From positions 1 through 64,000 of the forward strand of contig WFOS01000052.1 of NCBI GenBank assembly GCA_015487975.1: a stretch of DNA of 64,000 nt, read 5' to 3'. Shown here piece by piece: positions 1-64,000 of this stretch; the first letter of the stretch is position 1; every line of letters begins with the position of its first letter. Origin of the DNA: Ardenticatena sp. GTDB taxonomy: Bacteria > Chloroflexota > Anaerolineae > Ardenticatenales > Ardenticatenaceae. The notes under the pieces were generated by a model that was given only the letters and a program-made list of their open reading frames with translations, made no database searches and was not told where the DNA came from. A program made the translations under genes and the position numbers.

Positions 1-438
1 CCACCGACCCCAGCGCTCTGGCACGATTCCCTGCATCTGCAATCGCCTGGGCCGCCGCCAGCGCCTGCTTTGCTGCGTGTTGTGCCGCCTCTATCTCACC
101 GAGTTGCGCAAGGGCCTGCGCCACCGACCCCAGCGCACGGGCGCGAGACCATTCATCCTCGATCGACTGGGCCGCCGCCAGTGCACCCTCCCGATCGCTT
201 GCTTGCGCAAGGGCCTGCGCCACCGACCCCAGCGCTCTGGCACGATTCCCTGCATCTGCAATCGCCTGGGCCGCCGCCAGCGCCTGCTTTGCTGCGTGTT
301 GTGCCGCCTCCATCTCACCGAGTTGCGCAAGGGCCTGCGCCACCGACCCCAGCACTTCGGCGCGAGACCATTCATCCTCGATCGCCTGGGCCGCCGCCAG
401 CGCACCCTCCCGGTCGCCTGCTTGCGCAAGGGCCTGCG
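1..438 (-). repeat. Two near-identical 219-bp coding repeat units
   Basis: Bases 1-219 and 220-438 are tandem copies, each made of a 120-bp and a 99-bp subunit beginning CCACCGACCCCAGC. The 120-bp parts differ at about one position and the 99-bp parts at fewer than ten. They encode the alternating 40- and 33-residue helical repeats of the NACHT protein, and a further diverged copy begins at 439. Both lengths are multiples of three, so expansion or contraction keeps the frame. The array continues beyond the left edge. Confidence 0.9.
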
Positions 439-2674
439 CCACCGCCCCCAGCACTTTGGCGCGAGACCATTCATCCCTGATCGCCTGGGCCGCATCCAGC
501 GTCTGGCGTAACGCTTGCCGCGCTGCGTCGGCTTTGCCCCGTGTGTGCAATCGCTTGCCAATACGCCGATAGGCCTCAGCGCGCTGCTGAGGGTCGGTGA
601 TGAGGGTGGCGTAGCGCAGGGCGCGGTCGGCGTCGCCGAGCAGCACCAAAGCTTCCAGGGCTTCCACGGGCACGTTGGTGGCCAGGGTACGCACGGTGGC
701 ATGGAGCAGGCTCCAGGCCACGATGTGGGGCAAGTACTTCAAGCGTTTCTCCTTCACCACCAGTGCCTCGGCCATTGCCAGGGCGCGCTCTACGTCGGCA
801 GCAAAGAGGAGACGGGAGGGGTCGTGGGCTTTGCTGGCGGTGTACCAGGCGTGGTTTTCGATGAGTGCGCCCAGGCGGTCGAGGTCGTCCGCCTGGGCGA
901 GGTGGTGGGTCAGATGGCGGAAGGCGTAGCCCCCGTGGGTCGTCCAGCGGGTAGGGTCAGCCAGGTAGGAGTCGGCGATGCGGCGGTGATACGCTGCTCT
1001 GTCCACCTTCTCGGCTACGAAGTCGGCAAAGGATTGATGGATGATGGACCAGCGTTCCTCGCCGCGGCGCTCCCGGCGCAGGAAGCGCTGCCAGGGGAGC
1101 AGCACCCGCTCCAGGATCTCTTCGGCATCCTGGCCAACGAGGTCGGCCAGCCAGGCTACGGTGACCGGCTCGGCGGCTGCAGCCAGCAGGGCCAGGGTGG
1201 GTTTGTAGAGGTCGCGCCAAGCGGCGTAGCCTTCCTGGGTCTTGCTTCGCTCCATCTGATTCCAGAACAGTTCGTAATAGCCTCGCAAGCCCTGGGGCAG
1301 CCCCTCCAACCGCAGCGGGTGGAAGCCTGATTCACGGCGCTCGATGTCTTGGATGACATAGGTCAGGTACATGAAGTTGCCTTCGCTCTTTTGCTTCAGC
1401 GTGCTCACGAAGGCCTCGGTTTCGACCGATGCGGCCTCCAAGATCGGTGCCAGACGGCGAGCCTGCGCTCGCAGGTAGCGTTCGATGTCCACCTGTTGAT
1501 GTGGGTCATCCCAAGTCAGGGTGAAGGTGCGCTCGTAGTGGCCAGGCAGGGGGTACTCCCCAGGCCGGTGGGTAACCATGATATAGGTTCCTTTGGGCAA
1601 AGGCTCGGGGAGAGGAAGCCAGTAGCCGTGGGCAACACCTTCGGCTTCGTCCAGCGCGTCGATGACCAGCACGACAGGTCGGCCGCTCTTCGCGTGGGCT
1701 TTGCGGAGCAGGGTTTTGAGAAAGTTGCCATCCTCTCCGGCGCGGGCAGGCAGGTGGGTGTGTTCCAGCGCATACCGGCCGATGAGTTCGGCACAGAGGT
1801 GCTGCAAACAACGGGCGGGCGAGGTACTGCCTCGCGGACCGAAAAAGAAGATGGGGGCCTTGAAGTAGCGTGCCCACACCGCAGCCACGGCCGATTTCCC
1901 CAGGCCGGCGTCGGCCACCAGCCGGAAGATGCCCCGGTCGTAGGTGCTCATGAAGGCTTCTCCCTCGGCCAGTAAGAACTCTCGACCGACGAAGTGGCGT
2001 GTCAGTTCATCGACGACATCGGAGAAATCGTAGATGTAATCCTCCAGGGCGGGGTAATGGGTGAGAACAGTCTGATAGACCACATTGTGATGGCCGCTGA
2101 CAAGCACACTTCCCAAGACGTTGCCTTCGACAGATATCTTCCCCCCGGCAAAGAGAGTGCGTGCCCCGTCCCAGGCCGTTTGCAGGTTATGTAGGGTCGT
2201 TTCGAGTAAGTCTCGCAACGCCTCGGTATTGGCGGCGATGCGTTCCAGGGCGCGGCTGTCGAAGAGCGGTTGCAGGGCATCCTGCTGGCTCAGTTCGTCT
2301 TCCAGGGCGTGGAGGAAGTCGGCCAGGGCAGCAGTCGCTTGTTCCCGGTGCTGCTCCCCCACATCGGGCAGTTGGGTGGCCCAGGCCGTGGCCAGCCGCG
2401 CAGGGTCGGGCCTGTCGCGGCGGGTGAGGAAGCGGCTCAGTTCGGCGGCCACCTCGTCGCGGGTGAAGAAGGTCTCGTCCAGCAGAGCGGCGGCCCAGTC
2501 GGGGTGGTCGTTGGCAAAGCGTGTGATGGCGCGCAGTAGCGCGGTCTGGAAGGCCAGGCGGGCAGGCTCCCGGCCCAGCCAAGCGCGCAGGCGTGATTCA
2601 CCGGCATCGAGAAGGGCTGTCGCAGTGCGATCGATGACGTTGTTGGCAAGCGTCACGATGAGTGACTCGAGCAT
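1..2674 (-). CDS. NACHT/STAND NTPase with C-terminal helical (TPR-like) repeats, partial
   Basis: An open frame runs without a stop from the ATG at 2674 to the left edge (891 codons); the ORF track omits it because its stop lies outside the window. Residues 1-240 are mostly helical and end in a short segment (ISVEGNVLGSVLVSGHHNVV) of the beta-rich type often found before bacterial NACHT modules. The nucleotide site follows: Walker A ADAGLGKSA at about 254-262 and Walker B VVLVIDALDEA at about 330-345. A winged-helix-like region comes next, then from about residue 680 helical repeats of 33 and 40 residues (e.g. RARALGSVAQALAQ). STAND proteins of this plan act as ATP-driven signalling or defence switches that sense through their repeats; I cannot name the effector or ligand. 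A GAGGTG ribosome site precedes the ATG. The gene is divergent from era. Confidence 0.85.
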   Translation of the reverse strand, partial: MLESLIVTLANNVIDRTATALLDAGESRLRAWLGREPARLAFQTALLRAITRFANDHPDWAAALLDETFFTRDEVAAELSRFLTRRDRPDPARLATAWATQLPDVGEQHREQATAALADFLHALEDELSQQDALQPLFDSRALERIAANTEALRDLLETTLHNLQTAWDGARTLFAGGKISVEGNVLGSVLVSGHHNVVYQTVLTHYPALEDYIYDFSDVVDELTRHFVGREFLLAEGEAFMSTYDRGIFRLVADAGLGKSAVAAVWARYFKAPIFFFGPRGSTSPARCLQHLCAELIGRYALEHTHLPARAGEDGNFLKTLLRKAHAKSGRPVVLVIDALDEAEGVAHGYWLPLPEPLPKGTYIMVTHRPGEYPLPGHYERTFTLTWDDPHQQVDIERYLRAQARRLAPILEAASVETEAFVSTLKQKSEGNFMYLTYVIQDIERRESGFHPLRLEGLPQGLRGYYELFWNQMERSKTQEGYAAWRDLYKPTLALLAAAAEPVTVAWLADLVGQDAEEILERVLLPWQRFLRRERRGEERWSIIHQSFADFVAEKVDRAAYHRRIADSYLADPTRWTTHGGYAFRHLTHHLAQADDLDRLGALIENHAWYTASKAHDPSRLLFAADVERALAMAEALVVKEKRLKYLPHIVAWSLLHATVRTLATNVPVEALEALVLLGDADRALRYATLITDPQQRAEAYRRIGKRLHTRGKADAARQALRQTLDAAQAIRDEWSRAKVLGAVAQALAQAGDREGALAAAQAIEDEWSRAEVLGSVAQALAQLGEMEAAQHAAKQALAAAQAIADAGNRARALGSVAQALAQASDREGALAAAQSIEDEWSRARALGSVAQALAQLGEIEAAQHAAKQALAAAQAIADAGNRARALGSV

Positions 2675-2830
2675 CGAGCACCTCGTTTCGTTGCATTGTT
2701 GGGGTGGTATCGTGTATTGTACGTTGATTTTTTGCAGCTGTCGAGCTATTTTTGGGCAGAGGCTCGCCCTTTCCGCACCTTCGCCTATAATTCGGTCATT
2801 CCACACCGAATCCGAAATGGAGGAGCACCA

Positions 2831-3877
2831 ATGAGCCTATCCGACACCGAACGACCAGAGCAGGCCGCCGTCGAAGGCCCTGCTGAAGCACCCAGACCGC
2901 TTGATCCTGAGCAGGAACGATTGCTTGTCGAATTCCTAGGGTATACGCCGCAAGCCAGTGCAGATATTCCCGAAGGGTATCGCAGTGGGTTCGTGGCCGT
3001 CGTGGGGCGTACCAATGTGGGAAAGAGCACCTTCATCAACACCGCTCTGCGTCAAAAAGTCTCGATCGTTTCTCCCAAGCCGCAAACCACGCGGCGGCGT
3101 GTTCGCGCTATCGTCACACGCCCGGACGCCCAAATCATCTTCGTGGATACCCCCGGCATCCATACACCCGTCACCAAGTTGAGCGAATTCATGTTGGAAG
3201 AAGCCTATGATGCGCTCGACGACGTGGACGTGATCGTCTTCATGGTCGAAGCGACTACTCCCCCGCGCGAACAAGACCGGGAATTGGCGGCGCGCATTCG
3301 CGCTTCGGGGAAACCCACCATCTTGGTCATCAACAAGGCCGATCAGATCGAGATCTCGCTTGCCGAGGAGCGTGCAGCGCAATATCTGGCGCTGGGTGAA
3401 TTTCAAGAGTGGTTCCTCACTTCGGTCTTGGACCCCGAAAACGTGGACAAGATTTTGGATGCCATCGTGGCGCATTTGCCGCCAGGCCCCCCGCTCTATC
3501 CGGCCGAGCAGGTGACGGACATCACCGAGCGAGAATTGGCCGCCGAGCTGGTGCGCGAAGCCGCCCTGCACATTCTGCGCGAGGAAGTGCCACATTCCAT
3601 CGAGGTACAGGTGGAAGAATTCAGCGAACGGCCCAATGGCGTGGTGTACATTGCCGCAACCATCTTCGTCGAGCGTGATTCGCAGAAGAAAATCGTGATT
3701 GGGCGTGGTGGCGAGATGCTGAAACGTATCGGTTCGGCCGCACGCCGCGAGATCGAAGCGGCGTTGGGAACGCGCGTCTATCTGGATCTGTGGGTGAAAG
3801 TGCGTAAGAAGTGGCGACACGACGAAGCATGGCTCAACCGGTGGGGGTACAAAGTGAAGCGCAAAAAGAAACGCTAA
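2831..3877 (+). CDS. era: GTPase Era
   Basis: 348 residues. Era binds the 3' end of 16S rRNA and acts in 30S subunit maturation. The GTPase motifs are clear: G1 GRTNVGKST, G3 DTPGIH, G4 NKAD. The C-terminal KH domain carries VIGRGGEMLKRIG followed by the Era-typical tail YLDLWVKVRKKWR. The ATG at 2831 was chosen because GGAGGAGC lies just upstream, although the ORF extends further back. The protein has about 45 extra N-terminal residues rich in Glu and Pro compared with the usual ~300-residue Era. A perfect TATAAT at 2786-2791 is a candidate -10 box, but no good -35 was seen. The gene is followed after 19 bp by a MOSC gene. Confidence 0.96.
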   Translation: MSLSDTERPEQAAVEGPAEAPRPLDPEQERLLVEFLGYTPQASADIPEGYRSGFVAVVGRTNVGKSTFINTALRQKVSIVSPKPQTTRRRVRAIVTRPDAQIIFVDTPGIHTPVTKLSEFMLEEAYDALDDVDVIVFMVEATTPPREQDRELAARIRASGKPTILVINKADQIEISLAEERAAQYLALGEFQEWFLTSVLDPENVDKILDAIVAHLPPGPPLYPAEQVTDITERELAAELVREAALHILREEVPHSIEVQVEEFSERPNGVVYIAATIFVERDSQKKIVIGRGGEMLKRIGSAARREIEAALGTRVYLDLWVKVRKKWRHDEAWLNRWGYKVKRKKKR

Positions 3878-3896
3878 ACCAACACGAGGGAGTGAC

Positions 3897-4355
3897 ATGG
3901 CGCACATTTTTCAGCTGAACATGAGCAAAGGGGGCGTTCCCAAGGTGCCCGTGCGAGAGGCCCAAGTCAACTGGCTAGGGGTGGTGGGCGATCTGCAACG
4001 TGATACCGAGCATCATGGCGGCCCCGAACGGGCGCTCTGCCTCTATCCGCTGGAACACATCATTGCCTTGCAAGCCGAAGGGCACCCCGTGTTTCCCGGC
4101 GCATTGGGCGAGAACATTACGACTGTCGATCTCGATTGGGCACGCATCACGCCGGGCACGTGCCTGCGCCTGGGGGAAAACGTCATCATCGAAATCACGC
4201 GCTACACGACGCCGTGCGAAACGATTGCCGCATCGTTCCAGGATGGGCGGTTCGTGCGCGTTTCGCAAAAGGTGCATCCGGGGTGGTCGCGGGTGTACGC
4301 GCGGGTGCTACAACCGGGGTATGTGCGGGTTGGCATGCCAATCGAGATTGTGTGA
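3897..4355 (+). CDS. MOSC domain-containing protein
   Basis: 152 residues, essentially a stand-alone MOSC domain. MOSC proteins are related to the C-terminal domain of molybdenum cofactor sulfurase and bind sulfur or molybdenum cofactor through a conserved cysteine. Here that cysteine fits the TTPC segment near residue 103, and the typical HHGGPERALCLYP and GALGENIT motifs are present. It follows era closely with its own GAGGGAGTG ribosome site. The precise substrate is unknown; short MOSC proteins of the YiiM type act in detoxification of N-hydroxylated compounds, and this may be similar. The window also contains xdhC-like molybdoenzyme maturation genes at 49.5-52.9 kb. Confidence 0.85.
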   Translation: MAHIFQLNMSKGGVPKVPVREAQVNWLGVVGDLQRDTEHHGGPERALCLYPLEHIIALQAEGHPVFPGALGENITTVDLDWARITPGTCLRLGENVIIEITRYTTPCETIAASFQDGRFVRVSQKVHPGWSRVYARVLQPGYVRVGMPIEIV

Positions 4356-4362
4356 GGCGCGT

Positions 4363-5052
4363 ATGGAACCACGCTATCATGCCGAACTGATCCACACTGC
4401 GCTGGGGCCCTACCTGGCGCTTGACGATCGGTGCATCATCATCCGTGCCAACATCATGCAAGATTTCTTCGGGCCAATCGGCCACCCAGAATACCACTTC
4501 GATGGCTCGCGCTTTGCCGAGGGGGTCCTTTACATAAAATCGCAGCGTGAAAAGGCCGTCGCTGCCGTCGTAGAAGAGGGGAACCGCAAAGCCGCCTTGC
4601 AGGCATTCGGGCGGCTTCTGCATGCCTGCCACGATTTCTACGCCCATTCCAACTGGGTACGTTTGTGGGTTGCAGCGCATGGGGGGATAGACGAGTGCGA
4701 CCCCGAAGAGACCCCCATTTGCGAAGACCCCCTCAGCGTGCCCGAATTGCGATCGGGGAAGGGGAGCGTCTTCTGGCACATCGTCTATCGCTTGCCATTC
4801 GTGGGGCGGTCCATCAAGCGCCTCTACCTGCCACCAGACTCCCACGAAGCGATGAATCTCGATCATCCAGGCAGGGGCCCTTTGTTTGCGTATGCGATGG
4901 CCGCGGCGCGCAAGCATACCATCGCCGAGTTTGCCTTGCTGTTGCAGGCCTTGCATGCTGCGGGTGGGGACGAGGCTGTGGCCCGTTTCACAGCGCGTGC
5001 TCCCGAGCGTTTTTACGCGCTTATGCTGAAAAAGCAAGGAGGGTTTGCATGA
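4363..5052 (+). CDS. Het-C / zinc-phospholipase-C-fold-like helical protein
   Basis: 229 residues starting at the ATG at 4363, a few bases after the MOSC stop. The central segment FGRLLHACHDFYAHSNWV resembles the signature of Het-C (heterokaryon incompatibility C) and related S1-P1/phospholipase-C-fold proteins, where His and Asp residues of an 'LH..qDFYAHSNWv' helix bind metal. Further candidate ligands are the early His and Asp residues and the HEAMNLDHPG segment near residue 165. No signal peptide or membrane segment is evident, so it is probably cytosolic. Its last codons overlap the next gene (ATGA), which argues for co-translation with the methyltransferase. Function is not known; the family assignment rests on this motif only. 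Confidence 0.6.
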   Translation: MEPRYHAELIHTALGPYLALDDRCIIIRANIMQDFFGPIGHPEYHFDGSRFAEGVLYIKSQREKAVAAVVEEGNRKAALQAFGRLLHACHDFYAHSNWVRLWVAAHGGIDECDPEETPICEDPLSVPELRSGKGSVFWHIVYRLPFVGRSIKRLYLPPDSHEAMNLDHPGRGPLFAYAMAAARKHTIAEFALLLQALHAAGGDEAVARFTARAPERFYALMLKKQGGFA

Positions 5053-5687
5053 CCATCTACAACGACGCGCTGAGCGCATACATCACCAACGTCTTTGCTG
5101 CCGAGGACGATATTTTGCGCCAGATCCGTGCCAATATCGAAGCAGCTGGCCTGCCGATGATTACCATCCGCCCCGAAGAAGGGCGCTTCTTACAATTGTT
5201 AGCAAGAATCACGGGTGGGCAGCGCGTGCTCGAAATCGGCACGCTAGGGGGCTATAGCGGTACCTGGTTGGCACGTGGGCTCGCCCCCGATGGACGGTTG
5301 TGGACGCTGGAAAAATCGAGCAAGCATGCCGAGGTGGCGCGTGCCAACTTTGCGCTCGCAGGGGTGAGTGGGCAGGTCGAGGTTGTCGAGGGGGATGCGC
5401 ACCAAGTGCTGCCCAAGATGAGCGTGCATGCGCCGTTCGACTTGGTGTTCATCGATGCCGAGAAAGAGGGATACGCCGATTACTACGCCTGGGCGGTCGA
5501 GCATGTGCGGCAGGGGGGTGTGATTGCAGCGCACAACGCCTTTGCGCAAGGGCGGCTGGCGAGCGACCCAGAGAGCGAGGCCGCGCGAAACATGGATGCA
5601 TTCAATCGCATGGTAGGGGCAGACCCGCGCGTGCAGGCAACGGTTTTCCCCGCAGGCGATGGGACGCTGATCGCCGTGCGCGTCTGA
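5049..5687 (+). CDS. SAM-dependent O-methyltransferase (COMT-like, Methyltransf_3)
   Basis: 212 residues. The SAM-binding motif I VLEIGTLGGYSGTWLA, the acidic EKSSKHAEVARANF segment and the metal-site motif FDLVFIDAEKEGYADYY match bacterial class-I O-methyltransferases of the catechol/caffeoyl-CoA type, which methylate hydroxyl groups of small aromatic substrates with a divalent cation. The usual second metal ligand region 'DN' is read here as AAHNAF, a modest deviation. The start at 5049 overlaps the stop of the Het-C-like gene by 4 bp; the longer ORF start is not needed. An intrinsic terminator follows immediately, so this is the last gene of the group. Confidence 0.9.
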   Translation: MTIYNDALSAYITNVFAAEDDILRQIRANIEAAGLPMITIRPEEGRFLQLLARITGGQRVLEIGTLGGYSGTWLARGLAPDGRLWTLEKSSKHAEVARANFALAGVSGQVEVVEGDAHQVLPKMSVHAPFDLVFIDAEKEGYADYYAWAVEHVRQGGVIAAHNAFAQGRLASDPESEAARNMDAFNRMVGADPRVQATVFPAGDGTLIAVRV

Positions 5688-5693
5688 GTAGGA

Positions 5694-5729
5694 GAAGGCG
5701 ACACATAGCACTCGTGTCGCCTTCTTCTT
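5694..5729 (+). terminator. Intrinsic terminator after the O-methyltransferase
   Basis: GAAGGCGACAC (5694-5704) pairs perfectly with GTGTCGCCTTC (5714-5724) around a 9-nt loop and is followed by TTCTT. It begins a few bases after the stop codon at 5687. Confidence 0.85.
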
Positions 5730-5737
5730 GTGGTCAA

Positions 5738-5773
5738 ATTTATTTAAGATAATCTTTATTATCTAAAATAAAT
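5738..5773. repeat. AT-rich inverted repeat and purine-rich tract upstream of dksA-like gene
   Basis: ATTTATTTAAGATAAT (5738-5753) and ATTATCTAAAATAAAT (5758-5773) form a 16-bp stem with one mismatch and a CTTT loop, strikingly AT-rich for this GC-rich window. It is followed by about 70 nt of almost pure purine sequence (GGAGAATGGAGGGTGGAGAC and so on). The rest of the 240-bp gap holds the terminator before it and the promoter after it. Role unknown: a protein-binding site, an antisense terminator or a small element remnant are possible. Confidence 0.6.
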
Positions 5774-5851
5774 CGAAACATGGAGAATGGAGGGTGGAGA
5801 CATCGGAGACAAGAGGTTGAGAGAAGCAGAGATTGGAGGTTGTGGATATCG

Positions 5852-5880
5852 TTGACACAGATGCAAACTTATGGTATCTA
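5852..5880 (+). promoter_or_regulatory. Predicted sigma-70 type promoter of the DksA/TraR gene
   Basis: TTGACA at 5852-5857 and TATCTA at 5875-5880 with a 17-bp spacer. It lies 46 bp before the start codon of the zinc-finger gene. Confidence 0.6.
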
Positions 5881-5925
5881 TCTGCCCCATTCAACAACCA
5901 CGTTCGACAGTGTGCGAGGATATCC

Positions 5926-6276
5926 ATGCCAGAGCGAGCAGCTGAACGACAACGCTTGTTGGAAGAACGCAAAACACTCCTACACGAAATCGAGCGCCTA
6001 GAAGCCTTCTTGCGCTCCGAAGTCGAGTTCGAGCCAGAGGAAGGTGACCCAGACCTGATCGAGCGCGACAAAACCGCTTCCCTGCTGGCGAGCTTGCAAG
6101 AGCGGTTGCAAGAAATCGACGACGCCTTGGCCCATATCGAAGAAGGCACCTACGGCATTTGTGAGCGCTGCAAGCAACCCATTCCGCCCGAGCGCCTGGA
6201 AATCATGCCCGAAGCACGGTATTGCGTCGCCTGTCAGGAAATCATCGAACGCCAACATAGGCGATCTAGTTTGTGA
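5926..6276 (+). CDS. DksA/TraR family zinc-finger protein
   Basis: 116 residues: an N-terminal coiled coil (about 1-75, Arg/Glu/Leu rich) and a C-terminal C4 zinc finger, [17 protein letters not shown]...CVACQ. DksA/TraR proteins insert their coiled coil into the secondary channel of RNA polymerase and modulate initiation, often with ppGpp. The tip residues needed for DksA action cannot be judged here. The ATG at 5926 follows GAGGA; upstream in-frame starts lie inside the promoter region and were rejected. A terminator follows, so the gene is probably monocistronic, with the promoter at 5852-5880. Confidence 0.88.
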
Positions 6277-6287
6277 AATTCCCAACA

Positions 6288-6319
6288 GGGGGTTCGCCTT
6301 TCAGGCAACCCCCCTTTTT
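6288..6319 (+). terminator. Intrinsic terminator after the DksA/TraR gene
   Basis: GGGGGTTCGCC pairs with GGCAACCCCC (one bulged base), followed by TTTTTG. It sits 11 bp after the stop codon at 6276. Confidence 0.85.
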
Positions 6320-6355
6320 GTGGAGTGTGGACAGCAACCAAAAAGGAGCGAACCC

Positions 6356-7015
6356 ATGCCAAATGTACACGAATCCCAACACCCACTGATCAAGCATAAG
6401 CTGACACGCTTGCGCGACCCCCAAACGCATCCTGTGGAATTCCGCAAGCTGGTCGAAGAAATCGCCACCTTGCTCGCCTACGAAGCCACCCAGGACATTC
6501 GCACCACACCGGTTCGTGTCAAAACCCCACTCGGCGTCGAAGCCGAAGGTGTCGAAGTTGCCGATCGGATTGGCTTGGTACCAATTTTGCGTGCTGGCTT
6601 GGGAATGGTGAGCGCTTTTCTCGACCTCATGCCCATCGCACAGGTCTGGCACCTGGGCCTCTATCGCGATGAAGAAACGCTGGCACCTGTCGCCTACTAC
6701 AACAAACTCCCCCCACGCGCCACAGTGGATGTGGCCATCATCCTCGATCCCATGCTGGCAACAGGGGGCTCAGCGTCGGCGGCGGCTACGGTGCTCAAAG
6801 AATGGGGCGTGGAACGCATCAAGTTCGTGGGGTTGCTGGCGGCTCCCGAAGGCATCGCCCACCTGCATGCAGAGCATCCCGACGTAAGCATCTACGTCGC
6901 CCACATCGACGACCACCTGACGCCCGAACCAGCAACCTCCAACGACCCACCACGGGGCTTCATCGTGCCTGGGCTTGGCGACGCAGGTGATCGTCTCTTT
7001 GGAACAGGCCAATGA
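6356..7015 (+). CDS. upp: Uracil phosphoribosyltransferase
   Basis: 219 residues. It converts uracil and PRPP to UMP in pyrimidine salvage. The PRPP-binding loop [15 protein letters not shown], the conserved [10 protein letters not shown] stretch and the C-terminal uracil-site region [14 protein letters not shown] are all typical of Upp, and the length is standard. The ATG at 6356 has an AAAGGAGCG ribosome site; the longer ORF start would lie inside the preceding gene and its terminator. Its stop overlaps the start of the next gene as ATGA, so it is translationally coupled to a WecA/MraY-type transferase. That links a salvage enzyme making UMP with an enzyme using a UDP-sugar. Confidence 0.96.
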
Positions 7016-8052
7016 ACGCCTTTTTCATCATCGTGGTAGCGGTCGGCCTACTGGGCAGCGGGCTGACCACCCCCTTCTTCATGCACATGGGGGAACAGTG
7101 GGGGCTCGTGCAGGCACCTCTGCGGAATCGGGATGTTCACATACACCCCGTCCCGCGTATTGGCGGACTGGGCATGCTTGTGGGGTTTCTGGCAGCAGTC
7201 GCCGTTGCACTTTTGCTTCCTGTGCCACGCACCGACCCCAACGAATTCATCCGTCTGCGAGGGCTCGTCGTGGGAGCATTGCTGGCGGCGGCCATAGGCT
7301 TGTACGACGACCGCTACGAGCTCCCACCAGCCCCACAACTTCTGGCACAGGTGGCCCTTGGCATCGTCGCAGCGGCACACCTCATCTTCATCGAAATTTT
7401 TCGCAATCCTTTCACAGGTGAGTTGATAGGACCACTCCCCTGGTGGCTCGTCTGGCCACTCACCATCTTCTGGTTTGTGGGAACACTCAACACCATCAAC
7501 TTTCTGGACGGGCTGGATGGGCTGGCGGCGGGTGTTGCCGCCATTGCCAGCACCGTCTTTGCTATCCACATGGTGCGTCTAGAACAGTACAGCGTCGCGT
7601 TGTTGGCCTTCGCACTCTTGGGAGCAACCGTGGGGTTCCTCCCCTACAACTTCAACCCAGCACGCACCTTCATGGGCACAACCGGTGCCTACTTCCTGGG
7701 CTACACGCTGGCCGCCTTGGGCATTATGGCGGGGGCAAAGGTCGCCACCTTTCTTCTGGTCCTCATCATCCCTATTCTCGACGTAGCGTGGCAAATCGTG
7801 CGGCGCATCCGCCACGGCAAAAGCCCTTTCCATGGCGATCGTGGTCACCTGCACCACCGCCTGTACGACGCAGGGCTCTCGCAACGCCAGGTCGTATTGA
7901 CCTACTGGGGTATTTGCGCCCTTTTTGGCACACTTGCGCTCGTGCTGCCGACGCCTGTCTTCAAACTACTCGCAATTAGCATTGTCAGCTTGGGGGCATT
8001 GGCCTTCTTCTGGCACCTTGCACGCCAACAACCAGACAAGGCGGGGGCATAA
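7012..8052 (+). CDS. MraY/WecA-family undecaprenyl-phosphate sugar-1-phosphate transferase
   Basis: 346 residues with about ten hydrophobic segments. This family transfers a sugar-1-phosphate from a UDP-sugar to undecaprenyl phosphate at the inner face of the membrane, the first step of glycan or wall polymer assembly. Signature residues are present: HxxPVPRIGG near residue 45, the Asp pair in GLYDDR near 103, [13 protein letters not shown] near 163, and the histidine-rich [11 protein letters not shown] loop near 285. The last is typical of the WecA/TagO branch rather than MraY, so the donor is probably UDP-GlcNAc or similar. It overlaps upp by 4 bp and ends in a terminator hairpin that contains its own stop codon. 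Confidence 0.92.
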
Positions 8053-8064
8053 CCCCCGCCTTGT
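8036..8064. terminator. Bidirectional terminator between convergent genes
   Basis: ACAAGGCGGGGG (8036-8047) pairs perfectly with CCCCCGCCTTGT (8053-8064), loop CATAA, which contains the TAA stop of the WecA-like gene. The convergent oxidoreductase ends at 8094. The flanking T/A content is modest, so efficiency is uncertain. Confidence 0.7.
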
Positions 8065-8093
8065 GCAACACGCTCCCCTCCACCTACGAGGCA

Positions 8094-9254
8094 TCAGGCT
8101 CCATTCGGTTCGGGTGTTATGTCAACTTTCGTTTCATCGACTACATCGGGGAGAGGCGCATCAAGATGGACCATCTGGCCACTTGTGGCACTGCGGTAGA
8201 CGGCTTCGATGATTTGTACCCCCATCAAACCCTGTTCTGGCGTGACCACCGGCGCCTCACGACCCAAGCAGACATCCACGAAATGCTGCAATTCCAGCAA
8301 ATGCGACGAGGTTTGGCTCTCGGGAATCTCTGGTTCGAGTTCCATACGTGTACCAAACAATTCACCACGTACACTCAACACTTTCTGATTGCGCCCGCTG
8401 TCAGGATTGTGCAATTCGGCAGCACCGCATCGCCCTTCGAGCCGCATGTAAATATCATCCTGCTTGCCTAGCTGCGACACCCACGACACTTCGAGCATGA
8501 GCGCTGTTCCATTCTTGAAACGTACAAGCGCCGTGGCCGCGTCTTCCACAGGGTATGGACTTTCCTGCATGGGGGCCACCAACGCACTCACGTCCTCATC
8601 TTCGGGTTGGGCAATGCCAGTGAAAATCGCCCCCATGACCGATTCGGGTTGTGGAAAATCGAGCATCCACAGCCCCAGATCGAGCATGACGAGCCCAATG
8701 TCCCACAGAGGGCCACCTCCCGCCTGCGCTTTGCTGGTAAACCAACTACTCAACTCCGTCGCGTGTGTGCCGCGCAACCACCCCGTTTTGAGATAGTACA
8801 CATCTCCCAATGCACCTTGCTCGACCATCAGTTTGAGTGCCCGCGTATCGTTGCGAAAACGGTTGTTCATGCCAACGAACAGAATGGCATGGTTCGCCCT
8901 GGCGGCCTCGATCATCTTCTGTGCCCCTTGTGTTGTCAGCGCCATGGGCTTTTCCACCAGCACGTGTACACCGGCTTCCAGGCACCCAATGGCAATGGCT
9001 GCATGCAAGTAGTTCGGGGTACAAATGCTCACCGCATCCAAATCGGCATGCTTGAGCATATCGCGAAAGTGGGTGTACACCTGTGGGATGCCAAACCGAT
9101 CGGCGACATACCGCGCACGCCGACCATTGACATCGCTCAGCGCCACCAGTTCGACATCGGGAATACGCAAGTAATTGGGGATATGGCCATGCACTTCGTG
9201 AGTCGCAATGGCACCGACACCAATGACACCTACACGCAACTTTCGAGAACCCAT
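8094..9254 (-). CDS. Gfo/Idh/MocA family oxidoreductase
   Basis: 386 residues. The N-terminal Rossmann fold begins RVGVIGVGAIATHEVHGHI (about 6-24), and the family hallmark LVEKPMA with the catalytic-region Lys is near residue 100. The C-terminal half is the usual alpha/beta substrate domain with the GGGPLWDIGLVMLDLG segment. Such enzymes oxidise or reduce sugars, inositols or related polyols with NAD(P); the specific substrate cannot be told. I chose the ATG at 9254 because GAGAGGTG lies upstream. The ORF start at 9422 would add residues that read into the end of the pcrA coding region. It is downstream of pcrA on the same strand. Confidence 0.9.
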   Translation of the reverse strand: MGSRKLRVGVIGVGAIATHEVHGHIPNYLRIPDVELVALSDVNGRRARYVADRFGIPQVYTHFRDMLKHADLDAVSICTPNYLHAAIAIGCLEAGVHVLVEKPMALTTQGAQKMIEAARANHAILFVGMNNRFRNDTRALKLMVEQGALGDVYYLKTGWLRGTHATELSSWFTSKAQAGGGPLWDIGLVMLDLGLWMLDFPQPESVMGAIFTGIAQPEDEDVSALVAPMQESPYPVEDAATALVRFKNGTALMLEVSWVSQLGKQDDIYMRLEGRCGAAELHNPDSGRNQKVLSVRGELFGTRMELEPEIPESQTSSHLLELQHFVDVCLGREAPVVTPEQGLMGVQIIEAVYRSATSGQMVHLDAPLPDVVDETKVDITPEPNGA

Positions 9255-9393
9255 CGTTTCACCTCTCCACTCGAATCGTCTGTGAGAAAGTTGCGCGGTC
9301 GGTCGCCGTTGATCGGCCGCGTTGCATGTTGGTTTCAGTGAACAAAACACTTCGGCCTGGCGAAAGATACGAACCACCTTGTTCGAAAACCAT

Positions 9394-11709
9394 CTATTTT
9401 GGAAGTTTCTCCAATTTGGCAAAGCTCGCCAGCAATTTTTTGATCCCTTCCGCTTCGAAGGCGACAGTCACTTCTTCATCACCACTGCGTGTCCGTGTAC
9501 TTGAAATGACAACCCCGTCACCAAACTTCGGATGCCGTACACGGTCGCCCGCAGCAAACGCAAGGCTGGCTTTTTCGGCGCTCACCGCTTCACGACGTTT
9601 CTGCTTGCGTCGTTGCACACTCGTATCGTGTGTTGAACGTGATGGGTGTGTGCGGCGTGAGGCATGCGATTGCTTGAGGCCAATCCCAAGCGTCCCCTGG
9701 CGCGGCGAGCGTTTTTGCGGACGTGCCAGCAAGCTGGTGGGAATATCGCGCAGAAAACGCGATGGTTGGCGTGTATCGTAGCCACCCCATGTCTGGCGTC
9801 GGAAGGCATAGAGCAGGTAGAGCCGTTCCTTGGCGCGTGTGATGCCAACGTAAAAGAGGCGGCGTTCTTCGTCCAGGGAATCACGTTCGTCAGTGCTGCG
9901 GCTATGCGGAAGCAGATTTTCTTCGACACCTGTGATGAACACCACCTTGTATTCCAACCCCTTGGCGGTGTGCAGCGTGAGCAATGTCACAGCATCACGG
10001 TTCTCATCGATCGTATCGGCATCCGAGACCAACGCGATGTCTTCGAGGAAATCGGAGAGGCTCTGTGCAGGATCCACATACGAAAACTGGTTCGCCACGG
10101 CCAGCAATTCCTGGACGTTGGTCCAACGTTCTTCGGCATCGTCTTCCCCATCGCTCAGTGCCCGCTTGACATACTCGTGATAGTTGATGCGTTCGATCAC
10201 CTCTTGCAGCAAGTCTACAGCGTTCATGCGGTGGCGCACGCGAATCAAATCGCGCAGGAGTGTGTAAAATGCAAGAAGCGCATTGGCCGAACGTGTATCG
10301 AAGGGGGGCGGAATATCGGGCAAGAAGGGGGAAGGGGCTTCCTCGTCCGTGTCGACGCCGCCGCGCGAAGCAGCCAGCACCTGCAAAGCGGTGTAAATGG
10401 GCACGCCCAGCTGGTTGGCCCAGGTGATCAGCGTTTCCCACGTGCGCGCTCCAATACCACGTGGCGGCACGTTGATCACTCGCTCCATGCTGACAGCATC
10501 GAACGGGTTATGTATTAGGCGCATGTACGCCAGCAAATCCTTCACCTCGCGCCGCTCATAGAACCGTGTACCCCCGACCAACACATAGGGCACCCCGCCA
10601 CGCACAAAGGCTTCTTCCAGCGCACGCGATTGCGCATTGGTGCGATACATCACCGCGATGTCGGCATAGCGTGCTTCTCCCTGGCGCACTAGCTTGCGAA
10701 TCTCGCGCACAACGAACTGCGCTTCTTCGACTTCGTCATAGGCTTCATGCACCACAATTGGCTTGCCACGCCCCTTGTCGGTCCAGAGTTCGAGCGGCTT
10801 GCGATGCCGATTGCGCCGAATGACGGCTTGGGCAGCGTCCAGAATGGTTTGGGTCGAGCGGTAGTTTTGTTCCAGCAAAATAGTGCGCCGTTCGGGGAAG
10901 TCTTCTTCGAAGCGCAAGACGTTGCGGTAATCGGCCCCACGCCATGAATAAATCGATTGATCGATATCCCCCACCACGAACACATTCCGGTGGGTTTCCC
11001 CCAACAGGCGCACCAGTTCGTATTGGGGCATGTTGGTATCCTGAAACTCGTCGATATGCAGGAAGTGCCACCGCCGTCGCAAGCGTTCCAGTTCGTTCGG
11101 CTCCTCGCGGAAGAGACGCACCGTCAACAAGAGCAAATCATCGAAGTCGAGGGCGTTGGCCTCTCTGAGCCGCTCCTGATAACGTGCATACACCCGTGCT
11201 GCGACCGTTTCCCAGTAGGATGCAGCTTGCTTTTCCATCTGATCGGGGGAAAGTAATTCGTTCTTGGCGCGTGAAATGGCGGCATGCAGCGCAGTGGGAC
11301 GATAGGTTTTTTCATTGAGATTGAGATCTTGCACCACAATTTGCTTGATCAGACGGCGTTGGTCGTCCGTATCGTAAATGACGAATGCGTTGTCGTATCC
11401 CAGATGATGAATGGAACGGCGCAAAATTCGCGCACAGATGGCGTGGAACGTGCCCAGCGTCAAACCATCTACGCGGTTGCCCAGCAACTGCTCCAAACGC
11501 GACCGCATTTCGCGTGCGGCTTTGTTCGTGAACGTGACAGCCACAATTGCATGCGGGTCAATCCCGGCGACCTTCACCAGGTAGGCGATGCGGTGCGTCA
11601 ACACACGGGTCTTCCCCGATCCTGGCCCTGCCAACACGAGCACAGGCCCTTCGATAGCCGTCACCGCCTCGCGTTGCTGAGGGTTCAATCCATCCAACAA
11701 CTCTGCCAT
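9394..11709 (-). CDS. pcrA: ATP-dependent DNA helicase PcrA/UvrD
   Basis: 771 residues, superfamily 1A 3'-5' helicase used in nucleotide excision repair and in clearing RecA filaments and stalled forks. Motifs are in order: Q-motif LNPQQREAV, motif I LAGPGSGKTRVLTHR, motif Ia TFTNKAAREM, motif II HIDEFQDTN, motif III VGDIDQSIYSWRGAD, motif IV EQNYRST, motif V TLHTAKGLEYKVVF and motif VI VGITRAKERLYL. The C-terminal DRVRHPKFGDGVV segment is the Tudor-like domain that contacts RNA polymerase in PcrA. The start at 11709 has GGACG upstream; the earlier ORF start overlaps the preceding terminator. The symbol pcrA rather than uvrD is a judgement by phylum. Confidence 0.95.
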   Translation of the reverse strand: MAELLDGLNPQQREAVTAIEGPVLVLAGPGSGKTRVLTHRIAYLVKVAGIDPHAIVAVTFTNKAAREMRSRLEQLLGNRVDGLTLGTFHAICARILRRSIHHLGYDNAFVIYDTDDQRRLIKQIVVQDLNLNEKTYRPTALHAAISRAKNELLSPDQMEKQAASYWETVAARVYARYQERLREANALDFDDLLLLTVRLFREEPNELERLRRRWHFLHIDEFQDTNMPQYELVRLLGETHRNVFVVGDIDQSIYSWRGADYRNVLRFEEDFPERRTILLEQNYRSTQTILDAAQAVIRRNRHRKPLELWTDKGRGKPIVVHEAYDEVEEAQFVVREIRKLVRQGEARYADIAVMYRTNAQSRALEEAFVRGGVPYVLVGGTRFYERREVKDLLAYMRLIHNPFDAVSMERVINVPPRGIGARTWETLITWANQLGVPIYTALQVLAASRGGVDTDEEAPSPFLPDIPPPFDTRSANALLAFYTLLRDLIRVRHRMNAVDLLQEVIERINYHEYVKRALSDGEDDAEERWTNVQELLAVANQFSYVDPAQSLSDFLEDIALVSDADTIDENRDAVTLLTLHTAKGLEYKVVFITGVEENLLPHSRSTDERDSLDEERRLFYVGITRAKERLYLLYAFRRQTWGGYDTRQPSRFLRDIPTSLLARPQKRSPRQGTLGIGLKQSHASRRTHPSRSTHDTSVQRRKQKRREAVSAEKASLAFAAGDRVRHPKFGDGVVISSTRTRSGDEEVTVAFEAEGIKKLLASFAKLEKLPK

Positions 11710-11766
11710 GCCTGTCGTCCTTTCTTCCCTGACATCCACAACGCCATACTCCTGATATGACTTGGC

Positions 11767-11810
11767 ATAAAAAAAGCGGGGCTCGGCGTAGCGACACATG
11801 CACCCCGCTT
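11767..11810 (-). terminator. Intrinsic terminator after the four-domain cNMP-binding gene
   Basis: On the reverse strand AAGCGGGG (11803-11810) pairs with CCCCGCTT (11774-11781) and is followed by a run of T. It separates the sensor gene from pcrA downstream. Confidence 0.85.
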
Positions 11811-11825
11811 GACGGAATGGTACAC

Positions 11826-13736
11826 TCAGCCCATTGGGCGCACCAGAACCATAACGTACTCCTGCGTATGGCGCATCTCCATGCTTCCACCTTCCAGGCG
11901 TTGCACGACCAACCAGGGCGCCACAACCCCCATCAGCCAGAAGAAGAGAAGCACCACAATTGCCAGGCGAATTTTAGCGCCTGTCGAAAGATATGTAAAC
12001 CAGTCTTGCACTTGGTCCCAGAGAGACGGGCCCTTCAGATCACTGCCTTCACGTTCGAAAACCAGGGCACTGGCGGTCCGTGTGCTCGACTGGCTCTCTG
12101 CCAGCGCGGGGGGGGCCTGTTCCTTCTGCTGCAAACGCTGCAAACGGGCACTAAGGGTGCGACTCAGCGAAAGCGCAATGTGAGGATGCCGTTCCAGCAT
12201 CGCCTCGAAGTCGGGGCGTGGGAGCATGTAGAGCACCACATCGGTAATGGCTTGTGCCGTTTCGGCATGTTCACTTCCCGTGAGCAAAGCGGTTTCTCCC
12301 AAAAATCCCCCCGGGCGAACGATCGAAACCTTGCCACGTGAATTGGTGACACGGACTTCCCCTTCGTACACGAGGTAGAAGGCTTCAGGCCATTCCCCCT
12401 GGTGATAGATCATGCTTCCTGTGGGATAGACCTGGCGTTGCAGTGCCTGCTCAATCGTTTGCAGGGCGTTCTCATCCAGCCCGAAGAAGAGAGGGAACAT
12501 GCGCAAAAACGATTGTTGCTCGGGGCGTTCCACCTTCTCCTCGCTCAGCAGGCTACGAAGCAGAAAACTCACCCGACTGCCCAGCTCGTTATGACGTGCC
12601 ATGAGCCGCTCGAACGCATCTTTGGTGAGACACCATAGCGTAGATGGCTCAGTTGCGAGAAGCGTTTTCGAGAGCGGACGCCCTGTGAGCAGAATATTTT
12701 CACCAATGGTAGAACCTTCTTCGTATTCGGCAACGACTCGCCCTTCTTCGACAACGTGCAAACGCCCACGATGCAGAATGCACAGAGCGTTCAGGGGGGC
12801 ATCGGGCGTGGCCAGCGTTTCCCCTGCTTCGGCATGAGAGACGATGAGGGCACGAATGACATCGTCTAGCACATCGAGCGGCAATTCTTCGAACAGGCTG
12901 GTGCGCTGCAAAGCATCGCGGGCTGCAATGCGGTCAATGGCCTCGGTTTCAGGTTGCTGGCGGCGGAAAATCTCGCGCAGGATGGGATATTGCTCGACGA
13001 GGTCGAGTAGGTCATCGCGGGCAATCTTCCAGAGCTGCACATCACCATCGGCGCGTGCGACCGCGCCATACGTACCGCCGCGCAAAACAGCATCAACCCC
13101 AATCACATCACCTTGCGCAGCATAGCGGAAGGGGTCGGTATCGTTTGGATTGATCGAAACCAACGCCACACGCCCTTCGCCAATGTAGTACGCATTGCGG
13201 GCGGGGGCATTGGCCTGGTAGACCAGTTCACCATGCTGCTTGATTTCGAGTTGCATACGTTCGGCAAGCGCTTCCAACACATGCGCAGGAATATCGGCGA
13301 ACAAAGGTGATTGCTGCAAAAGCGTGGCGACATAGGCGCGGGTATCGCCCACAGGTTGTCCCAGGAAACTGCCAATCTTGATGGCGATAATGGGGTATAC
13401 CTGAATCACTTCGAGCCAGTCTTCGCGAGTGAGTACCCACACATCTAGGTCGGTTGCGGCTTCACCGCGCACTTCATAGGGCAGGCCGAGCATCATGTCG
13501 GTTTCGCCCGCCAGGTTGGCAGGCCCCAGGTTGGCGATGATACGCCCATCTTCTACGTTGATGAGCCGCAACAACCCTGAACGCACGACATACAGAGCCG
13601 TGGCCGGGGCGCCCTGTTCGAACAACACATCGCCCTGGTGAAAACGCTGCAGGTGCATTCGTTCGATCAGGGCTTGCCGCTCCTCATCGCTCAGACGCGA
13701 AAAGAGCGGGGCATTTTGTAAAAACCGTTTCAACAC
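11826..13736 (-). CDS. Membrane-anchored protein with four cyclic-nucleotide-binding-like domains
   Basis: 636 residues. Four tandem Crp/cNMP-type beta-barrel domains can be followed, each starting with an 'LFxxL...L..l...' helix: LFSRLSDEERQAL (about 11), LFADIPAHVLEAL (about 145), LFEELPLDVLDDV (about 287) and LFFGLDENALQTI (about 418). Each has the 'G..l..qg' and 'G.lGE' turns, for example FLGETALLTG in the fourth. A hydrophobic helix IRLAIVVLLFFWLMGVV near residue 590 is followed by a short tail. There is no DNA-binding helix-turn-helix or enzymatic domain, so it looks like a membrane-tethered sensor or scaffold. The classical phosphate-binding Arg of the cNMP pocket is not evident in every domain, so ligand binding is uncertain. 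It is monocistronic, with a terminator behind it. Confidence 0.85.
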   Translation of the reverse strand: MLKRFLQNAPLFSRLSDEERQALIERMHLQRFHQGDVLFEQGAPATALYVVRSGLLRLINVEDGRIIANLGPANLAGETDMMLGLPYEVRGEAATDLDVWVLTREDWLEVIQVYPIIAIKIGSFLGQPVGDTRAYVATLLQQSPLFADIPAHVLEALAERMQLEIKQHGELVYQANAPARNAYYIGEGRVALVSINPNDTDPFRYAAQGDVIGVDAVLRGGTYGAVARADGDVQLWKIARDDLLDLVEQYPILREIFRRQQPETEAIDRIAARDALQRTSLFEELPLDVLDDVIRALIVSHAEAGETLATPDAPLNALCILHRGRLHVVEEGRVVAEYEEGSTIGENILLTGRPLSKTLLATEPSTLWCLTKDAFERLMARHNELGSRVSFLLRSLLSEEKVERPEQQSFLRMFPLFFGLDENALQTIEQALQRQVYPTGSMIYHQGEWPEAFYLVYEGEVRVTNSRGKVSIVRPGGFLGETALLTGSEHAETAQAITDVVLYMLPRPDFEAMLERHPHIALSLSRTLSARLQRLQQKEQAPPALAESQSSTRTASALVFEREGSDLKGPSLWDQVQDWFTYLSTGAKIRLAIVVLLFFWLMGVVAPWLVVQRLEGGSMEMRHTQEYVMVLVRPMG

Positions 13737-13781
13737 GTTCTCATCTCCCTTTTCTCTTGGGTTCGCCTGTTGGCCAGCGGT

Positions 13782-14624
13782 TCAAGGAGCAGGTACAACT
13801 TGGCGGAAACGCACAACCCACCCACGTCTTGTTGTCGTTGCATCTTCTGGCGAGACTGTGCTGCATTTTGCGCCCTCTAGGGGCATTGTCAAGTCCAAAG
13901 CGACTTCGCTCTGCCCACGATCCACACGCACGGTATAACGCTGTCCTCGCACTTCCAAATCCGCATATCCTGGGTTGTCGGCTTTCAAACCAGTGAAGAA
14001 CCGTTGGGTGTCGTTTTCACTCTGTGCCAGCAGCGGGACACCGCTCATTGGGGTTCCGTCGGCATCCTCGACATAGACGACCAGCAGCGGCACATCACCG
14101 GGCTGCTCGGCACATGTCAGAGGGCGGCGTTCCACCACCACCCATTCATAGCGTCCCTGTTGCGTTTGCGGCGTTGGTGAGAGAGCAGGAACGGGGGAAG
14201 GGCTCGCCAGCGGAACAGGCGTCGCAGTAGGAGATGGTGTCGAAGGAGGGGATGAGGTTGCCACGTGTGCCAGCGCGCGTAAGGCGGGAGTATCGTATTC
14301 CAGGGCGACTGCCAATTGTGCCAGGCGGCGGGCTTCGTCTTCTCGTCCTTCGCGGCGGGCTTCATCCACCAGCAAAGTGAACAGGGGTGTTGGATTGGGA
14401 ACATCAAGTGCGGCAAAGCGTTCACGGGCTTTGCGCAAATCATGCTCGTAAGCGTAGGCGTCGGCAATCAAAAAGAGCATATCGCGGCGTATTTCGGCAC
14501 GCAATGCCGAAGGCGCTTGCGTGCCAGGTTGTGGGGCAAGCGGGCCCCATGCGAGCGCAACCCCCATTCCAAACCCGACGATGAGCAACCAGAACCACCA
14601 GAGCCGTTTGAGCAATTTCACCAT
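13782..14624 (-). CDS. Membrane-anchored extracytoplasmic protein with Pro/Ser/Thr linker (paralogue of the next gene)
   Basis: 280 residues. The start MVKLLKRLWWFWLLIVGFG overlaps the upstream gene's stop by 7 bp (ATGGTGA). The N-terminal transmembrane helix (about 7-25) is followed by a small helical region with 'ADAYAYEHDLRKARERF' (about 60-80), a Pro/Ser/Thr linker (about 130-155), and a C-terminal domain rich in beta strands with a carboxypeptidase-regulatory-like feel (VYVEDADGTPMSGVPLLAQ). The same architecture occurs in the upstream gene, so the pair probably arose by duplication. No enzymatic motif was seen. Expected topology is an N-terminal anchor with the bulk outside the cytoplasm. 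Function unknown. Confidence 0.75.
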   Translation of the reverse strand: MVKLLKRLWWFWLLIVGFGMGVALAWGPLAPQPGTQAPSALRAEIRRDMLFLIADAYAYEHDLRKARERFAALDVPNPTPLFTLLVDEARREGREDEARRLAQLAVALEYDTPALRALAHVATSSPPSTPSPTATPVPLASPSPVPALSPTPQTQQGRYEWVVVERRPLTCAEQPGDVPLLVVYVEDADGTPMSGVPLLAQSENDTQRFFTGLKADNPGYADLEVRGQRYTVRVDRGQSEVALDLTMPLEGAKCSTVSPEDATTTRRGWVVRFRQVVPAP

Positions 14625-15598
14625 GTGCGCTGAAACTCCACTTCCCACGAGTAGAAGCCCGGGCACAGCTGCCCGCGCTCTTCCTGCAAGCGGCAGTCCG
14701 CCTCGCTCGTGCAATAGCCTGCTGCAATCAGGTCGGCGTAAGCGGGTGTCATGTTGTTGAGTTCGCGCGTCTCTTCGCTGCGATAGGTGCGCCCCGTTTC
14801 GTCGCCGATGACACGTACCCAATAGCCGCCCGACATGACGAATTCAGCGTTGCCGGGTTGCCCCGCTTTCGAACCACTGACCAACACAAAGCGCCCATCT
14901 TCCCAACGCACTTCCACCTGCACCCCATCCAATGGTCGCCCCTGGGCATCACGCACGCGCACATAGAGAATGTTGCGCCCCGGACATCCGCCATTCTCCT
15001 CTTTCGAGAGCAGGCGTGCCGTGCGTACGACGAAATCCAGCGCGGGTGTTGGCGTGGGTGAAGGGGGCGTGCGTGTCGCCACATCGACGCGCGGGCGTGG
15101 TGTCGGTGTCGGCGGGACGGGGAGAGCCGTCGGAGACGGTGTTGCTGTTGGCGTTGGCGTCGTGGTTGGTGTCGGGGTTGCCGTTGGTGTCGCCGTCGGC
15201 GTCGGCGTCATGGTTGGCGTCGCCGTCGGTGTTGGCGTTGGGGTTGGCAGATACGCCGCCATTTCAGGCGGCAATGCCCCAAATGCACGCGCGAGCGCCG
15301 CCAGGGCAGGCGTTGCAGGATCGTTCTGGGCTGCGGTTGCTTGCAGATGCAAACGCAACGCCGCAGGCGCAACCTGTGCCCATATCAGGCGTTGTCGCGC
15401 TTGCTCGACATCGCCGTTCAGCAGAAACGCAATGGCCGTCAGGCGCAAATAGTCGGTGCGATAGGCTGCGGCCAGGTCGGCGGGATAGACGTTTTCGTAG
15501 GTAACGGGGTTGCGCACAAGCCCGTAAAACAGCCCAGCGCTCAATCCCACCATCAACGCCAACAGCCCCAACGCAAGGCGTCGTATCATGCCGGGCAT
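14618..15598 (-). CDS. Membrane-anchored extracytoplasmic protein with Thr-Pro repeat linker
   Basis: 326 residues. An N-terminal hydrophobic helix (about 5-28) is followed by a helical segment containing 'IAFLLNGDVEQARQRL' (about 58-73), about 65 residues of TP/TPTAT repeats (about 115-180), and a C-terminal beta-rich domain. That domain begins NGGCPGRNILYVRVRDAQG and ends with several Cys residues that could form disulfides outside the cell. The domain order matches the downstream gene. Thr-Pro linkers of this kind are common on surface proteins of Chloroflexota. It is divergent from the ECF sigma gene, so it may be a target of that system, but this is inference. Function unknown. Confidence 0.75.
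   Translation of the reverse strand: MPGMIRRLALGLLALMVGLSAGLFYGLVRNPVTYENVYPADLAAAYRTDYLRLTAIAFLLNGDVEQARQRLIWAQVAPAALRLHLQATAAQNDPATPALAALARAFGALPPEMAAYLPTPTPTPTATPTMTPTPTATPTATPTPTTTPTPTATPSPTALPVPPTPTPRPRVDVATRTPPSPTPTPALDFVVRTARLLSKEENGGCPGRNILYVRVRDAQGRPLDGVQVEVRWEDGRFVLVSGSKAGQPGNAEFVMSGGYWVRVIGDETGRTYRSEETRELNNMTPAYADLIAAGYCTSEADCRLQEERGQLCPGFYSWEVEFQRTW
15040..15250 (-). repeat. Low-complexity Thr-Pro coding microsatellite
   Basis: Short imperfect repeats of GGTGTCGGCGTT-like units encode the TP/TPTAT linker of the anchored protein. The opposite strand therefore shows a spurious Gly-Val rich ORF. Confidence 0.85.
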
Positions 15599-15714
15599 GG
15601 TTCACTCAAGAGGTCGGTTTGGGTGTTCGCCATCTTCACACTTTGCGATACAATGCACGTTGTCTCAGTGATGGCAGAGTATAGAATGAAGACCACGCGC
15701 GTCAAACGAATTCC

Positions 15715-16413
15715 ATGACCCAAGTCTGGCTCTGGCTCCTGCTGGCATACCTGCTCGTCCGGCTGAGCACACACACGACCACACAATCGAGCACCACACC
15801 AGACGACCGCCCACTCGTAGAAGCCGCACAGGCTGGCGACCTGGAAGCCTTCAACCAGCTCGTTGGGCGGTATCAGCGGCTGGCCTACAACGTTGCCTAT
15901 CGCATCATGGGCGATGCCGATGCCGCTGCTGATGCGACGCAAGAGGCGTTCCTGGCAGCATTCCGCAAGCTGGACACCTACAAGCCTGGCACGTCGTTCA
16001 AAGCATGGCTGTTGCGTATTGTGACCAACAAATGCTACGATGCCCTGCGTGCCCAAAAACGCCGCCCCATGGCTTCGTTGGATGCGCTGCTCCTCGATCC
16101 GGACAAGCCCAATCGCCCATTCGAGCAGGTGGCACCCGAACGCCCCGACGAAGCCGTCGAACAAGCCGAGTTGCACGCGCTCTTGCAGGCACTTTTGCTG
16201 AAACTTCCCCCCGACCAGCGTGCCGTGCTTGTGTTGGCCGACGTGCAAGGGTACAAGTACCATGAAATTGCAGAGATTTTGGATATCGAAGTGGGAACCG
16301 TGAAAAGCCGCCTGTTTCGCGCCCGCCGAAAAATGCGCGACATGTTATGCCAGCACGAGGAACATTTACCGCCTGCCTACCGTTTCCAGAGCAGGCACAC
16401 GGAAACAGAGTAG
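15715..16413 (+). CDS. ECF-type RNA polymerase sigma factor
   Basis: 232 residues. Region 2 (about 43-110) includes LVGRYQRLAYNVAYRIMGD and ATQEAFLAAFRKLDTY; region 4 (about 150-215) includes LLKLPPDQRAVLVLADVQGYKYHEIAEIL and GTVKSRLFRARRKM. Unusually, the only usable start (ATG 15715) adds a hydrophobic N-terminus WLWLLLAYLLVRLS before region 2, and no in-frame ATG, GTG or TTG occurs between it and region 2. No clear Shine-Dalgarno precedes it, but a 10-codon ORF (MKTTRVKRIP) ends in TGA overlapping this ATG. The next gene is its likely anti-sigma factor, 9 bp downstream. Confidence 0.93.
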   Translation: MTQVWLWLLLAYLLVRLSTHTTTQSSTTPDDRPLVEAAQAGDLEAFNQLVGRYQRLAYNVAYRIMGDADAAADATQEAFLAAFRKLDTYKPGTSFKAWLLRIVTNKCYDALRAQKRRPMASLDALLLDPDKPNRPFEQVAPERPDEAVEQAELHALLQALLLKLPPDQRAVLVLADVQGYKYHEIAEILDIEVGTVKSRLFRARRKMRDMLCQHEEHLPPAYRFQSRHTETE

Positions 16414-16422
16414 AAGCGAGCC

Positions 16423-17151
16423 ATGCACATCGAACCTGAGTTGCTTTCAGCCTACCTCGACAACGAACTGAGCGATGAGGAGCGCCGAACGATCGAAGCC
16501 CACGTGCGCACTTGTGCTGAATGTCGCCGCGAACTGGCCGAGTTGCAGTGGACGGCTTCGCTTCTGGCGCAACTTCCCGAAGTGCGTGAGCCGCGCCCCT
16601 TCTACGTGCGCCGCACCGACCTGGAACCAGCACGTCCGCGCTGGCAAACATGGCTGGCCACATGGCGCCCTCTTTTCCGTGTTGCCAGTTATGCGGGCAC
16701 TGTGGTGGTCTTGTTCCTGCTCCTCCTCGACGTGCTGATGACCAACACGCCCTCGATGGATGTTTCCATGCCTACTGCCATGGAAATGGAAACCGAGTCG
16801 GCACCTGTGATGGAAAAAGCTGCTGAACCCGCTGGCGAAATGGCCATGCCTGCCGAGGAAGAGCGTGCCGTTCAGGCCCTTGAAGCCCCCTCCGCGGCCA
16901 AATCCGAAGAAGCCGACATGGCGTCCACTTCGGTACCAACCCACACAGCCGAATCCCAAGTGGCGAGCAGCACCGACCAAACCGCCGACCGAACACCCCC
17001 ACCCCACGCTGTACCTCCCACGAGGGGAGTACCCGGCGAGCAGCAATCGCGCCTGACAGTACCACGCTTGACGTGGCTTGTGTTGCTTCTTACCCTTTTG
17101 ACGACCATCCTCTACCTGTGGAGCAGCCGATGGGAACCACACGACCACTAA
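16423..17151 (+). CDS. Zinc-finger anti-sigma factor, membrane-bound
   Basis: 242 residues. The N-terminus has the ZAS motif HVRTCAECRREL (H-x3-C-x2-C) in an anti-sigma fold that would clamp the cognate ECF sigma factor. A transmembrane helix lies near residues 88-108 (TVVVLFLLLLDVLM), followed by a Met/Glu/Ala/Ser-rich low-complexity stretch and a second hydrophobic segment near the C-terminus (LTWLVLLLTLLTTILYL). The intervening region is therefore probably extracytoplasmic and the short tail cytoplasmic. It is co-transcribed with the sigma gene, and its 3' end overlaps the start of polX by 22 bp, so polX may be under the same control. Confidence 0.9.
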   Translation: MHIEPELLSAYLDNELSDEERRTIEAHVRTCAECRRELAELQWTASLLAQLPEVREPRPFYVRRTDLEPARPRWQTWLATWRPLFRVASYAGTVVVLFLLLLDVLMTNTPSMDVSMPTAMEMETESAPVMEKAAEPAGEMAMPAEEERAVQALEAPSAAKSEEADMASTSVPTHTAESQVASSTDQTADRTPPPHAVPPTRGVPGEQQSRLTVPRLTWLVLLLTLLTTILYLWSSRWEPHDH

Positions 17152-18878
17152 CCAACCGCGATGTGGTGCGCGTTCTGCGCGATATTGCTGCGTTGCTGCA
17201 AATCAAAGGCGAAAATCGTTATCGCATTCTGGCCTATCAGCGTGCTGCCGATGCGATCGACCATCTGGGACGCGACCTGCACACACTCTGGCAGGAAGGG
17301 TGCCTGGATGAGATCCCTGGTGTTGGAGAAGCCATCGCCGCCAAAATCGACGAGCTCTTTCGTACAGGGCACCTGAAATATCTCGAACGTCTGGAACGCG
17401 AGTACCCCCGCTCACTCATCGAACTGCTGAACGTGCCAGACTTGGGCCCCAAGCGGGTGCGCACGCTCTACAAACAGTTGGGCATCACCACTCTGGACGA
17501 ACTGGAACAAGCCGCACGCGAAGGCAAACTGCGCTCACTGGCAGGATTTGGCGCAAAGACCGAAGCGAAAATGCTCGAAGGGATCCAGCGGCTGCGACAA
17601 CGAAGCAACCGCGTGCTGTTGGGGGTGGCACTCCCCCGTGCGTTGGCGCTTGTACACGCCTTGCGCGAAGCGGTTGGCGATACACTCGTTCACATCGACG
17701 TTGGCGGCAGCCTGCGCCGCCGCAAAGCCACCATCGGCGATATGGATCTGGTGGCTGCTGCGCACGATGCCGAAGCCGTCATGCAAGCGTTCGTCGCACT
17801 TCCACAAGTGGCCGACATTCTCTGGCGTGGCAACACCAAGACGCGAGTGCGCCTGCATACCGGCGACGAAGTCGATCTGCGCGTTGTGGCTCCCGAACGA
17901 TGGGGAACTGCGCTGCAATACTTCACTGGCAGTCAGGCGCACAACGTCCGCCTGCGCGAGCTGGCGCTGGCACAGGGGCTAAGCCTGAGCGAGTATAGCT
18001 TCAAGCGAGAAGATGGCAGCGAGCAACTCTGCACGACGGAAGAAGAGGTCTATGCAACGCTGGGCTTGCCTTGGATTCCGCCAGAATTGCGCGAAGATTG
18101 GGGCGAAATCGAAGCTGCACGCCAGGGGCACCTTCCCACCCTCTTGACCCTCGACGATATCCGCGGCGATTTGCACATGCACACGACTGCCAGTGATGGC
18201 CGCCTGAGCCTGCGCGAGATGGTCGAAGGAGCACGCGCGCGCGGCTATGCGTACATCGCCATCACCGACCACTCGCAGAGCCTCGGCATGGTCAACGGGC
18301 TGACTGTGGAACGCCTGCGTGCACAACAAGAGGACATTCGCGCCCTACAAGCCGAGTACGACGATATGCTCATCTTGCATGGCGCTGAGGTCGAAATCAA
18401 AGCCGACGGCACGCTGGACTACCCCGATGAGGTGCTTGCCGAGCTCGATATCGTCATTGCTTCCCTGCATACTGCCTTGCGCCAGCCGCGCGAACAGGTG
18501 ACGCAACGCCTGCTCAAGGCTATCCGCAACCCACATGTGGACATCATCGGCCACCCAACCGGGCGGCTGCTACTCAAACGTGAAGGCGCCGACCTTGACA
18601 TGGATGTCATTTTGCGAGCCGCTGCCGAGAGCGGCACCGTTCTCGAACTCAACGCCGCCCCCGAACGATTGGACCTGGACCCGGTCTATGTGCGTCAGGC
18701 GATCGAGTACGGATGTCTGATTGCCATTGACACGGACGCCCACCATACCGACGACTTCGATAACCTGCGCTACGGGGTTTGGCAGGCACGCCGTGGCTGG
18801 GCAGAAGCCCGCCACGTGCTCAATACACGTCCGCGTGAAGCATTCGAAGCGTGGCTTGCGCAACGAAACGGACGATAA
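17130..18878 (+). CDS. polX: DNA polymerase/3'-5' exonuclease PolX
   Basis: 582 residues, the usual size for bacterial PolX. Helix-hairpin-helix motifs occur near residue 60 (LDEIPGVGEAIAAKI) and near 100 (VPDLGPKRVRTLY). The family X palm shows GGSLRRRKATIGDMDLV, with the catalytic Asp pair near 200, and the C-terminal PHP domain begins GDLHMHTTASDG at about 346. It continues with AITDHS, GAEVEI, ASLHTAL and DIIGHPTGRLL, giving a full set of PHP metal ligands. The enzyme fills short gaps and trims 3' ends in base excision repair. The start at 17130 lies inside the anti-sigma gene's 3' end; the earlier ORF start was not preferred because homology begins here. Confidence 0.94.
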   Translation: MGTTRPLTNRDVVRVLRDIAALLQIKGENRYRILAYQRAADAIDHLGRDLHTLWQEGCLDEIPGVGEAIAAKIDELFRTGHLKYLERLEREYPRSLIELLNVPDLGPKRVRTLYKQLGITTLDELEQAAREGKLRSLAGFGAKTEAKMLEGIQRLRQRSNRVLLGVALPRALALVHALREAVGDTLVHIDVGGSLRRRKATIGDMDLVAAAHDAEAVMQAFVALPQVADILWRGNTKTRVRLHTGDEVDLRVVAPERWGTALQYFTGSQAHNVRLRELALAQGLSLSEYSFKREDGSEQLCTTEEEVYATLGLPWIPPELREDWGEIEAARQGHLPTLLTLDDIRGDLHMHTTASDGRLSLREMVEGARARGYAYIAITDHSQSLGMVNGLTVERLRAQQEDIRALQAEYDDMLILHGAEVEIKADGTLDYPDEVLAELDIVIASLHTALRQPREQVTQRLLKAIRNPHVDIIGHPTGRLLLKREGADLDMDVILRAAAESGTVLELNAAPERLDLDPVYVRQAIEYGCLIAIDTDAHHTDDFDNLRYGVWQARRGWAEARHVLNTRPREAFEAWLAQRNGR

Positions 18879-18881
18879 GCC

Positions 18882-20567
18882 ATGACCACGACGACACGAT
18901 CACTCGATGGAACTGTACGAACGCAGCGAATCGCGTTCACCTGGCCGTCTATGTCCGTGCTGGCGCTCCTGTTTGCCAGTTTGCGTCTGCTCATGGCGGT
19001 CATGTACCGCCCTGGTGGCTACGTACGTCCCTTTCCGGCGATAGGCACACTGGGAGGCAGCGCATTCGACTGGCAGAGCTGGCTGCTGTACGGCGTCTCG
19101 CCACTGGAATGGCTGGTGCGTGCCATCGTGAGCAGTCTCTTTTCATCCGAAGTGGCACGCCAGTTGGCATTCACGACCTTCACCTTTCCATTCGAGATCC
19201 TCACGCTCTCACTGATCTATCTGCTGGTACGCTCCCACATTTCAGAAGTACACGCCCGCCGCAGCGCGTGGGTGTGGGCGGCATTCTGGTTTCCCGCCTG
19301 GATGTGGCTCACCAGTTTGGAAGCCGTTGGCATCGCGCTGGCGCTTGCTACCCTCTGGTTGGTACCACGTCGTCGCGAGATTGCTGTGCTGGTGGGGGGG
19401 CTCGCCATCATCTGGATGCCCTTTGCGTTGCTCGTCTTTGCGCTGGTGTGGGTTTTGCGCCATGCGTCGCACACCAGACGCTGGGCAATCATCACCATCG
19501 TTCTGGCACCGCTCATTTTCGTGCCTCCTCAGGAAGAACACCTGCTGATGCTGCTGGCAAGCATTGCCATTGGAGGAGCATCGGCGTGGCCTACCATCCT
19601 CGCCGCTCTGACCACGCTGCTTTTCGTGCTTCACACCCCCATCGTGCCTTTTCTCTTCTCGGTTGAAAACCGCGCCATCCCGATCCTGGCCGTGGGGGTT
19701 GGCATCGGCATGGGAAGTGTGCAAATCACCATGCTTGGGCGTTTGACACACCGCCACCACCTGAGAGCATGGGGTGGGCGGCTTGGTATTGCTGGCATGT
19801 TGGGCACGCTTTTGCTGGCGGCGGTGTTCGGTGTTGCAGATTGGCGCACGCTTGCACGTGCCCAATCACCATATGCCAGCCTGCTGGATACGCTTGCCGT
19901 GGCGCCCGCGGGGTATGTGCTGGTTGGGTCGCATGAGCTGTACGAATCCATCTATCCTTTCACACCATCGCGACACACGGTGCGCGTCGTAAGCGAGCGC
20001 AATGCTGACATCCTCATCGAGACCATTCGCAACCACCCCGCTCCCATCTGGATGCTGGGACATCCGCTCGAACATACAGCCTGGCGCCAGGTCTTCGAGC
20101 AACTGGCCGCCGACGCATACACCACACCCGGCGCATGGTATGACACCTTGCGCCTGGAAATGCTCACACTGGTACCGCCCGACACAACCCGAACCCCCAG
20201 CACGAATTTTGCCGATGCCGTCACGTTGCACCAAGTGGCGTGGCGGACAACCGCCTCGCCAGGTGATATCGTCGCGGTCGAACTGGTGTGGGATGTGCCC
20301 GAACACCCCATCGAGAGCACCGTCTTTGTGCACGTTCGGGAGCCAGTCGAAGATCGCAATCTGGCGCAATATGATGGGACGCCCGCCTGGACACCAGGTC
20401 GAGTGATCCAGCGAGCTGCCATTGCCATTCCGCCGGATATTCCGGCGGGGACATACGCCCTCATCACCGGGCGCTACATCCCATCCACGGGCGAGCGGGT
20501 CTTGTTGGCGGACGGTACGCACGAATACCAGATTGGCACCATCACGATACAGAGCGCAGACAAATGA
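18882..20567 (+). CDS. Multi-pass membrane protein, glycosyltransferase-39-like topology, with C-terminal beta domain
   Basis: 561 residues with about nine to ten hydrophobic helices between residues 25 and 330, followed by a soluble part (about 340-561) that ends in an Ig-like or beta-sandwich segment (VAVELVWDVPEHPIESTVFVHVREP). The arrangement recalls bacterial dolichol-phosphate-mannose-type transferases, but I did not see the expected acidic pair in the first loop with certainty, so the enzymatic assignment is tentative. It starts 3 bp after polX and is followed 12 bp later by ligA, so it sits in an otherwise DNA-metabolism operon. Function unknown. Confidence 0.6.
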   Translation: MTTTTRSLDGTVRTQRIAFTWPSMSVLALLFASLRLLMAVMYRPGGYVRPFPAIGTLGGSAFDWQSWLLYGVSPLEWLVRAIVSSLFSSEVARQLAFTTFTFPFEILTLSLIYLLVRSHISEVHARRSAWVWAAFWFPAWMWLTSLEAVGIALALATLWLVPRRREIAVLVGGLAIIWMPFALLVFALVWVLRHASHTRRWAIITIVLAPLIFVPPQEEHLLMLLASIAIGGASAWPTILAALTTLLFVLHTPIVPFLFSVENRAIPILAVGVGIGMGSVQITMLGRLTHRHHLRAWGGRLGIAGMLGTLLLAAVFGVADWRTLARAQSPYASLLDTLAVAPAGYVLVGSHELYESIYPFTPSRHTVRVVSERNADILIETIRNHPAPIWMLGHPLEHTAWRQVFEQLAADAYTTPGAWYDTLRLEMLTLVPPDTTRTPSTNFADAVTLHQVAWRTTASPGDIVAVELVWDVPEHPIESTVFVHVREPVEDRNLAQYDGTPAWTPGRVIQRAAIAIPPDIPAGTYALITGRYIPSTGERVLLADGTHEYQIGTITIQSADK

Positions 20568-22679
<2,112 letters not shown>

Positions 22680-22691
22680 GCACCAGCCCCC

Positions 22692-23978
22692 TCACCTTGG
22701 CGACCAGAATGCCACATGCCCGGTGCTGATCCACTCTGGGTCAGCACCTTCTTTTACAGGTTGCACCCAAATACCTGACCGTTGCACCCCTTCGACTTCC
22801 CCCGCAAATACGAATGCGCTTCCATCGGGTGCCCAAAACGTGGACGAACGCGCATACTGGTCGAAAAAACGCAGGTATTCACTCGCGTACACACTCCCAG
22901 GACGAAAACGCAACGGCGTTGGATAGGTGCGCTCGCCATTCCAGATATGCCAGCGAAACCAAATGCCCGACGGTGTTTGCCAAAGAGTGCGTTGCAAACC
23001 TGCTTCGGGTGCAGATGGTTCGTTGTCTCGTCCGAATTCGTAACGCAAGAAAGCCAGTGAGCGTCCGTCCGGCGACCAGAAAAACGCCAGCACGGGCGCG
23101 GCACTCACTTCGCGCAAAACACCTCTCTCGCGATTCAACAACCAAAGCGGCCCCAACGTCGGCATAGCGGAAGAAGGTGGTGTCAGAATGTAGGCCATCT
23201 GCGTATCGTCTGGCGAAAGTGCAAACGCAACGCGCCCATCGACGTCGCTGACCAGTGCAGTCGTATCATTCTCTGGCTCATGAATCACTAGGCGTACTCC
23301 CTGCGCGGATGAGACCGCATACGCCCACATACGCTGCGCCTCGCCCCAATCAGGAGCGGCAAAACGTCCTTCCGTATGCGCTAGCATGGCTTCATGCCCT
23401 TCGGTATCCAGCACAACCAGCCGACGATCGATGTGGGCCAGCAATTCGCGTCCATCGGGCGACCAATCGAAGTAAAAGGGCTGGCCGCGCGAAAGCGTGC
23501 GGCGGTTTCCCGCCCGATCGACAAGCACAAGCGAGAGGCCACTGATATCGTCGGGTAATAAAGCCGCAACGGCCTCGCTGGTTGGTTGCCATGCCAGGTA
23601 GACCGCCGGCGCAGGAAGTGGTACATCTCGACGCGCGCTCCCATCAGCACGGGCCAGGCTCAGCATCACTGCGTACTCACTCTCATTCGGATACTCACTC
23701 ACCCACGCGACCCATTCGCCATCAGGTGACCAGGCTGGTTCCTGACGGAAGATGCCATGCGGGTCGTTCTCCGTGAGTGTCAGCACGTCACCCCCATCGG
23801 GACGCATCGAGCGAATGTGACCGTCGAAATCGAGCACGAGCAGCCGCCCAGGATACGTCTCGTGCCATGCAACCCCGCCTTGCCACCACCAGATCCCAAG
23901 CGCCAAGATCGTCAGAACGATACAGCACATCCAAACCAGCACGCCTGCTCCAAGCAAGCCCACACACGTTCGACGCAT
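22692..23978 (-). CDS. Membrane-anchored TolB/WD40-like beta-propeller protein
   Basis: 428 residues. The start at 23978 (MRRTCVGLLGAGV) is supported by GAGGGGC and by the hydrophobic anchor directly after it (about 7-30, VLVWMCCIVLTILALGIWWW). The remainder repeats PD40-type blade motifs such as PAWSPDGEWVAWVSEY, FYFDWSPDGRELLAHI, FALSPDDTQMAYIL and AFFWSPDGRSLAFLRYE, giving an estimated six or seven blades. Such anchored propellers bind partners or ligands outside the cell; no catalytic residues are apparent. The longer ORF start at 24140 runs into the promoter region. The gene is divergent from the cupin gene. Confidence 0.8.
   Translation of the reverse strand: MRRTCVGLLGAGVLVWMCCIVLTILALGIWWWQGGVAWHETYPGRLLVLDFDGHIRSMRPDGGDVLTLTENDPHGIFRQEPAWSPDGEWVAWVSEYPNESEYAVMLSLARADGSARRDVPLPAPAVYLAWQPTSEAVAALLPDDISGLSLVLVDRAGNRRTLSRGQPFYFDWSPDGRELLAHIDRRLVVLDTEGHEAMLAHTEGRFAAPDWGEAQRMWAYAVSSAQGVRLVIHEPENDTTALVSDVDGRVAFALSPDDTQMAYILTPPSSAMPTLGPLWLLNRERGVLREVSAAPVLAFFWSPDGRSLAFLRYEFGRDNEPSAPEAGLQRTLWQTPSGIWFRWHIWNGERTYPTPLRFRPGSVYASEYLRFFDQYARSSTFWAPDGSAFVFAGEVEGVQRSGIWVQPVKEGADPEWISTGHVAFWSPR
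22722..22755 (+). terminator. Intrinsic terminator of ligA embedded in the convergent gene
   Basis: GGTGCTGA (22722-22729) pairs with TCAGCACC (22741-22748), followed by TTCTTTT. The stem lies in the last codons of the opposite-strand beta-propeller gene. Confidence 0.7.
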
Positions 23979-24133
23979 ATGCCCCTCGGTTTCGTCATAC
24001 GTTTTTGGGAAGGTCCCTCTCGACGGTGTTTTCGCACTTTTGTTCGACCACATTTTCCAAAGAAACCATTTATGTAAACTCATCAGTGGAGCACGTATTG
24101 TAGCACACATCGCATAGTGTGCCATGTCGTCGC

Positions 24134-24163
24134 TTCGCATCAGGCTTCGTTTCTCACTATAAT
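24134..24163 (+). promoter_or_regulatory. Candidate promoter of the cupin-M23 operon
   Basis: TATAAT at 24158-24163 is a perfect -10 box; the best -35 at 18 bp spacing is the weak TTCGCA at 24134-24139. It lies about 40 bp before the cupin start. Confidence 0.45.
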
Positions 24164-24201
24164 GCCCATAAACCCATCAAGATGTGAAGGGAGGAGCGCC
24201 T

Positions 24202-24519
24202 ATGAGCACCACCACCGTCAGCGTGACGCCATGGGACAGGCAAGAACCAGCAACCGAGGCTGCCATTCGTGCCCGCATGGCACGCGAAGGATTGTCCCCC
24301 TATCGGTGGGGCAACGCGCCGCACGATGTCTATGGCGTGCACAGTCACCCCTACCACAAAGTGATCTACGTTGTACAAGGGAGCATCACATTCCATCTTC
24401 CCGATACGGGCGAAGATGTCACGCTCTATGCCGGCGACCGGCTCGACCTGCCCGCTGGTGTCCGTCATGCGGCGACCGTCGGACCAGATGGTGTTGTCTG
24501 TTTAGAGGCACACCGATGA
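24202..24519 (+). CDS. Single-domain cupin protein
   Basis: 105 residues forming one small beta-barrel. Cupin motif 1 is HSHPYHKVIYVVQGSITFHL, with the His/His/Glu-type ligands represented by HSHPYH and a Gln in the usual Glu position. Motif 2 is YAGDRLDLPAGVRHAATVG with the final His. Metal binding is therefore plausible, but the replaced Glu makes catalytic activity doubtful. Ligand or substrate unknown. The ATG at 24202 follows GGGAGGAGC with ideal spacing. The stop overlaps the start of the M23 peptidase gene (ATGA), so the two are co-translated. Confidence 0.85.
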   Translation: MSTTTVSVTPWDRQEPATEAAIRARMAREGLSPYRWGNAPHDVYGVHSHPYHKVIYVVQGSITFHLPDTGEDVTLYAGDRLDLPAGVRHAATVGPDGVVCLEAHR

Positions 24520-25229
24520 CCCTCTTGCGGCGTTCTGTCATCTTTCTCTCAATTGGTGCGCTTCTTGGTGTAGGCGTGTGGGGCTGGCAAGCCAACATCT
24601 GGCGCAAGATACAGGTGTTGTGGCAATGGCAACGCTCCCCTGACGACTGGCACACCTTTGCGATACAAGCAGGCCAACGGTGCGGTAATGCTCCCATGCG
24701 CATTCCCACCGATGGCCTGATTGTCTTCGGATGGGGGGATAGTTTCCGCCCCGGGCATCGCCATACAGGCTTCGACATTTTCGGCCCCGGCGAGCAAGAA
24801 GGGGTGGTCCCCGTTGTTGCCGCATACGATGGGTATCTGACACGCGAACCCACATGGCGTAGCGCCGTCATTCTTCGCCATGAGAATGTGCCTGGTGCAC
24901 CAGCACCTGTCATCTGGACCTACTATGCGCATATGGCTTCCGCCGACGGAGAAACATCTTTCATCGCCCCCGAATTTCCACCTGGCACATACAACCGCTT
25001 TGTGAAAGCCGGAACCCTGCTGGGCTACCAAGGACGATGGTCAGGGAATCCACGTCAACCCACGGGGCTACATCTTCACTTCTCAGTGGTCGAAAGCACG
25101 CCTGCTGGCGGCTATGCCAACGAAACCGTGCTGGAAAACACCAACGACCCTGCGCCATTTTTGGGCGTAGAAAAACAAAGCGGCATTTGGATTTGCCCGA
25201 CCCAGCAGCGTGAAACCACACAGCCATAG
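24516..25229 (+). CDS. M23/LytM-family metallopeptidase, membrane-anchored
   Basis: 237 residues. An N-terminal signal anchor (about 7-25, VIFLSIGALLGVGVWGW) places the catalytic domain outside the cytoplasmic membrane. The zinc ligands appear as HTGFD (HxxxD, about 88) in GHRHTGFDIF, and HLHFSV (HxH, about 190). M23 enzymes cut peptide crosslinks in peptidoglycan or act as degenerate activators; here both motif halves are intact, so activity is likely. The 4-bp overlap with the cupin gene and the 9-bp gap to the next membrane protein suggest a three-gene operon. Confidence 0.85.
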   Translation: MTLLRRSVIFLSIGALLGVGVWGWQANIWRKIQVLWQWQRSPDDWHTFAIQAGQRCGNAPMRIPTDGLIVFGWGDSFRPGHRHTGFDIFGPGEQEGVVPVVAAYDGYLTREPTWRSAVILRHENVPGAPAPVIWTYYAHMASADGETSFIAPEFPPGTYNRFVKAGTLLGYQGRWSGNPRQPTGLHLHFSVVESTPAGGYANETVLENTNDPAPFLGVEKQSGIWICPTQQRETTQP

Positions 25230-25238
25230 GAGGCATCC

Positions 25239-25841
25239 ATGATTTTTGTCGAGCGCCTCATCGTTTTTCTTGTCATTGGCGCCTTTTCAATTCTCTTTCT
25301 TGTCTGGATTCTCAACCAAATGCAACAAGAAGAGGGCAACACCCAGTTGCTTTCCCCCTCTCAACTGCGTGAACGCTTGCGCCAGGCTATCAACCGTCGC
25401 CATGCAGATGACGTGCGCCACCTTCTGGAAACCACGCTTCCCACCTGGCCCCTTCGTGCAGCACTCATCGAAGCCTGCGACGAGTTGTTGGCATTGATCA
25501 ACGCCACGCACCTGGCCGCCGACGCCGGTGTTCCCACAGCATTGATCGAGCGTGCACAGAGAGAAGCCTACCGTGCCTTGGAGAGTGTCGTCGAACTGGC
25601 AGTGCGAACGCGCACCGTTGCCGCCCAGCATGTGCGGTATACCGACATTCGCGAAACTGCCGAGCAAGAGGCAGCGGAGCTCCGTGAACTGGCACACGCC
25701 GCAGCCACGGCACGTGCTGCCCTGGCACGCCTCACACTGACAGAAGGACGAAGCAATCAAGACACCCTGCGTCAGGCAGAGCAAGAACTGCGTCTGCTCG
25801 AAACCACAGCACGCGCACTGAGTGGCGATTTCGGGGAATGA
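25239..25841 (+). CDS. Small membrane-anchored helical protein of unknown function
   Basis: 200 residues. A hydrophobic N-terminal helix (LIVFLVIGAFSILFLVWIL, about 7-26) is followed by an almost entirely helical, Ala/Glu/Arg/Leu-rich body that is likely to form coiled coils. I do not recognise the family. An AGGAGGC ribosome site precedes the ATG. It is the last gene of the cupin-M23 run; a promoter and FMN riboswitch of the next unit begin about 50 bp after its stop. Confidence 0.7.
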   Translation: MIFVERLIVFLVIGAFSILFLVWILNQMQQEEGNTQLLSPSQLRERLRQAINRRHADDVRHLLETTLPTWPLRAALIEACDELLALINATHLAADAGVPTALIERAQREAYRALESVVELAVRTRTVAAQHVRYTDIRETAEQEAAELRELAHAAATARAALARLTLTEGRSNQDTLRQAEQELRLLETTARALSGDFGE

Positions 25842-25888
25842 GCGTGTTTTGTTAGAGCGAAAATACCCTTCCTCACTATTGGTCTCCT

Positions 25889-25917
25889 TTGACAAAAAAA
25901 CCATCTAGCGCTATCGT
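25889..25917 (+). promoter_or_regulatory. Predicted promoter driving the FMN riboswitch transcript
   Basis: TTGACA at 25889-25894 and TATCGT at 25912-25917 with a 17-bp spacer. It is placed about 20 bp before the riboswitch P1 stem. Confidence 0.65.
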
Positions 25918-25938
25918 GAAAGCCACAGCTGAATATCG

Positions 25939-26091
25939 CACCTTCGGGGCAGGGTGAGCCCGCACCGCGATGTGCGTGGCAATTCCCGACCGGCGGTATG
26001 TTCGGCACAGACCGACGAGCCTGCGACCCGCGCAAGCGGTGGATCCGGTGAGAGGCCGGAGCCGACGGTATAGTCCGGATGGGAGAAGGTG
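25939..26091 (+). ncRNA. FMN riboswitch (RFN element)
   Basis: The conserved RFN blocks are present in order: CTTCGGGGCAGGGTGA near the 5' side, AATTCCCGACCGGCGGTA, then GATCCGGTGAGAGGCCGGAGC, CCGACGGTATAGTCCGGATG and GGGAGAAGG at the 3' side. The P1 stem is CACCTTC (25939-25945) with GAAGGTG (26085-26091). FMN riboswitches repress riboflavin synthesis or transport genes when FMN is abundant. Two intrinsic terminators follow, which fits transcription attenuation. The downstream reading frame is only a fragment of a transporter-binding protein. Confidence 0.93.
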
Positions 26092-26173
26092 GTCAGAAAG
26101 CAGCCGCGCGGTTGCCATTGGCTTGTATCGTCAGCATAGATTGCTGGCTGTGTTGCGGTGTTGCGTTTGTATG

Positions 26174-26204
26174 CCCGAAGGCCTCGATGGACTTCGGGGT
26201 TTTT
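26174..26204 (+). terminator. Riboswitch expression-platform terminator
   Basis: CCCGAAG (26174-26180) pairs with CTTCGGG (26192-26198), followed by GTTTTT. Its position about 80 bp after the aptamer suits FMN-dependent attenuation. Confidence 0.75.
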
Positions 26205-26244
26205 GTTGCAATGGGCATGCGCGTGGCTGTTGGTTTTGTCTCCC

Positions 26245-26277
26245 TGCCCGGAGATCGATCTTCGGGCATTTGTTTTT
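26245..26277 (+). terminator. Second intrinsic terminator before the truncated gene
   Basis: TGCCCGGAGA (26245-26254) pairs with TCTTCGGGCA (26259-26268; one G-U) around a TCGA loop, followed by TTTGTTTTT. It is stronger than the first hairpin and shares the CCCGA/TCGGG core with it. Confidence 0.7.
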
Positions 26278-26293
26278 GGCGGAGCGTGTATCG

Positions 26294-26718
26294 ATGCTTG
26301 AATGGCAACAGGTGCTTACACACCAGACTCGTCACCTTCGAATGACGTAAGCGATTCCATTGACCTGGTTTCAAATGGTCTGATGACCAATGAAATTAGC
26401 GTCGAAACGCGCAGCGACCTTGTCCAAGGGATGGTGCGGGCTTCATTGCGTGGGCTGGCCGATACGCTTGCCAATCCCGATGTGGTGGAAAAATACGTAC
26501 CTGAGGCTAGTGGTGAAACCGCCAAGGTGCAACGCGCTGTACTGGACGAAGCGATCTCCTTCTGGCAATCAGATGCGCTGGGGGCCAGCCGTCCCGAAGC
26601 ATGGCAGGCCAGTGTTGCGTTTATGGCTGACGCTGGCCTGATTGAGACGACGCCGAATGTTGAGACGTTGTTTACCAATCAGTTCGTCGACGTGGCGTCG
26701 GATTCTTTATGGCGATAA
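26294..26718 (+). pseudogene. Truncated NMT1/THI5-like (RibY-type) substrate-binding protein fragment
   Basis: From about 26340 to the stop at 26718 the frame encodes a segment (DLVSNGLMTNE, LVQGMVRASLRGLADTLANPD, PEAWQASVAFMADAGLI, FTNQFV) that resembles only the C-terminal third of NMT1/THI5-like ABC substrate-binding proteins. These include RibY, the binding protein of the RibXY riboflavin importer. About 200 N-terminal residues and any signal peptide are absent. Part of the 'NPD...KYVPE' region also looks shortened. The ATG at 26302 opens this frame but gives no plausible N-terminus. A better start with a GGAG site, at 26294, reads MLEWQQVLTHQTRHLR in another frame and stops after 18 codons. 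An intrinsic terminator closes the unit. I interpret it as a deletion remnant. Confidence 0.7.
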
Positions 26719-26754
26719 CTGCTCGCGACTGGGGGGACGTGAGCAGTTGTCGTA

Positions 26755-26794
26755 CGGGGGTGCGGCTGGGGGGACGCGCCCCCGTTTTGTTTTT
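26755..26794 (+). terminator. Intrinsic terminator after the truncated RibY fragment
   Basis: CGGGGGTGCG (26755-26764) pairs with CGCGCCCCCG (26775-26784; one G-U), followed by TTTTGTTTTT. A smaller hairpin AACTGCTC/GAGCAGTT lies just upstream. It ends about 25 bp before the GTG start of the next gene. Confidence 0.88.
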
Positions 26795-26819
26795 GGAGTG
26801 ACTGCAGAGGAGGGAGAAC

Positions 26820-27647
26820 GTGTTCGAGACACTCTATCCGCGTCGCATTGTCAGTCTGGCCGCAGAAGTACCAGCGATTTTGAAAGCAGTGGGGGCATTC
26901 GAGCGACTGGTTGGTGTCAGTGCATTCGCCACCTACCCGGCTGATGTCGAAGCGTTACCGCGTGTTGGTGGGTTTTCAACGCCAAACATCCGACGCATTA
27001 TGGAGTTGCAGCCCGACCTTGTGATAACGACCAGCGACATTCATGCCGATATCACTGCCGAACTGGTACGTATGGGGGTTCAGGTGGTGAGCTTGAACCC
27101 ATCTCGGTTGGAAGATGTGTATCGCAACATGTTACTGATTGGCGGTTTGGTGGGGCGTGTGGAACGTGCAGAATGGCTCGTCGCACGCATGCAAGCCGAG
27201 CTCGCAAACCTCGCGCGTTCACTTTCCTTGCCGGTGCCGGTACGGGTCTATTTTGAAGAGTGGCCGGAACCGATGGTGTGCGGGATTGGCTGGGTGAGTG
27301 ATATCATTCATTTGCTGGGGGGCGAAGATGTTTTCCGGGAGCTCGCGCTTCGTCAAAAAGCCGCACAGCGTGTTGTTACGCCGGAGATGGTGCTTGAACG
27401 TCAACCAGATGTGATCGTTCTTTCATGGTGTGGCAAACCAGCCGATAGAGCGCTCGTCAAACGGCGCCCAGGCTGGCATGCCCTGGCCGCTCTACGCGAA
27501 GACCGTATCTTCGAGATTCCTTCCGACGTTATTTTGCAGGCAGGCCCTCAACTGGTCGAGGGCGCACGCTTGCTTGCCGATGCGCTTCGCATTGTATCCC
27601 AAACCAAGCAGAAACCGATCGAATCAATCGAAGCGGAACGATCATGA
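26820..27647 (+). CDS. BtuF/FepB-like cobalamin- or siderophore-type binding protein without signal peptide
   Basis: 275 residues from a GTG start at 26820 preceded by GAGGAGGGAGA. The fold signatures are RIVSLAAEVPAILKAVGA at the N-terminus, the VGGFSTPNIRRIMELQPDLVIT segment (about 57-78), the long connecting helix, and a second lobe with EWPEPMVCGIGWVSDIIHLLGGEDVF. These are typical of class III substrate-binding proteins for vitamin B12 or iron complexes (COG0614). No signal peptide or lipobox is present and no permease or ATPase lies nearby. The protein is therefore probably cytoplasmic, with a binding rather than transport role. Its stop overlaps the sulfotransferase start (ATGA). Confidence 0.8.
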   Translation: MFETLYPRRIVSLAAEVPAILKAVGAFERLVGVSAFATYPADVEALPRVGGFSTPNIRRIMELQPDLVITTSDIHADITAELVRMGVQVVSLNPSRLEDVYRNMLLIGGLVGRVERAEWLVARMQAELANLARSLSLPVPVRVYFEEWPEPMVCGIGWVSDIIHLLGGEDVFRELALRQKAAQRVVTPEMVLERQPDVIVLSWCGKPADRALVKRRPGWHALAALREDRIFEIPSDVILQAGPQLVEGARLLADALRIVSQTKQKPIESIEAERS

Positions 27648-28522
27648 TGAAACGCCCCAATTTTTTCATCATCGGTGCGCCAAAATGTGGCACAACATCC
27701 TTGGCCCGCTGGCTGACGGCGCACCCTCGTATCTACTTTTCCCCGATCAAAGAGCCAAACTTTTTCAACAGTGAAGGGCCCAATCATCTGACGACGTTGA
27801 CCGACTATGAAGCCCTTTTTGCCAATGCGAACGAGACACACCTAGCCGTGGGCGAAGCATCCACCCATTATCTGTTCTCACAAACCGCTGTTCCACGTAT
27901 CCTCGACTACATGCCAGAGGCACGTTTCATTGTCTGTATCCGCAACCCAATCGAGATGGCGCCTTCATTGCACGCGGAACGTGTCTGGCAACGTAAAGAA
28001 ACAGTCGGAGACTTTGAGCGTGCCTGGCGTTTACAAGCCGCCCGGCAAGAAGGGCGACACATTCCCCTTACTGCGAAAGAGCATCCTCACGTGTTGCAAT
28101 ATGGCGCATATTGCCGCTTGGGAGCACAGATAGAGCGCCTTTACACGCTCGTGCCACGTGAGCGCGTATGCGTTGTTGTATTGGATGACATGGCACGTCA
28201 TCCACGCGAGGTGTATCAGCGTGTACTGGCCTTCCTGGGTGTTCCAGATGATGGACGCACGTCCTTCCCAGTCCACAATCAGCGGAAACAGGTGCGTTCT
28301 GTCGCCATGAATATGCTCATCCACACGCTTGGCAAGATGAAACGCCAACTTGGTTTTATACCAGATATCGGCCTGGGGCGGCTTTTGGTGCACGTCAACC
28401 GCGCCCCCGCCCCGAAACACCTTTCTCCCGCTCTTCGTGCCGAATTGTGCGACTATTTTCGAGATGATATTTTGCTCTTGCAGAGACTTCTAGACCGTGA
28501 CTTGACTCACTGGCTTTGCTAG
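27644..28522 (+). CDS. Sulfotransferase domain protein
   Basis: 292 residues. The PAPS 5'-phosphosulfate loop is IIGAPKCGTTSLARWL (about 9-24) and the 3'-phosphate site is RFIVCIRNPIEMAPSL (about 97-112), as in sulfotransferases that sulfate carbohydrates or lipids. No signal peptide or membrane segment is present, so it should act in the cytoplasm on a precursor. It shares a CTAG with the convergent glycosyltransferase: both stop codons use the same four bases. The flanking glycan operon suggests a sugar acceptor, which is inference. Confidence 0.88.
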   Translation: MMKRPNFFIIGAPKCGTTSLARWLTAHPRIYFSPIKEPNFFNSEGPNHLTTLTDYEALFANANETHLAVGEASTHYLFSQTAVPRILDYMPEARFIVCIRNPIEMAPSLHAERVWQRKETVGDFERAWRLQAARQEGRHIPLTAKEHPHVLQYGAYCRLGAQIERLYTLVPRERVCVVVLDDMARHPREVYQRVLAFLGVPDDGRTSFPVHNQRKQVRSVAMNMLIHTLGKMKRQLGFIPDIGLGRLLVHVNRAPAPKHLSPALRAELCDYFRDDILLLQRLLDRDLTHWLC

Positions 28523-29583
28523 AGGGAGTGTGTCAGCAGGCGGGCGATTTCCTCACTCACGCGCTGCCAGTTCATCTGCTCCTCGACCCAACGGCGGCCA
28601 GCCTGCCCCATCGCGTGGCGCGTTTCAGGGGATTGCAACAGTTCGATCGCACGTGTTGCAATCGTCTCTGTATCGTGGGGTGGAACGAGCACGCCCGTTT
28701 TCCCATCGCGTATGGCTTCGGGCATCCCCCCACTCTGTGCGGCAATCGTGGGCAGACCGCTGGCCGCGGCTTCCAGCAAAACGATACCAAACCCTTCGAC
28801 GTTGTCTGCCTCTTCACGTGAAAGCAACACGAACACGTCGGCCTCCTGATAGACCTGCGGAATCTGGGCGTCGGGCACATAGCCGCGAAACAGGACATGC
28901 GCCGCCACGCCATGCGCCTCTGCCAAGGCTTCGAGACGGGGGCGGTCGGGCCCGTCACCTACAACCAGGTAGCGTACATCTGGGATCACCTGGCGGATGC
29001 GTGGCAAAGTCGCAATCATGGTGTCCACCCCCTTGTAAGCATGCAAGCGTGTAACCGTGAGAAGCGTTGGCGGGTGTGGCGTTTTTTCACGTGGTGGGTG
29101 GAAGCGGTTGGGGTCTGTGGCGGGGTACACAACATGGATGGGAACATGCACGCCATATTTCCGATAACGTTGGGCAAGCGCACAGGAATTCGCAATGACC
29201 ATGCGGGCACGATTGAGAAGCGCAACAAACAACGGAAAATGCCAGCGTCCACGAGCAGCCAGGAAATCAGCACCATGGATGATGATCGCAAACGGAGAAC
29301 GGCTGAGCCACGCGGGTGTAAGAAGCCGTGGATGTGCATGCCCGAGAAGAAGCACATCCGGCCGTACTGCGCGAATAGCTTGCAGAAAAGCCCACGGGGT
29401 CGTATCTGGCACAACAATGCGTGTGAAAGGTTCATGCGAATTTGTGTCAGCGACGGGGGTAATGACCGAAATCTGAAAATGTGTAGAGAGCCGCTTCGCA
29501 ATTTCGCCCAACCATCGCTGAACGCCACCCGTCGATGGGGGAAAGTCGAATGTGAGAATGGCGACGTGCGGCTTCTTCCTCAT
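28519..29583 (-). CDS. GT4-family glycosyltransferase
   Basis: 354 residues with the GT-B plan. The N-terminal acceptor lobe begins AILTFDFPPSTGGVQRWLGEIA, and the C-terminal donor lobe has LLTVTRLHAYKGVDTMI, LVVGDGPDRPRLEALA and the E-x7-E-type motif EADNVEGFGIVLLEAAASGLPTIA. It should transfer a sugar from a nucleotide donor to a glycan or lipid in the cytoplasm; donor and acceptor are unknown. It is the last gene of the six-gene reverse-strand operon, overlapping the preceding phosphodiesterase gene by 4 bp. Confidence 0.92.
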   Translation of the reverse strand: MRKKPHVAILTFDFPPSTGGVQRWLGEIAKRLSTHFQISVITPVADTNSHEPFTRIVVPDTTPWAFLQAIRAVRPDVLLLGHAHPRLLTPAWLSRSPFAIIIHGADFLAARGRWHFPLFVALLNRARMVIANSCALAQRYRKYGVHVPIHVVYPATDPNRFHPPREKTPHPPTLLTVTRLHAYKGVDTMIATLPRIRQVIPDVRYLVVGDGPDRPRLEALAEAHGVAAHVLFRGYVPDAQIPQVYQEADVFVLLSREEADNVEGFGIVLLEAAASGLPTIAAQSGGMPEAIRDGKTGVLVPPHDTETIATRAIELLQSPETRHAMGQAGRRWVEEQMNWQRVSEEIARLLTHSL

Positions 29584-31259
29584 CCAAGATACCCCAAATC
29601 TCGAAGTTGTTTTTCGATGTACGCCTGGTCTTCGCTACTAAAAACACGTCCATCTCCTTCGTGCAAGATGGTGGCAGCATGTTCCACAGGACGTTGCCGA
29701 ACAGGGCTTTCGTCAGCAAACAAGTCGAGCAGCACTTGCCCATCCATCTCCTCGGGAACTGGCATGCCCATCATGTGCAAGACCGTAGGCGCAATGTCCA
29801 TCAGCCCTCCACGTGCTTCTCCTTTCCGAATGCCCGGTCCATGTGCAATCAACAGCCCCTCTGGCGTGTGGTTGGCACTGCGTACCGGCGCTAGATCCCA
29901 CATATCAGCCCCCACCTCAGCCATGACATCCGTGCGATAGTGATCGAGCGCAATCAGAAGATCTGGGGCATCGAGCAGGTAAGGTCCTTCATAGACGCTT
30001 TCTTTACGAACGATGTGGGCGTCGAGTGGGCGGTCACTGTCCGGCGGGCAAAGTGCTCGTAACCCAGTTTCGATTTCATCGAGCAAGCGCTGGGCTTCCT
30101 CGCCCGCTTCGACGATGCCTTGAGGATCACGTCCTTCGAGATTGAGGTAGAGTGCCCCTTCGTCGGGGCAGTAGGCGCGCGTGCGCGACCAATCCACAGG
30201 CAGGTGGTTCAGGCGCACCAATCCTTGGGACTTCGTGCGCACATAGGCATGCCGCACGATGTTCGACAGCATGCGCTTTTTGAAGGGAGCTGCAAGACGG
30301 CGAAACGTTTCGGAATGATGATTCAACCAGAAAAGTGGTGCGGCGACACGCCCCAGCAGACGGGTGCGCCAAGAAAGCCGCCCAGCTTGTGGTTTTTCCT
30401 TCAACACCAGGTATCCCTGCTCGATGAGCCATTCATTGAGATAGAACACGCGATGCGTGGGGCCAAAACCGTGGTCGGAAACCACAAAGACCCAATCGTT
30501 GGGCGAAACAAGGTCGAGCAACCGTCCGACTGCCTCATCATGCGCACGGTAGATGTCGTGCAATGCCTCACCCAGGCGGGCCGCTTGTGTGGGATCATGT
30601 TGCGGGTGGGTGGGGTCCATATGCTTCCAAAACTGATGGCTGGCACGGTCCAGCGGACTGAGGACCACCACTGCAACCTGCCATGGTGTCGTGCGCAACA
30701 CGTGCAGGGCAGTTTCGGTGTGCAGGCGCAGGATGCGTTGTCGTTCTTGCCACATCAGCTCGTCGTTGTCGCGGGCGATGGGATGGGGGCTGAGGAACTC
30801 GAACGGCTGCCCAAGCACCGTGTCAATCTCTCGACTCAGGGCGGGTGGATGCGTGTAGATGAGTGAGCCATGGTTGGCTGGTGCAGGCCAACCAGAAACC
30901 ATCACGCCGCGCAGAGGGCGTGGTGGGAATGTGCCCGGCAGGTGCACAATGGCTGTTTCGATGCCGGCATCGTTCAGATACTCCCAAAAGGGGCGCGTGC
31001 GGCAATATGTGAAATTCGCGAATGTGTAATCATACGTGCCGGGCAAGCGCTGGCTGAATCCAAACACGCCTAGTTTGGCCGGATTGGTGCCGGTTGCAAA
31101 GCAATACCAGGCTGGAATAGAGCGGGGTGGTACAACACTATGCAATGTGCCAAATGCCCCACTTTCCATCAATCGGGCGAGATGCGGAAGGTCGTCTCGC
31201 CATCGACGGATGAGATGAGGTGAGGCGCCATCCAGACCAAGGATCAAGATTTTGCTCAT
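29580..31259 (-). CDS. Alkaline-phosphatase-superfamily phosphodiesterase (NPP-like), copy 1
   Basis: 559 residues of the type I phosphodiesterase/nucleotide pyrophosphatase family (PF01663). The metal-site Asp is in ILGLDGASPHL at the N-terminus. The nucleophile loop reads VVPPRSIPAWYCFATG, with Ser where the two paralogues have Thr. Other ligands are in LDRASHQFW (Asp/His), VVSDHGFG and NHTPEGLLIAHGPG. The C-terminus ends LRDLGYLG, a tail motif shared by all three copies. There is no signal peptide, so it should act in the cytoplasm. It lies between two glycosyltransferase genes (4-bp overlap and 12-bp gap) and probably works on phosphate-containing glycan or nucleotide-sugar intermediates. 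Substrate unknown. Confidence 0.88.
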   Translation of the reverse strand: MSKILILGLDGASPHLIRRWRDDLPHLARLMESGAFGTLHSVVPPRSIPAWYCFATGTNPAKLGVFGFSQRLPGTYDYTFANFTYCRTRPFWEYLNDAGIETAIVHLPGTFPPRPLRGVMVSGWPAPANHGSLIYTHPPALSREIDTVLGQPFEFLSPHPIARDNDELMWQERQRILRLHTETALHVLRTTPWQVAVVVLSPLDRASHQFWKHMDPTHPQHDPTQAARLGEALHDIYRAHDEAVGRLLDLVSPNDWVFVVSDHGFGPTHRVFYLNEWLIEQGYLVLKEKPQAGRLSWRTRLLGRVAAPLFWLNHHSETFRRLAAPFKKRMLSNIVRHAYVRTKSQGLVRLNHLPVDWSRTRAYCPDEGALYLNLEGRDPQGIVEAGEEAQRLLDEIETGLRALCPPDSDRPLDAHIVRKESVYEGPYLLDAPDLLIALDHYRTDVMAEVGADMWDLAPVRSANHTPEGLLIAHGPGIRKGEARGGLMDIAPTVLHMMGMPVPEEMDGQVLLDLFADESPVRQRPVEHAATILHEGDGRVFSSEDQAYIEKQLRDLGYLG

Positions 31260-31271
31260 GAGTGCTTCCTC

Positions 31272-32435
31272 TCACGTCATCTCTCGATGCGATTGATCCA
31301 TGATGCTCCGTACGATGTCGAGGAGCCGCCCACCATGTGCTTCCCACGAGAAGGCTAGTGCTCGCTCTCGGGCTGCGATTGCCATCCGTTGACGTTCACC
31401 GGGATTGGCACGCAAGCGTTCGAGGGCATTGGCAATCGCGGCACTATCGCGGATGGGAATGATGAGCCCTTCACGCTCGTGGCGCACGACCGAACCCGCG
31501 TGCTTCGTCGTGATGACTGGCAATCCAGATGCGAGCGCCTCATACGTGACTAAGGCACTGCCTTCTTCAAGCGTGGGGAACACGAACACATCGGCTTGTT
31601 GATAGAAGTGCTCGGGTGTCCGTGTGTGCCCTATCCAACGAATTGTGGGGTGGTTCGCATATCGCTGCAACAGTAGTTTGATCCCAACGACAGGCTTACC
31701 TACAATGAGTAGTTCGGCGTTTCGCCACCCCAAACGATCCCAGGCATCCAAGAGATAGTGGATACCTTTCCGTGTTCCCACTTGTCCTACAAATATCGCG
31801 CGAAAGATACCATCGTTCGGACGCTGTTTGGGCGGGTGAAAACGCCTTGTATCGACACCGTAGGGGTTGAGGCGCAACCGTTCAGCAGGAAACCCATGTT
31901 GCAAAAACGTTTCAGCCACGAACTCCGATGGGACGATAACGCAATCAGCGTGTTTGATTTCGGCCAAAGCACGCATATGATTGCGTTGTGGGGGGTGCAC
32001 ACCAACGCCAGTACGTACATATTCCTCGGAAAAGAGCGTATATCGAAAAAGTGGGTGTGACGATGGCCAATGAACAATTGTGTTCATGCCGTGCTTTGTA
32101 GCCTTCTGGATAGCATGCCGCCCAAAAGTGCCCCAGACCAAAAGGACATCAGCAGGAATGAAATGGCGCGTGGACCAAATATCGTACAGCACGTTATGCA
32201 GATAGGCAAACCGGTGATGTGCATCGAAGGTATCCAGGCGACGCAAGAGGCGCGAGAGCATTCCCCATGCTTTGATATGGTCGGCAGGAATGTCGGTGGG
32301 ACGATAGGAACCACAAAGGAGACGTGTCAACGCCTGGTGTTGGTAGAGCGCACGTACTTCCTGATAGGCAATCGAACCGATACCACCGCCAGCAAATTTG
32401 ACACCAATGGAATACAACACACGCATCTGTTTCAC
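31272..32435 (-). CDS. GT4-family glycosyltransferase
   Basis: 387 residues, GT-B fold. The N-terminus has a glycine-rich acceptor loop (KFAGGGIGSIAYQEVRAL), and the donor lobe contains AIFVGQVGTRKGIHYLLDAW and the EEGSALVTYEALASGLPVI motif with the two catalytic-region Glu residues. It is distinct in sequence from the GT4 at 28.5 kb, so the operon probably adds at least two different sugars. It overlaps the preceding phosphodiesterase gene by 4 bp and precedes the next by 12 bp. Confidence 0.92.
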   Translation of the reverse strand: MKQMRVLYSIGVKFAGGGIGSIAYQEVRALYQHQALTRLLCGSYRPTDIPADHIKAWGMLSRLLRRLDTFDAHHRFAYLHNVLYDIWSTRHFIPADVLLVWGTFGRHAIQKATKHGMNTIVHWPSSHPLFRYTLFSEEYVRTGVGVHPPQRNHMRALAEIKHADCVIVPSEFVAETFLQHGFPAERLRLNPYGVDTRRFHPPKQRPNDGIFRAIFVGQVGTRKGIHYLLDAWDRLGWRNAELLIVGKPVVGIKLLLQRYANHPTIRWIGHTRTPEHFYQQADVFVFPTLEEGSALVTYEALASGLPVITTKHAGSVVRHEREGLIIPIRDSAAIANALERLRANPGERQRMAIAARERALAFSWEAHGGRLLDIVRSIMDQSHREMT

Positions 32436-34042
32436 TCCAAGTATCCCAGGTTGCGCAAGCGCTGCAAAATGGCTTCGTCCGTCGCTGTGTCGCTGCGCAC
32501 GTTTCGTTCTTCTTCTTCAGCTTCCACTGGTAGGGTCGAGATGCGCGGCGCGTCGATGAAAACACGTTGGATGACACGCCCATCCAGCACCGAAGGCAAT
32601 GGAAGGCCACCTGCCGCTAGCACCGTTGGTACGACATCGGTAATCGAAGCATGCCAACGGGTGTCAGAAGCGGCAATGCCTGGCCCAGCAATGGCAAAGA
32701 TGCCATCGGGCGTGTGGGTGCCGTATTCGCGCGTCTCGGGAATGGGGCGCACCGGTGGGTCGGTGGGGAAGCCGGTTATCATGTGGTCCGACCATTTGGC
32801 AGGAATGAGCACGAGGTCGGGCGGCAGGTCCTGTGGGTTGGCGTCGGGGTAGGCATCTTCCCCAAAGAGCACGTCGGCAAACAGGGCGTCGCCATTCTCG
32901 TCGCGCATATCGAGGAGCGCTGCACGCACCTGCGCACGCAACCGGTTGAAATCAGCTGGCGATACGCTCCCTTCTGGTTGACGCCCTTGCAGATTGATGT
33001 AGAGCGGCCCCATGCCTGTAAGCGCATAGACCTGTGTACGCGACCAATCGATCGTCTCGTAGGCTGTGCTCACGCGTGGGTCGTAGCGGATGAGCGGCCA
33101 GGAAAGCAGGCGGCGCACATTCGCCGGCAGCTGCGACCAGAGCCGCGCCAGATGACGCCCCACAAGTGGAAGCCGCCGCCAGAAGCGTGCCGCGACTTCG
33201 GGGCGGAACGTGAGCCAGCCATGTTCTGCCAGGAGCCGATACAGCGCGATATAGCGCCAAGCGGGTGTGGAGCCGTGGTCGGATACGAGGCAGATGATGG
33301 TGTTGGTATCGGTTTCTTGCAGAATACGCTCCAATGCACGGTCGGCGGCTTCGTAGATGCGGGCAATGATGGCGCGGTTGCGTGTGCGGTGATTGATGGA
33401 ATCGGTCGCAGTGAAGACGGTGAAGAGCACGTCAGGCGCTTCTTCACGCCAGAAACGGGCGATGAACTCGCCTTGCTCTTCGGTCAGCGCCACCCATTCT
33501 GCCGCGAATGCTTCCAGATCGCCCCGCGGCTGGTGGGGATTTTGCTGCGCCATGAGCGCGACTTCCCGTTCGAGAATGGTGTATGGTCGCCCTTCGGCAG
33601 CCAGGCGGCGAAGCAAACCACGTGGCCAGGTGGCATCCTCGGCACCAAGCGGCGTATCGAATCCACCAATCAGCCACCCCTCGAATGGGGATGCCGGATA
33701 CGTCATCGGTACGTTGAAGACAGCTGCACGTCGCCCAAAGCGGTTGACCCAGCGCCAAATGGGAAGGCCACGGTAGGTCGCCAAATTGGTTGGACGGCGG
33801 GCATAGGTATGCGGCGCGAGTTTTGCACCGTCGAAAATGCCGGTTCTGGCAGGATGTAAGCCAGTCACGAGCGACGGCCATGCTACGTTGGTGAAGGGTG
33901 GAATGGTAGAGCGGAGTGTTGCTTGTGTACCACGTTTCAACAAGGTAGCCAGGGTGGGAAGGCGGCCTTCATCCAGCAGTGGGTCGATGTAGTCCCAGGT
34001 TGCGCCATCCCAACCGATGATGAGCAAGCGTGGTGCCGTCAT
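32432..34042 (-). CDS. Alkaline-phosphatase-superfamily phosphodiesterase (NPP-like), copy 2
   Basis: 536 residues, PF01663 type. Motifs are LLIIGWDGATWDYI (metal Asp), IPPFTNVAWPSLVTGLHPARTG (nucleophile Thr), TATDSINH (Asp/His), CLVSDHGSTP and GTHTPDGIFAIAGPG. The tail LQRLRNLGYLE matches the other two copies. It is cytosolic by lack of a signal. The 14-bp gap to copy 3 upstream and the 4-bp overlap with the downstream glycosyltransferase place it in the same transcript. The three copies are diverged over most of their length, so they are probably not redundant. Confidence 0.88.
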   Translation of the reverse strand: MTAPRLLIIGWDGATWDYIDPLLDEGRLPTLATLLKRGTQATLRSTIPPFTNVAWPSLVTGLHPARTGIFDGAKLAPHTYARRPTNLATYRGLPIWRWVNRFGRRAAVFNVPMTYPASPFEGWLIGGFDTPLGAEDATWPRGLLRRLAAEGRPYTILEREVALMAQQNPHQPRGDLEAFAAEWVALTEEQGEFIARFWREEAPDVLFTVFTATDSINHRTRNRAIIARIYEAADRALERILQETDTNTIICLVSDHGSTPAWRYIALYRLLAEHGWLTFRPEVAARFWRRLPLVGRHLARLWSQLPANVRRLLSWPLIRYDPRVSTAYETIDWSRTQVYALTGMGPLYINLQGRQPEGSVSPADFNRLRAQVRAALLDMRDENGDALFADVLFGEDAYPDANPQDLPPDLVLIPAKWSDHMITGFPTDPPVRPIPETREYGTHTPDGIFAIAGPGIAASDTRWHASITDVVPTVLAAGGLPLPSVLDGRVIQRVFIDAPRISTLPVEAEEEERNVRSDTATDEAILQRLRNLGYLE

Positions 34043-34056
34043 TGTGATGTCCTCTC

Positions 34057-35706
34057 TCAGTCGATATACCCCAACTGGCGGAGTTGCTGTTGAATGTCCT
34101 GCACTTCCTCAGGCGTGAAGTCGGGAGCGGTGGCGATGTCGCCGAATGTCGCTGGTCTCTCACCTTGCTGGATAGGGTTGCGTTCCAGCCATTCGGAGCG
34201 CAGTGCGTCGGTCAACACCTGTCCATCCATATCTGGCGGAATGGGATGCCCCAGCAGGTGCAGCGCCGTAGGGGCAATATCAGCCAGGGTCGCCGATGCC
34301 AGGGTATCAGTTTGCCGGAAGGCTGGGCCGTAGCCAATGAAGATCCCCTGCGGTGTGTGCCCGCCTTCGATGCGACCATTGCGGGCTGTTGGCATTCCCG
34401 TCGGGTCGTAGAAGTTGGTCAATTCGAGCACGATGTCGGGGCCCTGAGCGGCAAAGGCGCCGTGATAGAGCGCGCGCCCTTCGTACACGGCGCGGACGAT
34501 GGGGGTGCCAGTGATGGGATCTCGGTCGGCGAGCAAGAAATCTCGCAAACGAGCGATGGTTTCGGCGGCGGTCGTTTCGTCGAGCATCCCATACCCGAAG
34601 CGATCGCGACGGTTCAGCCAGAGTTGCAGGCCAAATTCAGAGGGCAGGACGGCGCTACGGCGCGGGTCGATGGCGGCGCGGGTTGGGAGCAAGCCACTTG
34701 CAGCGAGCGTTTGCTTGACCATTTTGGCCTGGTTGGGACGCAAGCGTTTCACCACTTCTTTGAAGAAAGGCGTGGACGTGTAGAGCCGCATGGCCCAACG
34801 CATCGCCCACTCGTTCACACCAGCGAGGAATGGCGTGCGTTTGTATCGCACGAAACCTCCGTCGGCGAGCCGACGGAAGATGTACTGGCGCGGATAGACA
34901 CTTCCAAATCCATGGTCGGACATGATGAGCACGTTCGTTTCGGGGCCCACCCAATCGAGGAGGTCACCTAGCAAGGCATCGCATTGTTCGTATGCCTCGA
35001 AGAACGCTTCGCGAAAGCGCGTGCCATCTTCGCTGTGGTAGTTGGGATGGAGTGGGTCGGCGAAGGTCCAGAAAATATGTGCCAGGTTGTCGGTGATGCC
35101 GAAGACGACGAAGAAAAGCGCCCACTCGCGTTCACAGACAAGGTGACGGAGCAAGCGACGGCGCCCTTGCATGATGTCGCGCCATGCTTCGACAATCGCC
35201 ATGCTTCGATCGAAGCGGTGGCGGGGCAGCGCCAGGCGAATCTCGTTGCGAAGATCGGCGGGCACTTCGTCGGCAAGTGTGGGGGGCCAAGTGAAGGTGG
35301 TTCCTTCGGTCCGCGGTGTGCCATAGCCGGTAATCATCAGCCCGTCGAAGGGGCGTGGTGGATACGTGAAGGGAACGTCCAGGATGATGGAAGGTTGGCC
35401 AGCCTCGGTGAGCAGGTCCCACAACCGTTTTTCGCGGTGGCGATCGGCACGCACGGGGAACGTTGCGTACGTCTGCGGGTCGAATGCCTGAAAGTCGAAG
35501 ATGCCATGTTTACCGGGATTCTTGCCGGTGAAAACGGTGGTCCAGGCCGTGGGAGTAATCGGCGGTTGTGCCGATTGCAGGATACCGTGTGTGCCGTGTG
35601 CCAACAACGTCGCCAATGTGGGCAGACGCCCCTCAGCGATCAGTGGCTTGATGATGTCGAAGGTTGCTCCGTCCAATCCAACGACGAGCAAGCGCGATCC
35701 GTTCAT
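34057..35706 (-). CDS. Alkaline-phosphatase-superfamily phosphodiesterase (NPP-like), copy 3
   Basis: 549 residues from the ATG at 35706, which overlaps the flippase stop (ATGA); the longer ORF start lies within the flippase gene. Motifs are LLVVGLDGATFDII, PPITPTAWTTVFTGKNPGKHG (nucleophile Thr), FGITDNLAHIFW, VLIMSDHGFGSVYPR and GGHTPQGIFIGYGP; the tail is LRQLGYID. The whole set of metal and nucleophile positions is intact, so hydrolase or phosphotransferase activity is likely. A role in processing phospho-linked glycan intermediates is inferred from the neighbours only. Confidence 0.88.
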   Translation of the reverse strand: MNGSRLLVVGLDGATFDIIKPLIAEGRLPTLATLLAHGTHGILQSAQPPITPTAWTTVFTGKNPGKHGIFDFQAFDPQTYATFPVRADRHREKRLWDLLTEAGQPSIILDVPFTYPPRPFDGLMITGYGTPRTEGTTFTWPPTLADEVPADLRNEIRLALPRHRFDRSMAIVEAWRDIMQGRRRLLRHLVCEREWALFFVVFGITDNLAHIFWTFADPLHPNYHSEDGTRFREAFFEAYEQCDALLGDLLDWVGPETNVLIMSDHGFGSVYPRQYIFRRLADGGFVRYKRTPFLAGVNEWAMRWAMRLYTSTPFFKEVVKRLRPNQAKMVKQTLAASGLLPTRAAIDPRRSAVLPSEFGLQLWLNRRDRFGYGMLDETTAAETIARLRDFLLADRDPITGTPIVRAVYEGRALYHGAFAAQGPDIVLELTNFYDPTGMPTARNGRIEGGHTPQGIFIGYGPAFRQTDTLASATLADIAPTALHLLGHPIPPDMDGQVLTDALRSEWLERNPIQQGERPATFGDIATAPDFTPEEVQDIQQQLRQLGYID

Positions 35707-37169
35707 GCGTTCCACCCTCGGCGTTTGATGATGCGCAGTGCTTCCAGCAGTTCGTGGCGCTCGGCAATCCACAAAATCAGGCCGTAGGCGCATGTCCCCA
35801 AAAGCGCTTTCCGAACCAGGCTCATCAGGGGCGGCGCAGCTGGCCACCACGCCCCCGACGTCCAGATGAGGACAGATGCGCCTAATGCGGCGATCGTCGG
35901 CCAGAAGAAGAGCACCCACGGTGAGTAGGCAATGATACGGCGGGTGAAGATGAAAAGCAAAAGCAACCCCACCGCCACCATCACGTCGGCAGCAAGAGCC
36001 ACGCCTTCGATGCCCAACCGACGCCCCAAAAGCAAAACGAGTGGTGCGAAGCAAAGAAACTGCACAAGGCGAACACGGGTCACCAATTCGGGGCGGCCGA
36101 CTGCCAGGAGCAAGCGGTTGCTACCGACGACGAGTGGGTCGAGAATGACGTAGAGGATCATCAATTGGAAGGTTGGGACCATGGGCAGCCAGCGTTCACC
36201 GATGAAGAGGCGCACCAGTTCTTCTGCCCCAAAGACGAAAAGGAGCCCGAACCAGAACCCAAAGCGCACCATCGCGCTGTTCATACGGAAGAAGGCACGT
36301 GCGAGGCGGATGGGGTCGTCTTGTAAGCGGGCGAAGATCGGATAGAAGACGCTCACGATGGGATTGGCAATGAGGCGGCGCGGGTAGCGTGCAAATTCGT
36401 AGGCTTTGCTGTAATACCCAAGCGCGGTTTGACCTAAGAAGGTGCCTGTCCAAAAGTCGTCGAATCGGTCGAGGAGGAAAGTGAGGTTCGATGAGAGCCA
36501 TACAGATCGTGAAAAACGAAAGAACCAACGCACTTTCGCCCCATCCCACCGCAGACGTGGCTGGTACGCACGAAACACCCACCAGACCCCGAGAGCGCGC
36601 ATTGCATGCCCAACGGCGCGTTCGAGGACGAGTGCCCAGATCCCCGCGCCCCACCAGGCAGCAAGGGGCGCGCAAATGGTCATGGCGACCGATGAGATGA
36701 TGTCGAGCAGTGCTAATGTACGGAAGGCAAGGGCACGGTTGAGCATCGTTTCCTGAGCGGCATTGAGTGAACGCACGGCTTCGATGGCGATGAACGCCCA
36801 GAGCACCAGGGGCAGGGTTGGCATGTCGGGGTAGGCACGGCCGATGAGTGGTGTGAGAATGGCGAGAAGAGCGAGCGGAACGAGGTTGGCAAGCACGCGC
36901 AGCGTGAAGTAGATGTCGATCCAGGTGTCGTCGGCGTCCTGACGGTGAATGATCGCACTATCGAGCCCCAATGTGGTGAGCGTGGTGGCAAGGTTGAGAA
37001 AAAAGAGTGCCAAGGTTGCCACACCAAAGTGTTCGGGAAGGAGGAGACGAGCGAGCAAGACAGCACGCAAGAAGCCGAGGCTAATGGTCGCGCCAGAGGC
37101 GATGAGGCTGTAAAACGAGCCGCGGATGGCTTGTTTGCCAATACTTTGGTCGGATTGGTTGGATGGCAT
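35703..37169 (-). CDS. Polysaccharide flippase (Wzx-like, MOP superfamily)
   Basis: 488 residues with about 14 predicted transmembrane helices. The N-terminal GKQAIRGSFYSLIASGATISLGFLRAVLLARLL region is typical of the polysaccharide transporter/MOP family, which moves undecaprenyl-linked oligosaccharides to the outer face of the membrane. It is the first gene of the six-gene operon, which fits a lipid-linked glycan that is built by the two GT4 enzymes and exported here. The WecA-like enzyme at 7.0 kb could prime such a glycan, although it is not in the cluster. Confidence 0.9.
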   Translation of the reverse strand: MPSNQSDQSIGKQAIRGSFYSLIASGATISLGFLRAVLLARLLLPEHFGVATLALFFLNLATTLTTLGLDSAIIHRQDADDTWIDIYFTLRVLANLVPLALLAILTPLIGRAYPDMPTLPLVLWAFIAIEAVRSLNAAQETMLNRALAFRTLALLDIISSVAMTICAPLAAWWGAGIWALVLERAVGHAMRALGVWWVFRAYQPRLRWDGAKVRWFFRFSRSVWLSSNLTFLLDRFDDFWTGTFLGQTALGYYSKAYEFARYPRRLIANPIVSVFYPIFARLQDDPIRLARAFFRMNSAMVRFGFWFGLLFVFGAEELVRLFIGERWLPMVPTFQLMILYVILDPLVVGSNRLLLAVGRPELVTRVRLVQFLCFAPLVLLLGRRLGIEGVALAADVMVAVGLLLLFIFTRRIIAYSPWVLFFWPTIAALGASVLIWTSGAWWPAAPPLMSLVRKALLGTCAYGLILWIAERHELLEALRIIKRRGWNA

Positions 37170-37208
37170 CGCGTCTACTGGTTGGGTACAGGTGATCTGG
37201 TAGCCCAG

Positions 37209-37236
37209 AGGATATGGTAATTCGGGAAGATGCCAA
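37209..37236 (-). promoter_or_regulatory. Candidate promoter of the flippase-glycan operon
   Basis: On the reverse strand TTGGCA (37236-37231) and TATCCT (37214-37209) are separated by 16 bp, about 40 bp before the flippase start. Similarity to consensus is moderate. Confidence 0.4.
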
Positions 37237-37250
37237 AAAGGGCTCAGGTG

Positions 37251-38168
37251 TCAGCGCACCGCCGACCGAATCGCTTCGGCAACCACTTCCACCACTGCGT
37301 TTCCCAACGTGTTGAAATCCACGGTGGCCGTGCCCGAAGCCAGCACGAACGCCGTATCGCCATCGTGTAGCCCGTGAGCATAGCGGATTGCCAGCGCCAT
37401 GCCATCATGTGCCCGTTGCGCCAGGCGGTAGCAGGCAACCTTGTCGAGCGCAGCATTGGTAGCAACGACAACGAGGGTCGTGTTCGTACCAGGCAAAGGC
37501 GGCACCCGAAACTGCCGCAACGGGTCTTCCTCACCCAACCACCCCCCGTCGGGCGTGCGTGCTCCTGCTAGAATGCGCCCATCCGCATCCACCACATCAC
37601 CCACGGGATTGACAACCGCGGCGGCGCCGACCACACCCTCGCCAAGCCGCATGGACGCCATACCAAACCCACCTGGCATCATTGCCTCGAAGCCCGCCCA
37701 CTTCCCAACACTCACCCCTGTGCCAGCCCCCACACGCCCCTGGGGCACATTGTCCGCTTGTGCAGCCACACACGCTGCATACCCCATCGCCGCATCGGGG
37801 CGACGTGCTCCGCCACTGGCAAAGAGGTCGTACACCACTGCGGCAGGCACAATGGGCACACGCGCCATCGGTGTTGGATAGCCAATCCCCTGCTCTTCCA
37901 GATAACGTACCACACCATCCGCGGCCGCCAGCCCGAACGCACTTCCCCCCGTCAGCAAGACAGCATGCACTTCTTGCATGCTCTTTTCTGGCGACAGAAG
38001 CGCCATTTCGCGCGTGCCAGGTGCCAAGCCGCGCACCTCGGCGCTTCCCACTGTGTTGGGAGGACACAAAACCACCGTACACCCCGTTTGGTGCGTGGCG
38101 TCAGTCGCATGCCCCACCCGAAAACCGGGCACGTCGGTGAGCGATCTGCCAAATTCACGCATCGACAT
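37251..38168 (-). CDS. P1 family (DmpA/S58) N-terminal-nucleophile peptidase
   Basis: 305 residues. The fold signature starts with LTDVPGFRVGHATDATHQTGCTVVL. The central HAVLLTGGSAFGLAAADGVVRYLEEQ segment is highly typical of P1 peptidases, also called beta-aminopeptidases, which self-cleave to expose the nucleophile of the beta subunit. The expected cleavage region is PGTNTTLVVVATNAALDK near residue 230, where a Thr or Ser is needed. Substrates in the family are small peptides with special N-terminal residues. The start overlaps the upstream thioredoxin-fold gene by 14 bp, so the two are co-expressed. A second Met (MREFG) lies two codons downstream. Confidence 0.9.
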   Translation of the reverse strand: MSMREFGRSLTDVPGFRVGHATDATHQTGCTVVLCPPNTVGSAEVRGLAPGTREMALLSPEKSMQEVHAVLLTGGSAFGLAAADGVVRYLEEQGIGYPTPMARVPIVPAAVVYDLFASGGARRPDAAMGYAACVAAQADNVPQGRVGAGTGVSVGKWAGFEAMMPGGFGMASMRLGEGVVGAAAVVNPVGDVVDADGRILAGARTPDGGWLGEEDPLRQFRVPPLPGTNTTLVVVATNAALDKVACYRLAQRAHDGMALAIRYAHGLHDGDTAFVLASGTATVDFNTLGNAVVEVVAEAIRSAVR

Positions 38169-38796
38169 GGCGCGCCTCCCCCTGTACCGAGATCGAGGCG
38201 GGGCGTTGCATCAGTGCCAGCAATGCCCGCAGGGTTGATTGCCACTCATCGTGGCGGTGCCAGTCGAGGATGGCGCGCATACGCTCCAAGCGTACTCGTT
38301 CGAACCGTGCATGGTCGGCGGGGTCGTCGCTCTCGCGTAGGCGAGCGTACTCGTGCGTCGTTTCCCACGCCCGCACAAACGCATCCGCTTCGTCGGTGCG
38401 TTCCACAAAATGTCCAAGTGGGACGAAATCTGCCGTCCAGACGGTGATGGTGGGAATGCGCGTGATTCCCTCGGCTGCGTATGCTGCACGGAGGTCGCTA
38501 TGTTCCGAACGCACGAAAATACGCCATTCCAACCCTGGCACCGCTTCCACCAGCCGCGCTACAATGGGCAGCGTTGCCACCACGTCGGGGCAAAAATCTT
38601 CTGCCAGTGCGGTCAGGTAAAGCCGACCGCCATGTTGTGCCACGGCGGCTTGCGCCGCGTCGCGCACAGGATCGGGAAGACGGGCTTCCGCATACAACGT
38701 GCGAATGCGCTTTTGGTTCTGCTGCATCCGTTCCACGAACGAATCCCACGTATCGCCTGTGTTGAACCGTGCTGGTGTCATCACCTGCTGAATCAT
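38155..38796 (-). CDS. Thioredoxin-fold protein with single active-site-region cysteine
   Basis: 213 residues. The central part (about 55-145) shows thioredoxin order: LYLTALAEDFCPDVVATLPIVARL at the active-site helix and the cis-Pro region GITRIPTITVW. Only one Cys remains where classical thioredoxins have CxxC, as in the PF14595 (Thioredoxin_9) group, so disulfide exchange by a dithiol mechanism is unlikely. The C-terminal 50 residues are basic and helical. Function unknown. It is the first gene of a two-gene unit with the P1 peptidase. Confidence 0.75.
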   Translation of the reverse strand: MIQQVMTPARFNTGDTWDSFVERMQQNQKRIRTLYAEARLPDPVRDAAQAAVAQHGGRLYLTALAEDFCPDVVATLPIVARLVEAVPGLEWRIFVRSEHSDLRAAYAAEGITRIPTITVWTADFVPLGHFVERTDEADAFVRAWETTHEYARLRESDDPADHARFERVRLERMRAILDWHRHDEWQSTLRALLALMQRPASISVQGEARHVDA

Positions 38797-38854
38797 CTGG
38801 TTCTCCTTTCACACGTTGCTCTGGTCTCTGGTTTCATTGATCATGAAGGGCGCC

Positions 38855-38890
38855 TGACAACTTGTCATCACCCCAAAACTGGGATAGCAT
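38855..38890 (+). promoter_or_regulatory. Promoter of the ATP-grasp/acyl-CoA operon with palindrome over the -35
   Basis: TTGTCA at 38862-38867 and TAGCAT at 38885-38890 with a 17-bp spacer. The -35 is half of the palindrome TGACAA-C-TTGTCA (38855-38867), whose other half could be a -35 for the divergent thioredoxin/P1 unit. It may be back-to-back promoter elements or an operator. Confidence 0.5.
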
Positions 38891-38925
38891 CTTCATGGTC
38901 GGCAAGATGAAAAGGGAGGCCCCCT

Positions 38926-40125
38926 ATGCAACCGCCCAAATTGCTTGTGCTGACCAGCTACTTCAAAGGCGGCACATTTCTCGAAGCCGCCAAAGAGGCT
39001 GGTGCGTATGTTATTTTCATCACGAACGAAAAATTGGCGAACAAACCCTGGCCGCGCCACGCCATCGACGAGTTTCACATGATGCCCGATATTCACAAAC
39101 AACCCGATATCACCTACGCCGTCGCCTACCTCATGCGCAAGCATCAGATCACACGTATTGTGCCTCTGGACGATTTCGATGTCGAACTGGTAGCCGACTT
39201 GCGCGAACATTTTCGGCTTGATGGGCTTGGATGCAGCCAGGCGCGGTATTTTCGCGACAAACTCGCCGAACGTATGCTCGCCCGCGACAGCGGTTTCTAT
39301 GTGCCGCGCTTTGTTGCCGTTTTCAACGATACAGAGATTCAGGCTTTCATAGATGAAGTGCCCCCACCCTGGATGCTGAAACCCCGTTCGTCAGCCGCTG
39401 CGATTGGCATTCGTAAAATCGAATCACCCGAGCAACTGTGGCTGGCACTTGAAGATCTGGGTGACGAGCGTTCCTTTTTTGTGCTGGAAGAATTTTTGCC
39501 TGGCGATGTCCATCACGTGGACGCCATTACCGTGGACGGCGAAGTGCGTTTTGCCAAAGCCAGTTGCTATGGGCGCCCCCCGTTTGAGGTGGCACACTTC
39601 GGTGGGGTCTCCACCACCACTACCCTGCCCGACGACCATCCTGACGCACAGGCACTGCTGGAATGGAACCGCCGCTGGATTGCTACCACCCGTCTGCAAA
39701 ATGGGGTAACGCACACCGAATTCCTGAAATGCCATCGCGATGGCCACTTCTACTTCATCGAAACCGCCGCGCGTGTCGGTGGCGCCCACATTGTCGAGCT
39801 GCTCGAAGCAGCCACCAATTTCAATCCGTGGCGCGAATGGGCGCGGCTGGAAGTGGCGCTGGCGCGTGGTGAACCCTACACGCTTCCCCCATTGCACCAC
39901 GAACACGCGGCGCTCATCATCTGCCTGGCACGGCAACACCACCCCGACCTCAGTGCCTACAACGCGCCCGAAGTCGTTTGGCAGGCGGATGAAGAGTACC
40001 ACGCTGGCCTGATTGTCGCCTCGCCCGATTACGAGCGTGTTTGCACCTTGCGCGACGCGTATGCAGAGGGGTTTGCCCGCGATTTTCTGGCTGTCGCACC
40101 ACCACCTGACACACCAACAGCATAA
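38926..40125 (+). CDS. ATP-grasp domain ligase, first gene of the acyl-CoA operon
   Basis: 399 residues. The layout is that of carboxylate-amine or carboxylate-thiol ligases: a Rossmann-like pre-ATP-grasp domain (LLVLTSYFKGGTFLEAAKEAG), lysine and hinge residues in PPWMLKPRSSAAAIGIRKI (about 145-163), FFVLEEFLPGDVHHVDAI (about 185-202) and metal-binding residues in HFYFIETAARVGG (about 275). It activates a carboxylate as acyl phosphate; partner substrates are unknown. RBS AAAAGGGAGG. It is followed by four metabolic genes with 20-30 bp gaps, so it probably acts in the same pathway. Confidence 0.85.
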   Translation: MQPPKLLVLTSYFKGGTFLEAAKEAGAYVIFITNEKLANKPWPRHAIDEFHMMPDIHKQPDITYAVAYLMRKHQITRIVPLDDFDVELVADLREHFRLDGLGCSQARYFRDKLAERMLARDSGFYVPRFVAVFNDTEIQAFIDEVPPPWMLKPRSSAAAIGIRKIESPEQLWLALEDLGDERSFFVLEEFLPGDVHHVDAITVDGEVRFAKASCYGRPPFEVAHFGGVSTTTTLPDDHPDAQALLEWNRRWIATTRLQNGVTHTEFLKCHRDGHFYFIETAARVGGAHIVELLEAATNFNPWREWARLEVALARGEPYTLPPLHHEHAALIICLARQHHPDLSAYNAPEVVWQADEEYHAGLIVASPDYERVCTLRDAYAEGFARDFLAVAPPPDTPTA

Positions 40126-40153
40126 AACGGACCAACCGACAGGAACAGCACCC

Positions 40154-40945
40154 ATGACGAATATGCACACACCCATCCCCAACGTTTCGTTGCCTGCGGC
40201 CTTGCGCCCCAAAGGTGCGTTTGGGCAATTGCCTCGACCGGTACGCATCCGCGAGATTCATGTAGAAAACTACCGCATTCGCACTTTCATCCTCGACACC
40301 GAGATGCCCCACGCCGAGCCAGGGCAATTCGTCATGGCCTGGTTGCCCGGCTACGAAGAAGCCCCGTTTAGCTTGGCCTTCCATCGTCCGCTCACCTTGA
40401 CGATTGCCGCTGTGGGCCCATTCACCAACACCCTGCACCAGCTGAACGTGGACGACATGCTCTGGGTGCGGGGCCCCTATGGACGCAGCTTCACCCCCGA
40501 AGCCGGTACACGCCCGCTGTTGGTAGGGGGCGGCTATGGCGTTGCGCCGCTGGCCTTTCTGGCAGAAACACTCCTGGCGCATGAGCAACAGCCGCAAGCG
40601 TTCATTGGCGCTCGCACCGCCGAAGACGTGATTGGTGTGGGGCGATTCGAAGCGCTGGGCGTGCCTGTCGTCATCACTACCGAAGACGGCACCCGCGGGC
40701 GGCGGGGGCTGGTGACCGAGGCCGTCGCTGACATCCTCGCCGAAGGGAAGGGCGATGCCATCTACGGCGTTGGGCCGCATGGTATGTTGCAGGCACTGGC
40801 AACGCTGGCACGAACCTGGCACGTGCCCGCTCAACTCTCATGGGAAGCCTACATGGGGTGCGCCATCGGATTATGTGGCATGTGCGAACATGACGGCGCG
40901 CTCCTCTGTGTCGAAGGGCCGGTGCGCCGCATTCCGTCTACCTGA
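40154..40945 (+). CDS. PyrK-like FAD/NAD(P) and [2Fe-2S] reductase subunit
   Basis: 263 residues from the ATG at 40154. An FAD-binding barrel (RIREIHVENYRIRTFILD, GQFVMAWLPGYEEAPFSL), an NAD(P)-binding lobe with LLVGGGYGVAPLAFLAE, and a C-terminal cysteine cluster CAIGLCGMCEHDGALLC match the electron-transfer subunit of dihydroorotate dehydrogenase B (PyrK) and related reductases. No pyrD or other pyrimidine gene is in the operon, so a role as electron carrier for the neighbouring acyl-CoA enzymes is more likely than pyrimidine synthesis. The redox partner is unknown. Confidence 0.85.
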   Translation: MTNMHTPIPNVSLPAALRPKGAFGQLPRPVRIREIHVENYRIRTFILDTEMPHAEPGQFVMAWLPGYEEAPFSLAFHRPLTLTIAAVGPFTNTLHQLNVDDMLWVRGPYGRSFTPEAGTRPLLVGGGYGVAPLAFLAETLLAHEQQPQAFIGARTAEDVIGVGRFEALGVPVVITTEDGTRGRRGLVTEAVADILAEGKGDAIYGVGPHGMLQALATLARTWHVPAQLSWEAYMGCAIGLCGMCEHDGALLCVEGPVRRIPST

Positions 40946-40975
40946 GCCAACCAACCATCAGCAAGGAGAAGCACG

Positions 40976-42418
40976 ATGCTCGGCATTGTGGCCGTCAATG
41001 GGTACGTTCCCTACTATCGGCTCGCGCGTGCCGCAATCGGCGATGCCTGGCGACTTGAACAGGCGCACGATATGCTGATTGGTGAACGCGCGGTGGCCTC
41101 GTTCGACGAAGACACGATTACGCTGGCAGTCGAAGCAACCCTGCACACGCTTGAAGATCGTGCTGCCGAGGGCATCGGGGCGCTTTTTTTCGCTTCCACC
41201 ACGCCCGTTTTTCTGGAAAAAAACAACGCCGCGGTCATTGCGGCGGCATGCGACATTCCCGCTCCCCTCACACTCGATCTCACCGGTTCGCTGCGCAGTG
41301 CCACGTCGGCGCTGGCCCTCGCATTCGATGCCGTCCTGGCGGAACGCACCGCACAGGCACTGGTCGTTGCAGCCGACATGCGCCCAGCTGAACCGGGCAC
41401 CCTCGCCGACGCCATCGGTGGCGACGGCGCCGCAGCCATTCTCGTTGGCGACAGCGACGACGTTCTGGCGGAACTGATTGCCGAAGCCCACATAAGCGCC
41501 CCCGTGCTCGACACCTGGCGCCGTTCCCATGACCGCTACCTGCAAACCGACGACGAAGCCTTTGCACTACAAACCGGCTACATCCACTTCATGAACGCTG
41601 TGACCGAGCGCCTGCTGACACAGGGCGACATCACCCCCGACCAACTTGCTGGCGTGGCACTCTACGCCCCGGATGGTCGAGCCCTCATGCGCCTTGCCAG
41701 GCAATCACCGCTTGGCGTGCCGTTGGCACGCATGGGCATGACATCTCCGGCGGCCCTTTTGCTCATGCAGGCAGGCAATCTGGGAGCTGCGTTTGCACCC
41801 GCACAACTGGCGCTTTTGCTCGAAAACGCTCACCCCGGCGACCTTATCGCGTTGGTCGGATATGGTGATGGTGCCGACGCGTACCTCTTCCGCGTTACCG
41901 AAGCGATTGACGCATGGAAACCGCGCCGTTCGCTGCGCCATTGGTTGGAACGCAAAGGAGACCTGACGTACACGCTGGCACACCACTTCCGCGAAAACTG
42001 GCGCGACAAGCCGCTATGGTCGCCCACGGCTGAACCATGGACATCGCTGCCACTGTTGCATCGCGAGCAGGCCGAACTGTTGCGCTTCTACGCTCAGCAG
42101 TGTACCTCGTGTGGTGCCGTCTGGTGGCCGCATCGCCCCAACTGCTACGACTGCGGCGCCCAAAGTGGCTTCGAGATGGTACGGTTGTCGCGACGTGGCA
42201 CAGTGGCGAGTTTCGTGGCTGAATGGGCTGTGCCAACGCCCATGCCGCCGTTGGGCATGGTCACAGTGGATACCCCCGAAGGGGCACGCATCACCACCCA
42301 ATCCACCGATGGCGACCCGCGCATGTTTGCCATTGGCGACGAAGTCGAATTTGCTTTGCGGGTTTTCCACACGGCCAAGAATGTGCCACACTATTCGTGG
42401 AAAGTGCGCAAAGTGTGA
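40976..42418 (+). CDS. HMG-CoA-synthase-like protein fused to a zinc-ribbon/DUF35 OB-fold domain
   Basis: 480 residues in two parts. Residues 1 to about 345 follow the thiolase fold of HMG-CoA synthases (GIVAVNGYVPYYRLAR, IGALFFASTTPVF, GGDGAAAILVGD). About 355-480 are a DUF35 module with a rubredoxin-like zinc ribbon (CTSCGAVWWPHRPNCYDCG) and an OB fold (GTVASFVAEWAVPTPMPPLG). In archaea these occur as separate partners of a thiolase in one complex; here they are fused and the thiolase gene is next. The segment that should hold the catalytic cysteine reads LTGSLRSATSAL, without Cys, so the domain may be a scaffold rather than a working synthase. Confidence 0.85.
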   Translation: MLGIVAVNGYVPYYRLARAAIGDAWRLEQAHDMLIGERAVASFDEDTITLAVEATLHTLEDRAAEGIGALFFASTTPVFLEKNNAAVIAAACDIPAPLTLDLTGSLRSATSALALAFDAVLAERTAQALVVAADMRPAEPGTLADAIGGDGAAAILVGDSDDVLAELIAEAHISAPVLDTWRRSHDRYLQTDDEAFALQTGYIHFMNAVTERLLTQGDITPDQLAGVALYAPDGRALMRLARQSPLGVPLARMGMTSPAALLLMQAGNLGAAFAPAQLALLLENAHPGDLIALVGYGDGADAYLFRVTEAIDAWKPRRSLRHWLERKGDLTYTLAHHFRENWRDKPLWSPTAEPWTSLPLLHREQAELLRFYAQQCTSCGAVWWPHRPNCYDCGAQSGFEMVRLSRRGTVASFVAEWAVPTPMPPLGMVTVDTPEGARITTQSTDGDPRMFAIGDEVEFALRVFHTAKNVPHYSWKVRKV

Positions 42419-42446
42419 GACCAGCAGTCATTGAAAGGAGCATCGT

Positions 42447-43652
42447 ATGTGTGCCAAAACCAGCGACGCCCTGCGTGACAAGGTGGCGATTATTGGCATG
42501 GGATGTACACGCTTTGGGGTCCTGCAAGAAAAAAGTTTCGCCGAACAGGGGTTGGAAGCCGTCGACGAAGCCCTAGCGGATGCTGGCATCGAAAAAGAAC
42601 GTATCGAAGCCGCCTGGCTGGGTACATTCGACCCCAACATTGGGGGGAGTTTTCCTGGCTACGCCGGAGACTTCGTCGCCGATATTCTGGGCATGCCCGG
42701 CCTGCCCGTCACCCGCGTGACAAACTACTGCGCCACCGGTATGGATGCCATGCGCAACGCCGCATTTGCCGTGGCCGCTGGCATGTACGACGTGGTGTTG
42801 GTGCTGGGCAACGAAAAAATGCGCGACGTGGCCTCACGTGATAGCCTCATTCGGCAGGTGGTCACCACAGGGCATCCCATCGTGCAGAAAGGGCTGACAG
42901 CGCCAGGTTTGTTCGCCCTCATGGCGCGTCGCCACATGGAAGCCTTTGGCACCACACGCGAAGACCTGGCCCTGGTGGCGGTCAAGAATCACTACAACGG
43001 CAACCGCCACCCCAAAGCCATGTTCCATAAAGAAATCACGGTGGACGATGTGCTGAAAGCCCCGATGATTAGTGAGCCGCTGGGACTGTACGACTGTACG
43101 CCCACGAGCGACGGAGCTGCTGCTGCTATTCTTTGCCGCGCTGACCTGGCACCCAAACTGACCGATGAGTATCTCCTCATCGAAGCCCTCGAAATGGCAA
43201 CCATCACAGGCCATCGCTATGGTCGCCGCAACGAGTCGCTCATCGGCTTCGAAGCGACCCAGATTGCTGCACAGCGTGCCTATGAAGTGGCCGGTATTCG
43301 CGACCCTCTGGCGGCTATCGATGTTGCTGAAGTCCATGACTGCTTCACCATCACCGAAATTCTCAACTACGAAGATCTGGGGTTCGTCCCCAAAGGACAG
43401 GGCGCTCACTTCATCCGCGAAGGGCGTTCATCGTTGGAAGGTGATTTGCCCGTCAATCCGAGCGGGGGGCTGAAATGCTTTGGACATCCCATCGGCGCCA
43501 GCGGTGTGCGCATGACATACGTGATATACGAGCAACTGTTGGGGCGTGCTGGCGCAACACAGGTTCCCACCGACCACAACGGGCGCGGCCTGGTGCACAA
43601 CCTGGGTGGTCCTGGTTCAGTTTGCGTGGTGGGGTTGTATCATCGGCCATAA
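42447..43652 (+). CDS. SCP-x/lipid-transfer-type thiolase
   Basis: 401 residues. The nucleophilic Cys is in TRVTNYCATGMDAM (about 95), a catalytic His in DVAEVHDCFT (about 292), and the second-site motif GHPIGASG (about 345) is intact. The family includes thiolases acting with DUF35 partners and the steroid side-chain aldolases of the Ltp2 type, as well as the acetoacetyl-CoA thiolase of the archaeal thiolase/HMG-CoA synthase complex. With the preceding HMGCS-DUF35 fusion it probably forms one carbon-carbon bond-forming or -cleaving complex. Chain length and direction are unknown. It has an AAAGGAGC ribosome site. Confidence 0.9.
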   Translation: MCAKTSDALRDKVAIIGMGCTRFGVLQEKSFAEQGLEAVDEALADAGIEKERIEAAWLGTFDPNIGGSFPGYAGDFVADILGMPGLPVTRVTNYCATGMDAMRNAAFAVAAGMYDVVLVLGNEKMRDVASRDSLIRQVVTTGHPIVQKGLTAPGLFALMARRHMEAFGTTREDLALVAVKNHYNGNRHPKAMFHKEITVDDVLKAPMISEPLGLYDCTPTSDGAAAAILCRADLAPKLTDEYLLIEALEMATITGHRYGRRNESLIGFEATQIAAQRAYEVAGIRDPLAAIDVAEVHDCFTITEILNYEDLGFVPKGQGAHFIREGRSSLEGDLPVNPSGGLKCFGHPIGASGVRMTYVIYEQLLGRAGATQVPTDHNGRGLVHNLGGPGSVCVVGLYHRP

Positions 43653-43673
43653 ACGAAAAAGGGAGCAATGCAC

Positions 43674-44504
43674 ATGACCCGTCTTCTCCAAGACCAGGTT
43701 GCGATCATTACCGGTTCAGGGCGTGGCATTGGCGCTGCGACTGCGCGGCTCTTTGCCCAGCACGGGGCACGTGTCGTCGTCAACGACCTCGAAGCTGAAC
43801 CAGCCGAAGCCGTTGTGGCGGAGATTCGCGCATCCGGGGGTGAGGCGATCGCTGTTCCAGGCGATGTGACCACGCCTGAATTTCCCGACCGCATTGTGCA
43901 AGCGGCTGTGGAAACATTCGGAAAGCTGAACATTCTCGTGAACAATGCTGGCTACACGTGGGACGGTGTCATCCACAAGATGAGCGATGAGCAATGGCAG
44001 GCTATCCTGGATGTGCATGCCACAGCCCCGTTTCGGCTCATTCGTGCAGCCGCCCCCTTCATGCGTGATGCCGCCAAACGCGAACTGGCCGAAGGGCGAA
44101 CGCCAGAACCACGTTGCATCATCAACGTGTCGTCCACATCGGGGTTGCATGGCAATGCCGGGCAAGCCAATTACGCCACCGCCAAAATGGGCATCGTTGG
44201 GTTGACGAAGACCGTTGCCAAAGAGTGGGGATCATTTGGCATTCGCTGTAATGCCATTGCATTCGGGTTCATCGAAACGCGCTTGACCCAACCCAAGGAG
44301 AAGGGCGAAACAGTCGAAGTGCATGGCAAGCGTGTACCGCTCGGCATCCCCGAACACCTGCGCCAGATGGCGACCATGCTCATTCCGCTGGGCCGCCCCG
44401 GCACACCTGAAGAAGCCGCTGGCGGTATTTTGTTGCTCGCCTCACCATTCGCCGCCTATATCACCGGCCATGTGCTCGAAGTGACAGGGGGCTATGGCAT
44501 CTAA
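43674..44504 (+). CDS. Short-chain dehydrogenase/reductase (FabG/17-beta-HSD-like)
   Basis: 276 residues from the ATG at 43674; the ATG at 43668 lies too close to GGGAG, so the second start is preferred. The NAD(P) motif is ITGSGRGIGAATARLF, NNAG is present, and the catalytic Ser/Tyr/Lys occur as NVSSTSG and NYATAKMG. An Asp after the second strand (VVVNDLEAE) favours NAD over NADP. It is likely to interconvert a 3-hydroxyacyl-CoA and 3-ketoacyl-CoA supplied to or from the thiolase. It follows the thiolase by 21 bp. Confidence 0.92.
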   Translation: MTRLLQDQVAIITGSGRGIGAATARLFAQHGARVVVNDLEAEPAEAVVAEIRASGGEAIAVPGDVTTPEFPDRIVQAAVETFGKLNILVNNAGYTWDGVIHKMSDEQWQAILDVHATAPFRLIRAAAPFMRDAAKRELAEGRTPEPRCIINVSSTSGLHGNAGQANYATAKMGIVGLTKTVAKEWGSFGIRCNAIAFGFIETRLTQPKEKGETVEVHGKRVPLGIPEHLRQMATMLIPLGRPGTPEEAAGGILLLASPFAAYITGHVLEVTGGYGI

Positions 44505-44518
44505 GGGAGCAGACCTCG

Positions 44519-45145
44519 ATGGCAACAGCGCTTCCACTGAGCATCGACAGAGAAATCACTGTGTGGCAACTCCGTGAAGCAACGCCGTCGCGCTTTCGAG
44601 CGGTGCAATCCCCCAAATGGCACAAAGCCACATGGCAGACACGGGCGACGTGGATATTGCTGGTGGTTGTCGCTCTGGCGTGGACGCTCTTCACGTTTGG
44701 TGCGGTCAATTTGTTGGGGGAGACGCTTAGGCGCTTGTTGGTGCTGGGGGGGCATCGGGTGCTGTGGCGTGAAACGCTGGTAGCAGTGGCCGTGCTCATC
44801 CCGTGGTTGGGGACTGTGGTGTGGGTGGCAACACGTCCGTGGATGGTGGACGTTTCACCGCAGCGTGTACGTGTGGGGTGGCGACACATACCGGCTGGCA
44901 GGGTGCGGGCTGTGATGCTGCGTCGCCATGCCTGGCAGACAGAAGGCCACGCCAGCGGCAATCCGTTGACCGACTGGGGGCGTTCGCACGGGAGACGCAG
45001 TCTCATCACCATGCGCCTGGACGATGGTCGCGAGTACCTGTTGCTGTTCACCGACCAACCGCGCCAGCATGGCCGTATGCGCGTCTGGGCGCAACGTATA
45101 GCCGAGGTGCTGAACGTGCCATGTGAAGAACACCCCGCCGACTGA
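44519..45145 (+). CDS. Small two-helix membrane protein with PH-like cytoplasmic part
   Basis: 208 residues. Hydrophobic helices lie near 44-64 (TWILLVVVALAWTLFTFGA) and 83-104 (ETLVAVAVLIPWLGTVVWVA). The C-terminal part (MVDVSPQRVRVGWRHIPAGRVRAV...) resembles bacterial PH-like domains. I do not recognise a specific family. It starts 14 bp after the SDR stop and is the last gene of the operon; it ends 13 bp before the convergent ATP-grasp gene with no evident terminator. Confidence 0.7.
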   Translation: MATALPLSIDREITVWQLREATPSRFRAVQSPKWHKATWQTRATWILLVVVALAWTLFTFGAVNLLGETLRRLLVLGGHRVLWRETLVAVAVLIPWLGTVVWVATRPWMVDVSPQRVRVGWRHIPAGRVRAVMLRRHAWQTEGHASGNPLTDWGRSHGRRSLITMRLDDGREYLLLFTDQPRQHGRMRVWAQRIAEVLNVPCEEHPAD

Positions 45146-45158
45146 GCCGCTTCGCGTG

Positions 45159-46439
45159 CTACGACCTCATTTCATCCTTGGGGGTGGAGGGAACGAAGGG
45201 CGCGTTCAACACGGGCAAGGGGTCTTCGATTTCGAAATGCAGGCGAGCATGGGCTTCGCGCAGGGCGTTTTCAACCGCCTCAGGTGTTTCTCCACGGGCA
45301 AAAATGAAGCCCAAATAACTTTCACCTTCTGGTAGGGGCACAAGTGGGTAGTGCAACCGTGCCGTAATGACGACATCTTCGATAAGCGGCACGTCTCTGG
45401 CGTCATCGACACCAGTATAGCCACGCAGAATACCCGCCCGCGGGATAGGAATCATCATGACCCCGGCTGCTCCTGGCGCCTGTTCGAGCGGTGGAAGAGG
45501 CAAGCCGGCGGCATGGCGCAACACCACTTCTTCCAGGCACACATCGACCCCAAATCGCAAAACATTCGAACAGAGCCCCCCAATCGTTCGCCCAGCGGCT
45601 TCGATCAGCCAGACGTCAGCCTCGTCGATGCGCAATTCAGCATGTACAGGTCCATGCCGCAAACCAAGCGCACGCACCGCATGCTGGGTTGTGGCATGGA
45701 TAGCAGCCTGGGTCTCGGGCGGCAGGCGTGAAGGGGTCACATAGATGGTTTCTTCGAAAAATGGGCCTTCGAGCGGGTCGGGCTTGTCGAAAAGTGCCAG
45801 GATATGCAGCGTGCCGTCAATCAACAGGCCGTCGAGAGCGACTTCCACGCCGGGCAGGTACGTTTCGACAAGAATGTTGCGGTCGCCGGGAAGCGTTTCG
45901 GTGGAGGGAAGCAAGCGACGCAAGCGATCGAATGCTGCCACAAATTCCTCCGGCGTGTTGGCCCGAATGACGCCACGGCTGCCCGACATCAGCAATGGTT
46001 TGACGACCACCGGATAGTCAACATCTTGCGCCAATTGCGCTGGGTCATCGTCTGCATGGACGAGGCGAAACTGAGGCACAGGCACGCCCCCTTCGGCCAA
46101 CAACGTCCGCATGACATACTTGTTGCGTGCTGCGAGTGCCGCTTTGGGGTCGTTGCCCGGCAAGCCAAGACGCGCGTTGGCGTGGGCAGCGACGAGTGTT
46201 CCACTGTCATCCGTGGCGAGCACAGCATCAAGAGGCGTTTTTTCGGCAAAGGCAGCAATCCGTTCGGCCGCGCCTTCGGGGTCGCGAAAATCGAGTGCCA
46301 GTGGTACATGCCACAACTCGGCCAACTGCGGCGGCAAATCGACACCATATACCAGATCGATGCCAAGTTTGCGTGCCGCAGCGGCAAAACTGTTCGCGCG
46401 ATACGTGTGGGGCGTCACCAGCAATAAAATTCTGGGCAC
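45159..46439 (-). CDS. ATP-grasp family ligase
   Basis: 426 residues from a GTG start at 46439, chosen because a perfect AAGGAGG lies 6 bp upstream; the ATG at 46472 lies before this site. The pre-ATP-grasp domain begins RILLLVTPHTYRANSFAAAARKLG. The ATP-grasp core shows YPVVVKPLLMSGSRGVI (about 155), NILVETYLPGVEVALDGLL (about 195) and the metal site VHAELRIDEADVWLIEAAGRTIGG (about 262). The C-terminal domain is of the kind found in carboxylase and amino-acid ligases. It is a different subfamily from the one at 38.9 kb. Substrate unknown. Confidence 0.85.
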   Translation of the reverse strand: MPRILLLVTPHTYRANSFAAAARKLGIDLVYGVDLPPQLAELWHVPLALDFRDPEGAAERIAAFAEKTPLDAVLATDDSGTLVAAHANARLGLPGNDPKAALAARNKYVMRTLLAEGGVPVPQFRLVHADDDPAQLAQDVDYPVVVKPLLMSGSRGVIRANTPEEFVAAFDRLRRLLPSTETLPGDRNILVETYLPGVEVALDGLLIDGTLHILALFDKPDPLEGPFFEETIYVTPSRLPPETQAAIHATTQHAVRALGLRHGPVHAELRIDEADVWLIEAAGRTIGGLCSNVLRFGVDVCLEEVVLRHAAGLPLPPLEQAPGAAGVMMIPIPRAGILRGYTGVDDARDVPLIEDVVITARLHYPLVPLPEGESYLGFIFARGETPEAVENALREAHARLHFEIEDPLPVLNAPFVPSTPKDEMRS

Positions 46440-46522
46440 TCTGTTCCTCCTTGCGGGCTTTCTCGCATGCATTGTATTCGATTGTGCCGGTGGCGCGAAA
46501 CCTCATCATACGGCCAGGGGCT

Positions 46523-46552
46523 TTGTCCAGAACAGCGACTTTGTGCTATACT
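46523..46552 (+). promoter_or_regulatory. Predicted promoter of ftsY-prfB-trmD
   Basis: TTGTCC at 46523-46528, an 18-bp spacer, and TATACT at 46547-46552 preceded by TG one base upstream (extended -10). It lies about 55 bp before the ftsY start. Confidence 0.6.
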
Positions 46553-46605
46553 TCACCAGCGCCGACTGACGGCGTATTTTTGTGTGGAACGATGGAGGAA
46601 GCAGC

Positions 46606-47535
46606 GTGATTTTCAAACGCGCCAAAAGTATTCGTGAAAGTCTGGCAAAAACCCGCCAAAGCGTCTTTGGGCAGGTCGCCAGTCTGTTTGGTGCAGGCGA
46701 CATCGATGACCTTTTTTGGGAAGAGCTGGAAGAACTGCTGATTCAGGGCGACGTGGGCGTCAAAACCACGTTGCACCTTGTCGAGTGGCTGCAAGAACAG
46801 GTCGAAGAACGCAATTTGTGGCGCACCGACCAGGTACGCGATTTGCTGCGCCAGCGCATGGTGGAGATTCTGAAAGAAGCCGAACAGCCCTATTTGCCAG
46901 GCCAGCGTATGCTCAATGTCGTGCTGGTCGTTGGTGTCAATGGTTCGGGCAAAACCACCACCATTGGCAAACTAGCCAAATGGCACAAAGATCGTGGCGA
47001 CCGCGTGGTGCTGGCAGCCGCCGACACTTTCCGTGCCGCTGCCATCGACCAGTTGAAAATTTGGGGCGAACGTGTCGGCGCCGACGTGATTGCCCACCAG
47101 CCGGGCAGCGACCCTGGCGCAGTTGTCTTCGACGCCATCAAAACATCGTTCGGGCGGCGTGAAGCCAGTGTGGTCATCATCGATACGGCGGGACGTTTGC
47201 AAACGCAATACAACCTGATGCAGGAACTGGCGAAAATCAAGAACATTTGTGCCAAGCAAGTCCACAAAGCTCCGCACGAAACCTTGCTTGTGCTGGATGC
47301 CAACACAGGGCAGAACGCACTTTCGCAGGCACGGAAGTTCAAAGAGATTGCCGACGTGACCGGTGTTGTGCTCACCAAGCTCGATAGTACGGCCAAAGGT
47401 GGCATGGCACTTGCCATTGCGTACGAACACGGCTTGCCCATCAAGTGGATTGGGACGGGCGAAGCCGTGGAAGATTTGCAGCCGTTCGACGCCGAAGAGT
47501 TTGTGGATGCCCTCTTCGGCGCAAATGGAGCCTAA
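46606..47535 (+). CDS. ftsY: Signal recognition particle receptor FtsY
   Basis: 309 residues from a GTG at 46606 with GGAGG nearby. It is the compact form, lacking the long acidic N-terminal domain of E. coli FtsY. The NG domain has the helical N part ([34 protein letters not shown]), the P-loop [17 protein letters not shown] (about 105-120), [24 protein letters not shown] and [12 protein letters not shown]. It docks SRP-bound ribosomes to the Sec translocon. It stands in front of prfB and trmD and probably shares their transcript. Confidence 0.96.
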
Positions 47536-47556
47536 GTTTCTGACAAGGAGGGACGC

Positions 47557-48652
47557 ATGAGTGAACTGAACACGCTCCTCGAAGAGACGCAGGCCCGCAT
47601 CTTTGGCATCCTGGAGCGTCTTTGACATCCCAGCCAAAGAAGCGGAACTCGCGCGTCTCGAACAAGAAGCCTCACAGCCTGAATTTTGGGACGACCCTCA
47701 ATCGGCACAAGAGACGATGCGCCGCCTGTCGGCATTGCGCGACCAAGTGACGTTCTGGCGCGAGATGGAACGACGTGCCCGCGATGCCGAAGAGCTGCTT
47801 CTGCTCGCCGAAGAAGATGCATCGCTTGTGGAAGAAGTGCGCCAGGAAATCGAATCACTGGCGGAAGAAGTCGATCGCCAGGAGTTTCAACTGGCGCTGA
47901 GCGGGCCACACGACCGCGGCGACGCCCTGCTTTCGATTCACGCAGGCGCAGGCGGCACGGAAAGCCAGGATTGGGCCGAAATGCTGTTGCGCATGTACAC
48001 GCGCTGGGCGGAGTCGAAAGGCTACACGGTCGAGATTGTCGACATGACCGAAGGGGAAGCCGCGGGCATCAAATCCGTAACGCTGGAAGTGCGCGGCCCG
48101 TATGCGTATGGCTACCTCAAAGCCGAGCGCGGCGTCCATCGGTTGGTGCGTATCTCGCCGTTCGATGCCCAGAAGCGCCGACACACCAGCTTTGCGCTGG
48201 TGGAAGTTATGCCCGTGATCGACGATGATATCGAAATCGAAATCAAGCCCGACGACATTGAAATTCAGGTGTTCCGCGCGGGCGGGGCTGGCGGTCAGCA
48301 TGTGCAGAAGAACAGCACCGCTGTGCGCATCATTCACAAGCCCACGGGCATTGTCGTGCAGTGCCAGAACGAGCGTTCCCAGACACAAAACAAGCAGACG
48401 GCCTTGCGCGTTTTGCGCGGGCGGCTCTATGAGTTGGAACGCAAAAAACGCGAAGAAGAACAGGCGAAACTGAAAGGCGAGCACACCAGTGCCGAATGGG
48501 GGAACCAGATTCGATCGTATGTCTTGCATCCCTATCAGATGGTCAAAGACCATCGTACAGGCGTCGAAGTCGGGAACGCCCAAGGGGTGCTGGATGGCGA
48601 TCTCGATCCCTTCATTCAGGCATGGTTGAAAGAGCAGGTCAACGCGGCATAA
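47557..48652 (+). CDS. prfB: Peptide chain release factor 2, expressed by programmed +1 frameshift
   Basis: The first 22 codons (ATG 47557, [14 protein letters not shown]...) end in an in-frame TGA at 47623-47625. Reading resumes in the +1 frame from GAC at 47624 and gives [17 protein letters not shown] through to TAA at 48652, about 364 residues in total. The ORF track lists only the second part. RF2 decodes UGA and UAA: the tripeptide anticodon SPF is in [13 protein letters not shown] and the catalytic GGQ in [15 protein letters not shown]. The frameshift makes synthesis self-limiting, because RF2 reads the internal UGA. RBS AAGGAGG. Confidence 0.96.
47612..47626 (+). promoter_or_regulatory. 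prfB programmed +1 frameshift site
   Basis: The slip sequence is CTT-TGA-C, with CTTTGAC at 47620-47626. A GGAG stretch at 47613-47616 forms an internal Shine-Dalgarno-like element three bases before CTT. This is the classical RF2 arrangement. Confidence 0.93.
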
Positions 48653-48658
48653 AGCGGA

Positions 48659-48699
48659 AACGTGGCTGTTGGGTGAGCACGCTCCCCGATGGCCACGTT
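48659..48699 (+). terminator. Possible weak hairpin between prfB and trmD
   Basis: AACGTGGC (48659-48666) pairs with GCCACGTT (48692-48699) around a 25-nt loop and is followed by CGTTCTTTTG. It could act as a leaky terminator or RNA-stability element. Confidence 0.35.
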
Positions 48700-48734
48700 C
48701 GTTCTTTTGTGCCAGTCGACATGGGAGCAGCGCA

Positions 48735-49517
48735 ATGCGCTTCGATATCTTTACGCTCTTTCCCGACATGTTCCGCGGCCCGCTTGACGAGAGCATCATC
48801 AAGCGAGCACGTGAAGCGGGAATTGTGGAAATCCACCTGCACAACATTCGGGAATATGCCACCGACAAACACAAAATGACCGATGACACCCCCTACGGTG
48901 GGGGCGGTGGCATGGTCATGAAAGCCGAGCCGATTTTTCGTGCCGTCGAAGCCGTGTTGGGATTGCCCGAAGTACGTGCCGATACCCCGCTCGAGACCCC
49001 ACCCTGCCCAATCATCCTGATGACGCCGCAAGGGCGCCCTTTCACACAGGCAGTGGCGCAGGAATTGGCACAACATGAGCGTGTGGTGCTGATTTGTGGG
49101 CGCTATGAGGGGTTCGATGAGCGCGTGCGCCGCTACCTGGCGACGGATGAGTTGACAATCGGGCCGTATGTGCTGAGCGGGGGGGAATTGCCCGCCATGG
49201 TGGTTGTGGATGCGGTCACACGTTTGCTGCCAGGGGCGTTGGGCGACCCCACAGGGGCGCAGACGGATTCCTACGCGATGGGCTTGCTGGAACATCCACA
49301 CTATACGCGCCCTGCGCAGTTTCGCGGGTGGGAGATTCCCGGCGTGTTGACGAGTGGGCATCATGCGCGGGTGGCGGCATGGCGCCGCCAGGAAGCCTTG
49401 TTGCGAACGCTGGTACGCCGCCCTGAATTGCTCATGCCTGAGACGCTGACCGACGAAGACCGCCACTTGCTTGCCCTCATCCAGCAACGCCTGGAAACAC
49501 TCCTTGCGAATGAGTAA
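48735..49517 (+). CDS. trmD: tRNA (guanine-N1)-methyltransferase TrmD
   Basis: 260 residues. The SPOUT methyltransferase that makes m1G37 in tRNAs begins typically [13 protein letters not shown]. It carries [30 protein letters not shown] (knot region) and [14 protein letters not shown] with the SAM-binding knot, followed by the tRNA-binding tail [13 protein letters not shown]. The ATG at 48735 follows GGGAGCAGC and matches the family N-terminus, so the longer ORF start was rejected. In many bacteria trmD lies in an rpsP-rimM-trmD-rplS operon, but here it follows prfB. A strong terminator starts at its stop codon. Confidence 0.97.
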
Positions 49518-49544
49518 GCCCCGTTCACACGAACGGGGCTTTTT
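49517..49544. terminator. Terminator between trmD and convergent xdhC-like gene
   Basis: AGCCCCGTTC (49517-49526) pairs perfectly with GAACGGGGCT (49531-49540), loop ACAC, followed by TTTT. It sits in a gap of about 30 bp between convergent genes and may serve both. Confidence 0.92.
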
Positions 49545-49546
49545 CG

Positions 49547-50335
49547 TCAGGTGGTCTGGGTGTTGTCCGCAATGGCATCCCCCATGGTTCGCCAGAACGC
49601 ATCGCGCAGGAAGCCACCCCGTCCACCACGCATGACCGCTACGATTTCTGCCATGATGGCCAGCGCTATTTCTTCTGGTGTTTCGGCCTTCAAATCCAGC
49701 CCAATGGGAGCGTAGACCTCGCGCAGGTCGTCTGTCGAAAGCCCATGTTGTGCCATGCGGCGAAACCGCTCGGCGTGTGTTTTGCGGCTACCGATGGCGC
49801 CGACATAGCCTGCTCCTTTGCCGACCACACTTTTGAGCGCTGGTTCGTCGATTTTGGGGTCGTGGGTGAGGATGACAAAGGCGGTGCTGGGCGTCATTTC
49901 CAGCTGTTCAACTGCCTTGTCGGGCCACAGCGGGATGATGGCATCGGCGTGGGGAAAGCGCTCACGATTGGCGAATTTGGTGCGCGGATCGACGATGGTC
50001 ACGCGATAGCCAAGGGTTTTGGCAAACGTGACGAGTGGAATGGCAATGTGCACCCCGCCAAAGATGACGAGGTGAGGCGGGGATAAGAGTGGTTCGATGA
50101 AGACACGGGCTTGGTGTTCGGGATATTCGCGTGTTTCACGGCGGTTGGCGTTCAGCAGGTCGAGGGCGTCTTGGGTAACGATCTCATCGAGGGCAGGTGC
50201 GCCCAGTGAACCTGTGCGCTCCCCATTCGGCCAGACCAGCATACGTGCGCCTGGGGCGCTTTCATCCACACGCAGTGTGTGCACAACCGCGCGCCCGTTG
50301 GCGACCGCTTCTTCGAGCAGGCGCTGCACGCTCAT
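49547..50335 (-). CDS. XdhC/CoxI-type molybdoenzyme maturation protein, Rossmann part
   Basis: 262 residues. The C-terminal XdhC_C domain is a Rossmann fold: LVIFGGVHIAIPLVTFAKTLGYRVTIVDPR (about 88-118), HADAIIPLWPD, and GYVGAIGSRKTHAERFRRM. XdhC proteins bind molybdenum cofactor, protect it and help sulfurate it before insertion into xanthine dehydrogenase or CO dehydrogenase family enzymes. The first 85 residues resemble a diverged XdhC_CoxI N-terminal part. It is encoded directly after a separate small XdhC_CoxI protein (4-bp overlap), so the two probably work as a split XdhC. Confidence 0.88.
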   Translation of the reverse strand: MSVQRLLEEAVANGRAVVHTLRVDESAPGARMLVWPNGERTGSLGAPALDEIVTQDALDLLNANRRETREYPEHQARVFIEPLLSPPHLVIFGGVHIAIPLVTFAKTLGYRVTIVDPRTKFANRERFPHADAIIPLWPDKAVEQLEMTPSTAFVILTHDPKIDEPALKSVVGKGAGYVGAIGSRKTHAERFRRMAQHGLSTDDLREVYAPIGLDLKAETPEEIALAIMAEIVAVMRGGRGGFLRDAFWRTMGDAIADNTQTT

Positions 50336-50661
50336 GCCAAATCTCCTTCGTCGGGCAAAGGTTCAACCCAGACTTCGATGGCGCCCCCACATGCCAATCC
50401 CACATCCCACACCATGTCGTCGGTGATGGCGTAGCGCAACAGCCGGGGCCGGCCTGTTTCGATGACATCAAGGGCGTTGGTGAGCACATCCCCCTCGACA
50501 CATCCCCCACTGACGCTCCCCACCAGTTCGCCGGTTTCGGAAACAACCAGGCGGGCGCCTTCACGGCGCGGGGCGGACCCTTCCGCCTTGATAACCGTAG
50601 CGACGGCGATTTTCTTCCCTTCGGCCCGCCAACGTTGAATAGCGTCTAACACATCGCGCAT
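50332..50661 (-). CDS. Small XdhC_CoxI-domain protein
   Basis: 109 residues from the ATG at 50661 with GGGAGG upstream. The sequence IKAEGSAPRREGARLVVSETGELVGSVSGGCVEGDV is the hallmark of the XdhC_CoxI N-terminal domain. A Cys in GGCVEGD and another in LACGGAIEVWVEP are well placed for cofactor handling. It consists of that domain only; the Rossmann half is encoded by the following gene. It overlaps the 3' end of coxE by 16 bp and so belongs to the same transcript. Confidence 0.88.
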   Translation of the reverse strand: MRDVLDAIQRWRAEGKKIAVATVIKAEGSAPRREGARLVVSETGELVGSVSGGCVEGDVLTNALDVIETGRPRLLRYAITDDMVWDVGLACGGAIEVWVEPLPDEGDLA

Positions 50662-51923
50662 TCTGTTCCTCCCTGCACGAATTCTCTCGTCTCTTGCTGT
50701 TCTTCTCTGTTTGGAGCCGCTGTTCGCCGCACGTGTTGACGCCGCACAGGGCGCATTTCGCCCACCGACGCCAGCACATCGGCCAGTTGTTCCAGGCTGG
50801 CCAGGTTGTGAACCGGCAAAAAATCGTCCACATAGGGCAACGCCGCAGCCATCCCTCGCTGGATAGGTTCGTACGTTTCCATGCCCAGCAGCGGGTTCAG
50901 CCAGATGAGGCGGTGGGCAGCGCGTTGCAGACGTGCCATTTCGTGCGCCAACGTACCCACATCGCCACGGTCCCATCCATCGCTGATGATGAGCACCACG
51001 GCCCCGCGCCCCAAGACACGCCGTGCCCATTCGTAATTGAACGTTTTGATGGCGTCGCCAATGCGCGTGCCACCTGCCCAATCTTCCACCGTTTTACCAA
51101 TCGCGTCGAGCGATTCGTCCACATCACGATGGCGCAGATGATGCGTGATGCGCGTCAGGCGTGTTCCAAAGACAAAGACTTCGGTTTCGACCTCTTTCAG
51201 CCCGTGGGTGAGGGCATGGGTAAAGTGCAACAACATGCGCGAATAGCGCTCCATCGAACCGCTGATGTCGCAGAGGATGACGAGCGGGCGCGGCACTTCT
51301 CGACGCTGGCGGTATGCCAGTCGCACGGGTTCGCCACCGAACGTCAGATTATCACGCAGAAGACGGCGCAGCGATGGTGTCCCTTTGCGTGCCAGCTGGT
51401 AGCGCCGCGTGCGGCGCATGCCCAGTTTCCAGGCCATTGCAGCAATGGCGTGTTTGGCTTCCTGGATTTCTTCCCACGTCATTTCCGCAAAATCTTTGTG
51501 ACGCAGGCGCTCGGTGGGGCTATACGTGAAGCGACGTTCAATGCGAATGACCTCGTCGCCCTCGTCGCCCTCGTTTTCTTCACCTGCTGGTGGCTCTTCG
51601 GCGGGCAACCGCAAACGTTTGAGGCGTGTTGTGCCTGATGTACTCGGCGTCTCGGATGGGTGCATACGCCAGAACAAGGCAAAGGCTTCGTCGAAAACGG
51701 GCATGTCTTCGCGGCGCGTGATGAGCAGGGCCCGCGCCGTGTAGTAGAAATCGCGGCGATTGGTGATGGGCACATGTTTGAGCGCTTCGACAAGATCGAG
51801 CACCTGGCTCAGGCTGACGCCCACTCCCATACGCCGCAAAAGACGCACAAACCGCAAAACGTGTCCCAGCAGGTACCCACGCGGCGCGTGCTCAGTGATG
51901 GGCATACGTGTTGGCTTCATCAT
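50646..51923 (-). CDS. VWA domain protein, CoxE-like
   Basis: 425 residues. The N-terminal helical region is followed by a von Willebrand A domain with the MIDAS DISGSMERYS (about 222-231), a second Thr in GGTRIGDA, and ISDGWDRGD. CoxE-like proteins pair with MoxR-type AAA ATPases, and in aerobic CO oxidisers they help to assemble the copper-molybdenum site of CO dehydrogenase. A Glu-rich stretch (EENEGDEGDE) lies near residue 120. It overlaps the upstream moxR gene by 4 bp. Confidence 0.9.
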   Translation of the reverse strand: MMKPTRMPITEHAPRGYLLGHVLRFVRLLRRMGVGVSLSQVLDLVEALKHVPITNRRDFYYTARALLITRREDMPVFDEAFALFWRMHPSETPSTSGTTRLKRLRLPAEEPPAGEENEGDEGDEVIRIERRFTYSPTERLRHKDFAEMTWEEIQEAKHAIAAMAWKLGMRRTRRYQLARKGTPSLRRLLRDNLTFGGEPVRLAYRQRREVPRPLVILCDISGSMERYSRMLLHFTHALTHGLKEVETEVFVFGTRLTRITHHLRHRDVDESLDAIGKTVEDWAGGTRIGDAIKTFNYEWARRVLGRGAVVLIISDGWDRGDVGTLAHEMARLQRAAHRLIWLNPLLGMETYEPIQRGMAAALPYVDDFLPVHNLASLEQLADVLASVGEMRPVRRQHVRRTAAPNREEQQETREFVQGGTECAMC

Positions 51924-52861
51924 GCGTCCTGTTCCGCTTGTCTGGTAGTGGTTTGGCTTTGCGCCTGAATACGCTCCACCAGTTCCGCCAATGGCCCGCG
52001 CTTGACCAATTCGATGTCATCCTGGTATTTGAGCAAAAGCCCCAACGTTTCCTCGACCACGGGAAGGTCGAGCTGTTGGGCGTCCAGTTCGACAAGGGCA
52101 CGCACCCAATCAAGCGTTTCGGCAACGCCAGGCAACTTGTAAAGATCGAGCTGGCGCAATTGCTGCGCAAATTGCACCACCTGTTGCGCCAGCACCACAG
52201 GCGCATCGGGCACTTTCAGCCGCACAATGTCATACTCTTTTTGCGGCGACGGATACTCGATCCAGTGGTAGATGCAGCGCCGTTTGAGCGCGTCGTGAAT
52301 TTCGCGGGTGCGGTTCGAGGTGATGACCACAATGGGCGGCTCTTCGGCGCGAATCGTCCCAATTTCCGGGATGGTGATTTGAAAATCGCTCAACAATTCG
52401 AGCAAAAAGGCTTCGAATTCTTCGTCGGCGCGGTCAAGTTCATCGATGAGTAGGATGGGGGCTTGTCCGTCGTGGCTCAGTTCCAAGGCTTGCAGCAGTG
52501 GGCGCTTGATCAGGTAGGCTTCGCTGAAAATGTCGTGTTCGATTGTGGCGGTATCGGTTTGCCCTGTGGCTTCCAGAGCGCGAATGTGCAGCAACTGGCG
52601 AGTGTAGTTCCACTCGTAGATAGTACTGTTGACATCCAGCCCTTCGTAGCATTGCAAACGAATGAGCGGGCGGTCGAGCAATTCGGCGAGGGTTTTGGCG
52701 ATCTGCGTTTTGCCGACGCCTGCCTCACCTTCCAGCAGGAGCGGCTTACGTAAACGGAGCGTCAAAAAGAGCACGGTTGTCAGCGCGCGGTCAGCAACGT
52801 AACGATGTTGCAGCAAAGCATCTTGTAATTCGTCAATACTGTTGAAGTACCGTGCAGACAT
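51920..52861 (-). CDS. MoxR-family AAA+ ATPase, CoxD-like
   Basis: 313 residues. The AAA+ motifs are LLLEGEAGVGKTQIAKTLA (Walker A, about 40-58), APILLIDELDRADEEFEAFLLELL (Walker B, about 135), sensor-1 region IVVITSNRTREI and an arginine-finger region DALKRRC. In CO-dehydrogenase clusters CoxD works with CoxE as a metal-insertion chaperone. It is the first gene of the moxR-coxE-xdhC-xdhC transcript. Confidence 0.92.
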   Translation of the reverse strand: MSARYFNSIDELQDALLQHRYVADRALTTVLFLTLRLRKPLLLEGEAGVGKTQIAKTLAELLDRPLIRLQCYEGLDVNSTIYEWNYTRQLLHIRALEATGQTDTATIEHDIFSEAYLIKRPLLQALELSHDGQAPILLIDELDRADEEFEAFLLELLSDFQITIPEIGTIRAEEPPIVVITSNRTREIHDALKRRCIYHWIEYPSPQKEYDIVRLKVPDAPVVLAQQVVQFAQQLRQLDLYKLPGVAETLDWVRALVELDAQQLDLPVVEETLGLLLKYQDDIELVKRGPLAELVERIQAQSQTTTRQAEQDA

Positions 52862-52951
52862 AAGGCATCTCTCTCATTGAATTCTTAGGCAAGCGAACAA
52901 TCGTGCGGAAAGTATACCTGCGGTATCACGCATCTTCCAAATGCCCGTGGC

Positions 52952-54136
52952 TTATGCATGCTGGCGGTATTGTTTGAGAATGGCACGTGCCACGACACGT
53001 TTGTGAACTTCGTCGGGGCCATCGTAAATGCGGGCAGCACGTTCATGGCGAAACCAGAAAGCCAGCGGCGTATCGTCCGTCATGCCAAGCGCCCCATGCA
53101 CCTGAATAGCGCGGTCGAGCACGCGTTGCAAAACCCCCGCGACGTAGAACTTGATGGTGGAGATGGCGACACGTGCGCCGTATGAGCCATGCGCTTCGAC
53201 CTTCTCGGCGGCATCGAGCACAAGCATGCGGGCAGCATCGATTTCGGCGCGGCTTTCGGCAATCCACGCCTGCACCATCTGTTGGTCGGCAAGTGTTTCG
53301 TGTGGGGTCAAGCGGCGTTGCACAGCGCGGCGGCACATGAGGTCGAACGTGCGTTCGCAGATGCCAATCCAGCGCATGCAGTGGTGAATACGCCCCGGTC
53401 CCAGGCGTTCCTGTGCCAGCCGAAAGCCTTCGCCCTCAGGGCCAAGCAGGTTTTCGACAGGGACGCGCACATCTTCCAGGCGGATTTCGCCGTGGCTCAT
53501 GTAGTCTTCACCTGCTTCGCCCATGACAGGAATGTTGCGCACCAGCGTGAAGCCTGGTGTATCGGTCGGAACGATGATTTGGCTCGCGCGCTGATACGGG
53601 TTGTCCTCAGCAGGATTGGTTATCGCCATGACGATGGCAAAGGCGGCGCCATCGGCGCTACTAGCGAACCATTTATGCCCATCGATGACATATTCGTTGC
53701 CTGTGCGGATGGCCAGCGTTTCCAACCAGATGGGATTGGAGCCCGGGCAATGGGGCTCTGTCATAGCGAAACAACTGCGAATGTCGCCTCGAATGAGTGG
53801 CCAGAGCCAGCGTTCTTTTTGCGCATCTGTGCCATGGAGCAGCAACAGTTCCATGTTCCCGATGTCTGGCGCCTGGCAATTGAAGACGTAATGTCCCAGT
53901 GGGGTGCGCCCCAGCACCTCGCTGACGCGGGCAAATTCGGGCAGCGAAAGCCCCAGACCGCCATACTCGGGGGGCAGGTGGGGCGTCCAGAGCCCCATTT
54001 CCTGCACGTCGCGCCGTTTGGCCTGCAAATCGGGCAAAATCGCGCGAAAGCCTTCGTGCAAAAAGCGTCGTTCGAGCGGAATGAGCTCACGTTCGACAAA
54101 GTCGCGGATGGTTGCCAGTATGCTGTCGAGATTCAC
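52952..54136 (-). CDS. Acyl-CoA dehydrogenase
   Basis: 394 residues. The three-domain ACAD fold can be followed: an alpha N-domain with TPHLPPEYGGLGLSLPEFARVSEV, a beta domain with CFAMTEPHCPGSNPIWLET and GHKWFASSADGAAFAIVMA, and a C-domain with QVHGALGMTDDTPLAFWFRHERAARIYDGPDEVHKRVVAR. It oxidises an acyl-CoA to the 2,3-enoyl-CoA with FAD; the substrate is unknown. Its start overlaps the Lon-like gene's stop (ATGA), an unusual coupling of a protease and a metabolic enzyme. Confidence 0.93.
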   Translation of the reverse strand: MNLDSILATIRDFVERELIPLERRFLHEGFRAILPDLQAKRRDVQEMGLWTPHLPPEYGGLGLSLPEFARVSEVLGRTPLGHYVFNCQAPDIGNMELLLLHGTDAQKERWLWPLIRGDIRSCFAMTEPHCPGSNPIWLETLAIRTGNEYVIDGHKWFASSADGAAFAIVMAITNPAEDNPYQRASQIIVPTDTPGFTLVRNIPVMGEAGEDYMSHGEIRLEDVRVPVENLLGPEGEGFRLAQERLGPGRIHHCMRWIGICERTFDLMCRRAVQRRLTPHETLADQQMVQAWIAESRAEIDAARMLVLDAAEKVEAHGSYGARVAISTIKFYVAGVLQRVLDRAIQVHGALGMTDDTPLAFWFRHERAARIYDGPDEVHKRVVARAILKQYRQHA

Positions 54137-56670
54137 TCGCCTGCCTCCTCTATGGATTCAGAATGTTCATCGCTCTCTTTTTTGTCTTCATCGTCAGTAT
54201 GTGCGCCCCATTCTTCTTTGTCTTGTTTGTCTTCTTTGTCTTGCTCATCGGACGATTCGCGGAAGCGGTTATCGTACGTGGCACGTTTGCGAGCAAATTC
54301 GGTCAGTTTTTCGACCAACAATGCGTTGAACGTGCCTTGGGGGTAGGTGCCTTGCTCGTCGGGTGTGCCCGCGGGCATGTCGAAAACCAGTTCGATCACA
54401 TCTTCGAGCGTGTCCACAGCGTAGATGTGAAAGCGTCCTTCGGCGACGGCCTGCACCACCTCATCGCTGAGCATGAGGTGGCGCACATTGGCACTGGGGA
54501 TGATGACCCCCTGGTCACCTGTGAGCCCTTTCTTGTTGCAGATGGCGAAGAAGCCTTCGATTTTCTCATTGACAGCGCCAATCGGCTGAATCACGCCAAA
54601 CTGGTCGATCGAGCCTGTGATGGCAAGCGATTGTCGGGCCGGAACGTTCGTAATGGCGGAGAGCAAAACACAGAGTTCGGCGACAGAGGCGGAATCCCCT
54701 TCGACCCCCTCATACGATTGTTCGAAGGTGAGGCTGGCACTGAATGCGAGCGGAATTTCGGTGGCATAGCGCCCATTGAGCAAGCCAACGATGGTGAGCA
54801 AGCCCTTGTTGTGGATGGGACCAGTCATGTTGGTTTCGCGGTCGATGTTGATGACATTGCCATACCCAATCCAGACACGTGCGGTAATGCGCGAAGGGTG
54901 ACCGAAGGCGTAGCCCCCTACACTGCGCACCGACAGGCCATTGATTTGCCCCACAGTCTTGCCATCCAGCTGGATACGGGTCAGCCCTTCCAGAATGTCA
55001 CGCCAGATGGCGTCGCGATAGCGGGCAAGCCGCTCTTCGCGAGCGGCCAGGGCTTGCCTGACATGTTCGTGGCTGATGAAGCGGGCATTCTCCTGGGTGG
55101 CGTAATAGTCGGCTTCTTGCAGCACGTCTTCGACATCACGCAAGCGGGCGGAAAGGCGCTGGGCATCGTTTGCCCAACGCGCACTGGTTTCGATGAGAGA
55201 CAACACGGCGTTGCGCGTCATAGGGCGTAAGCCATTTTTCTGGACAAGCGTCGCGATCAGTTTGGCGTATTGTTGCTCCATTTCGGGGGTGCGGGGCATA
55301 TCGTGCTCGAAATCAGCGACAACCTTGAACAGTTCATCGAAATCGTCGTCCAGGTACGTCAGGTGATAGTACAGGCCACGCTCACCGAGCAAAATGACCT
55401 TCACGTTGAGCGGAATCGGTTCGGGCTCGAGGCTTTTGAGCGCACCACGATCGAGCAGCGCGTCGGGGGCTTCGATATGAATGTGCCCATACCGTAAGGC
55501 TCGCTTCAGTGCTTCCCATGCCAACGGTTCGTGGTAGAGATCGTTGGCTTCAATGATCAGGTATCCTCCGTTGGCTTTGTGAAGCGCCCCTGCGTGAATC
55601 ATCGTGAAATCGCTGACAAGCGTGCCATTTTGCATCACTTGGTCGATACGCCCAACCAGCTGATGGTAGGATGGGAATATGAGTGTGATGATGGGAGCAC
55701 CGTTTTGGTTGCTATTGTCCACCAGCACGTTGACAGCATAGCGCCGCAGGAAGAGTTGCGCCTGCGCGGTCTCGGCGCTTTCAATGACCAGCGTGTCTTG
55801 TGTGCCAATGTGAAGCAGGGTGGGCACGTGATCGAGCATATCGCGTTCGACGGCATCGAGGTAGGCCCGCACATTGGGATGATCGGCATACGTGGCACGC
55901 AGATCGTCGAAAAGTGGAGCGAGTGCATGTGCAGCGACAGTCCGCATGAGCTGGCGTTCACGGCGACGGAACGTGCGCTGCCAAGCGGGAATTTGCACAA
56001 GCAGGGCTTCGAGTTCCGCCTGAATGCGTTCTTGCGCTTTGCGCAGGCGTTCCTGTTCGTGCTGGGGGAGCTGTTGATACTGCTCGGGGCGCATCAATTC
56101 GCCCTCGAAGATGGGGGCAATTTCGAACGATTCGTCGCTTTCGATGATGGCAAGCCCTTCTGCTTCGGCGGCTTGTTGCAACTCGCGGAAAGCACGCTGG
56201 CGTTGGGCGTCCAGTTCCTGTTTCAGCTGCCTGTGCAATTGGCGATATTCGGGGCTTTCGAAGGCTGCCACCAGCGTGGGCAAGGCTTCTTCGAGCAGAT
56301 CGCGCATAGCCTGTGCAAACTTGGTTGCCGCGCCGGGTGGCAGCCGCAGAGCACGGGGGCGCTCAGGGGCTTCGAAGTTGTACACGTAGACCCAATCGTC
56401 GGGAGTGGGAGCATTGCTAGCGCATTGTGTGAGAAACTGTCGCACCAGGCTTTCTTTGCCGCTGCCCCGGGGCCCCATGGCATAGATGTTGAAACCAGGG
56501 CGCTGGATGCCAAGCCCAACTTCAATCGCGCGAATGGCACGCGCCTGCCCGATGAATTCCCGAATGGGGGGAATGTCATCAGTGGTATTGAATGTGAAGT
56601 CAGCAGGGTTGCAAGGTGTACGTAAACGATCGGGTGAAAGCCGATATTGCGAGAGGTCGGGTGTGTCCAT
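54133..56670 (-). CDS. Lon-like ATP-binding protease (AAA_32/LonC-type)
   Basis: 845 residues from the ATG at 56670, supported by GGAG six bases upstream; four more residues are possible. The N-terminal ATPase region has a degenerate Walker A, AMGPRGSGKESLVRQF (about 60-75). A long helical insertion follows, then a second ATPase part, and a C-terminal Lon protease domain with the Ser-Lys dyad: Ser660 in EGDSASVAEL and Lys703 in GAVNEKIEGFF, 43 residues apart as in Lon. The tail is very acidic (EQDKEDKQDKEE). Such proteins degrade unfolded proteins, some without ATP hydrolysis. It has its own promoter and is coupled to the acyl-CoA dehydrogenase. Confidence 0.9.
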   Translation of the reverse strand: MDTPDLSQYRLSPDRLRTPCNPADFTFNTTDDIPPIREFIGQARAIRAIEVGLGIQRPGFNIYAMGPRGSGKESLVRQFLTQCASNAPTPDDWVYVYNFEAPERPRALRLPPGAATKFAQAMRDLLEEALPTLVAAFESPEYRQLHRQLKQELDAQRQRAFRELQQAAEAEGLAIIESDESFEIAPIFEGELMRPEQYQQLPQHEQERLRKAQERIQAELEALLVQIPAWQRTFRRRERQLMRTVAAHALAPLFDDLRATYADHPNVRAYLDAVERDMLDHVPTLLHIGTQDTLVIESAETAQAQLFLRRYAVNVLVDNSNQNGAPIITLIFPSYHQLVGRIDQVMQNGTLVSDFTMIHAGALHKANGGYLIIEANDLYHEPLAWEALKRALRYGHIHIEAPDALLDRGALKSLEPEPIPLNVKVILLGERGLYYHLTYLDDDFDELFKVVADFEHDMPRTPEMEQQYAKLIATLVQKNGLRPMTRNAVLSLIETSARWANDAQRLSARLRDVEDVLQEADYYATQENARFISHEHVRQALAAREERLARYRDAIWRDILEGLTRIQLDGKTVGQINGLSVRSVGGYAFGHPSRITARVWIGYGNVINIDRETNMTGPIHNKGLLTIVGLLNGRYATEIPLAFSASLTFEQSYEGVEGDSASVAELCVLLSAITNVPARQSLAITGSIDQFGVIQPIGAVNEKIEGFFAICNKKGLTGDQGVIIPSANVRHLMLSDEVVQAVAEGRFHIYAVDTLEDVIELVFDMPAGTPDEQGTYPQGTFNALLVEKLTEFARKRATYDNRFRESSDEQDKEDKQDKEEWGAHTDDEDKKESDEHSESIEEAGE

Positions 56671-56714
56671 GGTGGACTCCATGTGTATGTTGGTTGCTGG
56701 GGAATGATGTTGAC

Positions 56715-56743
56715 ATGATACCGTTGCTCAAACGGTGTGGCAA
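56715..56743 (-). promoter_or_regulatory. Predicted promoter of the Lon-like gene
   Basis: On the reverse strand TTGCCA (56743-56738) and TATCAT (56720-56715) are separated by 17 bp, about 45 bp before the start codon. Confidence 0.6.
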
Positions 56744-56758
56744 GATGTATGAACGAGT

Positions 56759-57255
56759 GATTCCCCAGATCTCTGCAAACAAGCAAAAAGGTGCTGCTCC
56801 GAAAGTGGCACAAGCCACGCAGGAAGCGCTGAGCGCATGTTGGCGACCATTCACCCGTCTGTTTCCAGACCGACGGCTCCAGCGCAGCAAGGGATACAAA
56901 CGCCCCCCGCCTGACCTCGAGAGGCAAGCACACCGTATGCGCATTGGTTTTCCTCCCAAGCCGAGACGTTACTTCGAGGCGCGACGCACCTGCTAGGTGC
57001 GTCGCGCCTCAGGCCTAGCGGCCCCGCTCTTCTCCTGCCCCCAGCGTGTCGGCGACCGAGGCCCCATCGTGAGCCCTCACGCGCAATAAGCGGCCCACAC
57101 CAGCACGGCATAGGCCCAGCGCTCCAATCCCGTTCTCTCCACCTCCAAGGTCACCAGCAACGGCGTGACAGTGTGGCCCCCGAAACGCAGCACCTCGGCC
57201 ACCAACAAGCGCACCAGCCGTTGAAAGACCCGCCCTCTGGGGATTCCCCAGATCT
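56759..57255. repeat. Direct repeats GATTCCCCAGATCT flanking a 470-bp segment
   Basis: The 14-bp sequence GATTCCCCAGATCT occurs at 56759-56772 and again at 57242-57255. The second copy is part of a palindrome TCTGGGG-ATT-CCCCAGA. The repeats bracket the otherwise gene-free stretch that holds the transposase-like relic. Confidence 0.6.
56976..57240 (-). mobile_element. Probable transposase relic with terminal hairpin
   Basis: On the reverse strand about 50 codons below 57225 read VFQRLVRLLVAEVLRFGGHTVTPLLV and then stop. This resembles the N-terminus of IS4-like DDE transposases common in Chloroflexota ('RLVRLLVA...GRHTVT.LL'), but the remainder of the gene is missing. At 56976-57010 a perfect 15-bp stem (GAGGCGCGACGCACC, loop TGCTA) lies at the far side, without a T-run. 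I find no full gene between 56683 and 57399. Confidence 0.35.
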
Positions 57256-57304
57256 ATGAACGATTTGCACGATACCGGTATGGGGAAATAGCCCTGAAAG
57301 GCCA

Positions 57305-57333
57305 TTGTATTTTGGGTGGGAATGCGGTACAAT
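57305..57333 (+). promoter_or_regulatory. Predicted promoter of the 41-residue protein
   Basis: TTGTAT at 57305-57310 and TACAAT at 57328-57333 with a 17-bp spacer, about 65 bp before the GTG start. Confidence 0.6.
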
Positions 57334-57399
57334 GAGGGCAACATAGGCCAATCCTGTTGGAATGCCCCGTGTTGTACCCGTGCGAAAAAGGAGCGAGCC

Positions 57400-57525
57400 G
57401 TGAACGTGCAACAATGGCTGGAAAAACTGCGCAAGCTGATTGAACGGGCACTGACGCCGGCACCAAAGCCCGTGCGGGTTCCAGCACCCGTTCGACGTGT
57501 GCGCAAAGGTATGCGCAGGATCTAA
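57400..57525 (+). CDS. Small basic protein of unknown function
   Basis: 41 residues from a GTG at 57400 with AAAGGAGCG at good spacing and a promoter upstream. The first half is an amphipathic helix (MNVQQWLEKLRKLIERAL); the second half is Pro/Arg/Val rich and ends RRVRKGMRRI. The net charge is strongly positive, so binding to RNA, DNA or membranes is conceivable. The last base pairs overlap the stop of the convergent alcohol dehydrogenase. I do not recognise a family; support comes from the signals and composition only. Confidence 0.55.
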   Translation: MNVQQWLEKLRKLIERALTPAPKPVRVPAPVRRVRKGMRRI

Positions 57526-58493
57526 GCGGGGGGTGTCAGCAGAATTTTGCGCGCCCCGCGTGCGGCTGCATGTGCATACGCCGCTTCACCCTGGTCGAGC
57601 GGGTACGTCGCTTCGATAAGTGGTTGCACACGCACCAGCCCCTGTGCCAGCAGCCGCAAGGCCGTGTCGAATGGCCCGCAGCGTGACCCCACGATGGTGA
57701 TTTCATCGACCACCAGGTCGGCGAGCCAGAGGTCGAGCCGCTCTTTGAAAGTGCTTTTGAGTACAAAGATCCCACGTGGGCGTACCAACGCTCTGGCAGT
57801 TGCAAACCCCGATGGATGTCCAGTCACTTCTACCACCATGTCAGCCCAATGGCGTGGCAGCGGCAGGTTTTCGACATCGTGGACGATATGTGTGTGTACC
57901 CCTGTGCCGTCAAGCAACGCGAGTTTGTGCGCATGATGCCCCAATACGTGGACATTGGCCCCGCTCAGTCGCAAGACCTGCGCGATGAGAAGCCCCAATT
58001 TGCCGTCACCAACAACGGCAATGTTCCATGTCGGTTCGACGTGGATTTGTTCCAGGATTTCGCACGCAGCGGCCACTGGTTCGGTGAAAACAGCCACATC
58101 ATCGGGTACGCTGTCAGGGACAATGTGGAGGTTTTCCAGCGGCAGCGTCAGGTATTCGGCATGCGCACCTGGGTGGTTGACAATACCCAAAACCGTGCGG
58201 TTGGGGCAGTGGCGTTGCAGACTGCGGCGACACCAGTCGCATTCACCACATCCAAGATTGATTTCGCCAACCACTCGCGCCCCCACAAGCGTCTTGTCAG
58301 GGGCTTCGACCACATCGGCAACGAATTCATGCCCTGGGACGCCCTGAAAGCCGTAGTAGCCACGTTGAAGTTGCAAATCGGTGTCGCAGATGCCTGCCAG
58401 CCGCATGCGCAGTAGGGCATGGTGCGGGGGACGTTCAGGACGAGGAAGGTCGCACACCGAAACGGTACCGTTTTCGAGAAAGATGGCTTTCAT
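57522..58493 (-). CDS. Zinc-dependent alcohol dehydrogenase (MDR family)
   Basis: 323 residues from the ATG at 58493, preceded by AAGGAGC. Catalytic-zinc ligands are in RLAGICDTDL (Cys) and GVPGHEF (His/Glu); the structural zinc site is CGECDWCRRSLQRHC (four Cys). The coenzyme domain shows NIAVVGDGKLGLLIAQVLRLSG. The order resembles sorbitol/threonine-type medium-chain dehydrogenases; the substrate is not clear. It lies downstream of the sec operon but is separated from it by a terminator. Confidence 0.9.
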   Translation of the reverse strand: MKAIFLENGTVSVCDLPRPERPPHHALLRMRLAGICDTDLQLQRGYYGFQGVPGHEFVADVVEAPDKTLVGARVVGEINLGCGECDWCRRSLQRHCPNRTVLGIVNHPGAHAEYLTLPLENLHIVPDSVPDDVAVFTEPVAAACEILEQIHVEPTWNIAVVGDGKLGLLIAQVLRLSGANVHVLGHHAHKLALLDGTGVHTHIVHDVENLPLPRHWADMVVEVTGHPSGFATARALVRPRGIFVLKSTFKERLDLWLADLVVDEITIVGSRCGPFDTALRLLAQGLVRVQPLIEATYPLDQGEAAYAHAAARGARKILLTPPA

Positions 58494-58529
58494 CGAACCT
58501 GCTCCTTCTTTGGTTGATCGAGACACAAA

Positions 58530-58554
58530 GCGCCTGGAAAGTGTTTCCAGGCGC
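58530..58554 (-). terminator. Terminator of the secD-ssb-secF operon
   Basis: GCGCCTGGAAA (58530-58540) and TTTCCAGGCGC (58544-58554) form a perfect 11-bp stem with a 3-nt loop. On the reverse strand it is followed by TTTGTGTCT. Confidence 0.75.
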
Positions 58555-58580
58555 CGAGAGATGCGAAGCGTATTGTTTTT

Positions 58581-59513
58581 TTATGAAGCGGTAGCGGTTT
58601 TCCCCTTCGCGCGACCTGGAATGAGCCGCTTCAGTTCACCTTTTTCCCACGCGACCAACAGTGGCGCGGCGATGCAGATCGAGCTGTATGTCCCGCTCAC
58701 GAATCCCACGACCAACCAGAAGATGAACTGGCGAATGGTCACACCACCAAAGAGCAAGAGAGCGGTCAGCGTGAAGAGTGCCGTCAACTGTGTGTTGATA
58801 GAGCGATCGAGCGTCTGGATCACACTGTGATTGACGACGTCTTCGAAAGGTGCAAGACGATATTTGAGACGGTTTTCGCGTACACGGTCGAACACCACAA
58901 TCGTGTCATGGACGGAGAACCCGATGACCGTGAGCACCGCAGTGAGGAAGAGGGCGTCCACTTCCCAACCAAAGAACTTGCCCATGAGAGCAGCAGTACC
59001 AATGACCACCAAAGCGTCGTGCACAAGTGCCACAATTGCTATTGCGCCATAGCGGAAGGGGTTGGGTACGTTGCGGAAGGCAAGTGCCAGGTAGAGCAAG
59101 ATCCCCACCGAGGCCATCGCGACGGCCAGGATCGCACGTTGTGTGACTTCGGTGCCGACGGCAGGCCCGACCGATTCAAAGCGTTGTTCGACAAGCGGGC
59201 CATATTGTGCTTGCAGGGCGTCCAGGATGGGGCGGCGATCCTCGGGTTGCAGTGGAGGCAGGCGCAGGAGCAGACCATTTTCTCCCACTGTCTGGACGAT
59301 AGCGCCCTGGTAGCCCAGAGATTCGAGCAGAACGACCACGTCGCTGGGCTTGATTTCTGTTTCCAGATTGGTGAATTCGACTTCCAATAGCGTGCCGCCT
59401 GTGAAGTCAATGGCCAGGCGGACACCCCACACCAGCATGGCCAAGATGCCCAGCCCTAGCACGACACCTGAAAATGTGAAAAAATACTTGCGTTTACCGA
59501 TGATGTCCCACAC
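58581..59513 (-). CDS. secF: Protein translocase subunit SecF
   Basis: 310 residues with six transmembrane segments and a large extracytoplasmic loop after the first. Motifs are AIDFTGGTLLEVEF near residue 35, and in the conserved membrane core VLTVIGFSVHDTIVVFDRVREN (about 195-215), which carries the proton-relay Asp. SecF pairs with SecD to pull translocated proteins using the proton gradient. It starts 15 bp after ssb. Confidence 0.95.
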   Translation of the reverse strand: MWDIIGKRKYFFTFSGVVLGLGILAMLVWGVRLAIDFTGGTLLEVEFTNLETEIKPSDVVVLLESLGYQGAIVQTVGENGLLLRLPPLQPEDRRPILDALQAQYGPLVEQRFESVGPAVGTEVTQRAILAVAMASVGILLYLALAFRNVPNPFRYGAIAIVALVHDALVVIGTAALMGKFFGWEVDALFLTAVLTVIGFSVHDTIVVFDRVRENRLKYRLAPFEDVVNHSVIQTLDRSINTQLTALFTLTALLLFGGVTIRQFIFWLVVGFVSGTYSSICIAAPLLVAWEKGELKRLIPGRAKGKTATAS

Positions 59514-59528
59514 GGGTCTCGCTCCTTT

Positions 59529-59933
59529 TTAGCCGATTTCGCCTTCTCCAGGCGAGTAGGTATCGGTATCGTCCTCGCCTTCGTTGGTCTCGTTGTGTGT
59601 ATAACGGTCGAGCAGAATCATCTGGTCGGCCACCAGTTCGATGCGATATTGGCGCTCTCCTTGCGAATCTTCCCAACTACGTGTTTGCAGGCTTCCTTCG
59701 ATATACACTCGTTTTCCCTTGGTCAACAAACGGGCACAAATTTCAGCCAATTCGCGCCAAGCGACCACATTGAACCACTCAGTCGCATGGTGGCGTTCTC
59801 CATCAGGGGTCGTCCATTGTCGTCCAACAGCAACACTGAAATTGACAACTGGCGTCCCATTGGGCGTATACCGCAGTTCGGGTTCACGCCCAACATTGCC
59901 GATAATCATAACCTTGTTCAATCCGCGAGCCAT
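59529..59933 (-). CDS. ssb: Single-stranded DNA-binding protein
   Basis: 134 residues. The OB fold starts MARGLNKVMIIGNVGREPELRYTPNGTPVVNFSVAV and contains ATEWFNVVAWRELAEICARLLTKGKRVYIEGSL, fully typical of bacterial SSB. The tail (about 112-134) is acidic (NEGEDDTDTYSPGEGEIG) but does not end in the usual DDDIPF-type hexapeptide that binds partner proteins. The gene lies between secD and secF on the same strand. Whether this is the main or an accessory SSB cannot be told from the window. Confidence 0.95.
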   Translation of the reverse strand: MARGLNKVMIIGNVGREPELRYTPNGTPVVNFSVAVGRQWTTPDGERHHATEWFNVVAWRELAEICARLLTKGKRVYIEGSLQTRSWEDSQGERQYRIELVADQMILLDRYTHNETNEGEDDTDTYSPGEGEIG

Positions 59934-59980
59934 ACCTTGAAACTCCTTCCTTCTTTCGTCACGTTCGACCTATGCGTTTT

Positions 59981-61336
59981 TCATACACCGTACCACCACT
60001 CGCGGGTCACACGCCCCAATCCCATCACTGTTTCGAGGAAGATGCGCGTGACGAAAATCGCCGAGAAGAACGAGACGATGACGCCAATGGCCAGCGTGAC
60101 GGCAAAGCCCTTCACAATACTGGCACCAAACGTAGCCCCAAACCAGAACAAGATGGCGCAGGTGATCAGTGTCGAGAAGTTGGAATCGCGAATGCTGGGC
60201 CACGCTCGACGGAAGCCGATGCGAGCCGCAGCGCCAAGTGATTTTCCGCTGCGCAATTCTTCCTTCATGCGTTCGAAGATGAGAATGTTGGCGTCCACTG
60301 CCATCCCAATCGAGAGGATGAAACCAGCAATCCCTGCCAGCGTGAGTGTGACGGGGAGAAGTTTGAAGAGGGAGAGCGAAACGGCGCCATAGATGACAAG
60401 CGCCAGATTGGCGAGCAAGCCAGGCAGGCGGTAGTAGAGCAGCATGAAAATGGCCACGGAGAGAACCCCAATGAGGCCAGCCAGCACACTGCGCTGCACT
60501 GAGTCTTCACCCAATGTAGCCCCAACTGTGCGCACCTGCACGATTTTGAGTGGCACAGGCAAAGCACCGTAGCGCAATTGAATTTCGAGCGCACGAGCAC
60601 TTTCGAGTGTAAAATCGCCTTGGATGATACCCGACCCATTCGGAATTTCATCGCGAATAACAGGAGCACTGATCACGCGCTTGTCGAGCACGATGGCCAT
60701 AACACGGCCTACATTGTCGCGCGTGAATTCGCGCAGTTTTTGGGAGGGCTCGCCATCCTTGAATTTGAACGACACAACAGGCTCATTCGTTTCGGGGTGG
60801 AAGCCGACCGCTGCCGTTTCCAGGTCTGCACCAGTGAGGATGGTGTGATAGACTTTCGTCCCCTCGGGCACATCTGTGGGCGGCTCGGGATAGTCGGTGA
60901 CAACCTCCTGCCCAGGAACAAGTGTATCCGTACCCGCATCGATGAATTCCAGCAACCCCGTTTGCCCAAAAGTGGCAATCACCTGGTCGGGATTCTGGAC
61001 ACCGGGAATATCGACCACGATACGGTTGCTGCCGGCAACCTGAATAATGGGTTCGGTCGTTCCCAGCGCATTGATACGGCGCTCGATAATTTCGCGGGCT
61101 GCTTCCATACGCGCGGTATCGATCTCCGCCCCTTCGGGAACATCGGCTTCGAGGACGACATGAAGGCCGCCGGCCAAGTCCAATCCACGCCGATAACTCA
61201 CATCACGACTGAACAGGACTTCGCCTGTCAGGGGGTTTGTGATCGTAAGTGTCGTTGTGGATGGAAGTGCCAGCCAGACAGCCGCCACACCAATGAGGGC
61301 AATCAACAACAATTCCACCAAACGTTCGCGTGTCAT
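59981..61336 (-). CDS. secD: Protein translocase subunit SecD
   Basis: 451 residues from the ATG at 61336. An N-terminal transmembrane helix is followed by the P1 domain region RRGLDLAGGLHVVLEA and NRIVVDIPGVQNPDQVIATFGQTGLLEF. The C-terminal membrane core contains LAGIAGFILSIGMAVDANILIFERMKEE with the conserved Asp. It works with SecF in protein export. The start has a GAGAGAAG site, and a near-consensus promoter lies about 60 bp upstream. Confidence 0.96.
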   Translation of the reverse strand: MTRERLVELLLIALIGVAAVWLALPSTTTLTITNPLTGEVLFSRDVSYRRGLDLAGGLHVVLEADVPEGAEIDTARMEAAREIIERRINALGTTEPIIQVAGSNRIVVDIPGVQNPDQVIATFGQTGLLEFIDAGTDTLVPGQEVVTDYPEPPTDVPEGTKVYHTILTGADLETAAVGFHPETNEPVVSFKFKDGEPSQKLREFTRDNVGRVMAIVLDKRVISAPVIRDEIPNGSGIIQGDFTLESARALEIQLRYGALPVPLKIVQVRTVGATLGEDSVQRSVLAGLIGVLSVAIFMLLYYRLPGLLANLALVIYGAVSLSLFKLLPVTLTLAGIAGFILSIGMAVDANILIFERMKEELRSGKSLGAAARIGFRRAWPSIRDSNFSTLITCAILFWFGATFGASIVKGFAVTLAIGVIVSFFSAIFVTRIFLETVMGLGRVTREWWYGV

Positions 61337-61394
61337 ACTGGGCTTCTCTCGCTCCTTGCTTGGGTAGTCTGCAGCGGACGCCACAGCCGCACGC

Positions 61395-61422
61395 GATTAT
61401 AGAAGGGTGGTGGACTCTGTCA
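61395..61422 (-). promoter_or_regulatory. Near-consensus promoter of secD
   Basis: On the reverse strand TTGACA (61422-61417) and TATAAT (61400-61395) are separated by 16 bp. This is the best promoter match in the window. Confidence 0.8.
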
Positions 61423-61499
61423 AAGCCTGAAAGACAAAAAGCCTGCTGATCCTTCGATCGTGTGACGGATGGGAGCGTTCCCATCGTGACATGTGGCAT

Positions 61500-61529
61500 T
61501 TGACAGTACAGCCAAGCGCCCTGTACACT
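61500..61529 (+). promoter_or_regulatory. Predicted promoter of the sugar ABC transporter operon
   Basis: TTGACA at 61500-61505 and TACACT at 61524-61529 with an 18-bp spacer, divergent from the secD promoter. Confidence 0.65.
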
Positions 61530-61599
61530 GAGACTTGCCCGCATCGTTGTTCCCCAATGGAAAAGCCGTTCGTGCGATTCATTCACAAAGGAGGAGTGT

Positions 61600-63018
61600 A
61601 TGTACAAGAAGACACATTGGTGGTCCGTTTTGGCCGTTTTGCTGGTAGCCGTGATAGTACTGGCAGCCTGTGGTGGCGGAAGTGGCGAAGAAACCACCGA
61701 AGAAGGCACGACCGAAGCCCCTCCAACTGCAACGACCGCACCAGCCAAGGGTGAGGGCGGTGGTGAAATGGCTGGCGGCGAAGGTTCGTATTATGAACGT
61801 GCGCTGGCCGGTGAATTCAAGGGGACGGTTGTGACGATGACGGGACCGTTCACCGACGAAGACGCCGTCAAGTTCAACGAATCGGTGCGTGAATTTGAAG
61901 ACGCGACAGGCATTGACATTCAATATGAAGGCTCGAAGGAGTTCGAGGCCACGATCTCGATTCGCGTGGAAGCAGGCGACGCACCGGACATTGTGGACTT
62001 TCCACAACCTGGTTTGCTCGGTACGTTCGTGAAGCAGGGGAAAGTTGTGGATGTGCGCGCGTTCCTGAGTGAGGAGTACCTGCGCCAGCAGTACAACCAA
62101 TCCTGGCTGGATATGGCAACGCTCGAAGGACCGGATGGCCCCGTGATGGCGGGTGTGTGGCACCGTTTCAATGCGAAGAGCCTGGTCTGGTACCCGAAGG
62201 ATGACTTCGAAGCGGCAGGGTACGAAATCCCGACAACGTGGGATGAATTGATTGCCTTGTCGGACCAAATCAAGGCGGATGGTGATACGCCGTGGTGCAT
62301 TGGGATTGAGTCGGGTGCCGCAACGGGGTGGCCGGCAACGGACTGGATGGAAGACATCATGTTGCGCACGACCTCGCTGGAAAACTACGACAAGTGGGTC
62401 CGTGGTGAGTTGCCATTCTCGTCGCCGGAAGTGAAACATGCTGCCGAATTGATGGCGCAGATCTGGTTCACGGAAGGATACGTGTATGGGGGGCGTGCAG
62501 CCATTGCGACAACGTTCTTCGGGGATGCGCCGGCGCCGATGTTCGAGGAACCGCCGAAGTGCTGGCTGCACCGCCAGGGGAATTTCATCACATCCTTCTT
62601 CCCCGAAGGTGTGCAAGCAGGGGTAGATTATGACTTCTTCTACTTCCCGCCGATCGATGAGGCATATGGAAAACCGTGGCTGGTGGCTGGCGACATCATG
62701 GCGATGTTCAACGACCGGCCCGAAGTACGTGCAGTGATGGAATACTTCACGCGCGGCGAAGCCCTGAAAGGTTGGCTGGCGGCCGGTGGGGCATTGTCGC
62801 CACATAAGGATGCGCAGATCGACTGGTATGGTGACCCAGTGGAACGCCGGATTGCGGAACTTGTGCAAGATGCAACAGCGTTCCGCTTCGACGGTTCGGA
62901 TCTGATGCCCGGCGAAGTTGGCGCCGGCTCATTCTGGAAAGCAATGACCGACTGGGTCTCCGGTACGGTTGACCTGGATACAGCCTTGGCCGAAATCGAC
63001 CAATCTTGGCCTCGCTAA
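61600..63018 (+). CDS. Sugar ABC transporter substrate-binding lipoprotein
   Basis: 472 residues. The signal peptide ends in a lipobox LAACGGG (Cys24), followed by a Glu/Thr/Gly-rich linker. The mature part is a class-II extracellular solute-binding protein of the alpha-glucoside/maltose type: GTVVTMTGPFTDEDAVKFNESVREFEDATGIDIQYEG at the N-lobe and VAGDIMAMFNDRPEVRAVMEYF near residue 365. It delivers an oligosaccharide or glycoside to the permease encoded next. AAAGGAGGAG precedes the ATG. The exact sugar is unknown. Confidence 0.93.
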   Translation: MYKKTHWWSVLAVLLVAVIVLAACGGGSGEETTEEGTTEAPPTATTAPAKGEGGGEMAGGEGSYYERALAGEFKGTVVTMTGPFTDEDAVKFNESVREFEDATGIDIQYEGSKEFEATISIRVEAGDAPDIVDFPQPGLLGTFVKQGKVVDVRAFLSEEYLRQQYNQSWLDMATLEGPDGPVMAGVWHRFNAKSLVWYPKDDFEAAGYEIPTTWDELIALSDQIKADGDTPWCIGIESGAATGWPATDWMEDIMLRTTSLENYDKWVRGELPFSSPEVKHAAELMAQIWFTEGYVYGGRAAIATTFFGDAPAPMFEEPPKCWLHRQGNFITSFFPEGVQAGVDYDFFYFPPIDEAYGKPWLVAGDIMAMFNDRPEVRAVMEYFTRGEALKGWLAAGGALSPHKDAQIDWYGDPVERRIAELVQDATAFRFDGSDLMPGEVGAGSFWKAMTDWVSGTVDLDTALAEIDQSWPR

Positions 63019-63032
63019 TCCATCGATGCGAC

Positions 63033-63059
63033 GGGGCGGCCTCCATGTGGGGCCGCCCC
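63033..63059 (+). terminator. Intercistronic hairpin between binding protein and permease
   Basis: GGGGCGGCC (63033-63041) pairs with GGCCGCCCC (63051-63059). The T-run is weak (ATATGCTCATTTTG), so it is more likely an mRNA-stabilising or leaky element that keeps binding protein in excess of permease. Confidence 0.55.
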
Positions 63060-63084
63060 ATATGCTCATTTTGTGGGGGAGTTC

Positions 63085-64000
63085 ATGAGTGCTCAGAGTA
63101 AAACACGCAAAACACCACTGGATTGGCTAGTGGCGACGTTTGGACGGTTGGCAGTTTCCATTGTGGTGCCTGTGGTGATCTTTGGTGTGATGATTTTGGG
63201 CTTTCAGTGGCTGCGGGCACAAACGCCGTCGTCCAACGCACAGAAGGCGCTTTTGTCGCTGGTTGCGATCGTGTGGGGGGTAGGTGGTGTGGCGTTGCTG
63301 TACGTCGTCATGAATTTTGTGGTGGAGAGTTTGCCGCCACGTCTGATGCGTTTGTTGCAACCCTATGTGTTCGTAGGGCCAGCCATGGCAATTTTGGGTT
63401 GGTACCTCGCGTTGCCGACTCTGCGCACGTTTTGGATCAGTTTGCACGACCGCACAGGTGAGCGTTTTGTGGGATTGGCAAATTATGTGGCCGTTTTTAC
63501 GGAACGCGCCATGTTCGAAGCATTTCGCAACAATCTGTTATGGATTTTGTTCGGGGCCACATTTACCGTCGCGTTTGGGTTGATGATTGCCGTGTTGGCT
63601 GATCGCAGTCGGTTTGAAAACATTGCCAAGTCGCTCATTTTCATGCCGATGGCTATTTCGATGGTTGGAGCAGGCGTCATTTGGAATTTTGTGTACGAAG
63701 TGCGTGATGTGAATAGCCCGCAGATCGGGTTGCTCAACGCCATTGTGGTTGCACTGGGGGGTGAGCCACAGGCCTGGACGGCGCTTGTGCAGCCATGGAA
63801 CAACCTCTTCCTGATTGTCGTGATGATCTGGATGCAAACGGGCTTCGCTATGGTCATTTTTTCCGCGGCTATCAAAGGGATTCCCGATGAATTGTTGGAA
63901 GCCGCACGTGTGGACGGAGCGAACGAATTGCAGGTTTTCTTCCGTATCATGCTCCCTTACATCAGTGGCACCATCATCACGGTGTTGACCACGGTAGTCA
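63085..64000 (+). CDS. Sugar ABC transporter permease, partial
   Basis: The frame opens at ATG 63085 with GGGGGAG upstream and runs past the right edge; 305 codons are visible. Several hydrophobic helices are present. The segment FVGPAMAILGWYLALPTLRTFWISL precedes the conserved permease core, and the EAA-loop reads ELLEAARVDGANELQVFFRIMLP, the site that contacts the ATPase. It belongs to the MalF/AglF-type inner membrane family. A second permease and possibly an ATPase are expected beyond the window. Confidence 0.92.
   Translation, partial: MSAQSKTRKTPLDWLVATFGRLAVSIVVPVVIFGVMILGFQWLRAQTPSSNAQKALLSLVAIVWGVGGVALLYVVMNFVVESLPPRLMRLLQPYVFVGPAMAILGWYLALPTLRTFWISLHDRTGERFVGLANYVAVFTERAMFEAFRNNLLWILFGATFTVAFGLMIAVLADRSRFENIAKSLIFMPMAISMVGAGVIWNFVYEVRDVNSPQIGLLNAIVVALGGEPQAWTALVQPWNNLFLIVVMIWMQTGFAMVIFSAAIKGIPDELLEAARVDGANELQVFFRIMLPYISGTIITVLTTVV

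Follow-up and report, generated by a model that had tools for sequence, protein, structure and literature searches.

Remains of an FMN-riboswitch-controlled ribXY operon, most probably inactivated by an internal deletion, in an Ardenticatena lineage

The window analysed here, a 64,000-nt stretch of a contig from Ardenticatena sp., contains an FMN riboswitch followed by fragments of the riboflavin uptake genes ribX and ribY. The aptamer (RFN element), located on the plus strand at 25936..26094, was matched by Rfam cmscan with the FMN model RF00050 at 92.1 bits (cut-off 66.2, E 7.7e-20) over the full model, 1-138, and is the sole match at the Rfam gathering level in the whole window. In the covariance-model alignment, the closing helix P1 and the conserved core are found, with a CACCUUC/GAAGGUG pair. 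A sigma-70-like promoter, TTGACA-17-TATCGT, lies upstream on the same strand (25889..25917) and aligns with TTGACA-17-TATTGT of G001, the one sister species on which our within-genus comparison is based. The expression platform contains terminator hairpin 1 (~26174..26199, plus strand), which is followed by TTTTTG and was recognized by reading the sequence and by alignment to terminator 1 of G001, and terminator hairpin 2 (26245..26268, plus strand), which is followed by TTTGTTTTTG and aligns with terminator 2 of G001. The initial annotation had proposed a complete aptamer, a promoter and two intrinsic terminators; the Infernal run that it called for recovered the entire FMN model, and the promoter and both terminators have counterparts at equivalent places in the sister species.

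The aptamer is 152/159 identical to that of G001, and the leader outside it is weakly conserved (124/199). The 5' strand of the aptamer, ACCUUCGGGGCAGGGU, is complementary to the 5' arms of terminators 1 and 2. Its best partner is the segment 26241-26254, comprising the 5' flank and 5' arm of terminator 2, with a duplex energy of -22.4 kcal/mol; in 200 shuffles of the leader, the best duplex had a mean of -15.4 kcal/mol (sd 2.2) and a lowest value of -23.1 kcal/mol. The equivalent terminator-2 site of G001 is likewise the best partner of its aptamer 5' strand, at -20.2 kcal/mol. From this we infer FMN-induced termination at two serial terminators, an ordinary mechanism that matches the pairing. 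When FMN is plentiful, the aptamer would be stabilized and both successive terminator hairpins would be freed, so that transcription stops; without FMN, the aptamer 5' strand could pair with the 5' arms of the terminators and transcription would reach ribX. The switch itself probably still works.

Downstream of the switch, the start alone remains of what would be a complete RibX permease gene. This remnant (26294..26343, plus strand) begins at the ATG at 26294 with MLEWQQ..., compared with MVEWQR... in G001, and retains only ~15 codons; its reading frame now closes at 26350, after 18 codons. The 3' end of ribY, identified by alignment to G001 as the C-terminal ~123 codons (26344..26718, plus strand), begins within ~50 nt of the ribX start and out of frame with it (DVSDSIDLVSNG in the window versus YVSDYIDLVSNG in G001). 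The deletion junction lies somewhere between about 26304 and 26344, poor conservation of the ribX N-terminus preventing a more exact placement. The ribY remnant reads as an open ORF because a chance ATG at 26302 is in its frame. The product of this ORF (26302-26718, 138 aa) aligns with residues 211-338 of the 339-residue RibY of G001 at 81% and only just reaches the cut-off of the Pfam NMT1/THI5 family, at profile positions 175-214 of 216, while its first ~15 residues are the ribX start in another frame, not RibY. Both matches place it as the C-terminal third of a RibY-like protein, as first annotated, and not in a complete unrelated family. Of a complete RibY, with a signal peptide and both lobes, the locus retains residues ~211-338 of 339, minus five.

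At the syntenic place in G001, we found the order promoter, aptamer, terminator 1, terminator 2, ribX (271 aa) and ribY (339 aa), which is the full gene pair that the initial annotation suggested looking for in close relatives. The window and G001 share a DNA ligase, a WD40-like protein, a peptidase-like protein and a 200-aa ORF upstream, and a cobalamin-type binding protein, a sulfotransferase, a glycosyltransferase and a phosphodiesterase-like protein downstream, with several of these names resting on sequence reading only. The window locus is orthologous to, and syntenic with, the FMN-regulated ribXY of relatives. Compared with G001, it is shorter by a net ~1.4 kb, and the missing stretch extends from ~codon 15 of ribX to ~codon 211 of the 339-codon ribY. 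No intact copy was detected elsewhere in the genome that the window belongs to (116 contigs, 94% complete): the RibY query from G001 matched the stub alone, with no second ribY, and the RibX query from G001 had no match. The RibX query did give matches in G001, G003, G006 and G007, which served as positive controls. Two further NMT1 domains in the genome were considered as RibY copies and rejected, as the RibY query did not match them.

The intact syntenic ribXY of G001, the fusion of the ribX start to the ribY end, the lack of a second copy and the decay of the stub support the view that the uptake operon was recently deleted, one of the two options originally raised. We therefore consider, with a probability of roughly 0.9, that the locus is a standard Chloroflexota-type FMN-regulated ribXY uptake operon that was inactivated in this lineage by an internal deletion of ~1.4 kb, presumably in a single event. 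Its present transcript would contain the 18-codon ribX stub and the out-of-frame RibY C-terminus, without the signal peptide or the first lobe; because only these remnants are encoded, nothing useful would be made from it. An assembly or binning artefact, in which ribXY would be intact in the living organism and the apparent deletion would stem from the assembler or a minor strain, appears quite improbable. The genome is fragmented and an intact copy may lie in a gap, but synteny runs on at both flanks and the junction is unique in the genome, with no repeat to explain a misjoin. A repeat-driven chimeric junction was also considered and discarded, as the genome holds no other copy of the junction and merely 19-23 nt chance matches to it.

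The condition of the stub bears on the same question. There are no stop codons or frameshifts in its 123 codons, and its pN/pS against the G001 gene is 0.129, compared with 0.14-0.26 for the intact neighbours. The low ratio and the absence of stops indicate that the stub was under selection until recently and that the loss is young. We also observed a 15-nt in-frame deletion at about 26481/26482, which removes the residues EAFDI of G001; among these five, the Ala is conserved in 30/30 and the Phe in 29/30 orthologs. Strongly conserved positions are kept at 33/40 in the stub versus 39/40 in G001. With G003 as the outgroup and positions before the junction excluded, about 13 lineage-specific substitutions fall on the branch of the window versus 5 on that of G001, a difference that is suggestive but not significant alone. 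Judged from these changes, the stub is in early decay, which is the strongest argument for a real loss over an assembly error, since a missing conserved stretch of five residues and changed conserved positions are not expected of such an error. The 123 open codons and the pN/pS of 0.129 might instead mean that the stub is still selected as a functional short protein. We find this scarcely credible, since such a protein would have neither the signal peptide nor the first lobe, does not share the frame of the native start and has lost the conserved Ala-Phe pair, and the low pN/pS is mostly history from before the deletion.

The other option originally raised was that the switch has been retained as an FMN-responsive small RNA, which would end at the tandem terminators and act in trans. 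The aptamer, the promoter and both terminators are intact, and the locus probably continues to yield a short transcript that depends on FMN. The same parts, however, serve the intact ribXY in G001, and because the tandem terminators also precede the intact ribX there, they are no sign of a new small-RNA role. In addition, the deletion is too young for anything to be learned from the conservation of the switch, and the leader outside the aptamer is conserved at just 124/199. We found no positive support for a trans-acting RNA at this locus and regard it as very unlikely.

Behind the ribY remnant, two tandem hairpins (26715-26750 and 26754-26785, assigned to neither strand) share the loop RCTGGGGGGA, as found by folding and alignment to G001. 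The pair folds at -44.9 kcal/mol (z -4.7) and is 68/69 identical to G001, the one change turning a U-G pair into a C-G pair; among all 70-nt windows of a 10-kb alignment (mean 71%), it ranks second only to the aptamer. The closing terminator of the initial annotation is the second of these two conserved hairpins; a T-run after it makes the pair terminator-like in the window but is not conserved in G001. Both genus members have a single copy of the pair, and within the reach of the searches it is confined to this genus; it was not found downstream of ribY in G003, G006 and G007. A widespread repeat was dismissed, as single-loop matches elsewhere were about as frequent as in the reversed control, and Rfam gave no significant family for the closing hairpins. 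The minus strand of the pair resembles 6C RNA (RF01066) in that it presents two neighbouring hairpins, each with a six-C loop; as a candidate 6C RNA it was rejected at 22.3 bits against the cut-off of 47 (E 0.64-2.2). A 6C search of 199 genomes of the class gave no match above the limit, under strict filters with which the control set was found in one genome only.

On the comparison of two sequences, three roles are conceivable for the hairpin pair: leader of the cobalamin-type binding-protein gene, small RNA, or terminator with unusually high conservation. We hold it possible, though doubtful, that selection has preserved the pair, with no dependence on ribXY, as a structured RNA element peculiar to the genus, either within the leader of this btuF-like gene or as a small RNA in its own right. 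If so, the loops shown would be two RCUGGGGGGA or, on the opposite strand, two C6 loops as in 6C RNAs. As a separate observation, a cobalamin-riboswitch-like sequence, GGGGAAAGACCGGTGCAAGTCCGGCGCTGTCCCGCAACGG, lies at ~1360-1450 of locus L062 (G026:C121), ahead of a homolog of the Peripla_BP_2 gene of the window (26820-27644), suggesting that this downstream gene of the window binds cobalamin.

The genome carries a second FMN switch on contig C62 (92.6 bits), which precedes ribD, ribE and a fused ribBA, genes that were named from their sequence without a family scan. With these ORFs behind the second switch, riboflavin biosynthesis appears intact, and the cell is probably still able to make riboflavin through the ribD-ribE-ribBA operon. 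G001 likewise has two FMN switches. Counting the window's own genome and its relatives, an FMN switch is followed by a same-strand RibY match in 36 genomes; the spacing from switch to ribY is mostly ~860-1300 nt, a few values lying above this range and one below it, compared with 250 nt in the window. In three genomes of another genus (g2) of the same family, G002, G004 and G005, no RibX or RibY match was found; each has one FMN switch, and that of G004 precedes ribD-ribE-ribBA. Uptake thus seems to have been lost, with biosynthesis kept, more than once in the family, genus g2 apparently having lost it separately.

Two other loci among the relatives also depart from the full arrangement. In G038, the locus L133 (C228, 2419-3799, minus strand) is a second decayed FMN-switch-ribXY locus, in which ribY is without ~residues 149-202 and ribX is seemingly shortened; this genome also bears a fuller ribXY on C267. 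In G024 (C74:5412-6765, minus strand), the FMN switch lies just 128 nt ahead of ribY, which indicates that ribX was lost there or is placed elsewhere.

If the operon was lost in the way that we propose, the locus offers a clean snapshot of an early stage after operon loss, in which the regulator is intact and the genes are gone. It also illustrates that the synteny of one sister genome can explain orphan-looking riboswitches beside broken ORFs without invoking new RNA functions. Taken with the seeming lack of ribXY in a second genus of the family, the locus suggests that riboflavin uptake is dispensable in this family where biosynthesis is present.

Within its own genome, the locus is comparable to the ribD-ribE-ribBA operon on C62, which has the same aptamer class but controls intact biosynthesis genes and has a different leader after the aptamer. 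The closest known systems are the ribXY operons of Chloroflexota. FMN switches led to the prediction of RibXY in Chloroflexi, where every ribXY operon analysed was preceded by an FMN switch (PMC3766115), and complementation in E. coli confirmed that RibXY of Chloroflexus aurantiacus takes up riboflavin (PMC4418817). The window locus resembles these operons (PMC3766115, PMC4418817) in having an FMN aptamer and transcription terminators immediately ahead of a ribX-ribY gene order, in the lack of an ATPase gene in the pair and in the NMT1/THI5-type binding protein that RibY represents. It differs from them in that only the start of ribX and the C-terminal third of ribY are left, fused out of frame, and it is a degraded member of the FMN-regulated ribXY kind.
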